Source of the DNA: Rhizobium sp. Q54
GTDB taxonomy: Bacteria > Pseudomonadota > Alphaproteobacteria > SMXS01
Length of the DNA stretch: 64,000 nucleotides
Assembly (NCBI GenBank): GCA_945907245.1
Contig: CAMDTB010000005.1
Location: 1 to 64,000 of the forward strand
Direction of reading: 5' to 3'
Below the pieces are notes generated by a model, which had not been told where the DNA came from, ran no database searches, and was given only the letters and a program-made list of their open reading frames with translations. This document shows, one piece after another, positions 1-64,000 of the stretch. Each line of letters begins with the position of its first letter. The first letter of the stretch is position 1. The translations under genes were made by a program, and so were the position numbers.

Positions 1-2
1 AG

Positions 3-584
3 GCGTTCGAACCGTTCTTCACGACCAAGGACGTGGGCGTCGGCAGCGGCCTGGGCCTCGCCATGATCTACGGCTTCGTCCAGCAGTCCGCCGGCCACAT
101 CTATATCGACAGCAAGCCGGGCGCCGGCACTACGATCCATCTGTATCTGCCCCGCGCCGCGCAGTCCTACCCGGCGCGCCACGGCGGCAAGCCCAAGAGC
201 GCCAATGCCTCGGGCAACAACGAAGTCGTGCTGGTGGTCGAGGACGACAGCGACCTGCGCGACCTGGCGGTGCTGCTGCTGAACCGGATGGGCTACCGGA
301 CCCACGAGGCGGCCGACGGCCAGATGGCGCTGGCGCTGCTCGAGAAGCTCCCGCATATCGACCTGCTGTTCACCGACCTGGTGCTGCCGCAGGGCATGAG
401 CGGCGCCGAGATCGCCAAGGCCGCCCGCAAGCGCTTCCCCGGACTGAAGGTGCTGTTCACGTCGGGCTACGGCGAGAGCGCGTCTTTCGAGGACGTGCTG
501 CCCGACGCCAAGGTCGAGATGATCAGCAAGCCCTATCGCCGCGAGGTCCTGGCCAAGCGGCTGCAGGAAGTCCTGGCAAGCTGA
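3..584 (+). CDS. Hybrid sensor histidine kinase, C-terminal part (HATPase end plus receiver domain); truncated by window start
   Basis: Open frame from base 3 (AFEPFFTTKDVGVGSGLGLAMIYGFVQQSAGHI = kinase F and G boxes) followed by a receiver domain (VVEDDSDLRDLA..LLFTDLVLP..FTSGYGE..KPYRRE). Confidence 0.9.
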   Translation, partial: AFEPFFTTKDVGVGSGLGLAMIYGFVQQSAGHIYIDSKPGAGTTIHLYLPRAAQSYPARHGGKPKSANASGNNEVVLVVEDDSDLRDLAVLLLNRMGYRTHEAADGQMALALLEKLPHIDLLFTDLVLPQGMSGAEIAKAARKRFPGLKVLFTSGYGESASFEDVLPDAKVEMISKPYRREVLAKRLQEVLAS

Positions 585-614
585 TCGCTGCCGACCTGAT
601 TGGTGGTCGACCGA

Positions 615-821
615 TCAGGCGAACCGGAACGCCATCCTCGACGAATCACGATTTCCCGACGCAGGATGGGCAGGGCTGCACACGAAATCCTTGCGCCGAC
701 ACCGGCGCTCGTGCATCACTTGCCTGTATTCACGAAATGTTCTCGTGCCGCCGACGATGAGGAAGACAACCATGGACGCCAGCAACGTCCAGCAAAGCAG
801 ATGAACCAGTTCCGCAGACAT
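615..821 (-). CDS. Possible small single-TM protein (68 aa)
   Basis: Internal ATG of ORF 615..1010(-): MSAELVHLLCWTLLASMVVFLIVGGTRTFREYRQ, one hydrophobic helix then a basic tail; divergent from the next gene. Confidence 0.3.
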   Translation of the reverse strand: MSAELVHLLCWTLLASMVVFLIVGGTRTFREYRQVMHERRCRRKDFVCSPAHPASGNRDSSRMAFRFA

Positions 822-834
822 CGACCATATCCCT

Positions 835-1272
835 TTGTTCCTGTTTTGTTCTAATCTACCGGCGATTCGCCCTCTTGGCAAGCTTTTCCGTCGCGGCCTG
901 ACGTTCGCCCCTGCCATGGTCCTCGCGACCGGCCTGACGCAGGCCCTGGCCACACCGCTCGACGCCACCTCCGTGCATGGTTTCTGGCGGCCGCCGGATG
1001 AGGGCCGCATCGAGATCCAGGCGTGCGGCGACCGCCTCTGCGCCTATGTCCGGGATGACGGACAGGGCGAAATGGAGATCCATCCGGGCCACGTCTTGCT
1101 CAGGGACCTGCGCTATCAGGGCGCGCTGACCTGGACTGACGGCACCATCCACAACCCGCGCGACAACCGCACCTACCGGGCAAAACTTCGGCTGGTGACC
1201 CGAAACCAGTTGAAACTCACCGGCTGCGCGTGGATTTTCTGCGGGTCACAGACGTGGACCCGGATAGAGTAG
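835..1272 (+). CDS. DUF2147-like exported protein
   Basis: Signal-like N-terminus then VHGFWRPPDEGRIEIQACGDRLCAYV..LTGCAWIFCGSQTWTRIE. Confidence 0.65.
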   Translation: MFLFCSNLPAIRPLGKLFRRGLTFAPAMVLATGLTQALATPLDATSVHGFWRPPDEGRIEIQACGDRLCAYVRDDGQGEMEIHPGHVLLRDLRYQGALTWTDGTIHNPRDNRTYRAKLRLVTRNQLKLTGCAWIFCGSQTWTRIE

Positions 1273-1276
1273 AGCC

Positions 1277-2182
1277 ATGGTCGAGATTCCCTTCGTTCGC
1301 GACATCAAGTTCGAGTACGGCGTGACCCAGCAGGTCGCGCCGGGCATCCGCCGCGTCATCGCGCCCAACCAGGGGCCGTTCACCTACACCGGCAGCGGCA
1401 CCTACATCATTGGCGAGGGCGAGGTGGCGGTGATCGACCCCGGCCCCAACTTCCCGCCACACATCGACGCCATCCTGGCGGGGCTGGAGTCGGGCGAGAC
1501 GATCTCGCACATCCTGATCACCCACACCCACATGGACCATTCGCCAGGCGCCGCGCCGCTGAAGCAGGCGACCGGGGCCAAGACCTACGCCTACGGCCCG
1601 CATGGCGGCGACCGCGGCAAGGGCGACAGCGAGGAAGGCGGCGACTGGGACTTCATGCCGGATGTCCGGGTGCCCCATGGCGGCGTTGTCGAGGGCAAGG
1701 GCTGGTCGTTCGAGGGCGTGTTTACGCCCGGCCACACCTCCAACCACATGTGCTGGGCCTGGCGCGAAGGCAAGGCGCTGTTCACCGGCGACCATGTCAT
1801 GGGCTGGTCCACCTCGGTGATCGCGCCGCCCGACGGCGACATGCACGCCTATATGGACAGCCTGCGTCTGCTGCTCGACCGCGACGACGACATCTACTGG
1901 CCGACTCACGGCCCGGCGATCCTCGACCCCAAGCCGTTCGTGCGCGCCTTCATCGCCCACCGCGAGGAACGCGAGGCGCAGATCATGGCGTGCCTGAAGT
2001 CCGACGTGCGCTACATCCCGGCCATGGTGAAGATCATGTATGCCAACGTCGCCGAGTCCCTGCATCCCGCCGCCGCCCGATCGGTGCTGGCGCATCTGGA
2101 GCACATGATCGAAACCGGCCGCGTGGTTTCCTCGACCACGCCGCCCGGCCAGAAGTCCCTCTACACCGCGGTCAGCCAGTAA
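1277..2182 (+). CDS. MBL-fold metallo-hydrolase
   Basis: HTHMDH motif and later metal ligands (GHTSNHMCW, FTGDHVMGW). Confidence 0.9.
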   Translation: MVEIPFVRDIKFEYGVTQQVAPGIRRVIAPNQGPFTYTGSGTYIIGEGEVAVIDPGPNFPPHIDAILAGLESGETISHILITHTHMDHSPGAAPLKQATGAKTYAYGPHGGDRGKGDSEEGGDWDFMPDVRVPHGGVVEGKGWSFEGVFTPGHTSNHMCWAWREGKALFTGDHVMGWSTSVIAPPDGDMHAYMDSLRLLLDRDDDIYWPTHGPAILDPKPFVRAFIAHREEREAQIMACLKSDVRYIPAMVKIMYANVAESLHPAAARSVLAHLEHMIETGRVVSSTTPPGQKSLYTAVSQ

Positions 2183-3546
2183 TGCCCGTCCTGCCGAACT
2201 CGCTCGAGGCCCGCGACATCGCCAGCCTCGTCCACCCGTACACCAACCTGGCGAAACACGCCGAGAACGGGCCGCTGGTCATCGACCGGGGCGACGGCAT
2301 CCATGTCTGGGATACGGACGGCAAGCAGTACATCGAGGGCGTCGCCGGTCTGTGGTGCGCCTCGCTGGGGTATGGCGAGAAGGAACTGGTCAAGGCGGCC
2401 ACGGCGCAGATGGAGAAGCTGGCGTTCAGCCATCTGTTCCAGAGCCGCAGCCACGGCCCGGTGATCGAACTGGCCGAGAAGCTGAAATCGGTGGCGCCGT
2501 GCGATACCGCGCGGGTGTTCTTCGTCGGCGACGGATCGAGCGCCAACGACACTGCCATCAAGCTGATCTGGTACTACAACAACGCCGTCGGCCGGCCCGA
2601 GAAGAAGAAGATCATCGGCCGGCTGAAGGCCTATCACGGCGTCACCGTCGCCTCGGCCAGCGTCACCGGCCTGACCCATAACCACCTGGACTGGGATCTG
2701 CCGCTCAAAGGCTTCCTGCACACGGACTGCCCGCACCATTACCGCGAGTCGCTGCCCGGCGAGACCGAGGACCAGTTCGTCGACCGGATCATCGGCAACC
2801 TAGACCGGCTGATCAACAAGGTGGGGCCGGAGACCGTCGCCGCGTTCTTCGCCGAGCCGATCCAGGGCGCTGGCGGCCTGATCGTGCCGCCGCGGAACTA
2901 CTTCCCCAAGCTCCAGGCGGTGCTGAAGAAGTACGACATCCTGCTGGTGGGCGACGAGGTCATCACCGGTTTCCTGCGCACCGGCAATTACTGGGGCTGC
3001 CAGACCGTCGACATGCAGCCCGACATGGTGACCTGCGCCAAGGCGCTGTCGTCGGCCTATCTGCCGATCGGCGCGGTGACCATCCCGTCCTTCATGCACG
3101 ACGCCATAGTCGAGCAGTCGAAGAAGATCGGTACCTTCGGCCACGGCAACACCTATTCGGGCCATCCGGTCTGCGCCGCCGTCGCGCTTCGGACGCTGCA
3201 AATCTACGAGGAGCGCAACATGCTTGAGCATGTGCGCGGCCTGATCCCGCGCTTCCAGCAGCGGCTGGCGGCGCTCGCCAGCCATCCGCTGGTCGGCGAG
3301 GCACGCCTGGGCGGCGGCCTGATGGGCGGCGTCGAACTGGTCGCCGACAAGGCGACCAAGAAGCCGTTCGATCCCAAGCTGACCGTGGGCATGAAGGCGC
3401 TGCTCGCCTGCCAGGAACAGGGCCTGATGATCCGCGCCGTGGGCGATGTCGCCATCCTGTGCCCGCCGCTGATCATCACCGAGCCGCAGATCGACGAGAT
3501 GTTCGACCGTCTGAAGCGGGCGCTCGACGGGCTGCAGGTTCACTGA
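2182..3546 (+). CDS. Class III PLP-dependent aminotransferase
   Basis: ATG overlaps upstream stop (TAATG); LWCASLGYGEKELV, LLVGDEVITGFLRTG, TCAKALSSAYLPIGAV. Confidence 0.9.
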   Translation: MPVLPNSLEARDIASLVHPYTNLAKHAENGPLVIDRGDGIHVWDTDGKQYIEGVAGLWCASLGYGEKELVKAATAQMEKLAFSHLFQSRSHGPVIELAEKLKSVAPCDTARVFFVGDGSSANDTAIKLIWYYNNAVGRPEKKKIIGRLKAYHGVTVASASVTGLTHNHLDWDLPLKGFLHTDCPHHYRESLPGETEDQFVDRIIGNLDRLINKVGPETVAAFFAEPIQGAGGLIVPPRNYFPKLQAVLKKYDILLVGDEVITGFLRTGNYWGCQTVDMQPDMVTCAKALSSAYLPIGAVTIPSFMHDAIVEQSKKIGTFGHGNTYSGHPVCAAVALRTLQIYEERNMLEHVRGLIPRFQQRLAALASHPLVGEARLGGGLMGGVELVADKATKKPFDPKLTVGMKALLACQEQGLMIRAVGDVAILCPPLIITEPQIDEMFDRLKRALDGLQVH

Positions 3547-3658
3547 CACGCATCCCAGCCCTTCGTTGAATTTCCTTGTTATCGGGTCGGCCATGGCCAA
3601 CATAACGCGCCACGTTTGAGGTCATCTCGCGGGAGCGGACGCAAGTCCGGATGATGCT

Positions 3659-4678
3659 ATGAACACAAGTGTCCTCGACCGGCCCAAGGGCAACCTGAAG
3701 CCGCTGAACGTCACCGAGATCGATCCGTTCATCGATCTAAGGGCGGAGATCGACCGGCTGCGCACGGAGCGCAACGCCGTCATCCTGGCCCATTACTATC
3801 AAGAGGGCGAAATCCAGGACATCGCCGACTTCGTCGGGGATTCGCTGGATTTGTCGCGCAAGGCCGCCGCCACCGACGCCGACGTCATCGTGTTCTGCGG
3901 CGTGCGCTTCATGGCCGAGACGGCGAAGATCCTGAGCCCGCAGAAGACCGTGCTGCTGCCCGACATGAAGGCCGGCTGTTCGCTGGAGGATAGCTGCCCG
4001 CCCGACCAGTTCCGCAAGTTCCGCGAGCAGCATCCGGACCATGTCTCGCTGACCTACATCAACTGCTCGGCCGAGGTGAAGGCGCTGTCCGACATCATCG
4101 TCACCTCGAGCAACGCCGAATACATCGTCGACCAGATTTCGAAGGACAAGCCGATCCTGTTCGCGCCGGACCGGTTCCTCGGCGGCTACCTGGCCAAGAA
4201 GACCGGCCGCGACATGCTGCTGTGGCAGGGCTCGTGCATCGTCCACGAGCAGTTCTCGGAGCGCGAGCTGGTGAAGCTGATGGGCGAGCATCCGGGCGCG
4301 CCGGTGATCGCCCATCCGGAATGCCCGGGCCACATCCTGCAGCACGCCGACCATGTGGGCTCGACGTCCTCGATCCTGAACTATGCGCTGACCTCGGAGG
4401 CCGACACCTTCATCGTCGTCACCGAGCCGCATATCATGCACCAGATGCAGAAGAAGGCGCCGCACAAGACCTTCATCGGCGCGCCCAACGACGACGGCAA
4501 GTGCAACTGCAACAACTGCCCGTTCATGGCGCTGAACACCATGGAGAAGCTCTATCTGTGCCTCGCCAACATGACGCCGCAGATCGAAGTGCCTGAAGAC
4601 ATCCGCGTCAAGGCGCTGCGCTCGGTGCAGCGCATGCTCGACATGTCGCCGCCTGTGCAGCCCGCGAAAAATGGCTGA
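3659..4678 (+). CDS. nadA: Quinolinate synthase NadA
   Basis: [30 protein letters not shown]; cluster Cys motifs ([32 protein letters not shown]). Confidence 0.96.
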
Positions 4679-5516
4679 GCCGCTGCCGCTGTCGCGGGAG
4701 GCGCTCGACGACTTCATCACCCGGACGCTCGCCGAGGACGTCGGCACCGGTGACGTGACCGCCGAGGCGACCATTCCCGAAACCGCCCGCTTCCGGGCCC
4801 GGATCGCCGCGCGCGAGACGCTGGTCGTCGCCGGCCTGCCGGTCGCCATCGCCATCGTCAAGCGGCTGGCGCCCGACGCGGTGGTCGAGACGGTGCTGGG
4901 CGACGGCAAGACCGCCCGGCCCGGCGATGTGGTGGTGCGCATCGAAGGCCCGGCCCGCGCGCTGCTGACCGCCGAACGCTCGGCGCTCAATGTCCTGCAG
5001 CACCTGTCGGGCGTGGCGACGCTGACCCGCTCCTATGTGGACGTGATCGCCGGCACCAAGGCCAGGCTGCTCGACACGCGGAAAACCATCCCCGGCCTGC
5101 GGGTGCTGGAGAAATACGCCGTGAAGATGGGCGGCGGCACCAACCACCGCATGGGCCTCTACGACGCCGTGCTGATCAAGGACAACCACCTGGCCGTGGC
5201 GGGCGGCGTGACGGCGGCGGTGAAGGCCTGCCGCGCGCGCACCGGCCTGCGGGTACAGGTCGAGTGCGATACCCTCGACCAGGCGCACGAGGCCATCGCC
5301 GCCGGTGCCGACAGCCTGTTGCTCGACAACATGACTTTGGACCAGCTCCGCGAGGCCGTCGGCTTCTCGCCCATTCCGCTGGAAGCTTCGGGCGGCGTCA
5401 GTCTGCAGACCATCCGCGCCATCGCCGAGACCGGCGTCGACTACATCTCCGTCGGCCGTCTCACCCAGTCCGCGCCGGCCATCGACCTGGGCATGGATTT
5501 CGAGAGCCTGGGCTGA
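4671..5516 (+). CDS. nadC: Nicotinate-nucleotide pyrophosphorylase (carboxylating) NadC
   Basis: [53 protein letters not shown]; 8-bp overlap with nadA. Confidence 0.96.
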
Positions 5517-5550
5517 GCCACGGCATAACGCCAGCGCGGCACTCCGCCCG

Positions 5551-6228
5551 TCAGTCGTCGAACCCGACGAAAACCGCGGCCTCGTCCACCGGCTTGCGGA
5601 GAGACACCACCGCGTTGGCCGGAAACGACTCGTCGGGAAATCCCATGGCGATGCAGGTCATGATGACCTGGTCGTCGGGAATCCCGGCGTGCTCGCGCAC
5701 CACCGGGGACTGCATGATGCCCTGGCTGTTGATCACGCATCCCAGGCCGCGGGACCAGGCCGCGTTGACGATCGCGTTGGCGACGCCGCCGCAGTCGAAC
5801 GGGCCGTAGTCGCCGCCGAAGATCGACCGGTCATAGGTGACGACGATGGAGACCGGCGCGTCGAACTGGCGGAAGCCGCGCAGCACCCAGTCCTGCCGTC
5901 CATCCTTGTCGTCGCGCGCGATTCCCATCGCCCCGAACAGCTGCTTGGCCACTTCGATCTGCCGGTCCCGGTGGATGCCCGCATAGGCGCCGTGGCTGCG
6001 GAACTCACGCGATTCCGGCACGCCCGCCAGGATCCGCTCGGTGTTCCCGGCCCGGATGCGATCGAGCGGCTCGCCAGAAACCACATAGAAATTCCACGGC
6101 TGGGTATTGAACGAGGACGGCGCGCGCATCGCCATCTCGATCACTTCCCGGACCAGCGCCTTCGGGACCGGGTCGGGCTTGTAGCCGCGGATGCTCCGCC
6201 GTCCCCGGACAACGTCATCGTACTGCAT
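5551..6228 (-). CDS. Nitroreductase family protein
   Basis: Start MQYDDVVRGRRSIRGYKPDPVPK with GGAGGT upstream; RAPSSFNTQPWNFYVV. Confidence 0.9.
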   Translation of the reverse strand: MQYDDVVRGRRSIRGYKPDPVPKALVREVIEMAMRAPSSFNTQPWNFYVVSGEPLDRIRAGNTERILAGVPESREFRSHGAYAGIHRDRQIEVAKQLFGAMGIARDDKDGRQDWVLRGFRQFDAPVSIVVTYDRSIFGGDYGPFDCGGVANAIVNAAWSRGLGCVINSQGIMQSPVVREHAGIPDDQVIMTCIAMGFPDESFPANAVVSLRKPVDEAAVFVGFDD

Positions 6229-6450
6229 AACCGGACCTCCAGATTGCCCACCGGCATGCCCGCGACGAGCCGCCTCTGCCGCCAGCATGTACGAATGCTG
6301 ACCGGGCAAGTCAACGCCTCGAAGACAGACGCCCGCCGCATCGAAAGCCAACGCCTGTTACAGATCGGGGCTGGCCCGTGGGCCGCAGCCGGATTACTCT
6401 GCCCTCGATCAATGCGCTCTTGGGGAGCGATCGACAGGGGAAGACGAGCT

Positions 6451-7833
6451 ATGGCAAGAGACTATGACGTTATCATCGTGGGTTCGGGCGCGGCCGGCCT
6501 GTCGGCCGCCGTCGCGGCGGCGGATACCGGCGCCTCGGTGCTGGTGGTGGAAAGCGAGAAGAAGGTAGGCGGCTCGTCGCGGCTGTCGGGCGGCCACTTC
6601 TACGCCGCCGGGACTTCGGTCCAGAAGGCCGCCGGCGTGACCAACGACACCGCCGACGCCATGTTCGAGGAATACATGACCTTGAACCAGTGGCTGGTCG
6701 ATCCGGCCGTGGTGCGGCGCTATTGCGACCTGTCCGCGCCCACGCTCGAATGGGCACTGGGCCTGGGCGTGAAATATCCCAAGGAAGGCCTCTACTGCTC
6801 CGGCGTCGGCTCGGTGCCGCGCGGCCATCCGCCGGAAGGCGACGGCGAGGAGGTCATCAACGTGCTCGACGCCCATCGCAGCGCCAAGGGCGTCGATGTG
6901 GTGCTGGATTCGCGGGTCACCGGCCTGATCACCAATGACGAGGGCCGCGTGACCGGCATCAGGATCGGCGACGACGAGGCGACGGCGGGCGCGGTCATCC
7001 TCGCCACCGGCGGCTTCGGCAACAACCCGGGGATGATCGAGAAGTACCTGCCCCGGGCGGCGGCGACCGGCGACTGGCGCTGGTATATCGGCGCCGACGG
7101 CGCGCGCGGCGACGGCATCAAGATGGGCACCGCCGTGGGCGGCATCGTCGATGGCCACGACCGCGCCCTGATGCTGGCGACACCGGGCTTCAGCCGCGAC
7201 CTCGAGGTGGCGCTGCCGGGCTGGCTGGTGATGGTGAACCAGCACGGCCACCGGTTCTGCAACGAGTCGGCGCCTTACACGGTGATCGCCGGGCTGCTGA
7301 ACAAGCAGGGCGGCAAGGCTTGGGCGATCTTCGACGAAGATTCGCGCGCCGCCGCCAAGCGCACGCCGCAGTTCCAGGCCTACTGGGTGAACGACGTGCT
7401 GCAGCAGAAGGCCGAGGACGGCCGCATCTTCCGCGCCGACAGCCTCGCCGAGCTGGCGGACAAGGCCGGTATCGACCCGGAAGGGCTGCAGGGCATGGCC
7501 GAGCGCTACAACGCCGACGTCGCCGCGGGCAAGGACACCGCCTTCCTGAAGAAGGCGGCGATGGCGCCGATCCGCAAGGGGCCGTTCTATGCGGTCGAGA
7601 TCCGGCCCGCCATCCTGTGCTGGACCGGTACGGGCCTGCGCATCAACGCCGACACCGCCGTGATGAACAAGGCCGACAAGCCGATCCGGGGCCTCTACGC
7701 CGCAGGCGAGACCGTCGGCAACCTGCACGGCGACGTCTACATCGGCGGCGGCGGCTCCTATGGCCCCTGCATGGTGTTCGGCAAGCTGGCCGGCGAGGTC
7801 GCTGCGAAATATGCGAAAGAGCTGAACGACTAG
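6451..7833 (+). CDS. FAD-dependent oxidoreductase (fumarate reductase / ketosteroid dehydrogenase-like)
   Basis: MARDYDVIIVGSGAAGLSAAVAAADTGASVLVVE Rossmann motif; GGSSRLSGG; C-terminal IRGLYAAGETVGNLHGDVYIGGGGSYGPCMVFGKLAGE. Confidence 0.88.
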   Translation: MARDYDVIIVGSGAAGLSAAVAAADTGASVLVVESEKKVGGSSRLSGGHFYAAGTSVQKAAGVTNDTADAMFEEYMTLNQWLVDPAVVRRYCDLSAPTLEWALGLGVKYPKEGLYCSGVGSVPRGHPPEGDGEEVINVLDAHRSAKGVDVVLDSRVTGLITNDEGRVTGIRIGDDEATAGAVILATGGFGNNPGMIEKYLPRAAATGDWRWYIGADGARGDGIKMGTAVGGIVDGHDRALMLATPGFSRDLEVALPGWLVMVNQHGHRFCNESAPYTVIAGLLNKQGGKAWAIFDEDSRAAAKRTPQFQAYWVNDVLQQKAEDGRIFRADSLAELADKAGIDPEGLQGMAERYNADVAAGKDTAFLKKAAMAPIRKGPFYAVEIRPAILCWTGTGLRINADTAVMNKADKPIRGLYAAGETVGNLHGDVYIGGGGSYGPCMVFGKLAGEVAAKYAKELND

Positions 7834-7851
7834 ACGTTTTCCGGATCGGTA

Positions 7852-7880
7852 CGGTGGCAGCATTTCAGATGCTGTCGCCG
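7852..7880. other. Strong hairpin without U-tract, 3' of the FAD oxidoreductase gene
   Basis: cggtggcagcat-ttcag-atgctgtcgccg: 12-bp stem with two wobble positions and a 5-nt loop. Confidence 0.5.
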
Positions 7881-8021
7881 TATTACCGGGTACTGCGCGT
7901 TGCGAGGACACTGGCCGATCTGGCGGACTCGGCGAGTGTCTGCCGTGCCCATATCGCAGGGGCGCTGTCCTACCGGCGATTCACGGTGCAGCGGTGAAGG
8001 GGAGCACTCCAGCACCCTCCC

Positions 8022-8507
8022 TTAGATCGGCGTCATCGCAAGGGTGACCAACCCCAAGAGTATTGCGCCGACAACGGCTAGAAGGGTTGCGGGCATACGG
8101 CTTAGGTGCGGCGTTCCGGCCCAGAGACGTTCGATGATAAGCAACATCGTCACCGTCGTCAGGGCAAAGAGTGCTCCCGTCGCACCCGATCGCGTATTCC
8201 ACCCAGTAAAGAGGGCCATACTAATGGACCCAGCCGCTGCAGAGGCGACGAGCACCAAAATACTACCGCTCCATCTGGGACAACCGCGATCAAGCAGGAG
8301 GCCTTCAAGCCCTAATGCCATCGTTGCTCCCGGTAACGAAAAGAACATTGTTATCAGTGAGAAGCCTATCAGGGGCCCCATATCGCCCAATGTTAGCGTT
8401 CCTCCGAGCAAAGCGACCAATATCAGCGTCGCCGTCAAACTCCCGAACGCAGCCGCCAATGGAATCATCAGAAAGTACCGCCACATGCAGAGATAATGTT
8501 TCAGCAT
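8022..8507 (-). CDS. Hypothetical multi-pass membrane protein
   Basis: MLKHYLCMWRYFLMIPLAAAFGSLTATLILVALLGG..; about four hydrophobic segments. Confidence 0.55.
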   Translation of the reverse strand: MLKHYLCMWRYFLMIPLAAAFGSLTATLILVALLGGTLTLGDMGPLIGFSLITMFFSLPGATMALGLEGLLLDRGCPRWSGSILVLVASAAAGSISMALFTGWNTRSGATGALFALTTVTMLLIIERLWAGTPHLSRMPATLLAVVGAILLGLVTLAMTPI

Positions 8508-8574
8508 CGCCGGACAGACAATGCCCCTTCTCCACCCATAGCGCGTTGTCGCACCGACCCTATGGCCAAAATAG

Positions 8575-8596
8575 AAAGGGACCCGAAGGCCCCTTT
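8575..8596 (-). terminator. Rho-independent terminator of the enoyl-CoA hydratase gene
   Basis: Minus strand AAAGGGGCC-TTCG-GGTCCCTTT then CTATTTT; 9-bp stem with one GU and a UUCG tetraloop. Confidence 0.75.
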
Positions 8597-8607
8597 CCAA
8601 TTCTGCC

Positions 8608-9480
8608 TTACCCAAACCGCGGCTCGTCCCACCAAGGGAACCAGCCGGGCATGTCTTCGGACACCTTCAGCTTGTACTCGGCCGGGCGCTTTTCCAGGAA
8701 CGAGGTGACGCCTTCGGCGGCGTCGGCCATCTTACCGAGCGTGGCGATGCCGCGGCTGTCGATGTTGTGGGCTTCCATCGGGTGCGAGGCGCCCAGCATG
8801 CGCCACATCATCTGGCGCATCAGCGCCACCGACACCGCCGAGGTGTTCTCGGAGATTTCGCGGCCGATCTCGCGGGCGCGCGGGATCAGGTCCTCGGGCG
8901 CCAGGATTTCGGACACCAGGCCGCCATCCAGCGCTTCCTGCGCCGGGAATACGCGGCCCGAGTAGCACCATTTGGTGGCCTGCTGGATGCCGACGAGACG
9001 CGGCAGGAACCAGCTGGAGCAGGCTTCCATGACGAGGCCGCGGCGCCCGAAGACGAAGCCGTAGCGCGCCTCGGTCGAGGCAAGGCGGATGTCCATCGGC
9101 AGCTGCATGGTGACGCCGACGCCGACCGCCGGGCCGTTGCAGGCGGCGATCACCGGCTTCAGGCACTCGAAGATCTGCAGGGTCACGCGGCCGCCGCCGT
9201 CGCGCCACAGGCCGCCGGGGCCGACCTTGTCGATGCTGGGGCGCTTGTCGGTGTCGAAGGTCGAGCCGCCCGCGCCCAGATCGGCGCCGGCGCAGAAGCC
9301 GCGGCCTTCGCCGGTGACGATCACCGCGCGCACCTCGTCGTCGTCGTTGACCTTCCTGAACACCTCGACCATCTCGGACTGCATGTCGAAGTTGAAGGCG
9401 TTGAGGCGCTCCGGCCGGTTCAGCGTGATGGTCAGGATGCGGTCCTTCACATCCGTCTTGAGCGACTTGTAGGTGGTCAT
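8608..9480 (-). CDS. Enoyl-CoA hydratase/isomerase family protein
   Basis: ITLNRPERLNAFNFDM, VTGEGRGFCAGADLGAG, CNGPAVGVGVTMQLPMDIRLAS. Confidence 0.92.
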   Translation of the reverse strand: MTTYKSLKTDVKDRILTITLNRPERLNAFNFDMQSEMVEVFRKVNDDDEVRAVIVTGEGRGFCAGADLGAGGSTFDTDKRPSIDKVGPGGLWRDGGGRVTLQIFECLKPVIAACNGPAVGVGVTMQLPMDIRLASTEARYGFVFGRRGLVMEACSSWFLPRLVGIQQATKWCYSGRVFPAQEALDGGLVSEILAPEDLIPRAREIGREISENTSAVSVALMRQMMWRMLGASHPMEAHNIDSRGIATLGKMADAAEGVTSFLEKRPAEYKLKVSEDMPGWFPWWDEPRFG

Positions 9481-9511
9481 GGCATCTTCCCCGATTCGTT
9501 AGGCGTGAATT

Positions 9512-11005
9512 TCAGTGCTTCGCTATGTATTGGGCGATGGTGAGAAAGTCATCCGCTTTGGTGAGGCCCTCGCGGGCTTCCCGCTCGGCGATCAGCGACG
9601 CCTCGGTCACCAGGCCGGCCTCGAGATAGGCGGAAACGCCCGCCGCCACCCGCCAGCTTCGCGCCAGCAGCCGCCGGACGCCGGCGGCGTCGTTCTTCGC
9701 CAGCCGGCCTTCGTACAGCGCCTTGTTGGCGCCGATCAGGCCGGCGATCACGCCCGGGCGCGCCAGTCCGTACGGGTCGGTCTGGACGGCGTTCTCCAGC
9801 TTCCTGATGAAGTGGATCGCCTCGTTCTCCTGGTCGAGCACCACCATGGCCCGGACCGTCCGCTCGAGCGCGATGGCGAAGTCGATCAGCGTCTGCGCCG
9901 CGCCGAAGTCCAGATTGACCAGCGGATCCATGATCAGCCGCGTCCGGCGCAGATAGGCGCCCGCTTCGGCCGGCTGGCCCGCCTTCATCGATTCGACGGA
10001 CAGCAGCGCCAGGGTCGCCGCCTTGTCCTTGCTGTTGTTCATGGTCTCGATCATGGCGAGCGCCGGCGCGCCTTGCACGGCCTTGGCCAGCAGGGTGAAC
10101 AGTTCGTCGAGCAGCCCCTGGTCGTAGCTGAGCGACGGCGGGAACCACTTCTGCGCGCCGGCGAAGTCGCCGTGCCGCGCCGCCAGGACCGCGAGGGCGA
10201 GCCGGGCATCGCCGGACCGGGGCAGCGCCGCGAGCTCCTCCAGCGCCTTCTGTGCGTCGGCGCGCTTGCCGAGCTGGTCCTGCTTGAGGGCGAGCCGCGC
10301 CTCGAGCCGCGGACGGTCCAGGTCCGGCAGCAGGGCGATCATGCGCCGCGCCGCGTCGAGCCTGCCGGCGGCGATGAACGCCATGGCGGTCGGCGAATGG
10401 ACGATGATCGCGGTGCTCTCGGGCGGCGCACCCTTGCCGAGCGTGGCGGCGAAATCCCGCAGCAGCCGTTCGGCTTCCTGCAGGCGCTTCGCCTCCTGCT
10501 GCGCGCGCACCGCCGCGAGCAGGCCGTCGACGCGGCGATTGGGCGACAGGGAGTCCAGCCAGGCCTTTGTCCGGGCCGGATCGTTGAGCGCCGCAAGGAT
10601 GCTTGCCGCCGCCCAGTCCACCTGGCCCACCGGCAGCGGCTGCTTCTGCATGGCATCGAGGATCGCCCCGGCGCCGGTACGGTCACCCTTCTTCGCCATC
10701 AGCACGGCGACCCGCGCCTCGGCCAGCCGGCGCTGGCCGCCGGGCGCGACCTTGTCGGCGCTGCGCCGGGCGCGCTGCAGGTCGCCCGCGTCCGCTGAAA
10801 CCTCGTTGAGCTTGACCCAAAGCGCCGCGGCCTCTTCCGGATCCTTGCCGGGATCGGCCTTCAGCAACGCCTCGGCCCCGTCGAGCAGACAGGTCTGCAT
10901 GGGCGTGCCGCGCGCCTGCCGGTAGCACGGCGTGTCGGCCGCGCCCTGCGCCGGCGCCGCGATGGCGACGGCAGCGGCGAAGGCGACAGCGGCCAGGACG
11001 CGCAC
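9512..11005 (-). CDS. Exported helical-repeat (TPR-like) protein of unknown function
   Basis: Signal peptide MRVLAAVAFAAAVAIAAPAQGA then alanine-rich helical repeats through 497 aa. Confidence 0.7.
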   Translation of the reverse strand: MRVLAAVAFAAAVAIAAPAQGAADTPCYRQARGTPMQTCLLDGAEALLKADPGKDPEEAAALWVKLNEVSADAGDLQRARRSADKVAPGGQRRLAEARVAVLMAKKGDRTGAGAILDAMQKQPLPVGQVDWAAASILAALNDPARTKAWLDSLSPNRRVDGLLAAVRAQQEAKRLQEAERLLRDFAATLGKGAPPESTAIIVHSPTAMAFIAAGRLDAARRMIALLPDLDRPRLEARLALKQDQLGKRADAQKALEELAALPRSGDARLALAVLAARHGDFAGAQKWFPPSLSYDQGLLDELFTLLAKAVQGAPALAMIETMNNSKDKAATLALLSVESMKAGQPAEAGAYLRRTRLIMDPLVNLDFGAAQTLIDFAIALERTVRAMVVLDQENEAIHFIRKLENAVQTDPYGLARPGVIAGLIGANKALYEGRLAKNDAAGVRRLLARSWRVAAGVSAYLEAGLVTEASLIAEREAREGLTKADDFLTIAQYIAKH

Positions 11006-11009
11006 GGGA

Positions 11010-11342
11010 CTAGTGATCGGAACGGGCCGCGTTGAGCAGGCCGGTATCGTATTCCAGCCCTTCCTTGGTCAGGGTGATGGCGACCGGGAAGTGCGACTTT
11101 GCGAGGCCCTTGCGCTCCAGCGCGATCCAGACCGCCTCGTTGGAGAAGCCGGTGATGTCCCGGGTCGAGACCACGTATTCGCCCACATGGACGTGGTCGC
11201 CATGGGCGTGCGGCATGTGGGTGACGACGACGTCCCCGGTCTTCTCGTCGACGATGGAGGTCTCCCGGTGCCGCGCCAGCTCCTGCATCAGGGCCAGCGT
11301 CTTGTTCTGCAGCGGGTTCAGCTTGATCTTTTCCTTGGCCAT
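11010..11342 (-). CDS. Conserved hypothetical protein with His-rich segment (110 aa)
   Basis: MAKEKIKLNPLQNKTLALMQELARH..VVVTHMPHAHGDHVHVGEYVVS; good coding composition. Confidence 0.75.
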   Translation of the reverse strand: MAKEKIKLNPLQNKTLALMQELARHRETSIVDEKTGDVVVTHMPHAHGDHVHVGEYVVSTRDITGFSNEAVWIALERKGLAKSHFPVAITLTKEGLEYDTGLLNAARSDH

Positions 11343-11369
11343 GATGCCTTCCTCGTATGTGTTTCTGGC

Positions 11370-12113
11370 CTAGACGTGCTGCCCGCCATTGACGAACAGT
11401 TCGGTGCCGGTGACGTAGCTCGCCTGTTCCGAACACAGGAAATAGATCGCCTTGGCCACTTCTTCAGGGGTGCCGAGCCGCCGCATCGGCAGTTGCTCGA
11501 CGATCTTCTCGGTGCCGGGCGACAAAATCGAGGTGTCGATCTCGCCCGGCGCGATGGCGTTGACACGGATGCCGTGTGGCCCGAAGTCCGAGGCCATCTC
11601 GCGGGTCAGCGCCGCCAGCGCCGCCTTGGACGTCGCGTAGGCGGTGCCAGCGAACGGATGCACCCGGCTGTCGGCGATCGAGGTCACGTTGACCACCGCG
11701 CCGCGCGCGGCCTTCAGCTCGTCCATCAGCCCGCGCGCCAGCAGCAGCGGCGCGACCAGGTTGACCTCGTAGACCCGGTGCCAGAGGTCGACCGGCGTGT
11801 CGATGGAGCTGAGGCGCACGCCGCCCGGTCCCTTGGGCGAGACGCCGGCATTGTTGACCAGCGCGTTGAGCGGGCTGCCATGGAGGCGCTCGCGCATCTG
11901 CTCGATACCCTTCGACCGGCTTTCAGGGTCGGCCAGATCGATCTGCACGTGGTTATCGCGGCCGCCGAGCCAGGGGCAATCCTCCGAAAACGCCATGCGC
12001 GAGCAGGTGATCACGCGCCAGCCCGCGCTGGAGAATCGCTTCACCGTGGCGTGGCCGATGCCCCGGCTCGCGCCGGTCAGGATCAGCGTCTTGCGTTCTT
12101 CGTTCGACGACAA
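11370..12113 (-). CDS. SDR family oxidoreductase
   Basis: TLILTGASRGIGHATVKRF, NNAGVSPKG, YATSKAALAALTREMA. Confidence 0.92.
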   Translation of the reverse strand: MSSNEERKTLILTGASRGIGHATVKRFSSAGWRVITCSRMAFSEDCPWLGGRDNHVQIDLADPESRSKGIEQMRERLHGSPLNALVNNAGVSPKGPGGVRLSSIDTPVDLWHRVYEVNLVAPLLLARGLMDELKAARGAVVNVTSIADSRVHPFAGTAYATSKAALAALTREMASDFGPHGIRVNAIAPGEIDTSILSPGTEKIVEQLPMRRLGTPEEVAKAIYFLCSEQASYVTGTELFVNGGQHV

Positions 12114-12236
12114 AATGTCTCCCGTCAGTAGTGCAAACGATTCTTACCGATGCGGATATCATAATACGCGGGTTGCACCAATTCGATATCCCCCGCGAGG
12201 AAGGCCCACCACCCTCCGAAAGGCCGCAGGGTACCA

Positions 12237-12584
12237 CTACAGGGCCTTCAGGGCCTGCCTTTGTTCGTCGCCGAAGCCGGCGGTGAGCATCTTGCCGGTG
12301 TCGATCACCGGACGCTTCACCAGCGACGGCAGCTCGACCACCAGCTTGACCGCATCGGCATCGCTGTTGACGACCTGCCGATCGGGCGACAGCTTGCGCC
12401 AGGTGGTGCCGCGGCGATTGAGCAACGTGTCGCGCCCCAGCACCTTCATCCAGCGCTCGGCGGTCGCGGCATCGAGGCCTTCCACCTTGAAGTCATGGAA
12501 GCGGTAGGAGATCCCGTTCAGGTCCAGCCAGTCCCGGGCCTTCTTGACGGTGTCGCAGTTCTTGATGCCATAGACGTCGATCAT
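12237..12584 (-). CDS. ArsC/Spx-like (YffB-type) protein
   Basis: MIDVYGIKNCDTVKKARDWLDLNGISYRFHDFKVEG; LVKRPVIDTG. Confidence 0.88.
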   Translation of the reverse strand: MIDVYGIKNCDTVKKARDWLDLNGISYRFHDFKVEGLDAATAERWMKVLGRDTLLNRRGTTWRKLSPDRQVVNSDADAVKLVVELPSLVKRPVIDTGKMLTAGFGDEQRQALKAL

Positions 12585-12588
12585 GAAG

Positions 12589-13530
12589 TCACCTCTCGAA
12601 ATGGTCGCGCCGTTCGACGACGCCTTGCGGATCGGCGTGGATGATCACCTCGGCGCCGGGATATTTTTCCAGCAACTCGCCTTCGATATCGTCGACGATC
12701 CGATGCGCCTCGATCAGGGACAGGTCGCGGTCCACCTCCACGTGGAACTGGATGAACACGTTGGGCCCCGACGAGCGGGTGCGCAGATCGTGCAGGCTGA
12801 TCACGCCGGGATGAGCGCGCACCAGCGCCTTGATGGTGTCGCGGTCCACATCCGGCAGTTCCTTGTCCATCAGCACGTTGAATGACACGCGCAGGATGGA
12901 ATAGGCGCTCCACGCCAGGTAGAGGGCGATGCCAATGGCGAACAACGGATCGGCGTAGGCGAAGCCGGTATATCCGGCGATGACCAGGGCGGCGATAACG
13001 CTGAGGTTTGTCAGCAGGTCGCTGACATAGTGCAGGGAATCGGCCGAGACGGCGGTCGAGCCGGTCTTGCGGACCACATGGCGCTGGTAGATCACCAGCG
13101 CCGCGGTCGCCGCGATCGAAACCGCCATGACGCCGATGCCGGCCTCCGGGTTGCGCACCTGCGGCGGATCGAGCAGGCGGGTCGAGGCTTCGAACACCAC
13201 GAACGCCGCCGAGCCGGCCATGACGGCGGCCTGCACCAGGCTGCCGATGGCCTCTGCCTTGCCGTGACCGAAGCGGTGCTGCCGGTCGGCGGGAGAGACG
13301 GCCTGGCTGATGGCGAACAAGTTCACCGCGGACGCCACGAGGTCGAGCACCGAATCGACCAGCGACGACAGGATCGCGACCGATCCGGTGTAAAGACCGG
13401 CGGCGAATTTGATCGCGATCAGCAGCGCCGCGACCGATAGCGACGCCCAGGCCGCCCGCTTCATCAACGGCGCCGCGCGACGGATGTCGATGGCGGCCCG
13501 GTCCAGCTCGCTGTGGATCGGCGCGGTCAT
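12589..13530 (-). CDS. Cation diffusion facilitator (FieF-type) transporter
   Basis: SSLVDSVLDLVASAVNLFAI, HRFGHGKAEAIGSLVQA, C-terminal IQFHVEVDRDLSLIEAH. Confidence 0.92.
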   Translation of the reverse strand: MTAPIHSELDRAAIDIRRAAPLMKRAAWASLSVAALLIAIKFAAGLYTGSVAILSSLVDSVLDLVASAVNLFAISQAVSPADRQHRFGHGKAEAIGSLVQAAVMAGSAAFVVFEASTRLLDPPQVRNPEAGIGVMAVSIAATAALVIYQRHVVRKTGSTAVSADSLHYVSDLLTNLSVIAALVIAGYTGFAYADPLFAIGIALYLAWSAYSILRVSFNVLMDKELPDVDRDTIKALVRAHPGVISLHDLRTRSSGPNVFIQFHVEVDRDLSLIEAHRIVDDIEGELLEKYPGAEVIIHADPQGVVERRDHFER

Positions 13531-13537
13531 GCCCGGC

Positions 13538-14125
13538 TCAAGGGTAGAGCCACTGCACCGTCCAGCCATCGCCCGCGCGGATGAACAGCTGGCGCTCATG
13601 CAGGCGGTGGTCGCGGTGCTGCCAGAACTCGATGGCCTCGGGGATGACGCGGAAGCCGGTCCAGTAGTCCGGGCGCGGGATGCTGCCGATCGCATGGCGC
13701 GCGGCATAGGACGCCACCGCCTTCTCCAGCGCGAAGCGACCCTCGAGCGGACGGGACTGCTTCGACGCCCAGGCGCCGATGCGGCTGCCCCGGTCGCGGC
13801 TGTCGAAATAGGCGTCGGCCTGTGCGTCGGAGACGCGTTCGACCCGGCCGCGCACACGCACCTGCCGGCCCAGGCTCTTCCAGTGAAAGCACAGCGCGGC
13901 GCGCGGGTTGGCGGCCAGCTCGCCGCCCTTGGCGCTCTCCGTGTTGGTGTAGAACACGAAGCCTTCCTCGGGCCCGCGCGCCTTCATCAGCACCATGCGC
14001 ACATCAGGCATGCCGCCGCCGTCGGCGGTGGCGAGAGCCATGGCCTCGGGCACGTCGGGCTCGGAACGGCGCGCATCGGCGAACCATTCCTCGAAGCGAA
14101 CGAAGGGGTCGGTTTCGGAAGTCAT
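13538..14125 (-). CDS. pdxH: Pyridoxamine 5'-phosphate oxidase
   Basis: [61 protein letters not shown]. Confidence 0.93.
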
Positions 14126-14282
14126 CGGCCGCACCGGAACATTGAGAGCAATGCCGTGTTGTAGCGGTTCCTCGGGCAACGTCCAAGCGCGCGGCGCGCA
14201 TAGGGTATGATGCGTTTTCATTCTGGCTGGCCGCGCCGCGTCCGTCGCCTATACTGCCGGTCTGCAATTCGAGGATGGACCC

Positions 14283-14762
14283 ATGCGCATTCAACGGCTT
14301 CTGTGCCTCACGCTCCTGTCCGCAACGCTGGCGGCGTGCGCCGGCGACTACCAGGAGCCGGTGAGCGAGGCGCCGCCGCCGCCGCCCGCTCCGGCGCCGC
14401 AACTGCCGCCCCCGCCACCTCCGCCGCCGCCACCGACCGTGGTGCCGCGCGAGGCCGGCAAGGTCGCCGGCCGGGACGTGGGCGGCGCCGCCGCCCGGCT
14501 GCTGCAGGAAGAGGACCGGGCGATCATGGAGAAGACGACGCAAAAGGCCCTGTCCACCGGTGTGGCGGGCAAGCCCATGGCCTGGTCGAACGCCGGGACC
14601 GGCGCCAGCGGCTCGATCACGCCCCAGCCCAAGTTCAGCATGGGCGGCAAGAGCTGCCGCGAGTTCCAGCAGGTGGTGAACGCCGGCGGCAAGAAGTCCA
14701 CCGGCTACGGCACCGCCTGCGTGTCGCCGGACGGCACCTGGCTGATCGACGAGAACGGGTGA
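14283..14762 (+). CDS. Proline-rich lipoprotein, RT0821/Lpp0805-like surface protein
   Basis: Lipobox LAACAGD; 10-proline run; C-terminal ASGSITPQPKFSMGGKSCREFQQVV..GYGTACVSPDGTWLI. Confidence 0.7.
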   Translation: MRIQRLLCLTLLSATLAACAGDYQEPVSEAPPPPPAPAPQLPPPPPPPPPPTVVPREAGKVAGRDVGGAAARLLQEEDRAIMEKTTQKALSTGVAGKPMAWSNAGTGASGSITPQPKFSMGGKSCREFQQVVNAGGKKSTGYGTACVSPDGTWLIDENG

Positions 14763-14775
14763 CCTTACCCAACAA

Positions 14776-14799
14776 AAAAGGGGGCCGAAGCCCCCTTTT
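14776..14799. terminator. Bidirectional intrinsic terminator between convergent genes
   Basis: aaaagggggc-cgaa-gccccctttt: 10-bp perfect stem, T-run on both strands. Confidence 0.85.
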
Positions 14800-14820
14800 C
14801 CGCCGGGATGGTCCCGAAGT

Positions 14821-15747
14821 TTACTTCGCCAGCTCGAGCAGCTTCGACGGCACCCAGCCGCGGTCGCCATTCGGCTCCTCGACTTCCCAGAACAGGCCGG
14901 CCTTGTTGCCGGTCGGGTGCAGGACCATGCCTTCGCGCAGGCCGCGCACCGGGGCCGCGTCGTCGCGCGGCTCGGACAGCAGGGCGGTGCGCTCCAGCAG
15001 CCGCTGGGCGGGGAGTGGCGCCGCCATCTTGGCGTTGCCCGACAGGCCGCCCATCTGGGTCACCATGTTGCGGTAGGCCTTGATGTAGGCCAGCGTGATC
15101 ACCTTGCCTATGTCGGTATCGGCATAGCCGCCGCCCGCCGCCGCCAGCGCCAGGCCGAAGCCGCCCCAGCCGCCGCCGCCGAAGCCGAACGACACGTCGG
15201 TCTTCTTGTAGGTGCCCTCGGCGATCAACTCCTGCACGCCGGTGCGGGCGTTGGTCAGGGTGAGCAGCGCCTGGGCTTCCAGCTTCTTGGTCTTGATGCC
15301 GCCCAGCGCCGCGCCCCAGCCGCCGCCGATGGCGCCGCCGATACCCGCGCCGATGGCGCTGCCGCCGGTGTTGCTGTCCTGGGTCACCAGGTCGGGCAGG
15401 ATGAAATAGTCGGCGGCCACCATCTGGCCCTTGCCGATGTCCGAGCCGCGCTGCAGCTCGTCCTCGCCCATCAGCTCGCGCTCTTCCTTCATCATCTGCA
15501 TGCCCTGGCCGCGATCGACCAGCTGGAAGCAGCCCGACTTCATGACGATCAGCTTGATCACCGCCGCCGGGTTGCCCAGGTTGTACTGGCGCCACCACTC
15601 GTTCTGGCTGTCCTTGATCGCGACCGTGCCCATCACCTGCGGGCACATGGGAATCTCGAGGTTCTCCTCCGGCGTCTTCTTCTTCGCCAGGGCCGGACTG
15701 CCGGCCAGGACCACGGCCGCCGCCACGGCAAATGCAATCGCGCGCAT
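14821..15747 (-). CDS. CsgG/HfaB-family exported protein with C-terminal SH3-like segment
   Basis: Signal peptide MRAIAFAVAAAVVLAGSPALA; VMKSGCFQLVDR, AADYFILPDLV, Gly-rich GAGIGGAIGGGWGAALGG; C-term GLFWEVEEPNGDRGWVPSKLLELAK. Confidence 0.7.
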   Translation of the reverse strand: MRAIAFAVAAAVVLAGSPALAKKKTPEENLEIPMCPQVMGTVAIKDSQNEWWRQYNLGNPAAVIKLIVMKSGCFQLVDRGQGMQMMKEERELMGEDELQRGSDIGKGQMVAADYFILPDLVTQDSNTGGSAIGAGIGGAIGGGWGAALGGIKTKKLEAQALLTLTNARTGVQELIAEGTYKKTDVSFGFGGGGWGGFGLALAAAGGGYADTDIGKVITLAYIKAYRNMVTQMGGLSGNAKMAAPLPAQRLLERTALLSEPRDDAAPVRGLREGMVLHPTGNKAGLFWEVEEPNGDRGWVPSKLLELAK

Positions 15748-15994
15748 GTTCAGAGAACCCCCTCGAATGTTGGACCGGGTTGCCACCGGGCAGTTATCGA
15801 TCGGCGGCGCAGTAAACGAACAGGTAAATGCTCGCCTGTTGGGTGTCAATCGCAACGCCCCCACCCCCGCCTTAAGTGTCTGGAAATCTACCCAGGTCGG
15901 GGTATGGCGCGCGTTGTCCGGCCCGGTTTGACGACCGCTCCGGTTGGTGTACGATGCGGCTCTCTTCACTCCAGGTAGCAGCAGCAAAATCGAT

Positions 15995-16822
15995 ATGACT
16001 TCACCGAACGGCCTGATGACCGGCAAGCGCGGCCTCATCATGGGTGTGGCCAACAATCGCTCCATCGCCTGGGGCATTGCCCAGAGACTGCGCGAGCACG
16101 GCGCCGAGCTGGCCTTCACCTTCCAGGGCGAGGCGCTGGAGAAGCGCGTGCGGCCGCTGGCGGAGTCGGTCGGCAGCGCGCTGGTGCTGGAATGCGACGT
16201 GACCAGGCCCGAGCAACTCGACGCCACCTTCGCGGCGCTGGAGCAAGCCTGGGGAAGCATCGATTTCGTCGTCCACGCGATCGCCTATTCGGACAAGGAC
16301 CAGCTGAAGGGCCGGTACGTCGACACGACGGCCGAGAACTTCGCCATGACCATGAACATCTCGTGCTTCTCGTTCACCGCCGTCTGCCAGAGGGCCGAGA
16401 AGCTGATGCCGAACGGCGGCAGCCTGCTGACCCTGACCTATTACGGCGCCGAGAAGGTGTTGCCACACTACAACGTGATGGGCGTCGCCAAGGCCGCGCT
16501 CGAGGCCAGCGTCCGCTACATGGCCAAGGACCTGGGCGAGAAGAACATCCGCGTCAACGCCATCTCGGCCGGTCCGATCAAGACCCTGGCCGCCTCGGGC
16601 ATCGGCGACTTCCGCTACATCCTGAAGTGGAACGAGTACCACTCGCCGCTGCGCCGGAACGTGACCATCGAAGAGGTGGGCGGCTCGGGACTGTACCTGC
16701 TGTCGGACCTGTCGTCGGGCGTCACCGGCGAGATCCACTATGTGGACAACGGCTACAACATCATCGGCATGAAGGACGAATCCGCGCCCGACATCGTGAT
16801 CGGCGGCGCGGTCCAGGAATAG
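15995..16822 (+). CDS. fabI: Enoyl-[acyl-carrier-protein] reductase FabI
   Basis: [61 protein letters not shown]. Confidence 0.95.
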
Positions 16823-16826
16823 ACCC

Positions 16827-17900
16827 ATGTCGCACAACACCTTCGGCCATCTGTTCCGGGTGACCACCTGGGGCGAGAGCCACGGGCCGGCCATCGGCTG
16901 CGTGGTCGACGGTACGCCGCCGGGCCTGCCGATCGACGAGGCGTTCATCCAGCACTATCTGGACCAGCGCCGGCCGGGGCAGTCGCGCTTCACCACCCAG
17001 CGTCGCGAGCCGGACGAGGTGAAAATCCTGTCGGGCGTGTTCGAGGGCGTGACCACGGGCACGCCGATCCAGCTGATGATCGAGAACGTCGACCAGCGAT
17101 CGAAGGACTATGGCGACATCGCCGCCAAATACCGGCCGGGCCACGCCGACTATAGCTACATCGCCAAGTACGGCATCCGCGACTACCGGGGCGGCGGCCG
17201 CTCGTCGGCGCGCGAGACCGCCTCGCGCGTGGCGGCTGGCGCCGTCGCGCGCAAGGTGCTGGGCGACGGCGTCGTCATCCGGGGCGCGCTGGTGCGCATC
17301 GGCGAGCACGCCATCGACCCGGCCAACTGGGACTGGAGCATCACCGGCGACAACCCGTTCTGGTCGCCCGACGCCAACGCCGCCGCGCTGTGGGAAGGCT
17401 ATCTCGACGGCATCCGCAAGGCGGGCAGCTCGGTGGGCGCGGTGATCGAGGTGCATGCCTCGGGCGTCCCGGCGGGCTGGGGCGCACCGCTCTACGCCAA
17501 GCTCGACGCCGACCTGGCCGGCGCCATGATGAGCATCAATGCGGTCAAGGGCGTGGAGATCGGCAGCGGCTTCGAGGCCGCCACCCTGACCGGCGAGGCC
17601 AATGCCGACGAGATGCGCGCTGGCAATGACGGCCAGCCGCGCTTCCTGTCCAACAAGGCGGGCGGCATCCTGGGCGGCATCTCGACCGGCCAGGACGTGG
17701 TGGTGCGCTTCGCGGTCAAGCCGACCTCGTCGATCCTGTCGCCGCGCCAGACCGTGACCGTAGACGGCGAGGAGACCGAGATCGTCACCAAGGGGCGGCA
17801 CGACCCCTGCGTGGGCATCCGCGCCGTGCCGGTGGGCGAGGCCATGATGGCCTGCGTGCTGGCCGATCACATGCTGCGCCACCGCGGCCAGGTCGGCTAG
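16827..17900 (+). CDS. aroC: Chorismate synthase
   Basis: [51 protein letters not shown]. Confidence 0.96.
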
Positions 17901-17979
17901 CTTTGCAGGCCGGACCACTTACTTCAGATAGAGTTCTCGCCTCGGGTAGAGTCGTGGCTTCGCTTCGGAAGGATTCCGC

Positions 17980-18393
17980 ATGAACAAGGGTTGGGCGGCT
18001 GTGGTCGGCCTGGGGCTGATTTGCATGGCCGCGGCGGCGGCGGCACAGAACATGGACCCCGAGGCGGTCAATCCCTCCACGCCGGACCTGATGAATCCGG
18101 CCACCAAGCCGATCGACGAAGGTTTCCAGAATCCGATCCCGCCCGAGCAGCAGCGGCCGACCGTGTCGGACTGGGGCGGCCTGCGGCCCGACTACGGCCG
18201 CGAGGAAACCTATTATTTCTGCAGCCCGTGCCATTCCGATGCGCGGATCAAGGCCGCCCGCAAGACGCGCGCCGACTGGTCGGCAACCATCGACAGGATC
18301 CTCGAGAAATACCCTTACGAGCCGCTGGAGGCGCAGGAGCGCGAGGTCATCCTCGATTATCTGGCCAAGCAATATGGTCCGAACGTGCCGTGA
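17980..18393 (+). CDS. Small exported protein with CxxCH (putative c-type haem) motif
   Basis: Signal peptide then YYFCSPCHSDARIKAARKTRADWSATIDRILEKYPYEPLEAQEREVILDYLAKQYGPNVP. Confidence 0.75.
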   Translation: MNKGWAAVVGLGLICMAAAAAAQNMDPEAVNPSTPDLMNPATKPIDEGFQNPIPPEQQRPTVSDWGGLRPDYGREETYYFCSPCHSDARIKAARKTRADWSATIDRILEKYPYEPLEAQEREVILDYLAKQYGPNVP

Positions 18394-18452
18394 ACCGCAT
18401 GGCCGGGCCTGAAGTTTTCCGGTAGGATGAGGTTCGCCAAGGGGATATTCCG

Positions 18453-18797
18453 ATGAAGACTTTGCTGATGGGCGCGGCGCTGCTGGGATTGCTGGCCGGC
18501 ACGGCGATGGCCCAGCCCGAAACGCAATACCAGAGCCCGATCCCGGAGGAGCGCACCTTCCTGCGCAGCGACGACAAGTACGAGGGCCTCACCCCGGGCG
18601 AAGGCCGCGAGAGCACCTTCTACGCCTTCCAGAACTGCTTCAAGATTGGCTGGATCAAGCGCCAGAAGCTGACGCGTACCGAGTGGGATCTGGCGGTCGA
18701 CCAGATGCTCAAGGACTGCAAGCAGGAACCGCTCGAGGCCGACGAGAAGGCAACCATCGTCGAATATTTGGCCACCAATTACGGCCGGCGCCGGTAG
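18453..18797 (+). CDS. Small exported paralog of the preceding gene lacking CxxCH
   Basis: Same architecture: STFYAFQNCFKIGWIKRQKLTRTEWDLAVDQMLKDCKQEPLEADEKATIVEYLATNYGRRR. Confidence 0.75.
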   Translation: MKTLLMGAALLGLLAGTAMAQPETQYQSPIPEERTFLRSDDKYEGLTPGEGRESTFYAFQNCFKIGWIKRQKLTRTEWDLAVDQMLKDCKQEPLEADEKATIVEYLATNYGRRR

Positions 18798-18803
18798 CCG
18801 CTC

Positions 18804-20069
18804 TCAACCCTTCCTGAACACGGCCGCAAGTTCCACGTGCGACGACCAGCGGAACTGGTCGATGGGCGTGACCTGCTCCAGCCTGTAGCCACCGTCGACC
18901 ATGGCGCGCGCGTCGCGGGCAAAGGTGGCCGGGTTGCATGAAAAGGCCATGACCACCGGCACTTTCGAGACGGCGAGCATCTCGGTCTGCGCCTTCGCGC
19001 CGGCGCGGGGCGGGTCGATGACCGCGGCGTCGAACCGGGCCAGTTCCTTGACCGTCAGCGGCTCGCGGAACAGGTCGCGGCGCGCCAGCGTCACCGGGTG
19101 CAGGCCTCGCGCGTGGTTGAGCCCGCGGCGGCAGGCCTCGACCATCTCGACCGAGGACTCGAACGCGGAAACGGCAGATTTTTCGGCGAGCACCGCGGTG
19201 AAGGTGCCGCAGCCGGCGAACAGGTCGGCCACATGCTTCGCGCCCGCCACCGCATCGCGGGCCATGGCCATCATCCAGTCTTCGCTGTCTTTCGCCACCT
19301 GCAGGAACGCGCCGGGAGGCAGCGGCACGCCCGCCCTGCCCAGCTGCACGGTCGGCGGTCGGCGGACGGCGATGGCTTCGGGTCCTTCCTTCGAGTCCCA
19401 GGTGATCCGAGCCAGGTCCTGCGCCTCGGCGAAGGCGGAGAGGCTCTGCAGCCCGCGCATGTTGGGCCGGCGTTCGCCAGCGATCAGCAGGTCGATGCCC
19501 GTATCGGTCGCCGTCAGCGTGAGGTGAAGCGTGTCCTTCACGCCCAGCAGGACCGCCAGCAGGTCGCGCAGCTTCGGCATCAGCGCCTCGAGACGAGGCA
19601 GGATCACGGGACATTCGGTCACCCCGACCATGCGATGGCTGCCGCGCTCCAGATAGCCCAGCAGCACCCTGTCACCCGAGCGCCGCGCCGTCAGCCGCGT
19701 CCGCCGCCGGGCGCGGGCGGGGACGATAAGCGGCATGGCCACGCCGACATCGCCGAGCCCGTGATGGGAGAGCGCGCGCGTCACCTGGTCGCGCTTGAAC
19801 GCCGCGTAGGATGCATCGTCCAGATGCTGCAGAGCGCAGCCGCCGCAGATGCCGAAATGCACGCAGGCGGGATCGATCCTCGCCGGGCCAGGCTCGAGGA
19901 CCTCCAGCAGTTCGGCGGAGACGCCCTCGCCCTTCTTCTCGCCCGGCAGGATGCGCGCCAGATCGCCGGGCACCGTGAACGGCACGTAGAGCCGGTCGTC
20001 GCCCGCCTCGGCGATGCCGTCGCCCTGTGCGCCGAGCGCCGTGATGCGGACGTCGATGGGAACGGTCAT
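18804..20069 (-). CDS. Class I SAM-dependent RNA (uracil-5-)methyltransferase, TrmA/RlmD-like
   Basis: TRAM-like N-terminus, CVHFGICGGCALQHL Fe-S motif, DLFAGCGTFTAVLAE, VIDPPRAGA, FSCNPATFARD. Confidence 0.9.
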   Translation of the reverse strand: MTVPIDVRITALGAQGDGIAEAGDDRLYVPFTVPGDLARILPGEKKGEGVSAELLEVLEPGPARIDPACVHFGICGGCALQHLDDASYAAFKRDQVTRALSHHGLGDVGVAMPLIVPARARRRTRLTARRSGDRVLLGYLERGSHRMVGVTECPVILPRLEALMPKLRDLLAVLLGVKDTLHLTLTATDTGIDLLIAGERRPNMRGLQSLSAFAEAQDLARITWDSKEGPEAIAVRRPPTVQLGRAGVPLPPGAFLQVAKDSEDWMMAMARDAVAGAKHVADLFAGCGTFTAVLAEKSAVSAFESSVEMVEACRRGLNHARGLHPVTLARRDLFREPLTVKELARFDAAVIDPPRAGAKAQTEMLAVSKVPVVMAFSCNPATFARDARAMVDGGYRLEQVTPIDQFRWSSHVELAAVFRKG

Positions 20070-20073
20070 TGTC

Positions 20074-21413
20074 TCAGGCGGCGGCGAGCACGAAGCGTTT
20101 GCGCCAGCGCCTCGCCAGCAGCAGCACCATGAAGCCGAACTGGGCCGCCGCCGCGCACAGGGTGAACACCGGCGCCGCCGGGGCAAATGGATAGAACACG
20201 AACATCACGTCGTCGTCGAACCCGGTGACGCCCGGCAGCACCAGGTACAGCAGCCCGAGCATGATCAGGGTGACCAGGTTGGCGCGGGCCGGGTTGGGTG
20301 ACAGCCAGAAATAGAGATTCAGGGCGATGTCCCGGGCCATGAACAGCAGGCCGCCGATGATCGCCGCCCACAGGGTGACGCCGCCCACCTTGCCGCCACC
20401 GCCGAATACCAGCAGCAGCACCGCCAGAACGGCAGTGATCGCCAGCGACACCAGCCAGGTCGGCGTATAGGACGCGAATTCCCGCCAGCGCTGGGCCTCG
20501 TAGAGCCGGATCAGGCGGCGGAACATCACCGGATCCTTGTCGTCCCAGAACAGCGCGGCATAGGTCAGGCCGGCGGCGGTGACCGCGGCGATGGCCAGCC
20601 GCTCGGCGATCTCGAAGCTGACGAAGCCGCCCGTCGGCGCATCCACCGACGGCGGGAAACCGGCCATGAAGGCGCAGGTGAACAGCACGAAGGCGGGCCA
20701 CGCCCATGGCCGGGTACGGTAGGACAGCTCGCGCATCATCAGCCGGTGCGCGCCCAGCAGTGTCCACCCCAGGAACGCGGCGATCCCGACGGTCGCCATG
20801 ATGCTGGCGCCGACGGGAACGCCGTACCACTGCAGCAGCACGTCGCCGCGGCTTTCGCTGATCCAGCCGAGGTCGGCGCCCGGCACCATGCCGGCATATC
20901 TGAGCGCGGTATAGCCGACGGCGATGCCGATGATCTGGCTGACCAGGGTGCCGACCCTGGTGCGGTGACCGCGCAGGCGGACCGACTGCAATCCCAGCAG
21001 GAACGACACGGTCTGCGCCATCAGCGCGGCGCCGATCAGGTAGAGCGTGCCGTGCACCAGCGACACGACATCGTGATCCTTGAGCAGGGCGAAAAAGCGC
21101 ACGCCCAGGCATATCAGCGCGCCGTACCAGGTGAACAGGGTCGCGCCGATCACCTTGCCCCAGGTGAGCTGCCAGGCTGTCAGGGTGGACAGCCGCTGCC
21201 AGTCCCAGGTGTTCTCGGTGACTTCCGACGCGACGGCGTCCGCCGCCTGACGCGTGCCCCACAGGATGGTAATGACGAAGAAGAAGCCGCCGGCCAGGTC
21301 GGCGACGAAGGAGTTCGAGCTCCACAGCATCAGCAACGCGCCCAGCACCAGCGGCATGGCGATCAGCCGGCGAATGGTCAACTCGTGCCAGACATTGCGC
21401 AGCAGTTCCGGGT

Positions 21414-21417
<4 letters not shown>
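20074..21417 (-). CDS. ABC-2 type transporter permease
   Basis: Multiple hydrophobic segments over 447 aa; 4-bp overlap with the ATPase gene upstream. Confidence 0.75.
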
Positions 21418-22340
<923 letters not shown>

Positions 22341-22372
22341 GGTGTTTCCGGCCAGATTGAGCGCACACAATA

Positions 22373-23113
22373 TCAGGGAGCGCGGCGGGCCGCGATGAGG
22401 AACTCCTTGTTGCCTTCCGGCCCGGTGATCGGGCTTTCGGTGAGGCCGATGACGCTCCAGCCGGGCTCGGCGTCAAGCCATGCACGGATTTCGGCACAGA
22501 CGGTCTCGTGCAATGCCGGATCGCGGACCACGCCGCCCTTGCCCACCTGCCCCTTGCCCACTTCGAATTGCGGCTTGATCAGCGCGATGAGGATCGCGCC
22601 GGGCGCGGCCAGCGCCATGGGTGCGGGCAGTACGGTCCGCAGGCCGATGAAGCTGGCGTCGCAGACCACCGCGTCGACCGGCCCGGGGATTTCCGCCGCG
22701 GTGAGGTGCCGGGCGTTGGTCTTCTCCAACACCACCACGCGCGGATCCTGGCGCAGCGACCAGGCCAGCTGGCCGTGGCCCACGTCGACCGCATAGACTT
22801 TGGAAGCGCCATGATGCAGCGCCACGTCGGTGAAGCCGCCGGTGCTGGCGCCGACGTCGAGCACGACTTTTCCGGCAAGGTCGACGTCGAACTGCTTCAG
22901 CGCGTGATCGAGCTTGAGGCCGCCGCGGCTGACCCAGGGATGGTCGCGCCCCTTCACCTCCAGCGGCGCGTCGTCGGAAAGGGTCTGCCCGGCCTTGGAA
23001 ATGCGCTCGGTGCCGGTATAGACCGCGCCCGCCATGATCAGCGCCTGGGCGCGGCTGCGGCTTTCCACCAGGCCGCGGTCAACCAGCAGGACGTCTACTC
23101 GGACTTTCGGCAT
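22373..23113 (-). CDS. tlyA: TlyA family rRNA methyltransferase
   Basis: MPKVRVDVLLVDRGLVESRSRAQALIMAG S4-like domain; VLDVGASTGGFTDVALHHGA. Confidence 0.92.
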   Translation of the reverse strand: MPKVRVDVLLVDRGLVESRSRAQALIMAGAVYTGTERISKAGQTLSDDAPLEVKGRDHPWVSRGGLKLDHALKQFDVDLAGKVVLDVGASTGGFTDVALHHGASKVYAVDVGHGQLAWSLRQDPRVVVLEKTNARHLTAAEIPGPVDAVVCDASFIGLRTVLPAPMALAAPGAILIALIKPQFEVGKGQVGKGGVVRDPALHETVCAEIRAWLDAEPGWSVIGLTESPITGPEGNKEFLIAARRAP

Positions 23114-23128
23114 TTTATCTACAAGATA

Positions 23129-23215
23129 TTGTCATCCCGGCGAAAGCCGGGACCCAGTGATCGTAGTTCCGTATCCCTTCCCCGTTCTGGGTCCCGGCTT
23201 TCGCCGGGATGACAA
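23129..23215. repeat. REPIN-like inverted repeat pair, copy 1 (GAAA core)
   Basis: 29-bp perfect arms ttgtcatcccggcgaaagccgggacccag (23129-23157) and its reverse complement (23187-23215); 29-bp spacer. Confidence 0.9.
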
Positions 23216-23228
23216 CGAGAATGGAGAA

Positions 23229-25142
23229 CTATGCGCTTTCCTGCCGGATCGACGCGGCGTCCATGCCCATGGCGCCAAGCGCCTTCTCGACGATCTGCTG
23301 GGCGTTGAGGCCAGCCACCGCGTACATCACCTCGGGCTTGTCCTGGTCGATGAAGATATCCGGCAGCACCATGGTGCGGACCTTCAGGCCCTTGTCCAGC
23401 CGTCCGTCCTCGGCGAGGAAATGCAGCACATGGGCGCCGAAGCCGCCGATGGCGCCCTCCTCGATGGTCAGCAGCACCTCGTGCTCCTTCGCCAGCCGGC
23501 GGATCAGGTCGTGGTCGAGCGGCTTGGCGAAGCGGGCGTCGGCAACCGTGGTCGAGAACCCGCGCGCCGCCAGCATGTCGGCGGCCAGCAACGACTCCTG
23601 CAGGCGGGTGCCGAACGACAGGATCGCGACCGACGAGCCCTCGCGCATGACGCGGCCCTTGCCGATCTCCAAGGGAATCCCTTTTTCCGGCATCTCGATG
23701 CCGATGCCCTCGCCGCGCGGATAGCGGAACGCTGACGGCCGGTCGTCGATGGCGGCCGCGGTCGCGACCATATGCACCAGCTCGGCCTCGTCGGCGGCAG
23801 CCATGACCACGAAGCCAGGCAAGGTCGCCAGATAGGTCACGTCGAACGAACCCGCATGCGTCGGTCCGTCGGCGCCGACCAGTCCGGCGCGGTCGATGGC
23901 GAAGCGAACCGGAAGCGACTGGATTGCCACGTCATGGACGACCTGGTCGTAGGCGCGCTGCAGGAACGTGGAATAGATGGCGGTGAATGGACGGTAGCCT
24001 TCCGAGGCGAGACCGGCGGCGAATGTGACGCCGTGCTGCTCGGCGATGCCCACGTCGAAGCAGCGCTCGGGGAAGCGTTCGGCGAACAGGTCGAGGCCGG
24101 TGCCCGACGGCATGGCCGCGCTGATGGCGACGATCTTGTCGTCCTTTTCCGCTTCCTTGATCAGCGCGTCGGCGAAGACGCGGGTGTAGCTGGGCGCGTT
24201 GGCCTTGGCCTTCACCTGGGCGCCGGTCACCACGTCGAACTTGTTGACGCCGTGATACTTGTCAGCGGCGGCCTCGGCGGGCGGATAGCCCTTGCCCTTC
24301 TGGGTCACCACATGGACCAGCACCGGGCCGTCGATCTCGTCGCGGACGTTCTTCAGCACCGGCAGCAGGTGGTCGACATTATGGCCGTCGATCGGGCCGA
24401 TGTAATAGAAGCCCAGTTCCTCGAACAGGGTGCCGCCGGTCGCCATGCCGCGGGCGTACTCCTCGACCTGCTTGGCCCGGCGCTCGATGGACTTCGGGAA
24501 CTTGCTGGCGATCTGCTTGGCGATCTCGCGCAGGCCGAGATACTGACGCGACGACAGCAGCCGGGCCAGATACGCGCTCATGGCGCCAACCGGTGGCGCG
24601 ATCGACATGTCGTTGTCGTTGAGGATGACGATCAGCCGCTTGTCCATGGAGCCGGCGTTGTTCATCGCCTCGTAGGCCATGCCCGCGCTCATGGCGCCGT
24701 CGCCGATCACCGCGATGACATTGTTGCGGCCGCCCGACAGGTCACGGGCCACGGCCATGCCGAGGCCGGCGGAGATCGAGGTCGAGCTGTGCGCGGCGCC
24801 GAACGGGTCGTATTCGCTTTCGGCGCGCTTGGTGAAGCCCGAAAGGCCGCCGCCCGAGCGCAGCGTATGCATCTGGTCGCGCCGGCCGGTGAGAATCTTG
24901 TGCGGATAGCACTGGTGGCCGACGTCCCAGATCAGCCGGTCGCGCGGCGTGTCGAACACATAGTGCAGCACGGTCGTCAGCTCGACCACACCGAGACCGG
25001 CGCCCAGGTGACCGCCGGTGCGCGACACCGTGTCGATGGTGGCGGTGCGCAACTCGTCCGCCACCTGGCGGAGCTGCTGGGAGGACAGCTTGCGAAGGTC
25101 CTCCGGCGTCTGGATGGTATCGAGTAGCGGGGTCTGACTCAT
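23229..25142 (-). CDS. dxs: 1-deoxy-D-xylulose-5-phosphate synthase
   Basis: [60 protein letters not shown]. Confidence 0.97.
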
Positions 25143-25156
25143 CGGGCGGCCAACTT

Positions 25157-26071
25157 TCAGTGCCGGCGGTTGATGACGAAATGGGGCAGCAGGCGGAGCA
25201 GCTCGGCCTTCTCGTCGAACATCTCCAGGTGGACGCCGGCCTGGTCAGCGAGCATCCGGGCCTGGGTGCGGGCGCGCTCGACGCCGAGCAGGGAAACGAA
25301 CGTCGCCTTGCCGGCATCGCCGTCCTTGCCCACCTTCTTTCCCACTTCCGCCTCGGTGCCTTCCACGTCGAGCAGGTCGTCGACGATCTGGAAGGCGAGC
25401 CCGAGATCGTGGGCATAGTTCTGCAGCGCCTGGCGCTGGTCCTCGCCGGCGCGGCCCATGATCGCGCCCGCCTCGACGGCGAAGCGGATCAGCGCGCCGG
25501 TCTTCATCTGCTGCAGCCGGATCACCGCGCCCATGTCGAGCTCCTCGGTCTCGGCCAGCAGGTCGATCATCTGGCCGCCGACCATGCCGTGCGCGCCAGC
25601 CTCGCGGGCCATCGCATGCACCAGTTCGGCCCGCACCAGCGGGTCGTGATGGGTGCGGGGGTCGGAGACGATCTCGAAGGCGTAGGTCAGCAGCGCGTCG
25701 CCCGCCAACACGGCTGTTGCTTCGTCATACTTTCGGTGGGTCGTCGGCATGCCGCGGCGCAAATCGTCATCGTCCATGCACGGCAGGTCGTCATGCACCA
25801 GCGAATAGGTGTGGATGCATTCCAGCGCGCAGGCCACTCGTGTAGACCGGTCTGTCGGCACCTCGAACAACGCGCCGCTGGCCAACACCAGGAACGGACG
25901 CAGACGCTTGCCGCCCGCCAGGGTGGCATAGCGCATGGCCTCCATCAGCTGGCCTTCCTTGCCTTCGACGGGCGGGAGGATACGCTCGAGCGCCTGGTCG
26001 ATGGCTTCGGCGACCTTGCCCATTTCGGCCTGCAACACCGCAATGTCGGGAGTCGTGCTCAACTGGCTCAC
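25157..26071 (-). CDS. ispA: Polyprenyl (farnesyl/geranylgeranyl) diphosphate synthase
   Basis: GTG start 4 bp after the xseB stop; [43 protein letters not shown]. Confidence 0.93.
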
Positions 26072-26075
26072 CGGC

Positions 26076-26336
26076 TTACCCGATCTCGGCGGGCTGGGTG
26101 GACAGGCTGCCGTCGCCGGCGACCACGACCTTCTCGATCCGCGCCTGGGCATCGGCCAGCTTGGCCGCACAATGCTGTTTGAGCTGGGCTCCGCGTGTGT
26201 ACATCTCGATCGATTCCTCCAGTCCGACGCGACCACCTTCAAGCCGGGCAACAACCGTCTCCAGCTCCTGAAGGGCCTGTTCGAATGTCATGCTGGCGAT
26301 GTCGTCGGGTAGTGTCGTTTGCGTATCCGCCATCAC
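26076..26336 (-). CDS. xseB: Exodeoxyribonuclease VII small subunit
   Basis: MTFEQALQELETVVARLEGGRVGLEESIEMYTRGAQLKQHCAAKL. Confidence 0.95.
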   Translation of the reverse strand: MMADTQTTLPDDIASMTFEQALQELETVVARLEGGRVGLEESIEMYTRGAQLKQHCAAKLADAQARIEKVVVAGDGSLSTQPAEIG

Positions 26337-26366
26337 GTTTCCTTGTGTGTCCGCCGCCTGCCGCCT

Positions 26367-27305
26367 TCAGCCGTGCCGCATGAGTGAACGGACATGCCCC
26401 GCGGCGCTCGCCGCTAGGTCTTCAAGATTATATCCACCTTCCAAAGTAGAGACGACTCGCCCGCCGCACAAGCGTTCCGCTGCTCCGCAAAGCATATCGG
26501 TGGCCGTCTCGAAGTCCCCGGTGGCCACGTTCAAGCCAGCGAGGGGATCGTTTTCATGGGCGTCGAAGCCCGCCGAGATCATCAGCAGGTCAGGCCGGAA
26601 ATCCTCCAGCGCAGGTATTATCCTGTCGCCGATCGCGCGCAGGAATGCCGCACCGCCCGCGCCTTCCGCCAGCGGCACGTTGACGATGTTCCCGACACCG
26701 GTCTCGCCGGCCCGGCCAGTCCCCGGATAGAACGGAAATTGATGGCAAGAGGCGTAGAACAGGGTCGGATCGGCTTCGAACAGTTCCTGTGTGCCGTTGC
26801 CATGATGGACGTCGAAATCCACGACGGCGATCCGCTTCAACCCGTAGACCGCCCGGGCCTCGAGCGCGCCCACGACCACGTTGTTGAACAGGCAAAAGCC
26901 CATTGGCCGGCGCGATTCAGCGTGATGGCCCGGCGGACGCACCGCGCAGAAGGCGTTCCCCACCTCGCCCAGTGCGACCGATCCAACGGCATGGCAGACG
27001 CCCCCCGCCGCGCGCCGGGCCGCCATGTACGAGCCTGGAGACACGATTGTGTCCGCATCGATCTGCGCATAGCCCTCCATGGCCGACTCGTCGACCTTGG
27101 CGGCGAGGAGGCGCAGCACCTCCGGCGGATGGGCACGCAGCAGTTGCGCGTCGGTGGCGGACGGCGCCTCCTCCCGCAGCAGGGGCGCGAACTCCGCCGC
27201 CTCCAGCGCGCGCATCACCGCCCGCAGCCGGTCCGGCGATTCGGGATGGCCAGGCGAGGTGTCGTGATAGAGGCAGTCGCTATGGGAAACCAGCAGCGTC
27301 GTCAT
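26367..27305 (-). CDS. Histone deacetylase-family (acetoin utilization/APAH-like) amidohydrolase
   Basis: HPESPDRL, AVRPPGHHAESRRPMGFCLFNNVVVGA, VDFDVHHGNGTQELF, ISAGFDAHENDPLAG. Confidence 0.93.
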   Translation of the reverse strand: MTTLLVSHSDCLYHDTSPGHPESPDRLRAVMRALEAAEFAPLLREEAPSATDAQLLRAHPPEVLRLLAAKVDESAMEGYAQIDADTIVSPGSYMAARRAAGGVCHAVGSVALGEVGNAFCAVRPPGHHAESRRPMGFCLFNNVVVGALEARAVYGLKRIAVVDFDVHHGNGTQELFEADPTLFYASCHQFPFYPGTGRAGETGVGNIVNVPLAEGAGGAAFLRAIGDRIIPALEDFRPDLLMISAGFDAHENDPLAGLNVATGDFETATDMLCGAAERLCGGRVVSTLEGGYNLEDLAASAAGHVRSLMRHG

Positions 27306-27473
27306 GCATCCGATCATAGAGAGCAACTGGCTCTGTTCAAAGATCGACGGGTCTGCACTCGCGGCTCAGGCGGTCAATTTTCAACCCATAAATTCGCCCG
27401 CTGCTCAGGAAGGCCTTGAACGAAAGATGCCGCGGCCGAAGAAATGCCTGACACTCTGGCGTCAAACTCAATC

Positions 27474-27490
27474 TTGTATTACATTGTATT
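27474..27490. promoter_or_regulatory. Candidate operator: two TTGTATT repeats 10 bp apart upstream of the TA operon
   Basis: ttgtattacattgtatt at 27474-27490, 26 bp before the proposed antitoxin ATG. Confidence 0.35.
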
Positions 27491-27516
27491 TCAACATGAC
27501 CCGCCGAGGCAAACCC

Positions 27517-27756
27517 ATGCAGAAGCTTGAAGCGATCAATTTTCGGATCGAGGCGGAAAACAAGATCCGCCTCCGTCAACTCGCGGAAAGCACAGGGCGA
27601 GACCAGTCTGAATTGGCGAGGGAAGCCTTCCAGCAATATCTGGACATCCAGGAATGGCAGATCAACGGCATCCATGAAGCGCTGGCCGCCGCCGATCGCA
27701 GTGAATTCGCCGATGACGCCGACATAGAGGCGATCTTCGACAAATATACGAAATGA
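27517..27756 (+). CDS. Ribbon-helix-helix antitoxin
   Basis: MQKLEAINFRIEAENKIRLRQLAESTGRDQSELAREAFQQYLDIQEWQINGIHEALAAADRSEFADDADIEAIFDKYTK; ATGA overlap with toxin. Confidence 0.85.
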   Translation: MQKLEAINFRIEAENKIRLRQLAESTGRDQSELAREAFQQYLDIQEWQINGIHEALAAADRSEFADDADIEAIFDKYTK

Positions 27757-28037
27757 GGGTTCGGTGGTTGATGCATGCCCGTCTCGATCTGATCGAGATC
27801 GGTGAGTACCTGAGAAGCGATAACCCCGACGCGGCCGCGCGCATCATGCGGCGCATCCAGTCCGCCTCCAGGGCTCTTGGCCAGTTTCCCCATGCGGGCA
27901 GGAAGAGACGCGTTGAAGGGACCCGGGAACTTGTCGTCACCGGTACGCCTTATCTGGTCCCGTACAGGGTAACAGGACAAGCGGTCGAAATCCTGCGCGT
28001 CTTCCACGGCGCCATGCGGTGGCCAGATCATTTCTAG
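27753..28037 (+). CDS. RelE/ParE family toxin
   Basis: LDLIEIGEYLRSDNPDAAARIMRRIQSASRALGQFPHAGRKR..ELVVTGTPYLVPYRVTGQAVEILRVFHGAMRWP. Confidence 0.9.
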   Translation: MRVRWLMHARLDLIEIGEYLRSDNPDAAARIMRRIQSASRALGQFPHAGRKRRVEGTRELVVTGTPYLVPYRVTGQAVEILRVFHGAMRWPDHF

Positions 28038-29719
28038 GCCGAGGCCTGCACCCGCTTGGCCGCCTCTTCCGCCACCAGTTCCTTCTTCGACAGCTTGCCG
28101 ACGGCGGTCTTGGGCAGCTCCTTGCGAAATTCGATCTCGCGCGGCATCTCGTGCTTGCCGATCTGGTCGCGGAGGAATTCGGTGAGCTTGGCGGCGTCGA
28201 GTTTCTCATCGCCGTCCTTCGGCACCACGAACGCCTTGGGCACCTCGCCCAGATAGTCGTCGGGGATGCCGATGACCGTGACTTCCTTCACCGCCGGATG
28301 CTTGTGGATCGCCTCCTCGACGAAGCGCGGGAACACGTTGAAGCCGCCGACGAGGATCAGGTCCTTCATCCGGTCGATGATGAAGGTGTAGCCGTCCGCG
28401 TCCATGTAGCCCACGTCGCCGGAGCGCAGCCTGCCATCGATGATGGCGGCGCTGGTGGCGTCCGGGTTGTTCCAGTAGCCCTTCATCACCTGCGGTCCGG
28501 CGATGCAGATCTCGCCGGTTTCGCCTATGGGCAACACCTTGTGCGGGTCATCGCGGTCAACGATGACGATGTCGGTCCGCGGAAGTGGCAGGCCGATGGA
28601 GCCTTCCTTGTTGACGCCGACCTCCGGACCGCAGGTGGCGGTCGGCGAGCACTCGGTAAGGCCGTAGCCTTCCAGGATCTTCACCCCGGTCGCACCCTCG
28701 AAATGGTGGCGCACCTGTATGGGCAGGGGCGCGCCGCCGGACATGGCCCAGCGGACCGACGCGAACGACTGCCGGTTCACCTTGGGATGGTTGGCCAGCG
28801 CCGTGAACATGGTGGGCACGCCGGGCAGCGAGCTGGGCTTCTTGGCGATCACGTCGTCGATCACCGCGTCCAGTTCGAACTTGGGATGCAGCACGATGCG
28901 GCAGCCGGTCATCGTGCCCATCACCAGGATGGTGGTCATGGCGAAGGCGTGGAAGAACGGCAGCGCGCCGATGGTGGTCTCCCGGCCCGGCATGAAGTCG
29001 GGGAACCACGCCCGGTTCTGGCAGCCATTGATGTAGACATTGGCGTGGGTGAGCATGGCGCCCTTGGGGATGCCCGTGGTGCCGCCGGTGTATTGCAGCA
29101 CGGCGACGTCCGCGAGCGGTTCGATATGCGCTGGCTCGAAGCGGCCGTCATTGTCGAGCAGCGTCTCCCACGTCACCTGGCGCTCGTCCCACACCCGCGC
29201 GGCGATGGCGGCGCGCTTGAACAGCCGGAACGCCGTTCCCTTGAGTAACGGCATCGTGTCGGACAGCCGCGAGACCACGAGCGTGCGCACCCGGCTCTTG
29301 TCGATCATGTCGCGCGCCTTCGGATACAGCAGCGCAAGGTCGAGCGTCACGATGATGTCGGTGTGAGAATCCTCGATCTGGTTAAGCAACTCGCTTTCGG
29401 AATAGAGCGGGCTGTAGTTGACGACGATGCCGCCCGTCTTCAGCACGGCGAAGTAGCTGATCACCTGCTGCGGGCAGTTGGGCAGGAACAGGCCCACCTT
29501 GACACCCGGCCCGACGCCCAGCTTCTGAAAGCCCTTCGCCGCCCGCGCGACCATGTCCAGGGTCTGGCGATAGCTGAACTCGCGGCCGAAGAAATCCAGG
29601 TGGACGTTGTCCGGCCACTGGGCCGCGGCGGAATCGAGCGCGGCATAGACGGGGCGCGGCTCGAATTCCTGATGCCAGTCCACATTGGGCGGGTAGTGCG
29701 CGAGCCAGGGGCGGTCCAT
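28034..29719 (-). CDS. Long-chain fatty-acid--CoA ligase
   Basis: LQYTGGTTGIPKGAMLTHANV, EGYGLTECSPTATCGP, SGDVGYMDADGYTFIIDRMKDLILVGGFNVFP; convergent 4-bp overlap with the toxin gene. Confidence 0.93.
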   Translation of the reverse strand: MDRPWLAHYPPNVDWHQEFEPRPVYAALDSAAAQWPDNVHLDFFGREFSYRQTLDMVARAAKGFQKLGVGPGVKVGLFLPNCPQQVISYFAVLKTGGIVVNYSPLYSESELLNQIEDSHTDIIVTLDLALLYPKARDMIDKSRVRTLVVSRLSDTMPLLKGTAFRLFKRAAIAARVWDERQVTWETLLDNDGRFEPAHIEPLADVAVLQYTGGTTGIPKGAMLTHANVYINGCQNRAWFPDFMPGRETTIGALPFFHAFAMTTILVMGTMTGCRIVLHPKFELDAVIDDVIAKKPSSLPGVPTMFTALANHPKVNRQSFASVRWAMSGGAPLPIQVRHHFEGATGVKILEGYGLTECSPTATCGPEVGVNKEGSIGLPLPRTDIVIVDRDDPHKVLPIGETGEICIAGPQVMKGYWNNPDATSAAIIDGRLRSGDVGYMDADGYTFIIDRMKDLILVGGFNVFPRFVEEAIHKHPAVKEVTVIGIPDDYLGEVPKAFVVPKDGDEKLDAAKLTEFLRDQIGKHEMPREIEFRKELPKTAVGKLSKKELVAEEAAKRVQASA

Positions 29720-29857
29720 GCCTAGACTGTCCCCTGCCGGCGAATCCCTGCCGCCTGCCACATCCCGAGGTCTCCTCCGTTTACGACAGCTGTCGCCGCA
29801 TAACCAAAAGATGTAACGGCAGGGTCATCTTTTCCAGCCCTTTCGGGGCCGACCCCG

Positions 29858-30961
29858 CTACACCATCAACGGCGCCAGGTCAGGCGAATCGTGCCCTTCC
29901 GGGTCGGCGCGCGCGGGCAGGCTGGGGTCGATGCTGCGGTAGCGGTAGCGGCCGTCCTGGTCGAGGAACCGCTCCAGCCGGCCGCGACCCATCAGGCAGT
30001 GCAGGTGGGCGATGCACTCGCCCAGCGCCAGCATGATCTGAAACGAATCGAGCTCGCGCGAGAACATCACCGGCAGCAGGTCGTGCGCGGTCTGCGGCGT
30101 GACGCACTTCTCCTCGCACGCCAGCATGCGGTCCTCGTGGTGATCGATCAGGTAGAGCAGCCGCGCGTGCAGCCCGTAGAACGGCCGGTTGTGCGAGGGC
30201 AGGACGAAGGCGGTGTCCGGCAGCAGCGACAGAAACTTGTGGTGCGAGTCCAGCCAGTAGTGCAGCGGGTCTTCCTCGGGCTCGTTGGCGTTGACGCTGA
30301 CGTTCGAGGTGATGCGCGGCAGCACCTGGTCGCCCGAGATCAGCACGTCGAGCTCGTCGCAATACAGGCAAACATGCTCCGGCGAATGGCCGCTGCCGGT
30401 GACGACGCGCCATTGCCGCCCGCCGATGGTCAGCATCTGGTTGTCGATCAGGCGGTGATAGCCGATCGGCAGCGGCTCCACATTGTTGCTGAAGCCGCCC
30501 CAGCCCCGCGACCGGATCTCGGCCAGGATGGGTTCGGGGATGCCGCCGCGCTCGTAGAACTGGATCGCCTCGGGCGGCAGCACCCGCGCGTTTTCGTTGG
30601 AGAAGGTGCGGGCGTAGAAATACTCGGTCCGGCTCATCAGCAGCGGCGCGTTGAAGTGCCGGCACAGCCAGCCCGCCTGACCCAGATGATCCGGATGCAT
30701 GTGGGTGGCGATGACGCGGGTGATCGGCTTGCCGTCCAGCTCGTTGTCGAAGATCTGCAGCCAGAAATCCCGGGTCTTGTCGCCGCGGATGCCCGTATCG
30801 ACCAGCACCCAGCCGTCGCCATCCTCGAGCAGGTAGAGGTTGATATGGTCGAGCGCGAAGGGCAGCGGCATCTGCAGCCACTTGATGCCGGGCGCGATCA
30901 CGCGTGTGGTGCCGGGAGCCGGCAGGTCGTCGAATGGGTAGGTGAGGCTGGGCTTATCCAC
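29858..30961 (-). CDS. MBL-fold metallo-hydrolase
   Basis: VLVDTGIRGD, ATHMHPDHLGQAGWL, GSGHSPEHVCLY, ISGDQVLPR. Confidence 0.9.
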   Translation of the reverse strand: MDKPSLTYPFDDLPAPGTTRVIAPGIKWLQMPLPFALDHINLYLLEDGDGWVLVDTGIRGDKTRDFWLQIFDNELDGKPITRVIATHMHPDHLGQAGWLCRHFNAPLLMSRTEYFYARTFSNENARVLPPEAIQFYERGGIPEPILAEIRSRGWGGFSNNVEPLPIGYHRLIDNQMLTIGGRQWRVVTGSGHSPEHVCLYCDELDVLISGDQVLPRITSNVSVNANEPEEDPLHYWLDSHHKFLSLLPDTAFVLPSHNRPFYGLHARLLYLIDHHEDRMLACEEKCVTPQTAHDLLPVMFSRELDSFQIMLALGECIAHLHCLMGRGRLERFLDQDGRYRYRSIDPSLPARADPEGHDSPDLAPLMV

Positions 30962-31084
30962 GTCTTTACCGAGCGGTAATCAGGTTGCGGGCATCCTAGA
31001 GAGGAAGCCAGGCGAAACCAACCGGCATTTGCCCCGTAACAGCAAGCGTTCCGCTTTGCGCGAAACCGCTTTAGATATACGCGG

Positions 31085-32062
31085 ATGAACATACCAGCGC
31101 CGTCTGAGCACGCGATCTTCAAGGCCGGCCCGGCGACCACCGCCCGCGCCGTCGCCCTGTTGCGCGCCGGACAGCCCATCGGCCTGCCGACCGAAACGGT
31201 CTATGGCCTCGCCGCCGACGCCTGCGACGACCGGGCCGTGGCGCGCATCTTCGAGATGAAGGGCCGGCCGACCTTCAACCCGCTGATCATCCACGTGGCC
31301 GACATGGCGCAGGCCGAGGCGCTGGTCGAGATGACGTCGCTCGCCCGGCGTATCGCCGCGCGGTTCTGGCCCGGGCCGCTGACCCTGGTGCTGCCGCGTC
31401 GAGTGGGCTGCAAGGTGTCACTGCTCGCCTCGGCGGGCCTCGACACGCTGGCGATCCGCATGCCCGCCCATCCGGCGGCGCGGGAGATTTTGCGCGCCTT
31501 CGGCGGCCCGCTCGCCGCGCCCAGCGCCAACCGGTCGGGCCATGTCAGTCCGACGGTGGCCCACCACGTGATTGAGGAGCTGCCGGTGGCGATGGTGGTC
31601 GACGGCGGACCCTGCGCGGTGGGGCTCGAATCCACCATCGTCGGCTTCGAGGGTGAACGGCCGGTGCTGCTGCGACCCGGTGGGATCGCCGCCGAGGACA
31701 TCGAAGACCTGGCCGGCGTACCGCTCCTGCACCATGCGCCCGAGGACGGCGTTACCGCGCCGGGCCAACTCAGCAGCCACTATGCGCCCGAGGCAGCCGT
31801 GCGGCTGGACGCGGTTGAAGTCCGTGACGGCGAGGCGCTGCTGGCGTTCGGGCCGCCGCTTCCGGGCGCGGCGATCACGCTCAACCTCAGTCCCGCCGGC
31901 GATCCGACGGAAGCAGCCGCCAACCTGTTCGCCATGCTGCGGGCGCTCGATCATCCCGGCGTCTCGGCCATCGCGGTCATGCCCATCCCGGACACCGGCC
32001 TCGGCCTCGCGGTCAACGACCGGCTGCGCCGCGCCGCCGCGCCGCGGGAGGAACGGCCATGA
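31085..32062 (+). CDS. L-threonylcarbamoyladenylate synthase (Sua5/YrdC type)
   Basis: LRAGQPIGLPTETVYGLAADACDDRAVARIFEMKGRPTFNPLIIHV; C-terminal Sua5 extension. Confidence 0.93.
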   Translation: MNIPAPSEHAIFKAGPATTARAVALLRAGQPIGLPTETVYGLAADACDDRAVARIFEMKGRPTFNPLIIHVADMAQAEALVEMTSLARRIAARFWPGPLTLVLPRRVGCKVSLLASAGLDTLAIRMPAHPAAREILRAFGGPLAAPSANRSGHVSPTVAHHVIEELPVAMVVDGGPCAVGLESTIVGFEGERPVLLRPGGIAAEDIEDLAGVPLLHHAPEDGVTAPGQLSSHYAPEAAVRLDAVEVRDGEALLAFGPPLPGAAITLNLSPAGDPTEAAANLFAMLRALDHPGVSAIAVMPIPDTGLGLAVNDRLRRAAAPREERP

Positions 32063-33474
32063 GCCTCGACGCGCTGAAGCAGATGCTCGGGCCAGGCGGC
32101 TATATCGACGATCCCGCCGACATGGCGCCCTACCTGACCGAGTGGCGCGACCGCTGGCATGGCGACACGCCGCTGGTCGCCCGGCCGCGCGACACCTATC
32201 AGGTTGCCGATGTGGTGGCCCACTGCGCCAGGAATGGGCTCAAGCTTGTGCCGCAGGGTGGACATACCGGTCTGTGTGGCGGCGCGATGCCGCGTCCCGG
32301 CGCGGGCGAGATCGTCCTGTCGCTGGGCCGGCTCAACCGGGTGCGCGGTGTCGATCCGCAAGGGTACATCATGACCGTCGAGGCCGGGTGCACGCTGGCG
32401 GCCGCCCAGCAGGCCGCCGCTGACGCCGACCGGCTGTTTCCGCTCAGCCTCGCCTCCGAAGGCTCGGCCCAGATCGGCGGCGTCCTGTCGACCAACGCCG
32501 GCGGCAACGCGGTGCTGCGCTATGGCAACGCCCGCGACCTCGTGCTGGGGCTCGAGGTGGTGCTGGCGGACGGGCGCATCTGGAACGGCCTTAAGGCGCT
32601 GCGCAAGGACAACACCGGCTATGATCTGAAGCAGCTGTTCCTGGGGTCCGAGGGCACGCTGGGCATCATCACCGCCGCGGTCCTCAAACTGTTTCCCGCG
32701 GCCCGGCAGCAGGAGACCGCGCTGGCCGCCGTGCCCGATGTCGCCGAGGCAGTGGCGCTGCTGTCGCTGGCGAGGGAAGCCTCCGGCGACCGGGTGAGCG
32801 GCTTCGAGCTGATCCCGCGCATCGGCCTCGAGTTCGTGGTCGACCACATGCCCGGGAACCGCGATCCGCTGTCCGCGCCGTCGCCATGGTACGCGCTGAT
32901 CGACCTGACGACGGCCGCCGCCGGCAGCGACCTCCGCGCCGCGATGGAAACGCTGCTGGAGCGGGCACTGGAGGCCGGTCTCGTCACCGATGCGGCCGTC
33001 GCCCAGTCGAAGAGCCAGCGCGGCGACCTCTGGAAGCTGCGGGAGGACCTGTCCGAGTCGCAGAAATACGAGGGCGGCAGCATCAAGCACGACATCTCCG
33101 TGCCCATCGCCCGCATTCCCGAGTTCATCGCCACCGCCTCGGCGGCGGTCGAGGCGCTGGTCCCAGGCTGCCGTCCGGTCCCGTTCGGGCACATGGGCGA
33201 CGGCAACATCCACTTCAACGTCAGCCAGCCGGTTGGCATGGATAAACAGGTCTATCTCGACGGCTGGGAAACCATGAGCGAGAGGGTCCACGACATCGCC
33301 GCCATGCTGGGCGGCAGCATCAGCGCCGAGCACGGCGTGGGGCAACTCAAGGTGGCCGAGATCATGCGCTACAAGAGCCCGGTCGAAATGGACCTGATGC
33401 GCCGCCTGAAGCGGACGCTCGACCCGCGGAACATCCTCAACCCGGGCAAAGTTGTCACACTCGGCGACGAATAG
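32059..33474 (+). CDS. FAD-binding oxidoreductase (GlcD/D-2-hydroxyglutarate dehydrogenase-like)
   Basis: LVPQGGHTGLCGGAMP, STNAGGNAVLRYGNARDLVLGLEVVLADG, GHMGDGNIHFNV, SAEHGVGQLK. Confidence 0.92.
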   Translation: MSLDALKQMLGPGGYIDDPADMAPYLTEWRDRWHGDTPLVARPRDTYQVADVVAHCARNGLKLVPQGGHTGLCGGAMPRPGAGEIVLSLGRLNRVRGVDPQGYIMTVEAGCTLAAAQQAAADADRLFPLSLASEGSAQIGGVLSTNAGGNAVLRYGNARDLVLGLEVVLADGRIWNGLKALRKDNTGYDLKQLFLGSEGTLGIITAAVLKLFPAARQQETALAAVPDVAEAVALLSLAREASGDRVSGFELIPRIGLEFVVDHMPGNRDPLSAPSPWYALIDLTTAAAGSDLRAAMETLLERALEAGLVTDAAVAQSKSQRGDLWKLREDLSESQKYEGGSIKHDISVPIARIPEFIATASAAVEALVPGCRPVPFGHMGDGNIHFNVSQPVGMDKQVYLDGWETMSERVHDIAAMLGGSISAEHGVGQLKVAEIMRYKSPVEMDLMRRLKRTLDPRNILNPGKVVTLGDE

Positions 33475-33568
33475 CGCGCCGCTGGCTTTCAACCCGTGGA
33501 TATCGCTGACAAACAACTGGCGGGCGGGTAACAATGGGTAAAACAAGCCTGCTGCTGGGAGGGACTCG

Positions 33569-35323
33569 ATGAAGCGTGGCGTCCTGGGCGCCATTGCCGC
33601 GGTCGGCATCGCGGCGGCGATCCTGCTCACGCTGCCCGGACTCATCGGATATTCGGCCGAGCAATCGCTGCGTTCGACGCTCAAGACTATCTCGCAGCAG
33701 GGCACCTACCGGATCGAACTCGTCAGCTTCGAGCGTGGCTGGTTCAGCTCCCGCGCAACCAGCAAGCTGGTGCTGGAAGGCCAGTACGCCGAGACGTTGC
33801 ACCAGGCGCTGGGCCTCTTCCCCGGGACGGCTGTGGCGGTGCGCTTCGATCACACCATCAGCCACGGGCCGATCCTGGTGCGCAGCACATTCCCCTATAT
33901 CGGCTATGCCTATGCCGAGACCGAGCTGCGCCTGCCAGAGATGATCGAGACGCTCCTCGCCCGCTATCTGCAGGGCAAGCCGTTCCTGACCTTCCGCACC
34001 ACGTTCGGGTTGTTTGGGCGTTCCACGACACTGGTCAGCAATCCCGATTACTCCGGCGTCATGGGACCGCAGACATCAGTGCAGTGGGATGGCGCCTCGG
34101 GCCGCATCGGCACCGAGCGGCGCGCCTTAACCGTGCAGCTCGACATGCCGCTGTTCAGGTGGGAGGCCGATGAGCGCCTGCTGCTGGTGCGCGGCATGTC
34201 GCTCAAGAGCGACCAGAAGAAGCGCGGCCGGCATGTCTGGCTCGGCGAAACCGACGCGAGCGCACGCGAGATCCGGCTGATGAATCCTGAGTCCGCCGAA
34301 TCCGCCAGTATCGACGGGCTCGACTACAAGGTGAAGGCGGTCGCCGACGGCGCCGACCGTCTCGACGCCAGCTTCGTCCTCGGCATCGCCAGGGCCGAGT
34401 TCGAGGGCGGCATCCTGGGCCCCAGCGCCTGGACGCTGGCGGTCAACAACCTGTCGGCCGGCGCGCTCGACGACGCCTACGACCTGTACAACCAGTTCCT
34501 CGACTCCGGCGACCGGCCGGAGGCGCAGCGTGCCATCCTCGACCGGTTCCTGAACCAGTCGTTGACCGGCCTGTTCTCCGCGCCGGTGGAGCTGCGCACC
34601 GCCGTCGCCATCAATGTCGACGGGCCATACGCGATCTACAAGGGCGCCACAGCGCTGGGCGTCGATGGCACGGACGGCGACGTCACCATCGCCATCGACC
34701 AGACGGTCGAGGCGCTGGACTATGACGGGATCAGGATGAACGGCAGCACCGGCCGCCTGCGGCTGGCGCGACTCGATGGCAACATGCTGGGCGAGCTTTA
34801 CGGCGACTTCGTGCGCATTGTCGCGACCGGCATGCCCGAGCCGCAGCAGGAGGCGGAAATGCAGCGGATGGTCAGCCAGAAGGGCCCCGCGATCATCCGG
34901 CCGCAGACCCGCCTCTACCTGGAGAACGTCGCGATCAACATGCCCGCCGGCACGGCGACCGCCAGCGGCGAACTGGGATTCGCGGGCGGGGAACCGCTGG
35001 ACTATTCCTCGGCCGATAGGATCATCAGGCGGCTGGAAGGACTGCTCGAGGCGCGGGTATCGGAAGGCGCGCTGGTCTGGGCGCTGACCCGCGAGAGCGA
35101 ACGCACCCTGCGCGCCAGGCTGCAGGAGCAGGGCCGCGACGTGCCCGACGACACGATCGCCCTGCTTGCCGCCACCAGTGCCAGGACGGAGATCGCCAGG
35201 CTGGAAAAGCAGGCGATCGTCCGCAGGGATGGCGACGCCTATGTCCTCGAGGCGCTGTTTCGCGATGGCAAGGTGATGCTGAACGGCGTCGCGCGGCCCG
35301 ACCTCGCGCCGAAAGTGCCATGA
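33569..35323 (+). CDS. DUF945 (YdgA-like) protein
   Basis: N-terminal TM then YRIELVSFERGWFSSRATSKLVLEG..VRFDHTISHGPIL; 584 aa. Confidence 0.8.
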   Translation: MKRGVLGAIAAVGIAAAILLTLPGLIGYSAEQSLRSTLKTISQQGTYRIELVSFERGWFSSRATSKLVLEGQYAETLHQALGLFPGTAVAVRFDHTISHGPILVRSTFPYIGYAYAETELRLPEMIETLLARYLQGKPFLTFRTTFGLFGRSTTLVSNPDYSGVMGPQTSVQWDGASGRIGTERRALTVQLDMPLFRWEADERLLLVRGMSLKSDQKKRGRHVWLGETDASAREIRLMNPESAESASIDGLDYKVKAVADGADRLDASFVLGIARAEFEGGILGPSAWTLAVNNLSAGALDDAYDLYNQFLDSGDRPEAQRAILDRFLNQSLTGLFSAPVELRTAVAINVDGPYAIYKGATALGVDGTDGDVTIAIDQTVEALDYDGIRMNGSTGRLRLARLDGNMLGELYGDFVRIVATGMPEPQQEAEMQRMVSQKGPAIIRPQTRLYLENVAINMPAGTATASGELGFAGGEPLDYSSADRIIRRLEGLLEARVSEGALVWALTRESERTLRARLQEQGRDVPDDTIALLAATSARTEIARLEKQAIVRRDGDAYVLEALFRDGKVMLNGVARPDLAPKVP

Positions 35324-35448
35324 GCCTCTGGACCCGCATCAAGCGGCACCTCAGGGTGGCCGGCATCGCGCTGGTCTTCGGCCTGACCGGCTATGGCATC
35401 CTGATGGGGCTGAGCCATCTTGCGTGGCATTTCGGCTTCCACACCTAG
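35320..35448 (+). CDS. Putative 42-aa membrane protein, ATGA-coupled to the DUF945 gene
   Basis: MSLWTRIKRHLRVAGIALVFGLTGYGILMGLSHLAWHFGFHT; below the ORF-track length cutoff. Confidence 0.5.
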   Translation: MSLWTRIKRHLRVAGIALVFGLTGYGILMGLSHLAWHFGFHT

Positions 35449-35480
35449 CGTTGCCGCGGCACCGCCTGCTCCCTGTCGAA

Positions 35481-35504
35481 ATTGATAGTTGCTAATCACT
35501 CGCA
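35481..35504. promoter_or_regulatory. Weak candidate iron-regulator (Fur/Irr-type) site upstream of exbB-exbD-tonB
   Basis: attgatagttgctaatcactcgca, AT-rich with a TTGC..CGCA imperfect dyad, about 50 bp upstream of exbB. Confidence 0.25.
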
Positions 35505-35552
35505 CTTACACAATAAGCTGGGAGCCAGATCAACAACGCGAATCGCCGCCCC

Positions 35553-36215
<663 letters not shown>

Positions 36216-36216
36216 C

Positions 36217-36654
<438 letters not shown>

Positions 36655-36657
36655 CGC

Positions 36658-37308
36658 ATGGCCATGGTGCGGCACCTCTCGACACTGGCCGCGCTGGCGC
36701 TCCACGCCGCCGGCATCGGCATCGCCATGAGCATGCCGTCAAGCGCGCCGCCCGCAGAACCGAAGGAAATCCCGATCACCCTGACCATGGCGCCGCTGCC
36801 CGAGCCGCCGGCGCCGAAGGTCGAGGAGCCCAAGCCGGATCCGAAGCCCGAACACAAGCCTGTCGTCCGGGAAACGCCGCCACCGCCGCTGCCGCAGCCG
36901 GTGATCGAGCCGCCGCCCGAGGTGATCGCCAGCGCCGCCACATCTGTGGCCGAGAGCGTGGTGCCCGAGGCGCCGCCGCCCCCACCCCCTCCGCCGCCGC
37001 CCAATCCCGGCGCGGTCAAGGCAAAGGACGACTATTTCGGGAGGGTGCTGGCCTGGCTGGAGCGGCACAAGCGCTACCCCGGCGAAGCCCGTTCCAAGCG
37101 CACCCAGGGCACCGCCATGGTCTGGTTCGTGATGGATCGTCAGGGCCGGGTGCATGGCAGCAAGCTGCACAAGACGTCCGGCTATCCCGTGCTTGACGAA
37201 GCCGCGTTGAAGATGGTGCAGCGCGCGTCGCCGTTGCCGGCCATGCCTCCGGAAATGCCCGACCAGCAGGTCGAGCTGGTCGTCCCCGTCGAGTTCTACA
37301 TCCGCTGA
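36658..37308 (+). CDS. tonB: TonB energy-transducing protein
   Basis: N-terminal TM, Pro-rich spacer, C-terminal RYPGEARSKRTQGTAMVWFVMDRQGRVHGSKLHKTSGYPVLDEAALKMVQRASPLPAMP. Confidence 0.92.
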   Translation: MAMVRHLSTLAALALHAAGIGIAMSMPSSAPPAEPKEIPITLTMAPLPEPPAPKVEEPKPDPKPEHKPVVRETPPPPLPQPVIEPPPEVIASAATSVAESVVPEAPPPPPPPPPPNPGAVKAKDDYFGRVLAWLERHKRYPGEARSKRTQGTAMVWFVMDRQGRVHGSKLHKTSGYPVLDEAALKMVQRASPLPAMPPEMPDQQVELVVPVEFYIR

Positions 37309-37312
37309 GGCG

Positions 37313-38002
37313 CTACTGGCCCGGCCGCCTGAGCCTTGTGTACATCAGCGTCAGCAGCTCCGACATCTCGCCCATCACCCGCGACATCCGTGCCTGGTCC
37401 TGGCGAAGCTGGTCCATTTCCGGCGCCGGCGCGGCCGGCGGTGCTTTCGGTCCGGGCAAGCCCAGCTTGACCACGTCCTGAAGGGTCTTGTGCGCCTGCT
37501 GCAGCAGGATGTCCTTGCGGCGCATCTCCTCGGCGTGCTGCTGGCGGGTGGCGACCAGCTCGGAGCGCAGGAACTCGATCTCGGCGTTCATGCTGCGGTG
37601 ATGCCGTTCGATGCCCTCGAGCAGCGGCGCGAGCTGGCGGCCGATGCCTTCGGGCGGCGTCGCCTCCGCCGGGGCGGCTTTGCGGGCAGCGGCGACGTCG
37701 GCGCGCAGCTGCTCGTTCTCCTTGCGCAGGCGCTCCAGCGCCTTCCTGCGCACGGCCTGCTTCTCCGCGACGGCACGCGACCGGTCGGCCGCCGCCTGCT
37801 GCACCGCGGAGTCCAGGTAGACGAACCAGTTGTTACCGATCTTGGTGGCGCGCCGCTTGCCCTTCTTGACCTGTTTGAGCAGGTCTACCGGTTGCGTTTC
37901 CAGAACGCTTGCAGCGTCCTTGAGGGTGGCCCAGCGGCCCAGAGCGGGTTCGGTGCCGGAGTCTATCAAGCAAAACTCGCACTTAGGAGGCAGTGGCGGC
38001 AT
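37313..38002 (-). CDS. Putative DNA-binding (HTH/excisionase-like) plus coiled-coil protein
   Basis: RWATLKDAASVLETQPVDLLKQVKKGKRRATKIGNNWFVYLDS then long charged helix. Confidence 0.6.
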   Translation of the reverse strand: MPPLPPKCEFCLIDSGTEPALGRWATLKDAASVLETQPVDLLKQVKKGKRRATKIGNNWFVYLDSAVQQAAADRSRAVAEKQAVRRKALERLRKENEQLRADVAAARKAAPAEATPPEGIGRQLAPLLEGIERHHRSMNAEIEFLRSELVATRQQHAEEMRRKDILLQQAHKTLQDVVKLGLPGPKAPPAAPAPEMDQLRQDQARMSRVMGEMSELLTLMYTRLRRPGQ

Positions 38003-38032
38003 ACTCGCACAACTCCAGGGAGGGAGCCAGCC

Positions 38033-38911
38033 ATGTCAAGCACCGCACGCACCGAACGTACCGCAACGTACCGGTCCGCCGACGGCCTGGAGCTGTTCTA
38101 CCGCGATTTCGGCGACCCGGCGGCCAAGGGCACGCCGGTGGTCTGCCTGCCCGGCCTGACCCGCAACTCACGAGATTTCGTCAAGCTGGCGACACGGCTT
38201 TCGGCGGACCGCCGGGTGATCTGCCCGGACCTGCGCGGACGCGGCTTCTCGGCCTATGATCCGACCTACGCCAACTATGTGCCCGGCACCTATGTGAAGG
38301 ACACGCTGACCCTGCTGGGCGAGCTGGGCATCACCCGTTTCGTCTCGGTCGGCACGTCGCTGGGCGGCGTGATCACCATGGTGCTGGCGGGCATCAAGTC
38401 GGTCACCCTGGCGGGCGCCGTGCTGAACGACGTCGGTCCGATCCTCGGCCCGGGCATCGCCCGGATCGCGGGCTACACCGGCAAGGCCGCGCCGGTAAAG
38501 AACTGGGACCAGGCCGTGGAACAGGCGAAGTTCGTCTACGGTCCCGCATTGCCGGGCCTGTCCGATGCCGACTGGGACGCCTTCGCCCGGCGCGGCTACC
38601 GCGAGGACGGCGCCGTCATCCGCCTGGATTACGACCCGAAGATCGGCGACGCCATCCGCGAGCTGCCGCCGCCTGCACCGGACACCGATCCCTGGCCGCT
38701 GTTCGAGCGGCTGAAGGACGTGCCGACGGTGGTGCTGCGCGGCGCCCTCTCCGACATCCTGGAGCAGGATGTGTTCGAGGAAATGGGCCGCCGCATTCCC
38801 GACGCCCGGCTGGTGCTGGTGCCAAATCGCGGCCACGTCCCGCTGCTCGACGAGCCGGAAGTGACGCCGGCCATCGACAAGCTGCTCAAAGACGTGGACG
38901 CGAGGGCATAA
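38033..38911 (+). CDS. Alpha/beta hydrolase
   Basis: VVCLPGLTRNSRDF, ICPDLRGRGFSAYDP, SVGTSLGGVITMV, PNRGHVPLLDEPE; AGGGAG upstream. Confidence 0.9.
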   Translation: MSSTARTERTATYRSADGLELFYRDFGDPAAKGTPVVCLPGLTRNSRDFVKLATRLSADRRVICPDLRGRGFSAYDPTYANYVPGTYVKDTLTLLGELGITRFVSVGTSLGGVITMVLAGIKSVTLAGAVLNDVGPILGPGIARIAGYTGKAAPVKNWDQAVEQAKFVYGPALPGLSDADWDAFARRGYREDGAVIRLDYDPKIGDAIRELPPPAPDTDPWPLFERLKDVPTVVLRGALSDILEQDVFEEMGRRIPDARLVLVPNRGHVPLLDEPEVTPAIDKLLKDVDARA

Positions 38912-38951
38912 CCCTCGGTGACTTCGCTACGCTCGCGAAATCACAAATGAT

Positions 38952-39476
38952 TTACCTGTAGGGCCGCTGGCCGCCCAAACGCGCGTCGCGGGCCAGCGGG
39001 CTTTCCATCTGGACGATGTCGACCTCGCGCGCATGCAGGTGCGCGCCGATATATTGCTGGAAGGTGAGCGGCACCGGCTGGCGGCCGCCGAGCTGGGCAT
39101 AGACCTCGTCGCACATGGTGTCGACGGGTCGGCCGTTCTCCTCGATCGTGCAGGGGAAGTTCACCCGCGGCTCGCGGGCGGTGATGGTCTGGCAGCGGTT
39201 GATCTGGGTCGCGAACCTGGGATCGTAGGGCGTCAGCTTCTGCTTGATCACCGTCGCGAAGGTCATCTGGCTCATGGCCAGCGCCTGGTCCATGCACATC
39301 TTCATCTTCGGCGGCAGCATCACCCAGGCTTCCTGGGCCGCCTTCTCCTTCTTGCCCTTGGCCTCGACCATGGACGGATCGTTGATGTACTGCGCCATGG
39401 CGCCGGACGCGGTGAAGGCCAGCATGATGCCGGTCACGAGCGCCATGCCACGATTGCGGATTTTCTGACCGACCAT
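38952..39476 (-). CDS. Exported hypothetical protein
   Basis: Signal peptide MVGQKIRNRGMALVTGIMLAFTASGAMA; rest of unknown family. Confidence 0.6.
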   Translation of the reverse strand: MVGQKIRNRGMALVTGIMLAFTASGAMAQYINDPSMVEAKGKKEKAAQEAWVMLPPKMKMCMDQALAMSQMTFATVIKQKLTPYDPRFATQINRCQTITAREPRVNFPCTIEENGRPVDTMCDEVYAQLGGRQPVPLTFQQYIGAHLHAREVDIVQMESPLARDARLGGQRPYR

Positions 39477-39597
39477 GTTCAACCCCTCGCTGGTCATTAC
39501 GGCTGCACGATAGCAGATGGGGGCTGCAGGAAACTACGCCTTACCAATAGTGGGGAAACGTGGGATCGCTACGGCTTCGTCCACCAGCGCGTCTTCA

Positions 39598-40437
39598 TCA
39601 ATCCATCCTGAGGCCGCCGTCCACGTTCAGGGTCTGGCCGGTGACGTAGGACGCATCGGGGCTGCACAGGAACGCCACCGCCGACGCCTGTTCGGACGGC
39701 TGGCCCTGGCGGCCCATGGGGATGGCGACCCGCACGCCCTTCTTCACGTCGGTGAAGTCGCGCTGGTAGAGCTCGGCCGAGCGCTTGAAGGTGCTGTCCA
39801 TCATGTCGGTGTCGGTGGAGCCGGGGCAGACGCAGTTGACGCGGATGCCCTGCTTGGCCAGCTCGACCGCCATCTGCTGGGTCAGGCCGATCACCGCGAA
39901 CTTCGACGCGCAATAGGCGCCGTAGAGCGGCAGGCCGACGCGGCCGGCCATGGACGAGATGTTGACGATGGCGCCGCCATTGCCGGACTTCAGCATGGCT
40001 TTCGCGGCCAGCTTCGACACCAGGTAGACGCCGTTGAGATTGACGTCGACGGTCGAGTACCAGAGCTCGTCCGACATCTCGATGATCGGCGCCGCGCCCG
40101 CGTCGCTGGGCACGCCGGCATTGTTGACCACCGCGTAGACCGGGCCGAGCTGCTTCTCGGTCTCGGCGATCAGGTTCTCGACCTGGTCGCGCTTGGTGAC
40201 GTCGCACAGGATGGCGGCGGCCCTGCGGCCCATGGCGCGGATTTCCTCGGCGACGCTCTCGGCGCCCTTCCAGCCTTCCGCCTTCTCGTGGTCCGGATAG
40301 GTCGACGGGTCGCGCGGAAACGCCGACACCGCCACGTCGAAGCCGTCCTTCGCCAGACGCAGGGCGATGGCGCGCCCGAGGCCGCGCTTGCGCCCCGCGC
40401 CGGTGACGATCGCTACCTTGCCGTTGGATTCGCTCAT
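39598..40437 (-). CDS. SDR family oxidoreductase (3-oxoacyl-ACP reductase-like)
   Basis: [64 protein letters not shown]. Confidence 0.93.
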
Positions 40438-40447
40438 GTTCGTGCTC

Positions 40448-41098
40448 CTATGCGCGCGAGGCCAGCAGGGCCTTGAAGGTGGTGTCCATGTCGTCGAGGA
40501 TCGGGCCGATCAGCTGGTGCCTGCTCATGTTCATCCAGTAGGCGTCCAGCTTCGGATGGTTGCGCAGCGGGTCGTGGTCGCCGAAGAACACCATGACGTA
40601 GTGGACGAAGAACAGCACCGGCGCGACGGCGCAATCGGCGCTGCTGAGGTTGCCGCCGACGGCGAAGTCCTCGCCCTCGAGGAACCCGTCGAGCAGCGCG
40701 ACGCCGCCGCGCACCGCCGCGACGCCCGCATCGGCCACGGCATTGTCGCGGGTCGCCGGGTTGAGCTGGGGGAACAGCGGCATCATCGGCCCCATGATGT
40801 AGAAATCGCAGACCCGGTTGACCAGCCGCGCCTTCGCCCGCGCCGCGGGATCGGCCGGGCGCAGCGACGGCGATGGGACCTTGTCCTCCAGGTACTCGCA
40901 GATCACCTCGGATTCAGGCAGCACCAGGTCGCCGTCGACCAGCGCCGGCACCTTGCCGATGGGATTGATCTTGAGGAAATCCTCGGACTTGGGCCCGCCG
41001 CCCGGCGGCAGTTCCTGCTCGTAGGCGATGCCCTTGTAGGCCAGCAGCGCGCGCACGCGCGCCGTGAAGGGCGAATAGGACGGCCCGTAGAGCTTCAT
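40448..41098 (-). CDS. Glutathione S-transferase family protein
   Basis: [52 protein letters not shown]. Confidence 0.92.
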
Positions 41099-41196
41099 GA
41101 GGTCCCCCGTTCGAAGTCTGGGGGCAATTTGTAATGGGGTTTGGCGGAACGGGAAAGCACCCTCTCTCCCAACACCCGCCCGCCGCGCTCAGCGCG

Positions 41197-42234
41197 TCAG
41201 GCGGCGACCTCCAAAGGGGCGAGATTCTCCACGAACTGCCGTGTGCATGCCTCCCAGCTGAAGGTCTCGGCGAAGGCGAGGCAGGCTTTCGGATCGAGCC
41301 GCAGCGCGCCGGCGATCGCCGTGCCCAGATCGTCGGACAGGCAGCCGACCGCGCCGCGCGCCGTGTGATCGTCGCGGCAGGCATGCTCGCCCAGCACGTC
41401 GAGCGGGCCGGGCACTGGATAGGCCGCGACCGGCACGCCGCAGGCCAAGGCTTCCAGGATGACGAGGCCGAAGGTGTCGGTGCGGCTGGGGAACACGAAC
41501 ACGTCGCTCTGCGCGTAGTAATCCGCCAGCTCGGCGCCCTGCTTGACGCCGGTGAACACCACGTCCGGATAGGCGGCGCGCAGCTCCTCGAGCTGCGGGC
41601 CGTCGCCGACGACCACCTTGGTGCCCGGCAGGTCCAGGCTGACGAATGCCTCCAGGTTCTTCTCGACCGCGACCCGGCCCACATAGGTGTAGACCGGCCG
41701 CAGCATGTCGAGATCGGTCTTCTCGCGCGGGTGGAAGACGGTCATGTCGACGCCGCGCGAGAACAGTGCGGTGCGGCCGAAGCCCCGTTCCTCCAGCTCC
41801 TTGCGCAGGGATTCGGTCGCGGCCATCACCCGGTCCGACGGCTTGTGGAACCGCCGCAGCATGGCGTAGCCCCAGGACAGCGGGATGTGGAACCGGGCGG
41901 CGATGTATTCGGCGAACCTGGTGTGGAACGCGGTGGTGAAGCTGAGATCGGCCTTCAGGCAGATGCGCCGCGCCGTCCAGCCCAGCGGGCCTTCGGTGGC
42001 GATGTGGACGGCATCGGGCGCGAAGTCGGCGATCATCGCCCGCAGCCGCCGGCGCGGCAGCACCGCCAGCCGGATTTCCGGATAGGTCGGCATGGGCATG
42101 GTGCGGAACAGGTCCGGCGTGATCATAAGCACCTCGTGTCCGAGCTTGAGCAGCTCGGTCCTTGTGGTGTCCAGCGTGCGCACCACGCCGTTGACCTGGG
42201 GGAACCAGGCATCGCTGACGATGCAGATTTTCAT
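41197..42234 (-). CDS. GT4-family glycosyltransferase, Agt-like candidate
   Basis: MKICIVSDAWFPQVNGVVRTL, TAFHTRFAEYIAARF, YVGRVAVEKNLEAF, FPSRTDTFGLVILEALACGVPVAAYP. Confidence 0.9.
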   Translation of the reverse strand: MKICIVSDAWFPQVNGVVRTLDTTRTELLKLGHEVLMITPDLFRTMPMPTYPEIRLAVLPRRRLRAMIADFAPDAVHIATEGPLGWTARRICLKADLSFTTAFHTRFAEYIAARFHIPLSWGYAMLRRFHKPSDRVMAATESLRKELEERGFGRTALFSRGVDMTVFHPREKTDLDMLRPVYTYVGRVAVEKNLEAFVSLDLPGTKVVVGDGPQLEELRAAYPDVVFTGVKQGAELADYYAQSDVFVFPSRTDTFGLVILEALACGVPVAAYPVPGPLDVLGEHACRDDHTARGAVGCLSDDLGTAIAGALRLDPKACLAFAETFSWEACTRQFVENLAPLEVAA

Positions 42235-42280
42235 GGACGATCCTCGTGTGGAACGTGTCGGGGAAAGGGAGTTCGCGCCA

Positions 42281-43273
42281 TCAGGCGGAAACGGGCTCTG
42301 CCGGCGCCATGTCGGCCTGTACTGGCGCGGTCTTGCCGACCAGCTCGTAGCGCTCGGTCAGCTCCTGCCAGCGGATGATCTCCAGCCGGCCGTCGGCATG
42401 CTCGACCAGCGCGGTGCAGCTTTCCACCCAGTCGCCGTCGTTGCAGTAGAGGATGCCGTTGATGCGGCGCATCTCGGCGTGGTGGATGTGGCCGCAGATG
42501 ACGCCGTCGAGGCCTCGCTCGGCGCATTCGTGCGCCACGGCATCCTCGAAGCGGCTGATGAACTCGACCGCGTTCTTGACCTTGTGCTTCAGATACGCCG
42601 ACAGCGACCAGTAGGAATAGCCCAGGCGGCGGCGGATGGCGTTGACCAGCCGGTTCACCGTCAGCGCGGCTGTATAGGCGTGGTCGCCGAGGAAGGCGAG
42701 CCAGCGGGCATGCTTGACCACCGCGTCGAACGCGTCGCCGTGCAGCACCAGGAACCGGCGGCCGTCGGCCATCTGGTGGATGGCCTCGTTGGTGACCAGC
42801 ACGCCGCCGAAGAAATGGCCGGCGAAGTCGCGCAGCCCCTCGTCATGGTTGCCGGTGACATAGATCACCTCGGTGCCCTTGCGCGCCTTGCGCAGCACCT
42901 TCTGGACCACGTCGTTGTGCGCCTGGGGCCAGTACCAGCTTTTCTTCAGCCGCCAGCCGTCGACGATGTCGCCGACCAGGTAGAGCGTCTCGCATTCGCT
43001 GTATTTCAGGAAATCGAGCAGGGCCTCGGCCTGGGAGCCCTTGGTGCCGAGATGGATGTCGGAGATCCAGATGCTGCGGTAGCGGAGGTCGCCCTCTTCC
43101 AGCGGCGGCTTGGGGAGCGCCGCGACGGTGCCGCGCGCCCTGCCCCGGAACGGACCCGCTGGCGCGCGGGTGTCCCAGCCTTCGGACGAGATATCGCGCC
43201 TCGATGTTTCTGCCTGGCGGATCATAAAACCGTAATCTTTCTTGCTATGATCCCGATGGTCGCTTAATTCCAC
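42281..43273 (-). CDS. Metallophosphoesterase of LpxH-like/PlcP-like type
   Basis: IWISDIHLGTKGSQ, LVGDIVDGW, VTGNHDEG, VLHGDAFDAV, VICGHIHHAEMRR; start could be 43225. Confidence 0.88.
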   Translation of the reverse strand: MELSDHRDHSKKDYGFMIRQAETSRRDISSEGWDTRAPAGPFRGRARGTVAALPKPPLEEGDLRYRSIWISDIHLGTKGSQAEALLDFLKYSECETLYLVGDIVDGWRLKKSWYWPQAHNDVVQKVLRKARKGTEVIYVTGNHDEGLRDFAGHFFGGVLVTNEAIHQMADGRRFLVLHGDAFDAVVKHARWLAFLGDHAYTAALTVNRLVNAIRRRLGYSYWSLSAYLKHKVKNAVEFISRFEDAVAHECAERGLDGVICGHIHHAEMRRINGILYCNDGDWVESCTALVEHADGRLEIIRWQELTERYELVGKTAPVQADMAPAEPVSA

Positions 43274-43306
43274 ATCTGCAAATTACCTCCCACCAGTTAC
43301 AATTTT

Positions 43307-44209
43307 ATGTCGAACGCAGAACAAACCGGTCACCGGCGCCGATTTCTTGTGATTCTGAACCCGATCGCCGGCCGGCGTCGGCAGGTATTCTTGCGCAAGA
43401 CCATCGAGACTTTGGAGCGGACGGGATTCATCGTGACCATCGCGGCGACGACGCGGCGGGGCGATGCCGAAGCCATGGCCCGAAGCGCCGCGGCCGGCAG
43501 CGACCCGCCCGACGCCGTCGTCGCCGCGGGCGGCGACGGCACCATCAATGAGGTGGCGAACGGCCTCGCCGGCACCGGCATGACCATGGGCATCATCCCG
43601 ATGGGCACGGCCAACGTCCTGGCCAGCGAACTGGGGATCAGCACATGGTCCGGCCCGGTGGCCCGGACGCTGATCGAGGGTGTGGCGAAGCCGATCCACA
43701 TGGGCGACATCGACGGCCGCCGCTTCCTGATGATGGCCGGCGTCGGCTATGACGCGCGGGTGACGGCGCGGATCGATCCGGCCATCAAATACCGCTGGGG
43801 CAAGGCCGCCTATGGCCTCGCCGGCCTGCTGGAATGGCTGGAGCCGCCGGCCGCGCCGTTCGAGGTGATCGTCGACGGCCGCCCGTACGAGACCGCCTGG
43901 ATGATCGCCGCCAACGGCAAGCGCTATGCGGGCCGCTACATCGTCGCGCCCATGGCCCGGCTCGACGCGCCGTCGCTGACCGTGTGCCTGATGCCCGGCG
44001 CGGGCCGCGGCGACATGTTCCGCTACCTGTCCGCCATCGGCCGCGACCGGCTGGACCGGGAGAAGGACGTGCGCTTCATCGAGGCCCGCGAGGCGCTGGT
44101 GCCCGCCGCGCCGGGCGCGCTGATCGAAATCGACGGCGACTTCCACGGTCCCGGACCGGCACGCATCGCGCTGGCGCCGGAAACCCTGAACCTGATCCAG
44201 CCGGGATAA
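43307..44209 (+). CDS. Diacylglycerol kinase-family lipid kinase
   Basis: FLVILNPIAGRRRQ, VVAAGGDGTINEVANGLAGTGMTMGIIPMGTANVLA. Confidence 0.92.
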   Translation: MSNAEQTGHRRRFLVILNPIAGRRRQVFLRKTIETLERTGFIVTIAATTRRGDAEAMARSAAAGSDPPDAVVAAGGDGTINEVANGLAGTGMTMGIIPMGTANVLASELGISTWSGPVARTLIEGVAKPIHMGDIDGRRFLMMAGVGYDARVTARIDPAIKYRWGKAAYGLAGLLEWLEPPAAPFEVIVDGRPYETAWMIAANGKRYAGRYIVAPMARLDAPSLTVCLMPGAGRGDMFRYLSAIGRDRLDREKDVRFIEAREALVPAAPGALIEIDGDFHGPGPARIALAPETLNLIQPG

Positions 44210-44234
44210 TCAGCCTTCCGGCTTCGTCAGTGGG
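44135..44234. repeat. Left copy of duplicated junction (lipid-kinase 3' end plus remnant of the dehydrogenase 3' end)
   Basis: 44135-44209 = real kinase C-terminus; minus strand from 44234 reads HPLTKPEG-stop, like VPLTTPEG-stop of the gene at 44796. Confidence 0.8.
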
Positions 44235-44345
44235 TGCATTAAGGTGATGGATGCTGGGCTATTTAGTAAACTGGCACCGTAACCCTGTAACCGTCATCGT
44301 AACCCCCGGATTTGTCTATTGGTAACTTGCCGTAAGGCCATAAGC

Positions 44346-44648
44346 ATGAATAAAGCCAAAAAATCAATTAGTGCAGTAAAGTCTGCCTTTCACGCCTTGT
44401 TATCGCTGCTGCTTCTCTATGGTACGGTGTTGGTGTATCTCGAAATTCATGTTGGAATGAGCTATAGGGGGCTATACACATCAGAAATGAGAGTCTTGAG
44501 CGAGGGGCGTGCTTTGTTTTGGAGGGCATCATTGGTTATGCTAATGATATTTTTAATTGTTTTATTTGTAATTAGTGTAACGCGCGCATGGAGAATGGTC
44601 GTAGAAAAACGAAAGGGGAATCAGAATTTGCGCGGTAGTGAAGAGTAA
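44346..44648 (+). CDS. Orphan two-TM protein in AT-rich insertion
   Basis: 100 aa: SAFHALLSLLLLYGTVLVYLEIHVGM..SLVMLMIFLIVLFVISVTRAWRM; codon usage AT-rich unlike neighbours. Confidence 0.55.
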   Translation: MNKAKKSISAVKSAFHALLSLLLLYGTVLVYLEIHVGMSYRGLYTSEMRVLSEGRALFWRASLVMLMIFLIVLFVISVTRAWRMVVEKRKGNQNLRGSEE

Positions 44649-44702
44649 CTACAATTTCCAATTGCTTCAATTGCTTGGGTCAAGGTGACATGGCGTAATT
44701 GC

Positions 44703-44823
44703 GGCGGCTTCCACGGCCCCGGACCGGCCCGCATCGCGCCGGCCCCGGAAACCCTGAACCTGATCCAGCCGAGATAGTCGGCTTCAGCGAACCTCTCAGC
44801 CTTCCGGCGTGGTCAGCGGGACG
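44703..44823. repeat. Right copy of duplicated junction (kinase 3' end remnant plus real dehydrogenase 3' end)
   Basis: 44703-44777 encodes GGFHGPGPARIAPAPETLNLIQPR-stop, 68 of 75 nt identical to 44135-44209 by hand count. Confidence 0.85.
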
Positions 44824-46304
44824 CCGAGCAGGGCGCGGCGCTTCAGCCAGGCGCTGGCGCGGTAGCGCGGGTCGCCGTAGAAGGCGTACATGGCGTCGAG
44901 GATGCCCAGCACAGTGCTGGCGCCGAGCGCGTCGCCGAACTCCAGCGGCCCCTTCGGATAGCCCAGGCCCAGGCGCACGGCGGCGTTGATGTCGTCGGGC
45001 GTGGCGATGCGCTGCTGGGCGATCTCGCAGCCCACATTGACGATGCAGGCGATGACCCGCTGGGCGATGAAGCCCGGGCTGTCATGGATCACCGTCACCG
45101 CCTCGGCCGCTTTCGCCAGCAGTGCATGGGCGCCGTCGCGGATTTCCGGCCTGGTCACCGGCGTGGTCATCAGCGTGCGGTGGGTGGCGAGGCCGAACAG
45201 GGGATCGATGGCGACGGTGTTCGCCGGATCGATGCCCAGTTCGAGCGCCGTGGTGGTCGCATCCTTGCCGATCGGCGAGATGATGCTGACGACGCCGTCG
45301 CCCGGCTCGGACGCGACCGCGACGCCGTTGGCCTTGGCCAGCGCCGTGACGATCTCCTGCACCTCGGAGGTGGCGTTGGCGACCCAGACCGCCTTGGGCA
45401 GCGTGGTCGGCGCGGGATCGCGCGGGAAGGTGCTGCGCTTGCCGTCAGCATACTCGTAGAAGCCGCGGCCGGTCTTGCGGCCGTAGAGGCCGGCGGCGAC
45501 GCGCTGCGGCGCCAGCGGATTGGGCACGTAGCGCGGCTCGTTGAAGAACTGCTGCCAGATGCTGACCATCACCGGGAACGACACGTCGAGGCCGGTCAGG
45601 TCGAGCAGTTCGAAGCAGCCCATGCGGAAGCCGCAGGCGTCGCGCAGCACGTCGTCGATCACCGGATATTCGGCGACGCCTTCCGACAGGATGCGGAAGC
45701 CCTCGGTGTAGTAGGCGCGGCCGGCATGGTTGACCAGGAAGCCGGGCGTGTCCTTGGCGCCGACCGGGCGGTGGCCCATGGCGGTCGCCAGCGCGTTGAG
45801 GCGATCGACGGCCCAGTCCTCGGTCATCAGCGCCTTCACCACCTCGACCACCTTCATCAGCGGCACCGGGTTGAAGAAGTGGAAACCGGCGACCCTGCCC
45901 GGCTTCTTGCAGGCGGCGGCGATGGCGGTGACGCTGAGCGAGGAGGTGTTGGTGGTGAGGATGCAGTCGTCCGAAACGATGGCCTCCAGGTCGGAGAACA
46001 CCTGCTTCTTGACGTCGAGGTTTTCCAGGATCGCCTCGACCACCACGGTGCAGTCGGCGAAGCCGTCGAGGCTGTCGGCCAGCTTCAGGTTGGCCTTGGC
46101 GGCGGCAGCGGCGGCCTGATCCAGCTGGCCCTTCTCGGCGGCACGGTCCAGCATCTTGCCGATGAAGCCGGCGGCCTCTTCCATGGCGGCGCGGTTCATG
46201 TCGAACAGGCGCACCGGACAGCCGGCCTGGAGGGCGATCTGGACGATGCCGCGGCCCATGGCGCCGGCGCCGAGGACTCCGACGATTTCGTTCTGCTTGC
46301 TCAC
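44796..46304 (-). CDS. 3-hydroxyacyl-CoA dehydrogenase
   Basis: VGVLGAGAMGRGIVQIALQAGCPVRLFD; FHFFNPVPLMKVVEVV; GTG start. Confidence 0.93.
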   Translation of the reverse strand: MSKQNEIVGVLGAGAMGRGIVQIALQAGCPVRLFDMNRAAMEEAAGFIGKMLDRAAEKGQLDQAAAAAAKANLKLADSLDGFADCTVVVEAILENLDVKKQVFSDLEAIVSDDCILTTNTSSLSVTAIAAACKKPGRVAGFHFFNPVPLMKVVEVVKALMTEDWAVDRLNALATAMGHRPVGAKDTPGFLVNHAGRAYYTEGFRILSEGVAEYPVIDDVLRDACGFRMGCFELLDLTGLDVSFPVMVSIWQQFFNEPRYVPNPLAPQRVAAGLYGRKTGRGFYEYADGKRSTFPRDPAPTTLPKAVWVANATSEVQEIVTALAKANGVAVASEPGDGVVSIISPIGKDATTTALELGIDPANTVAIDPLFGLATHRTLMTTPVTRPEIRDGAHALLAKAAEAVTVIHDSPGFIAQRVIACIVNVGCEIAQQRIATPDDINAAVRLGLGYPKGPLEFGDALGASTVLGILDAMYAFYGDPRYRASAWLKRRALLGVPLTTPEG

Positions 46305-46438
46305 GAGTTCCCCCGTTCTTGACTGCTCGGTAAGGTCGCGCGGTTCATAGCACAGCCCGTTCGGCGGCACCAAGCACCGAGGCTGGGATTCGACCCCGGA
46401 TGTCCGTTATGCTGGTCGTCGGAAACGGGAGAACGATC

Positions 46439-47299
46439 ATGACATTCGCTACTGACGGCCTGGTGGAGACCGACTGGCTCGCCGACCATCTCGAGGATCC
46501 GGCCCTGCGCATCTACGACTGCACCGTGTTCCTGACGCCGAATGGCGACGGCACGGTGAAGATCGAGAGCGGCAGGGCGCATTGGGAGGATGGCCACATT
46601 CCGGGCGCGGGCTTCCTCGACCTGATCTCGGACCTGTCCGACACCGGGCAGAAGCTGCGCTTCATGATGCCGCCCGCCGAAAAATTCGCGGCGTCTGTCG
46701 GCAAGGCCGGGCTGGGCGACGGCAACAGGATCGTCCTCTATTGCGCCGGGCCGCCCATGTGGGCGACGCGCGTCTGGTGGATGCTGCGCGCCTTCGGCTT
46801 CGACAACGCGGCCGTGCTGAACGGCGGCTGGAGCAAGTGGAAGCGCGACGGGCGCGAGATTTCGGTCGATCCGCCGCGCTATCCGCCGGCCACGTTCACC
46901 CCGAAGCCGCGGCCCGGCCTGTTCGTCGGCAAGGACGACGTGGCCGCCGCCATCGCCGACGGCCAGACCTGCGTGCTCAATAGCCTGTCGCGGGAGATGC
47001 ACGCCGGCAAGGTGACGACGGGCCCGCGCCCCGGCCGCATCGCCGGCAGCGTCAACCTGCCGGCCATGGACCTGCTGGGCGAGGACCTGCGCCTGCTGGA
47101 CGACGCGGTGCTGCGCGAGCGGCTGGGCGGCGTCGGCGCGGAAGGCGGCAAGCGGATCATCACCTATTGCGGCGGCGGCATCGCGGCGACCCTCACGGCG
47201 TTCGCGCTGGCCCGCCTGGGCCACGACAACGTGGCGGTCTATGACGGCTCCATGTCCGAATGGGCTGCCGATCCAGCCGCGCCGATGGAGGTGGGGTAG
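46439..47299 (+). CDS. Sulfurtransferase (3-mercaptopyruvate/thiosulfate, rhodanese fold)
   Basis: LVETDWLADHLEDPALRIYDCTVFL, VLNGGWSKWKRDGREI, ITYCGGGIAATLTAFALARLGH. Confidence 0.92.
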   Translation: MTFATDGLVETDWLADHLEDPALRIYDCTVFLTPNGDGTVKIESGRAHWEDGHIPGAGFLDLISDLSDTGQKLRFMMPPAEKFAASVGKAGLGDGNRIVLYCAGPPMWATRVWWMLRAFGFDNAAVLNGGWSKWKRDGREISVDPPRYPPATFTPKPRPGLFVGKDDVAAAIADGQTCVLNSLSREMHAGKVTTGPRPGRIAGSVNLPAMDLLGEDLRLLDDAVLRERLGGVGAEGGKRIITYCGGGIAATLTAFALARLGHDNVAVYDGSMSEWAADPAAPMEVG

Positions 47300-47313
47300 G
47301 CCTATCCCCTTCA

Positions 47314-47467
47314 TTGTCATCCCGGCGCATGCCGGGACCCAGATGGGGAAAGGGGCGCAAACCGATCCACCCACTCGGTCCACGAAGAAACAATTCTTAG
47401 TTGATCGGGGCTCACAACCGCCTCGTTCCTTGCCCCGACTGGGTCCCGGCATGCGCCGGGATGACAA
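47314..47467. repeat. REPIN-like inverted repeat pair, copy 2 (GCAT core)
   Basis: 29-bp perfect arms ttgtcatcccggcgcatgccgggacccag (47314-47342) and its reverse complement (47439-47467); 96-bp spacer. Confidence 0.9.
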
Positions 47468-47607
47468 CGAGAGGTTGCGGATGGAGAGGCGCGACCCAAC
47501 ACCATTACTTCCTTCCCCGAACGCGGATTTCCGCTTGTTCCGTAATAATTTCGCTTATCGCAACCTGCCGATGTTACCATTCCCGGTAAGCTGAGGACCG
47601 CCGACCG

Positions 47608-49458
47608 ATGGAGTGGATCGACCACGTCATATTGCTCTCCTCCGGCCTGATCGTGCTGAGCATCCTGGTCGGGCTCGTCTCGACGCGCTTCGGCGCTCCG
47701 CTGCTGCTGGTCTTCCTGATCCTCGGCATGCTGGCCGGCGAGGACGGCCCCGGCGGCATCCTGTTCGACAACTACCATGCGGCCTATACCGTCGGCAGCC
47801 TGGCCCTCGCCATCATCCTGTTCGACGGCGGCTTGCGCACCGAGCGCAAGGATTTCCGAGAGGTGCTGGCGCCCGCCGCCACCCTGTCGAGCGTCGGCGT
47901 GGTGATCACCGCCCTCATCGCCGGCCTGGCCGCCAAATGGTTCATGGGCATCGGCTGGATCGAGGGGATGCTTGTCGGCTCCATCGTCGCCTCGACCGAC
48001 GCGGCGGCGGTGTTCTTCCTGCTGAGTGTCCGGGGCGTGCGGCTGAAGGGCAGGCTGCGCCCGACCCTGGAAGTCGAGGCCGGCCTCAACGACCCGATGG
48101 CCGTGTTCCTCACCATCACCTTCCTGACGATCCTGCAGACCGGCGCCGCGAGCCCCCTCGATACCGCGCAGACGCTGATGACCCACGCCATCGTCCAGTT
48201 GCTGGGCGGCATCGTGTTCGGCGTGCTGGGCGGCAGCCTGCTGCTCACCATCGTCAACCGGCTGACCCTGTCGGTGGGCCTTTACCCGGTGCTGGCCGTG
48301 GCCGGCGGCCTGTTCGTGTTCGCCGCCGCCCAGACCTTCGGCGCCAGCGGCTTCCTCGCGGTGTACCTGGCGGGCTACGTGTTCGGCCGGCGGCGGCACA
48401 AGGCGACTCAGATCATCGAGCGGTTCACCGACGGCATGGCGTGGCTGGCGCAGATCGCCATGTTCCTGATCCTGGGCCTGCTGATCACGCCGTCGAAGAT
48501 GCTGCCCGTGCTGGCCGCCTCGATCGGCATCGCCGCCGTGCTGATCTTCGTCGCCCGCCCGGTCGCGGGCTTCCTGTGCCTGTGGCCCTACAAATACAGC
48601 CCGCGCGAGATCGCGTTCGTGTCATGGGTCGGCCTGCGCGGCGCGGTGCCGATCTATCTCGGCACCATCCCGGTCCTGGCCGGAATCCCGGGATCGCAGG
48701 ACTGGTTCGTGGTGGTCTACATGGTGGTGATCACCTCGCTGGTGGTGCAGGGCTGGACCATCGGCCTGTCCGGCCGCTGGCTGAACGTGGTGCTGCCGCC
48801 CAGGCCCGCCGCGCCGCCCCGGGTCGACATCGAGCTGCCCCACGACATCGGCAAGGACATGCTGGCCTATACGGTGCAGCCGGGGAGCCTGGCCATGCGG
48901 CGCTCCATGGCGCGGCTGCCGCTGCCCGACGAGGTGGTGCTGGTCTCGATCATCCGCGACGGCGAGATCCGCGGCGCAAGCGAACTGGAGCACCTGGCGC
49001 CGGGTGACGACGTGCTGCTGCTGACGACCCAGGAACACGTGGCGCTGCTCGACCGTGTGTTCGGCACCAAGGACGGCGCCCGAGACACTGCGGTCGACCT
49101 GCTGGGCGAGTTCGTCTTCGCCGCCGACACGCCGACCGGCGCGGTGACCGCCATGTACGACGTCAAGGTGCCCGCCAACCAGCGCGAGCTGCCGCTGGGC
49201 CAGTTCATGGAAACCCATTTGCTGACCCGCCCCAGCGCCGGCAAGCGGCTGCGGCTGGGCGCCATCGAGCTGATTGTCGCCGAGACCCGCAAGGACCGCA
49301 TCGTGCGCGTGGCCATCGAGCTGGAGCCCATGGAAGGCTCGATCCGCCGCTTCGACCCATGGCTGATCTGGATGCGCTCGGTGCTGTGGCTGCCGCTGGA
49401 AAAATGGGTCGGCCGCCTGCTGCCGAAGGTGCCCAAGCCGGTCTGGTGGCGGCGGTAG
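47608..49458 (+). CDS. CPA1-type potassium/proton antiporter
   Basis: Multi-TM; LFDGGLRTERKDFREVLAPA, GSIVASTDAAAVFFLL; C-terminal cytosolic domain. Confidence 0.9.
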   Translation: MEWIDHVILLSSGLIVLSILVGLVSTRFGAPLLLVFLILGMLAGEDGPGGILFDNYHAAYTVGSLALAIILFDGGLRTERKDFREVLAPAATLSSVGVVITALIAGLAAKWFMGIGWIEGMLVGSIVASTDAAAVFFLLSVRGVRLKGRLRPTLEVEAGLNDPMAVFLTITFLTILQTGAASPLDTAQTLMTHAIVQLLGGIVFGVLGGSLLLTIVNRLTLSVGLYPVLAVAGGLFVFAAAQTFGASGFLAVYLAGYVFGRRRHKATQIIERFTDGMAWLAQIAMFLILGLLITPSKMLPVLAASIGIAAVLIFVARPVAGFLCLWPYKYSPREIAFVSWVGLRGAVPIYLGTIPVLAGIPGSQDWFVVVYMVVITSLVVQGWTIGLSGRWLNVVLPPRPAAPPRVDIELPHDIGKDMLAYTVQPGSLAMRRSMARLPLPDEVVLVSIIRDGEIRGASELEHLAPGDDVLLLTTQEHVALLDRVFGTKDGARDTAVDLLGEFVFAADTPTGAVTAMYDVKVPANQRELPLGQFMETHLLTRPSAGKRLRLGAIELIVAETRKDRIVRVAIELEPMEGSIRRFDPWLIWMRSVLWLPLEKWVGRLLPKVPKPVWWRR

Positions 49459-49461
49459 GTC

Positions 49462-49848
49462 CTAAAGCTTGGCCACGCCGTCGATCTCGACCATCAGGTC
49501 GCGGTTGGCGAGTTCACGCACCCCGATGGCGGTCCAGGTGGGATAGGGATCCTTGATGTAGCGGTCCTTCACTTCGGCGAAGACGGCGATGCTGTGCTGC
49601 AATTCGATATGGTAGGTCTTCAGGTCGACGAGGTTGTCGAACGTGGCGCCGACTTCTTCGAGCACCGCCTTCATGTTCTCGAAGCACAGTTCATATTGCG
49701 CCTCCGCGCTGCGCGGAATCACGCCGTCCGCCCTGATGCCGATGGCGCCGGAAATGTAGAGCGTGTCGCCGACCAGTACGCCGGGCGAGTAATGCCAGTT
49801 GTCGTGCAGGCTCTTGAGCCTGTCGGGGACGATCATCCGCTTCTGCAT
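49462..49848 (-). CDS. RidA family protein
   Basis: VLVGDTLYISGAIGIRADGVI, NLVDLKTYHIEL, PTWTAIGVRELANRDLMVEIDGVA. Confidence 0.9.
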   Translation of the reverse strand: MQKRMIVPDRLKSLHDNWHYSPGVLVGDTLYISGAIGIRADGVIPRSAEAQYELCFENMKAVLEEVGATFDNLVDLKTYHIELQHSIAVFAEVKDRYIKDPYPTWTAIGVRELANRDLMVEIDGVAKL

Positions 49849-49863
49849 CGCTCGCTCCTGCTG

Positions 49864-50625
49864 TTAGAGACCTCCGGTGACCGGCCAGATCTGGCCGGTG
49901 ATCCATCCCGACGCGGGTGCGCTGAGGTAGACGACCGCCGCGCCGATATCCATGGGCGTGCCGAACCGGCCCGCCGGTATCTTCGCCTTCTCCAGCAGGT
50001 CCGGCAGGCCGGATTCGTCGATGCCGAGGGCGTTCATCACCACCTCGGTGGGAATCCACGCCGGCTCGATGGCGTTGACCCGCACCCTCGGCGCCAGTTC
50101 GCGGGCGAAGGTCTCGGTCAGGCTGTTCACGGCGGCCTTGGCCGCGCCGTAATGGCCGCTTCCCGGCACCGGGCCGCGCGCCGCCCGCGACGAGATGTTG
50201 ATGACCGCGCCGCCATCCGCCATCCGCTTAACCGCCGCGACCGTGCCTGCCCAGACCGCGGTGAGGTTGGTGTCCATGCAGTGCTGCCAGGAATCGGGCG
50301 ATGCCCCGGTCAGCGGACCCATATAGGTCGAGCCGCCCGCGTTGTTCACCCATATCGAGAGCTTGCCGAAATTGTCGATCGCGGCCTGGGCCAGCGCGTC
50401 GAGCGACTGGGAATTGGTGACGTCGGTGGGCATGGCGATCGCCTTGCCGCCCTTGGCGACGATGTCCGCGGCCACCTTCTCGACGTCGTCCTTGCGCCGG
50501 GCGGCGAGCACGACCGACGCGCCCGCTTCCGACAGCGCGTGGGCGATGCCCTCGCCGATGCCGCGGCCGCCGCCGGTGACAACCGCCACCTGGCCGTCGA
50601 GCCGGTACTGATCGAGGATGCCCAT
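49864..50625 (-). CDS. SDR family oxidoreductase (tandem copy B)
   Basis: MGILDQYRLDGQVAVVTGGGRGIGEGIAHALSEAGASVV..GSGHYGAAKAAVNSLTETFARELAP. Confidence 0.93.
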   Translation of the reverse strand: MGILDQYRLDGQVAVVTGGGRGIGEGIAHALSEAGASVVLAARRKDDVEKVAADIVAKGGKAIAMPTDVTNSQSLDALAQAAIDNFGKLSIWVNNAGGSTYMGPLTGASPDSWQHCMDTNLTAVWAGTVAAVKRMADGGAVINISSRAARGPVPGSGHYGAAKAAVNSLTETFARELAPRVRVNAIEPAWIPTEVVMNALGIDESGLPDLLEKAKIPAGRFGTPMDIGAAVVYLSAPASGWITGQIWPVTGGL

Positions 50626-51389
50626 CAGTGGCCTCCGGTGACCGGAAGCATCTGCCCGGTCACCCAGCCCGACGCCGGCGAGCACAGATAGACCACGGCG
50701 GCGCCGATATCCTGCGGCTTGCCGAAGGTACCCATGGGAATGGCGAGCTGCTTGGCCAGCGCCGGCAGGCCGCTCTCGTCGGTGACGCCCAGCGCCGCCA
50801 TCATCACCTCGGTCGGGATGTAGCCCGGCATGATGGCGTTGACCCGGATGGCGGGCGCCAGCTCGCGGGCGAAGGTTTCGGTCAGGCTGTTCACGGCGGC
50901 CTTGGCCGCGCCATAGTGACCGCTGCCCGGAATCGGGCCGCGCGCCACCAGCGACGAGATGTTGACGATGGAGCCGCCCTCGGTCATCCGCTTCACCGCG
51001 GCCAGGGTCGCCGCCCATACGGCAGTGATGTTGAGGTCGATGCAGTCCTGCCAGTCTTTCGCCGACAGCTCGGTCAGCGGCCCCATGGCGCGCGAGCCGC
51101 CGGCGTTGTTCACCAGGATGGTCAGCTTGCCGAACGTGTCGACGGCGGCCTGCGCCAGCGCCTCGAGCGCCTGCGAATTGGTGACGTCGGTCGGGACGGC
51201 CAGCGCCTTGCCGCCCTTGGCGTTGATGTCGGCGGCCACCTTGTCGACTTCCGCGGCGCGCCGCGCCGCCACGACGACCGCCGCGCCTGCGTCCGACAGC
51301 GCGTGGGCGATGCCCTCGCCCAAGCCGCGTCCGCCGCCGGTGACGACGGCAACCTGCCCATCCAGCCGATACTGGTCCAGAACTCCCAT
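50625..51389 (-). CDS. SDR family oxidoreductase (tandem copy A)
   Basis: MGVLDQYRLDGQVAVVTGGGRGLGEGIAHALSDAGAAVV..GSGHYGAAKAAVNSLTETFARELAP; TGATG coupling to copy B. Confidence 0.93.
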   Translation of the reverse strand: MGVLDQYRLDGQVAVVTGGGRGLGEGIAHALSDAGAAVVVAARRAAEVDKVAADINAKGGKALAVPTDVTNSQALEALAQAAVDTFGKLTILVNNAGGSRAMGPLTELSAKDWQDCIDLNITAVWAATLAAVKRMTEGGSIVNISSLVARGPIPGSGHYGAAKAAVNSLTETFARELAPAIRVNAIMPGYIPTEVMMAALGVTDESGLPALAKQLAIPMGTFGKPQDIGAAVVYLCSPASGWVTGQMLPVTGGH

Positions 51390-51559
51390 GCAACTCTCCC
51401 CATGCTTTTCCCGTCCAGAGATTAGCACAAAGCGCCGCACGCACAGGTGAAAACGCGGCCGCAAGGGAAACCGGCGATGTGCTGCTGGTCGCCAGGGACA
51501 GCCGGCGGGCGGCCGACACCTGTCCGGCCATCGACCCCGCCGCGCGCTGACAAGGGCGG

Positions 51560-52885
51560 TTAGTCGGCGGCGGGCGCCCTGGGCTTGCGCGCCGCATCGT
51601 CCACGGCTGCGGACTTCGGCTTCTTCAGGTATTTGTCGAAGGTCGCCTTGAGGGTGCCGTCGGCCTCGATCTTGTCGAGCCAGTCGTCGACCGCCTCCAG
51701 CAGCGCGTCGTCCCGTGGCATGACATAGGCCTTCTCCGTCAGGTTGAACGCGCCCTTCATCGCGGCGCAGAGCCTGGGATTGCGCGCCGCCTGCCACTGC
51801 ACCTCGATCTTGTCGGTGACCATCACATCGGCCCGGCCAGCGGCGATCTCGTCGAAGATCCTCGTATTGTCGGGGAACACGGTCAGGTCGGCGTCGAGCA
51901 GCTTGGCGAGGGCGAAGCGTTCGTTGGTGCCGCCCGGATTGACGATGACCTTCACGCCCTTGCGGTTGATCTCGTCCACGGTGTCGTATTTCTGCTCGTC
52001 GCCGCAGCGAACGATGGGCGCCTTGCCGTCGTTCAGATAGCTGCGGGTCTGGAACGCCTCGCGCTGCCGCTCCTGGGTCTTGCTGATGCCGCCCATGCCG
52101 ATGTCGAACTTGCTGGACTTGAGATCCTGCATCAGCGTCGGCCAACTCGTCTGCACGAACACCAGTTCGACGCCCAGCCTGTCGGCCAGGCTGCGGGCCA
52201 GGTCGATGTCGATACCCGACCAGGTGTCGCCGGTCTTGACGGTAAAGGGCGCGTAGTCGCCGGTGGTGCCGACCCGGAGCTGCTTGCGCGCGACGATACG
52301 GTCGAGCAGCGAGCCCTGCGGCGCGTAGGCCACCTTTCCCGCCGACCGGGCGATCTCGGAGAGTGCTTCCGGCGCCAGACCGCGCTGTTTCGCGGCGGTA
52401 TTCAGGATCGAGAGAAGGTGGTCGCGCTGGTCCGGCACGTCGAGCAGCGGGCGCACCAGCACCAGCTGGCTCAGGATCGCGTCACCGGCCCGGGCGATGG
52501 ACGGGCGCAGCACGGTGTTGAGGTCCAGGTCGGGCTGGGTGGCTGGAAGGCCCTTGGCTTTCCATACCGCGAACCAGCGGCGCTGGACCGCTTTCGACGC
52601 GTCCATCTGGGCGGCGAGGAACGGGCGCGCCGAGGGAAAGTCAAGCCCCGAGGCCTCGGCCTGGGAGGCGGCGGCGTCGAGCACCCGGGCTTCCTGCTCG
52701 ATATCCTCGATCGGCCGGTTGTTGCGCCACTTCCACGCGGCCACGTGCTCGCCGAGATCGAGCCGGTAGAGGATCAGGTCGGCGAAGCGTTGGATTTCGG
52801 GCGCGGGCGGCTCGTCGGCATGGGCCGGCCGCAGTCCTGTCACCAGGACCAGCGCGACCAAGACGATGCTGAACATCGACCTCAT
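51560..52885 (-). CDS. Exported bifunctional chorismate mutase (*AroQ, gamma subclass) / cyclohexadienyl dehydratase (PheC-type) fusion
   Basis: Signal peptide MRSMFSIVLVALVLVTGLRPAHA; ADLILYRLDLGEHVAAWKWRNNRPIEDIEQEARVLDAAA..FLAAQMDASKAVQRRWFAVW; then LRVGTTGDYAPFTVKTGDTWSGIDIDLARSLADRLGVELVFVQTSWPTLMQDL..VNPGGTNERFA. Confidence 0.85.
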   Translation of the reverse strand: MRSMFSIVLVALVLVTGLRPAHADEPPAPEIQRFADLILYRLDLGEHVAAWKWRNNRPIEDIEQEARVLDAAASQAEASGLDFPSARPFLAAQMDASKAVQRRWFAVWKAKGLPATQPDLDLNTVLRPSIARAGDAILSQLVLVRPLLDVPDQRDHLLSILNTAAKQRGLAPEALSEIARSAGKVAYAPQGSLLDRIVARKQLRVGTTGDYAPFTVKTGDTWSGIDIDLARSLADRLGVELVFVQTSWPTLMQDLKSSKFDIGMGGISKTQERQREAFQTRSYLNDGKAPIVRCGDEQKYDTVDEINRKGVKVIVNPGGTNERFALAKLLDADLTVFPDNTRIFDEIAAGRADVMVTDKIEVQWQAARNPRLCAAMKGAFNLTEKAYVMPRDDALLEAVDDWLDKIEADGTLKATFDKYLKKPKSAAVDDAARKPRAPAAD

Positions 52886-52981
52886 GATTTTCCCAAGCCT
52901 AAGTTGCCGGTATCTGCGTTGCCGGTATCCGTGATCATATATGTGCACGCCACGCGAATGCCACAATGTCCAAATGAGCCT

Positions 52982-53443
52982 TCAACGCGCAGGCAGGTGC
53001 GCTTCGAGTGCGGCCCTGAACGGCTCGGACAGCCGCTCGCCCTTGCGGCTCTCGCGGCCGATATGGACCATGGTCAGCAACGCGGCGGCGACGCAGACGT
53101 CTCCGCTGAAGATGCCCTGGCCCATGGCGAACGAGCTGTTGCCGATCCGCTCGACCCGCGTACCGACGGCAAGCTCGCCGGTCTCGCGGATTTCCTTCAG
53201 GTATCGGATGGTCTGCTCCGCGACGACGAAGCCGCCGATCGCATCGTCCGGCAGCTGCCGGCGGATGGTGAAGTTGAGCAGCCGGTAGCGACCTTCCTCC
53301 AGATAGGCGGCGACCACGCTGTTGTTGACGTGCGCCTGCAGGTCCAGGTCGCGGATGCGAACCAGGATGGGGTTGAACACCGTGTAACTGTCCCGGCGGG
53401 CCAGCGCGTCCCAATCCATGCTGCTCGTGACTGTGCTGTTCAT
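52982..53443 (-). CDS. Acyl-CoA thioesterase (hot-dog fold)
   Basis: FNPILVRIRDLDLQAHVNNSVVAAYLEEGRYRLL. Confidence 0.85.
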   Translation of the reverse strand: MNSTVTSSMDWDALARRDSYTVFNPILVRIRDLDLQAHVNNSVVAAYLEEGRYRLLNFTIRRQLPDDAIGGFVVAEQTIRYLKEIRETGELAVGTRVERIGNSSFAMGQGIFSGDVCVAAALLTMVHIGRESRKGERLSEPFRAALEAHLPAR

Positions 53444-53450
53444 GCCCGGC

Positions 53451-54245
53451 TCAGTAGATCGTGTAGCCGCCGTCGATCACCAGGGTGTCGCCGGTATGGA
53501 AGCGCGACGCCGCGCTGGCCAGATAGACGGCGATGGCCGAGAAGTCCTCGCCATCGGCCCAGCCGCCCATCGGCACGCGGCTGATGACGTTTTCGTTGAA
53601 CTTGTCCCAGGCCTGCGCGCCTGCGGTCATCTCCGAGCGCACCCAGCCCGGGCAGATGCTGTTGACGGCGATCTTGTAGCGCGCCAGTTCCACGGCCATG
53701 GCGCGGCACATGGTGACGACCGCGCCCTTGGTCGCGGCGTAGTGCTCGTTGCGGGCCGCGCCGTGGACGGCGGCGGTCGAGGCGATGCCCACGAGGGAGC
53801 CGCCTGCGTCCCCGTCCTTGGCGCGCTCGACCATATGGCGGGCCGCCTCGCGCAGGGTGAACAGCACGCCGTGCAGGTTGACGCCCTCCATCTTCCTGAA
53901 GTCCTCGATGGAGATGTCGAACAGGTCCTTGCGGCGGATCGAGATGCCGGCATTGGCAATGGCCTGGTCCAGCCGCCCGAACTCCTTGAGGATATCGGCC
54001 ACGCCGGCCTTTACCGCATCCTCGTCGGATACGTCGATCCTCGCCGAGCGCACCGCGCCGCCGTGCTGCTTCAGGCGCTCGACGGCCTTCGCGTTCTTTT
54101 CCTCGTTGGTGCCCCAGATCACCACGGAGGCGCCGTGCATGGCGAGGCCCTCGGCCATGCCGATGCCGATGCCGCCATTGCCGCCGGTGACCAGCGCCAC
54201 CCTGCCCTTCAGATCGAACAGATTCTTCAACGATGCCTCCCGCAC
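53451..54245 (-). CDS. SDR family oxidoreductase
   Basis: LKGRVALVTGGNGGIGIGMAEGLA, ANAGISIRRKDLF, HYAATKGAVVTMCRAMA, HTGDTLVIDGGYTIY. Confidence 0.93.
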   Translation of the reverse strand: MREASLKNLFDLKGRVALVTGGNGGIGIGMAEGLAMHGASVVIWGTNEEKNAKAVERLKQHGGAVRSARIDVSDEDAVKAGVADILKEFGRLDQAIANAGISIRRKDLFDISIEDFRKMEGVNLHGVLFTLREAARHMVERAKDGDAGGSLVGIASTAAVHGAARNEHYAATKGAVVTMCRAMAVELARYKIAVNSICPGWVRSEMTAGAQAWDKFNENVISRVPMGGWADGEDFSAIAVYLASAASRFHTGDTLVIDGGYTIY

Positions 54246-54348
54246 TGAGCTTCGGGCGCGAAGCTAGACTGGATCGGGGGCGCGGAAAAGCCCCGATGGC
54301 TTCAGGCGTGGCTCGCGGGCGGCGCGGCATTCAGCGCCAGTCGGAACG

Positions 54349-54564
54349 TCAGATGTCACGCAGCCGTCTGGTGATCGTCTTGACGACAGCCGCGCGTGGC
54401 AGGAATGCCCGAAAGCGATAGTCACTTCCCTGGCCTTCGAGCACTTCGGCCTCTGGCCAGAGCCGTTCGATATCTCCGGGCAATCGGCCCCTGACCAGCA
54501 ACCGCGTTCGATCTTTGCGATCAGCGACGATGGATACGAAAGCGTCGTTCAGAAAAATCCACAT
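54349..54564 (-). CDS. Small hypothetical protein (71 aa)
   Basis: MWIFLNDAFVSIVADRKDRTRLLVRGRLPGDIERLWPEAEVLEGQGSDYRFRAFLPRAAVVKTITRRLRDI; AGGAG 10 nt before ATG. Confidence 0.7.
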   Translation of the reverse strand: MWIFLNDAFVSIVADRKDRTRLLVRGRLPGDIERLWPEAEVLEGQGSDYRFRAFLPRAAVVKTITRRLRDI

Positions 54565-54576
54565 GGCTTGCTCACT

Positions 54577-54617
54577 CCTGATCCCCTTACTTCACTACGT
54601 TTAGTAAGGGGATCAGG
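54577..54617 (-). promoter_or_regulatory. Hairpin overlapping the Shine-Dalgarno of the 71-aa ORF
   Basis: cctgatccccttac / gtaaggggatcagg 14-bp perfect arms (15 with the next T-A pair); minus strand gtaaggggatcAGGAGtgagcaagccATG. Confidence 0.55.
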
Positions 54618-55022
54618 TGTGGGCCGAGTCGCTTCTCGCCATGTGGCCTTAGTCTCACGGCGCTCGGCGTGAGAGCGCACCAGAGTTCTGTTCAATGACG
54701 CGGTGGTTGCCGATCACCGTAGCGCTGCGCCGGCGGCTCGGCAGCGCGAAAAGGGGGGTGGGTGGGGACGCGCAGCCGGTGCGAAACCACGCAGTACGCG
54801 CGTAAACGCGCCAATTAAAGAATCTCTGTGCGTTTATGCACACAAAGCCATGCCGCCAATATGCCGTTCGCCTCGAACTCAACGAACGCGAGTGGCCTAT
54901 CCACATGCGGAGCCTGACAGTACGATGCGAATCTGCAACTAAACGCAACAGCGTCTTTACAGGAAAATTACAGGATGCGGGGGATTTTTGGGCGGCTGGG
55001 ATCTCCAACCCATTGATATCGC

Positions 55023-55098
55023 TGGCGCTCCCTAGGGGACTCGAACCCCTGTTTTCGCCGTGAGAGGGCGACGTCCTGGGCCACTAGACGAAGGGAGC
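55023..55098 (-). tRNA. tRNA-Glu (anticodon CTC), CCA encoded
   Basis: Minus strand GCTCCCTTCGTCTAGTGGCCCAGGACGTCGCCCTCTCACGGCGAAAACAGGGGTTCGAGTCCCCTAGGGAGCGCCA; acceptor, anticodon and T arms all pair. Confidence 0.96.
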
Positions 55099-55183
55099 AT
55101 AGGCCGCGAACAGGCGCACTAGATAGGCGGGATGGCCCCAGGCGATCAAGGGAAAAGTGGCCGATCAAGGGAAAAGTGCGGGC

Positions 55184-55606
55184 TCAGGCCAGCATGACGA
55201 TGGCCACCGGATCGAACCGGCCGGCGGCCTCGTCGAGGCGGAAGGCCGCCAAGTCGCCGACTAAGCCTTCCGTTACCCCGGCGATCAGCCAGATCATGTC
55301 CGGCTCCCACGCCTGGGCGCGGTCACGCTCGGAGGGTGCGGCGGGCGCGTCCGGGTGGGAATGGTAGTGGCCGACGATGTCGCGGCCGGTGCCGCGCAAC
55401 CTCTTCTGCAGCGTCAGGCGCAGGCGAAGGTCGATCTCGAAGCTGTCGCGGGGGCTGGCCGACAGGTTGACGCTTTCGGCGATCTCGTCGATCACCAGCC
55501 TGTCGCCTTCCCGGTGGCCGATCAGCAGGCCGCAGCATTCCTCGGGATAGGCGGCGCGGGCCGCCTCGCGGATGCGCCCCGCCATCTCGGGCGGCAGCCG
55601 GATCAC
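55184..55606 (-). CDS. M67 (JAB/MPN) family metallopeptidase
   Basis: YPEECCGLLIG and complete JAMM motif HYHSHPDAPAAPSERD. Confidence 0.9.
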   Translation of the reverse strand: MIRLPPEMAGRIREAARAAYPEECCGLLIGHREGDRLVIDEIAESVNLSASPRDSFEIDLRLRLTLQKRLRGTGRDIVGHYHSHPDAPAAPSERDRAQAWEPDMIWLIAGVTEGLVGDLAAFRLDEAAGRFDPVAIVMLA

Positions 55607-55974
55607 GGTGCGCCAGGTGCAACACCAGGCACGAAACGCAGCGTGCCCAGGATCTTGCCGGTCTTGCGGTCGACCAGCATGACGGCGCGGCCTTCGGGCG
55701 TCTCGAGCAGCACCTGGAGTTCCCTGCCGCCGCCCGTCACCGCGATGACGCTGGCGCCATGCGGGATCGGTATGTCCAATTCGCCAAGCGCCTTGCCCGG
55801 CGAAGCGGCGCGAGGCTCATCGATCTGCTGTTCGGCGGCCCTCTTCTTGTCCAGCTTGGCGGCCTGCATGGCCATGCCGGCGACGATCACGCCCAGGCAG
55901 ATCACGATCAGGATGCCCAGCCCGATCACGATGATCTTGAGCACGCGCTGCTTTTGGTCCACTTGTTCGCTCAT
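55603..55974 (-). CDS. DUF6476-like single-TM protein
   Basis: MSEQVDQKQRVLKIIVIGLGILIVICLGVIVAGMAMQ then soluble domain; 4-bp overlap with the JAB gene. Confidence 0.7.
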   Translation of the reverse strand: MSEQVDQKQRVLKIIVIGLGILIVICLGVIVAGMAMQAAKLDKKRAAEQQIDEPRAASPGKALGELDIPIPHGASVIAVTGGGRELQVLLETPEGRAVMLVDRKTGKILGTLRFVPGVAPGAP

Positions 55975-56965
55975 GTCCCAGCTTTCCGATCAGACGGTCG
56001 AGACGATCATCGGCGATGCCGCGGCGGGCGACCGGCTCGACAAGGCGCTCGCCGCCGCCCTGCCCGACATGTCCCGCGCGCGAATCCAGCAGTTGCTCGC
56101 CGCGGGCCAGGTCGCGCGCATGGACGGCCCGGTGGCGCGGACCATAGACAACGCCTCCGCCAAGGTCAAACCGGGGGAGCGCTACGTGCTCACCATCCCA
56201 CCCGCCGTCGAGGCCGCGCCGAAGGGCGAGGACATTCCGCTGACGGTGGTGTTCGAGGACGCCCACCTGATCGTCATCGACAAGCCGGCGGGTCTGGTGG
56301 TGCATCCCGCCGTCGGCCACGCGGGCGGCACCCTGGTCAATGCCCTGATCGCCCATTGCGGCGACAGCCTCTCGGGCATCGGCGGCGTCAAGCGCCCGGG
56401 AATCGTCCACCGCCTCGACAAGGACACCTCGGGGCTGATGGTGGCGGCCAAGACCGACGCCGCGCACAACGGCCTGGCTGCCCAGTTCCACGAACACAGC
56501 ATCGAGCGGGCCTACAAGGCGATCTGCTGGGGCGCGCCGCGACCGCGCGAGGGCACCATCGACACCCAGATCGGCCGCAGCACCAGCAACCGGCAGAAGC
56601 GGGCGGTGCTGAAGTCCGGCGGCAAGCACGCCGTGACCCATTATGCGGTCGAGGCGGTCTTTGGCGACAGGCTGGCGCCTGTCGCCAGCATGATCGAATG
56701 CCGGCTGGAAACGGGCCGGACCCACCAGATCAGGGTGCACATGGCCCATATCGGGCACACCGTGATCGGCGACCCGATGTACGGCGCCGGGCGCCGGGCG
56801 AAGGGCCTGAAGCCGGACGCGCAGGCGTTCCTCAAGACCTTCAACCGCCAGGCGCTGCACGCGGGCGTGCTGGGGTTCGAGCATCCCGTCACCGGCACGC
56901 TCTTGAACTTCGAAAGCGAGCTCCCAAGTGACATCGAAGCGCTGGAGCGGGTGTTGTCCGCCTGA
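55973..56965 (+). CDS. RluA/RluD-family 23S rRNA pseudouridine synthase
   Basis: S4 domain then VIDKPAGLVVHPAVGHAGGTLVNAL, GIVHRLDKDTSGLMVAAK, RLETGRTHQIRVHMAHIGH. Confidence 0.95.
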   Translation: MSQLSDQTVETIIGDAAAGDRLDKALAAALPDMSRARIQQLLAAGQVARMDGPVARTIDNASAKVKPGERYVLTIPPAVEAAPKGEDIPLTVVFEDAHLIVIDKPAGLVVHPAVGHAGGTLVNALIAHCGDSLSGIGGVKRPGIVHRLDKDTSGLMVAAKTDAAHNGLAAQFHEHSIERAYKAICWGAPRPREGTIDTQIGRSTSNRQKRAVLKSGGKHAVTHYAVEAVFGDRLAPVASMIECRLETGRTHQIRVHMAHIGHTVIGDPMYGAGRRAKGLKPDAQAFLKTFNRQALHAGVLGFEHPVTGTLLNFESELPSDIEALERVLSA

Positions 56966-57053
56966 TGCCGGCGCTTGCGATGGATCAAATCGGTTCGTCG
57001 GGGGGTTTAGGGGTGGAGTTGGCGTTTCCCGCGCCGTCCCCTAGAATAGTAAG

Positions 57054-57980
57054 ATGAACGAGAGATCCGATATGTCGACCGCACAACTCCCGGCCGTGCT
57101 GAGCCCGGACGGCAGCCTGTCACGCTACCTGCAGGAAATCCGCAAGTTCCCCATGCTGACGCAGGAGGACGAGTACATGCTCGCCCGCGCCTGGAAGGAG
57201 CATGGCGACACCGAGGCCGCCCACAAGCTGGTGACCAGCCATCTGCGCCTGGTGGCCAAGATCGCCATGGGCTACCGCGGCTATGGCCTGCCGCTGGGCG
57301 AGCTGATCTCGGAAGGCAATGTCGGCATGATGCAGGCGGTGAAGCGTTTCGATCCCGAAAAGGGCTTCCGCCTCGCTACCTATGCCATGTGGTGGATCCG
57401 CGCCTCGATCCAGGAATATGTGCTGCGCTCGTGGTCGCTGGTGAAGATGGGCACCACGGCGGCGCAGAAGAAGCTGTTCTTCAACCTGCGGCGCATCAAG
57501 GGCCAGATCGAGGCCATCGAGGAAGGCGACCTGAAGCCCGAGAACGTGGCCGAGATCGCCCGCCGGCTGGGCGTCAGCGAGGACGAGGTCGTCTCCATGA
57601 ACCGGCGCCTGACCGCGCCGGACAGCTCGCTCAACGCGCCACTGCGCGACGAATCCGACAGCGAGTGGCAGGACATGCTGGTCGACGAGGACATGGACCA
57701 GGAAGAGCGCCTGGTGGAGCGCGACGAACTGTCGCTGCGCCAGCAGCTCCTCGGCGACGCCATGTCGGTGCTGAACGACCGCGAGAAGCACATCCTCACC
57801 GAGCGCCGCCTGAAGGAAGAGCCGGCGACGCTGGAGGATCTGAGCCAGGAGTACAAGATTTCACGCGAGCGGGTCCGCCAGATCGAGGTCCGCGCCTTCG
57901 AGAAGCTGCAGAAGGCGATGAAGAACGCCATGAAGGACCGCCAGATCGCCGCCGGCGAGCAGCGGTCGCTGGGCGCCTGA
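57054..57980 (+). CDS. rpoH: RNA polymerase heat-shock sigma factor (sigma-32 type)
   Basis: LVTSHLRLVAKIAMGYRGYGLPLGELISEGNVGMMQAVKRFDPEKGFRLATYAMWWIRASIQEYVLRSWSLVKMGTTAAQKKLFFNLRR. Confidence 0.96.
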   Translation: MNERSDMSTAQLPAVLSPDGSLSRYLQEIRKFPMLTQEDEYMLARAWKEHGDTEAAHKLVTSHLRLVAKIAMGYRGYGLPLGELISEGNVGMMQAVKRFDPEKGFRLATYAMWWIRASIQEYVLRSWSLVKMGTTAAQKKLFFNLRRIKGQIEAIEEGDLKPENVAEIARRLGVSEDEVVSMNRRLTAPDSSLNAPLRDESDSEWQDMLVDEDMDQEERLVERDELSLRQQLLGDAMSVLNDREKHILTERRLKEEPATLEDLSQEYKISRERVRQIEVRAFEKLQKAMKNAMKDRQIAAGEQRSLGA

Positions 57981-58063
57981 TCTGGCGTGCGCCAACCGCC
58001 CGGTTGACGAGCGCGCGATGCTTCGGTCTGATCCCCGCATAACGTCAATCATGTTATGCGGCG

Positions 58064-58678
58064 ATGAAGCGCACGGGCACCATCATCAGGTTCAATGAGG
58101 AAAAGGGCTTCGGCTTCATTGCGCCGGACACTCAGACAGGCGACCTGTTTTTTCACGTCTCGGCCATAAGCGGCGACAGGACGGGGCTTGCCGCAGGTGA
58201 AGCAGTCCGGTTCGAGTTGGGCCTCGACAAACAGGGACGCATCCAGGCGAAACGTGTCCAGCGATCCGTGGCAAAGCGATGGGGCCGGCGCGTCATGGAC
58301 GCCTTGTTGCTGGTGAACCTCTTTTTTGCCGCCATGGCGATTTTGGCCAAACTCGGCCACGTGTCATGGTGGGTGCCTGGGACCTATGCGCTGATGTCGG
58401 CCATCTCGTTCTCGGCATACGCCAGCGACAAGAGCAGCGCCCGCGCCGGAGACCGCAGAACATCCGAGGCAACGCTTCACATGCTGGATCTGTTGGGAGG
58501 CTGGCCAGGCGGCATGCTTGCGCGGCAAGTGTTCCGGCACAAGAGCCGGAAGGTGTCCTTCCGTATCGATTCAGGGCTGATCGTGGCTTTCCACATTGTC
58601 GTTTGGGTGCTGGTCCTCGTGGTGCTTCCCGCGTGGTTGCCCGATATCCCGTGGCAGGGACTTATCGGGCCGGAATAA
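58064..58678 (+). CDS. Cold-shock domain plus DUF1294 membrane fusion protein
   Basis: GTIIRFNEEKGFGFIAPDTQTGDLFFHVSAI then YASDKSSARAGDRRTSEATLHMLDLLGGWPGGMLARQVFRHKSRKVSFR. Confidence 0.88.
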   Translation: MKRTGTIIRFNEEKGFGFIAPDTQTGDLFFHVSAISGDRTGLAAGEAVRFELGLDKQGRIQAKRVQRSVAKRWGRRVMDALLLVNLFFAAMAILAKLGHVSWWVPGTYALMSAISFSAYASDKSSARAGDRRTSEATLHMLDLLGGWPGGMLARQVFRHKSRKVSFRIDSGLIVAFHIVVWVLVLVVLPAWLPDIPWQGLIGPE

Positions 58679-58685
58679 CCTCGCC

Positions 58686-59234
58686 CTAAAGCGGCCGCAC
58701 CAGGCTGCGGCGCTCGGCGCCCTCCACGCCCCGGCTGCGGAGCTCGGCGAGCAGCTGCTGGAACCCGGTCCGGAATTTCGACAGGTAGAGCCGGCCCGCC
58801 GCCGTGCGCAGATAGGTGCCCATGATCGGGTGGTCCACCACCTGTTCGACCTGGTCCCACGGCACCAGGTGACTTCCGGTTATCTGGCGGTAGAGGATGC
58901 CGTCGGCTCCGAAGCGCACCCCAATGAAGAACATGCCGTAGATCGCCCATCCGGTGACGACGAACAGCAGCGATCCGAGTGCGGGCACGACGGCGGTGCC
59001 CAGGTCCCAGGGATCGGGATCGAGTGCCAGCACCACCACCAGCCAGAGCAGCGACAGGCAGAACGCCGCGCTGCAGATGCCCAGCACCATCAGCCCCATG
59101 GTCAGCCCGAGCACGGTCCTGCCGTCCGGGTCGATCTCCGGCGGGCGAAGGCTGGCGCGCCTCAGCATCACCAGGAAGAACGGCGACAGGATCGCCGTCA
59201 GAACGACAGTCCCCAGCGCGATGAACAAGCCCAT
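58686..59234 (-). CDS. Hypothetical membrane protein with PH-like C-terminus
   Basis: Several TMs then RFGADGILYRQITGSHLVPWDQVEQVVDHP. Confidence 0.6.
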   Translation of the reverse strand: MGLFIALGTVVLTAILSPFFLVMLRRASLRPPEIDPDGRTVLGLTMGLMVLGICSAAFCLSLLWLVVVLALDPDPWDLGTAVVPALGSLLFVVTGWAIYGMFFIGVRFGADGILYRQITGSHLVPWDQVEQVVDHPIMGTYLRTAAGRLYLSKFRTGFQQLLAELRSRGVEGAERRSLVRPL

Positions 59235-59238
59235 ATTC

Positions 59239-60531
59239 CTACCGTTGGCTCGGCGTGAACTCGATATGCAGTTCCTTCAGTATCCGCAAATGATAGTTCG
59301 GCAGGTGACGCAGGTCATTCTTGCCCTCGGCCAGCCAGACATCCTCGATGCGGTCGACGAAAGCCTTGAAGCCCCAGTAAAGCTCCCGCCGGGCCAATGG
59401 TGCACCCAGGCAATGGTGAACGCCAGAGCTGAATCCCAGGTGCGAGCCGGCGTTCTTGCGCTCCAGGTCGATCTCGTGCGGGCACTCGAAATGCCGCGGG
59501 TCCCGGTTGGCGGCGGCGAACCGCACCTGGACGATGGAGCCCTTGGGGATCGTCACGCCCTGAATCTCGGTGTCCTTCACCGCCATACGCGTCAGGCCCT
59601 GTACCGGCCCATCGAGGCGCACCACCTCCTCGCAGAAGGTTTTCAGGTATCGGTCGGGGTCCGACTTGAGCTTGCGCCACACATCGGGGTTGCGCGCGAG
59701 CATCATGATGCCGGCCGACAGCGCGTTGGTGGTGGTCTCCGAGCCGCCGACGAAGGTGTCCTGCATCATGTGGGCGTGCAGCTCGTTGTCGTTCAGCGGC
59801 CGGCCCCACTCGGGAATAACGTTGTTGACCAGGTCCGACAGCAGCGTGCCGTCAGGCTGCTTGCGCAGCTGCTCGAACAGGGGCTGGAAGAAGTGCTGGG
59901 CCTCGATTTCCATGTCGGTGGCCCACAGCACCTCGTCCTCGGACAGGCCGATGCCCCGGCCCTTGATCCAGGCGTCGGTCCAGCGCTTGATGGTCCAGAC
60001 ATGCTCGTCGGCGGCGCCCATCTGGCGGCAGATGACGATGAGCGGCAGCGGGATGGCGAACTGCCTGACATATTCGCAGCGCCCGTCGCCGACGAAGCTG
60101 TCCATGAGCTCGTAGGCCAAGCCGGAGACCAGCGGCTCCAGGTCCTTGATCCGGCCGGCGCGGAATGCCTTGTCGAAGGTGGCGCGCATCTCGGCATGGT
60201 TGGGATCGTCGCGGGCGGCGAGCGACGGCGCCGGCACCCAGCCCTTCTCAAGGAACCGCTCATAGGCCTTGCGGGCCGGGCCGGTGAGCGCGTCGTGGTC
60301 GTGCTCGGTGCGCCAGTTGCTGAAGGTGTCCGTGTCCTTCAGCACCGCGCGCAGATCGTCGTAGCGGCTGACCACATACATGCCGGTCGCCGGATCGCGC
60401 CACACCGGCGCTTCCTCGAGCAACAACTCGTAGGTGGGATAGGGACATTCCAGCACCTCGGCATCGGCCAGCGCGGCGTCAGCCACGGTCGCCGGGCGCA
60501 CCGGGTCGTCCATGCGGTTGATTGGTTTCAT
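59239..60531 (-). CDS. Cytochrome P450
   Basis: FVGGSETTTNALSAGIMML, EVVRLDGPVQGLTRMA, GFSSGVHHCLGAPLARRE. Confidence 0.95.
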   Translation of the reverse strand: MKPINRMDDPVRPATVADAALADAEVLECPYPTYELLLEEAPVWRDPATGMYVVSRYDDLRAVLKDTDTFSNWRTEHDHDALTGPARKAYERFLEKGWVPAPSLAARDDPNHAEMRATFDKAFRAGRIKDLEPLVSGLAYELMDSFVGDGRCEYVRQFAIPLPLIVICRQMGAADEHVWTIKRWTDAWIKGRGIGLSEDEVLWATDMEIEAQHFFQPLFEQLRKQPDGTLLSDLVNNVIPEWGRPLNDNELHAHMMQDTFVGGSETTTNALSAGIMMLARNPDVWRKLKSDPDRYLKTFCEEVVRLDGPVQGLTRMAVKDTEIQGVTIPKGSIVQVRFAAANRDPRHFECPHEIDLERKNAGSHLGFSSGVHHCLGAPLARRELYWGFKAFVDRIEDVWLAEGKNDLRHLPNYHLRILKELHIEFTPSQR

Positions 60532-60688
60532 GTGGTCCTCCCCGGCCGCAGCATAGCACGGAGGCTAGCCACCGGAAGCGGAGGACGTCACCTGTCGGAA
60601 GGGGCGGGTCATTGTCGATGACCTATCTGGATTGCGCCGAAACAGGAAAATCCGCGAAACCAAGCGAAATTTTCACTGAGCCCGTAAG

Positions 60689-60862
60689 ATGACCAATCAA
60701 TACGATATTCGCGAGATGACGAAGAGGCTTTCCGAGTTCCTTGAACGCGCCGCCGCAGGCGAGGAGTTCACCGTCCTGAAGGATGGAACGCCCCTCGCCC
60801 GGCTGTAAGCCGTGCCGGCCGACCATCCGGTGCACATGCAGAAGCGGAAGCGGGGCTCCTAA
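60689..60862 (+). pseudogene. Phd/YefM-type antitoxin interrupted by an in-frame stop
   Basis: MTNQYDIREMTKRLSEFLERAAAGEEFTVLKDGTPLARL-stop(TAA 60806-60808)[21 protein letters not shown]. Confidence 0.6.
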
Positions 60863-62151
60863 TCCACGAACGGGTCGTTGACCAGAATCGTGTCCTCGCG
60901 CTCGGGGCTGGTCGACAGCATAGCGACGGGTGCTTCGATCAACTCCTCGATGCGGCGGATATACTTGATCGCCGTGGCCGGAAGCTGGGCCCAGGAACGG
61001 GCGCCCTGGGTGCTGTCCTTCCAGCCGTCCATGGTCTCGTAAACCGGCGTGACGCGCGCCTGCTTGTCGGCGCTAGACGGCAGATAGTCGATCAGCGCGC
61101 CGTCCAGCATGTAGCCGGTGCACACCTTCAGCTCGTCGAAGCCGTCGAGTACGTCGAGCTTGGTCAGCGCGATTCCCTGGATGCCGCCCACCTTCACCGC
61201 CTGGCGCACCATCACGGCGTCGAACCAGCCACACCGGCGCTTGCGGCCGGTGACGGTGCCGAATTCGTGGCCGCGCTCGCCGAGCTTCTGGCCGATCTCG
61301 CAGGTCAGCTCGGTCGGGAACGGCCCGCTGCCGACCCGCGTCGTGTAGGCCTTGGTGATGCCCAGCACATAGTCCAGCGCGCCCGGGCCGATGCCGGCGC
61401 CGCCCGCGGCCTGGCCGGCGACGGTGTTGGACGAGGTGACGAACGGATAGGTGCCGTGATCGACGTCGAGCATGGTGCCCTGGGCGCCCTCGAACAGGAT
61501 GCGCTGGCCGGCGCGGCGCTTTTCCGCCATGAACCGCCAGGTCGGCGCGGCATAGGGCAGGATCTTCGGCGCGATCTCCTTGATCTCGCGGAACAGCTCG
61601 TCGCGGTCCACCTCCGGCTGGCCCAGGCCGCGGCGCAGCGGGTTGTGGTGTGACAGCAGGGCATCAAGCCTCGTGTTGATCGCCTCGTCATCCTCCAGGT
61701 CACAGACCCGCAGGGCGCGGCGGCCGACCTTGTCCTCATAGGCGGGGCCGATGCCGCGCCTTGTGGTGCCGATCTTGGCGCGCTCGCTGGAGGCGTCCTC
61801 GCGCATGCCGTCCAACTCGCGGTGCAGCGGCAGGATCAGCGAGGCGTTCTCGGCCAGGTGCAGCGTCTCCGGGGTGATGTCGATGCCTTGGGCGCGGATC
61901 TTCTCGATCTCGGCCACCAGCGCCCACGGGTCGACGACGACACCGTTGCCAATCACCGACGGCCGGCCACGCACCACGCCCGACGGGAGCAGACTGAGTT
62001 TGTAGGTCTGGTTGCCGACGACCAGCGTGTGGCCGGCGTTATGGCCGCCCTGGAAGCGCACCACCACGTCGGCGCGCTCCGACAGCCAGTCGACGATCTT
62101 GCCCTTGCCCTCATCGCCCCACTGGGAGCCGATGACCACCACATTCGCCAC
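60859..62151 (-). CDS. purA: Adenylosuccinate synthetase
   Basis: [48 protein letters not shown] start. Confidence 0.97.
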
Positions 62152-62153
62152 GA

Positions 62154-63299
62154 TCAGACTCCTTCCACACCGCCGTTGCGGTAGACATGGCTGCATCCCA
62201 TGCGCCGCGCCTCGGCGGCCGCGTCGCCGGCCGGATCGAGGCCCGCGACCGTGCGCCATCCATCGGCGCGAAGCTTCTGGGCATCCTTCAACGGGGTGCC
62301 GGCAGGCACGAACAGCGTGTCCGCGCGGCGGGGCGCCGGCAAGGCGCGCAGCAGCGAGTCCACATAGACGGTAAAGCCGACGGCCGGCTCGAAGCCCTCG
62401 GCACCCTGCACCTGGTAGCGCCCGCCGCGGCCCAGTTCGCGACTGGTGTTGCGATCGAACGCGGTGAAGCAGATGCCGCTGTGATATTCGAAATTGCGGT
62501 ACTCACCCGGATCGATGGTGAGCGTGAGTTCGGGCGCGGCGTCGCGGAGCGTGCCGACCAGGGCGTGCAATTCCTCGACCAGCGCCGCCGCCTCGCCCGG
62601 CAGGTCCAGCCGGACCAGCGCGTCGAGCGCCTTGTCGGCCTCGCCCCCGGCGACCAGCAGGGCCTCCAGCACCTCGCGGGCGCGGCCGGTGAACGGTGCG
62701 AGCCCAGCCATGTCCTTCTCGTCGAGCGCCTCGCGCGCGACGGCCGCCGCAGGCGCATCGAGGCCCAGCGCGGACGCCACCACCGGCACCAGCGTCGGTA
62801 CGGTCAGGTCGACGGTGAAATCGGCGGCGCCGACGGCGTGCAGCGCTTCCGCGGCCAGCAGCAGCACCTCGGCCTCGGCGCCGGTCGAGGCGGTGCCGAT
62901 CAATTCGATGCCGGCCTGGCCGAATTCACGCTCCGAGCGCAGCTTGCCGCTTTCCACCCGCAGCACCTGGCCGGCATAGCACAACCTGAGCGGGCGCGGC
63001 GCGGCGGCGAGCCGCGTCGTGGCGACACGGGCGGCCTGGGTGGTCATGTCGGTGCGCACGCCCATCATGCGGTGCGATGCCGGATCCATCAGCCGGAACA
63101 TCCGGCGGCCCTCGGCGGCGCCGACGCCGGCCAGCAGGCTATCCTCGAACTCGACGAGCGGCGGGGCGATCTGCTCGTAGCCCTGCGACGCGAAGCACGC
63201 GAGCAGCCCGGCGACGGTACGGCTCTCCAGCTCGGCGCGTGGCGCCAAGGTGTCGTGCAGGCCCTCCGGCAGGAGGGCGCGTGTCGCGGAGTCGTTCAT
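62154..63299 (-). CDS. hisZ: ATP phosphoribosyltransferase regulatory subunit
   Basis: HisRS-like [48 protein letters not shown]; located between serA and purA. Confidence 0.9.
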
Positions 63300-63358
63300 G
63301 GTCTCGAACCTAGCCCAAAGGCTGGGCCGTAGTGAGTGTTAAAAAACGGTGTCGTCGC

Positions 63359-64000
63359 CTAGAAGGACAGGGACTTTGCCTGCCGCATATGCGGCAGTTC
63401 GCAGATCTTCTTCAGCAGGTCGTCGCCAATGGCCTGGTCCACGTCGATCAGCGCGATCGCGCCCTGGCCTGGACCGACCCGGCCCAGGTTGAAGTTGGCG
63501 ATGTTGACGCCAGCGTCGCCCAGGATGGTGCCCAGCGCGCCGATGAACCCCGGCTTGTCGTCATTGCGCACGAACAGCAGGTGCTTGCCGAGCTGGGCGT
63601 CGATGTCGATGCCCAGGATATCGACAATGCGCGGCTGCCGGTCGGCGAACAGCGTGCCGGCGATGGTGTAGGTGTTGTTGTCCTGGGTGTTCACCGACAG
63701 TCGGACCAGGGTGTGGTAGTCGGCTTCCCGGTTCAGCTTCTTCTCGGTGACCTCGATGCCCTTTTCCTTGGCGATCACCGGCGCGTTCACCATGTTGACC
63801 GCCAGGTCGAGAACCGGCGCCAGCAGGCTCTGCAGCACGATGGCGTTGAGCGGGCGGGTGTTGAGCTCGGTCGCGGCGCCCTGGTACTCCACCTCGACGC
63901 AGGCGATGTTGCCCTCGACGATCTGTCCCATGAACGAGCCGAGCTGCTCGGCCAGCTTCATGTAGGGACGCAGGCGCGGCGCCTCCTCGGCGCTCACCGA
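63359..64000 (-). CDS. serA: Phosphoglycerate dehydrogenase, C-terminal part (truncated by window end)
   Basis: LAEQLGSFMGQIVEGNIACVEVEYQGAATELNTRPLNAIVLQSLLAPVL; ACT domain NDDKPGFIGALGTILGDAGVNIANFNLGR. Confidence 0.93.
   Translation of the reverse strand, partial: SVSAEEAPRLRPYMKLAEQLGSFMGQIVEGNIACVEVEYQGAATELNTRPLNAIVLQSLLAPVLDLAVNMVNAPVIAKEKGIEVTEKKLNREADYHTLVRLSVNTQDNNTYTIAGTLFADRQPRIVDILGIDIDAQLGKHLLFVRNDDKPGFIGALGTILGDAGVNIANFNLGRVGPGQGAIALIDVDQAIGDDLLKKICELPHMRQAKSLSF

Follow-up and report, generated by a model that had tools for sequence, protein, structure and literature searches.

The window analysed here is a 64-kb stretch of DNA, and in it a diacylglycerol/lipid kinase gene and a 3-hydroxyacyl-CoA dehydrogenase gene converge (Table 1). 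The original prediction had placed the kinase end at 44209 and the dehydrogenase end at 44796, and the ORF calls bore out both; the remnant HPLTKPEG-stop that it had seen on the minus strand past 44209 reads as claimed. Alignment confirmed that the junction of the two genes is present twice in direct orientation around AT-rich DNA: 44134-44214 and 44702-44782 were 90.1% identical over 81 nt, and a second segment (44210-44234 and 44796-44820) was 88% identical over 25 nt. The count of 7 differences in 75 positions was correct for the kinase half. An 18-bp indel in the intergenic spacer makes up the length difference between the two junction copies (101 vs 119 bp).

Table 1 Features of the duplicated kinase/dehydrogenase junction and of the block between its copies
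Feature	Position	Strand	Evidence
Diacylglycerol/lipid kinase gene, intact	43307..44209	+	ORF; Pfam DAGK_cat 2.8e-27, YegS_C 2.8e-16; 3' end inside junction copy 1
Junction copy 1, 101 bp: live kinase end and dead 25-bp dehydrogenase end	44134..44234	.	Direct repeats D1, D4; dead dehydrogenase half carries derived states
Inverted REP half ATTAAGGTGA, 3 bp inside left insert edge	44238..44247	-	Exact 10-bp match to REP variant ATTAAGGTGA; best reverse-orientation match in block, shuffle p 0.007
REP repeat TATTTAGTAAACTGGCACCGTAACC	44260..44284	+	24/25 identical to repeat 3' of RAYT gene in G004 (L198); motif AGTNNACTGTCACCGNAA with one mismatch
Outer tandem repeats GTAACCCTGTAACCGTCATCGTAACC	44279..44304	+	Repeat type also beside G005 RAYT gene
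Cargo ORF, 100 aa from ATG (109 aa from TTG 44319)	44346..44645	+	Two predicted membrane helices (hydropathy); no known family
Degenerate REP, reverse orientation, GGTGACATGGCGTAATT, right insert edge	44684..44700	-	Second-best reverse-orientation match in block, shuffle p 0.04
Junction copy 2, 119 bp: dead kinase end and live dehydrogenase end	44702..44820	.	Direct repeats D1, D4; kinase half: 4/5 differences derived here, fifth unpolarised
3-Hydroxyacyl-CoA dehydrogenase gene, intact	44796..46373	-	ORF; Pfam 3HCDH_N 5.7e-56, 3HCDH 1.6e-44; 3' end inside junction copy 2

The 467-bp block between the junction copies (44235-44701) had a GC content of about 42% (37-47%) versus about 70% in the flanks, so the predicted AT-richness held, and a search of the genome found the block only once. 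Direct repeats were then defined by a fixed criterion (at least 60 bp, at least 82% identity, spacing up to 1.5 kb). The window yielded only the junction duplication, and 800 kb sampled elsewhere in the same genome (G000) and in its sister genome yielded none, so the junction repeat is not a chance repeat. Elsewhere in the window (49871-51389), two adjacent 758-bp copies with 77% identity are probably tandem paralogous genes.

The site was compared in relatives, with the sister genome G004 left out because the kinase locus is missing from its assembly. One junction copy and no block were found in G001, G002, G003, G005 and G006 of the same genus and in G007 of the same family; relatives with both copies and no block, which the original prediction had named as evidence against itself, were not seen. 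The two copies had five differences over the final 70 bp of kinase coding sequence, four derived in copy 2 and one unpolarised, and in the dehydrogenase half both differences that relatives could polarise were derived in copy 1. All six polarisable differences were thus derived in the dead halves and none in the live halves, which has a chance of 1 in 64 if either copy is equally likely to change, and two of them hit genus-conserved residues (D to G and L to P). This distribution points to decay after the duplication, so a diverged donor is not needed. Divergence at 4-fold sites from G001, G003 and G005 was 0.11-0.21 pairwise, so the copy divergence of about 10% matches that age, and these sequence distances would agree with an insertion soon after the G001, G003 and G005 lineages split off. 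The original prediction had considered the copies too diverged for a fresh target duplication, which is right for a fresh one and is no objection to an old one that has decayed with age. In G001 (L003) and G003 (L005) another intergenic insert sits at this junction, about 150 bp long and of an inverted CCTTCTCCCC/GGGGAGAAGG type, which indicates that the junction tolerates insertions.

The original prediction had offered two origins, and an old element duplicating about 100 bp fits better than recombination with a diverged relative, to which we give a low probability. In such a recombination, the DNA that came in, either as a circle or as a fragment with homology at one end, would have brought its own junction allele and the block, and one crossover within the junction would place donor sequence in exactly both dead halves; the 18-bp spacer difference would also suit a donor, since spacer length varies among species. 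However, copy 2 looks like copy 1 with derived changes added, two of them at genus-conserved residues, which is unexpected in a working donor gene. The block or junction of such a donor was not found in any relative, plasmid, phage or viral contig searched, and a donor would leave the REPs at the block edges and the repeated flanks at other REP sites, both described below, unexplained.

The original prediction had called the block foreign-looking and had overlooked the RAYT-associated REP repeats inside it, RAYTs being REP-associated tyrosine transposases, whose genes are flanked by inverted REPs in this genus. The left part of the block reads ATTAAGGTGATGGATGCTGGGCTATTTAGTAAACTGGCACCGTAACCCTGTAACCGTCATCGTAACC, and a search with the GTAACC repeat led to a RAYT gene in G005. 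When the block was scanned for REPs in reverse orientation, its two extreme ends ranked first and second, the left match being good and the right one weak (p values in Table 1). The left REP pair (44238-44284) is degenerate and folded no better than shuffled sequences. For the cargo ORF, Pfam, PADLOC, NCBIfam, phages, plasmids and viral contigs yielded nothing convincing, and protein matches in 398 genomes had marginal scores only; no credible relative of the block DNA was found in 385 genomes of the class, and an Rfam search had no match. A weak DNA match to the block in G045 falls within an unrelated ORF and was discounted as a chance hit, and a viral scan with GTAACNNTGTAACCGT was set aside as too unspecific.

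The consensus motif of these REPs, AGTNNACTGTCACCGNAA, occurs in up to 35 copies per genome in the family, while the reversed control was almost without matches. It has no GT(A/G)G head of the classical REPs. RAYT genes with a Pfam Y1_Tnp (PF01797) score above the cut-off were found in G001 (four genes), G002, G004 and G005, and AGTNNACTGTCACCGNAA flanks RAYT genes in inverted orientation, on both sides in all four genomes. Against the NCBIfam model REP_Tyr_transpos, the G005 and G004 proteins had E values of 6e-20 and 2e-19, with scores slightly below the curated cut-off. A REPIN of the AGTNNACTGTCACCGNAA type from G001 folds with a z score of -8.9. The window's own genome had no PF01797 match in an assembly that is about 98% complete; REP copies can outlive their cognate RAYT (PMC3686654). 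One of the four G001 RAYTs (L197, G001:C1) is of a second type with a different flanking repeat, GGGGACACAATACC. At L275 (G006:C75, 1440-1916), in a unit running from REP(-) to REP(+), what looks by eye like a transposase fragment of another family replaces the RAYT gene.

AT-rich DNA between facing REPs was also found at other sites. The REP sites of the family contained 19 REP(+)-cargo-REP(-) segments of 225-1574 bp, most with a single small ORF, and every one of them was lower in GC than its flanks (mean 0.50 vs 0.65). Ten cargo ORFs were run against Pfam, nine without a match and the tenth a cytochrome b561. The facing-REP pattern is partly geometric because the gap between any two adjacent REPINs has this orientation, but the AT-richness is not explained in this way. 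The window's genome itself has a second REP-bounded AT-rich insert at L242 (G000:C32:20500-24200), positions 1206-1830, between two genes which we take, from reading their translations, to be gdhB and purH. This cassette is present in G004 and missing from G001, G002, G003 and G005, and its 55-aa ORF differs between the two carriers by four synonymous and two amino-acid changes, a small hint from sequence that the gene may have been kept. A one-ORF cargo between directly repeated REPINs, a composite-like arrangement, was seen at L279 (G005:C4, 2579-3280; REPINs 98% identical) and L268 (G004:C34, 1959-2722; 93%).

The fixed direct-repeat criterion was also applied to the REP loci (319 kb), which gave 15 matches, compared with none in the rest of the window or in the 800 kb elsewhere. 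Among these matches, several represent copied REPINs or parts of RAYTs, and a 77-bp repeat at L277 was excluded because it resembles a common intergenic palindrome. Four are host flanks of 79-173 bp that end within 8 bp of a REP, one in the window's genome and three in G001, and the genes concerned are unrelated between loci. At G001:C36 a 95-bp REPIN lies between 79-bp copies of a divergent-gene spacer (92.5%), at G001:C12 a unit made up of 141 bp and a REP forms a head-to-tail repeat (98.8%), and at G001:C14 a unit made up of 127 bp and a REP stands on either side of a 275-bp piece (98.6%). At the window genome's own C32 (L242) the gdhB end plus REP is repeated (87%), whereas the G004 cassette has one copy of the gene end. 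Empty sites in relatives were compared for the window site and the gdhB site, and the three G001 cases were judged on internal structure. Some copies in G001, with its four RAYT genes, are nearly identical, while those in the window's genome, with none, are old; from these two genomes, past RAYT activity followed by loss of the enzyme in the window's genome fits. Most REP sites have no flank duplication, and no copied host flank was found beside the full RAYT units of G001, G002, G004 and G005, so duplication is at most an occasional outcome. The link between REPs and duplications is an association, and REP sites sit in unsettled regions.

Another process can yield similar repeats, because at L302 (G001:C1) a 163-bp gene-end duplication (3433-3595 and 4530-4692, 98.8%) surrounds an insert of about 930 bp with no REP of the studied type nearby; the insert protein resembles, by eye, aminoglycoside N3-acetyltransferases. 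This REP-free case would suit the capture of stray DNA at a long-staggered double-strand break, with about 100 bp of fill-in and end joining, the REPs being merely part of the captured fragment. Long staggered breaks generally give such an anatomy. However, the duplication edges abut REPs at several sites, and a Ku gene was found in G002 and G005 but not in the window's genome, G001 or G003, so end joining is not supported in the window's genome, and we regard break capture as improbable.

From the empty sites, the left-edge REP, the host flanks copied at further REP sites and the direction in which the junction copies decayed, we conclude that the block is probably a REP-bounded cassette that entered long ago and has since decayed. 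AT-rich DNA carrying a single small ORF for a predicted membrane protein between RAYT-type REPs would have inserted into the 3' junction of the convergent genes and duplicated about 100 bp of host sequence, with both genes keeping intact ends, and the redundant half-copies would then have decayed by ordinary mutation. Had nothing been duplicated, the insertion would have disrupted one of the genes, so survivors at this site must be duplication-bearing. We infer that a RAYT, a single-strand HUH nuclease acting in trans and absent from the window's own assembly, started the event. By the likeliest route, either repair synthesis primed by a nick at or near a REP would have copied about 80-170 bp of flank before the new strand rejoined upstream, or both strands would have been nicked at offset positions and filled in; this nick-primed or offset-nick family of mechanisms, taken as a whole, seems favoured. 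In the published view, RAYT cleavage of single-stranded DNA at REPs leaves a free 3' end, from which replication may be primed or which may serve strand transfer (PMC8266576). Flank copying would then be natural, since synthesis starting from a nick at the REP edge would cover the 80-170 bp beside it. Against the cassette reading stand the RAYT-free assembly, the degenerate right REP, the left pair that folds no better than shuffled sequence, the full RAYT units and many REP sites without flank duplications, the REP-free repeat at L302 and the reports on IS200/IS605 relatives and RAYTs considered below.

We give very little weight to a remnant of an integrative element with a tyrosine or serine recombinase, in which the junction copies would be attL and attR and the integrase would have been lost. 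Integrative elements often target the 3' ends of genes, which they restore with a copy of their own. However, the 467 bp contain no integrase trace, only one small ORF without a family match, and no phage, plasmid or viral contig searched was found to carry the junction as an att site. The edges of the block are marked by REPs, and the REP-adjacent duplications elsewhere involve unrelated genes. An assembly or binning artefact joining two strains is highly unlikely too: all data are assemblies and those related genomes that were identified are metagenome bins, so strains may be mixed, but compared with every relative the dead halves show decay, the edge REPs are native to the genus and like structures occur in other assemblies.

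The REP-bounded cassette resembles REPINs and REP elements mobilised by RAYT (TnpA_REP) in its inverted repeats, which are common to the flanks of Y1 transposase genes and have many dispersed copies, and in its form of a non-autonomous insert with paired REPs. It differs from them in the repeat without the classical head, in the single-ORF AT-rich DNA between facing REPs and in the host flank duplicated around the insert. Integron gene cassettes, too, are small insertions that carry a single short ORF between imperfect palindromes. This is a likeness of form only, because the frames at the window site are RAYT-type REPs, no array or attI platform was seen and flank duplications are no cassette feature. 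In Pseudomonas fluorescens SBW25, tandem REPIN clusters are repeated together with their flanks (PMC3116915, Fig. S7). G001:C12 and the window genome's own C32 are similar in that a unit of flank and REPIN is repeated, but the SBW25 clusters are whole-unit arrays, whereas the window site and G001:C36 have the copied flank on both sides of one insert. IS200/IS605 elements have related single-strand HUH transposases and palindromic ends but reportedly produce no larger target duplications (PMC2817692), unlike the 101/119-bp duplication at the window site.

REPs and RAYTs are already known, but a cassette form and host flanks duplicated over such lengths seem to be new; in the open-access papers searched, RAYT papers included, no long duplications were reported around single REP inserts. 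The route of REP spread is stated to be unsolved (PMC8266576, PMC3116915), and long host-flank duplications at REP sites would be a physical trace of the joining step that can be counted in any genome set. Such long duplications suggest repair synthesis or offset nicks rather than plain single-stranded cut-and-paste. More tentatively, and with rather less than even confidence, we suggest that RAYT-type REPs in this alphaproteobacterial genus may move replicatively, copy 80-170 bp of flank and carry single AT-rich orphan genes between facing REPs, and so may act as a gene-cassette system that spares its neighbours. If it is true that REPs frame single orphan genes, they would be an entry route for small foreign genes that leaves the neighbouring genes unbroken.
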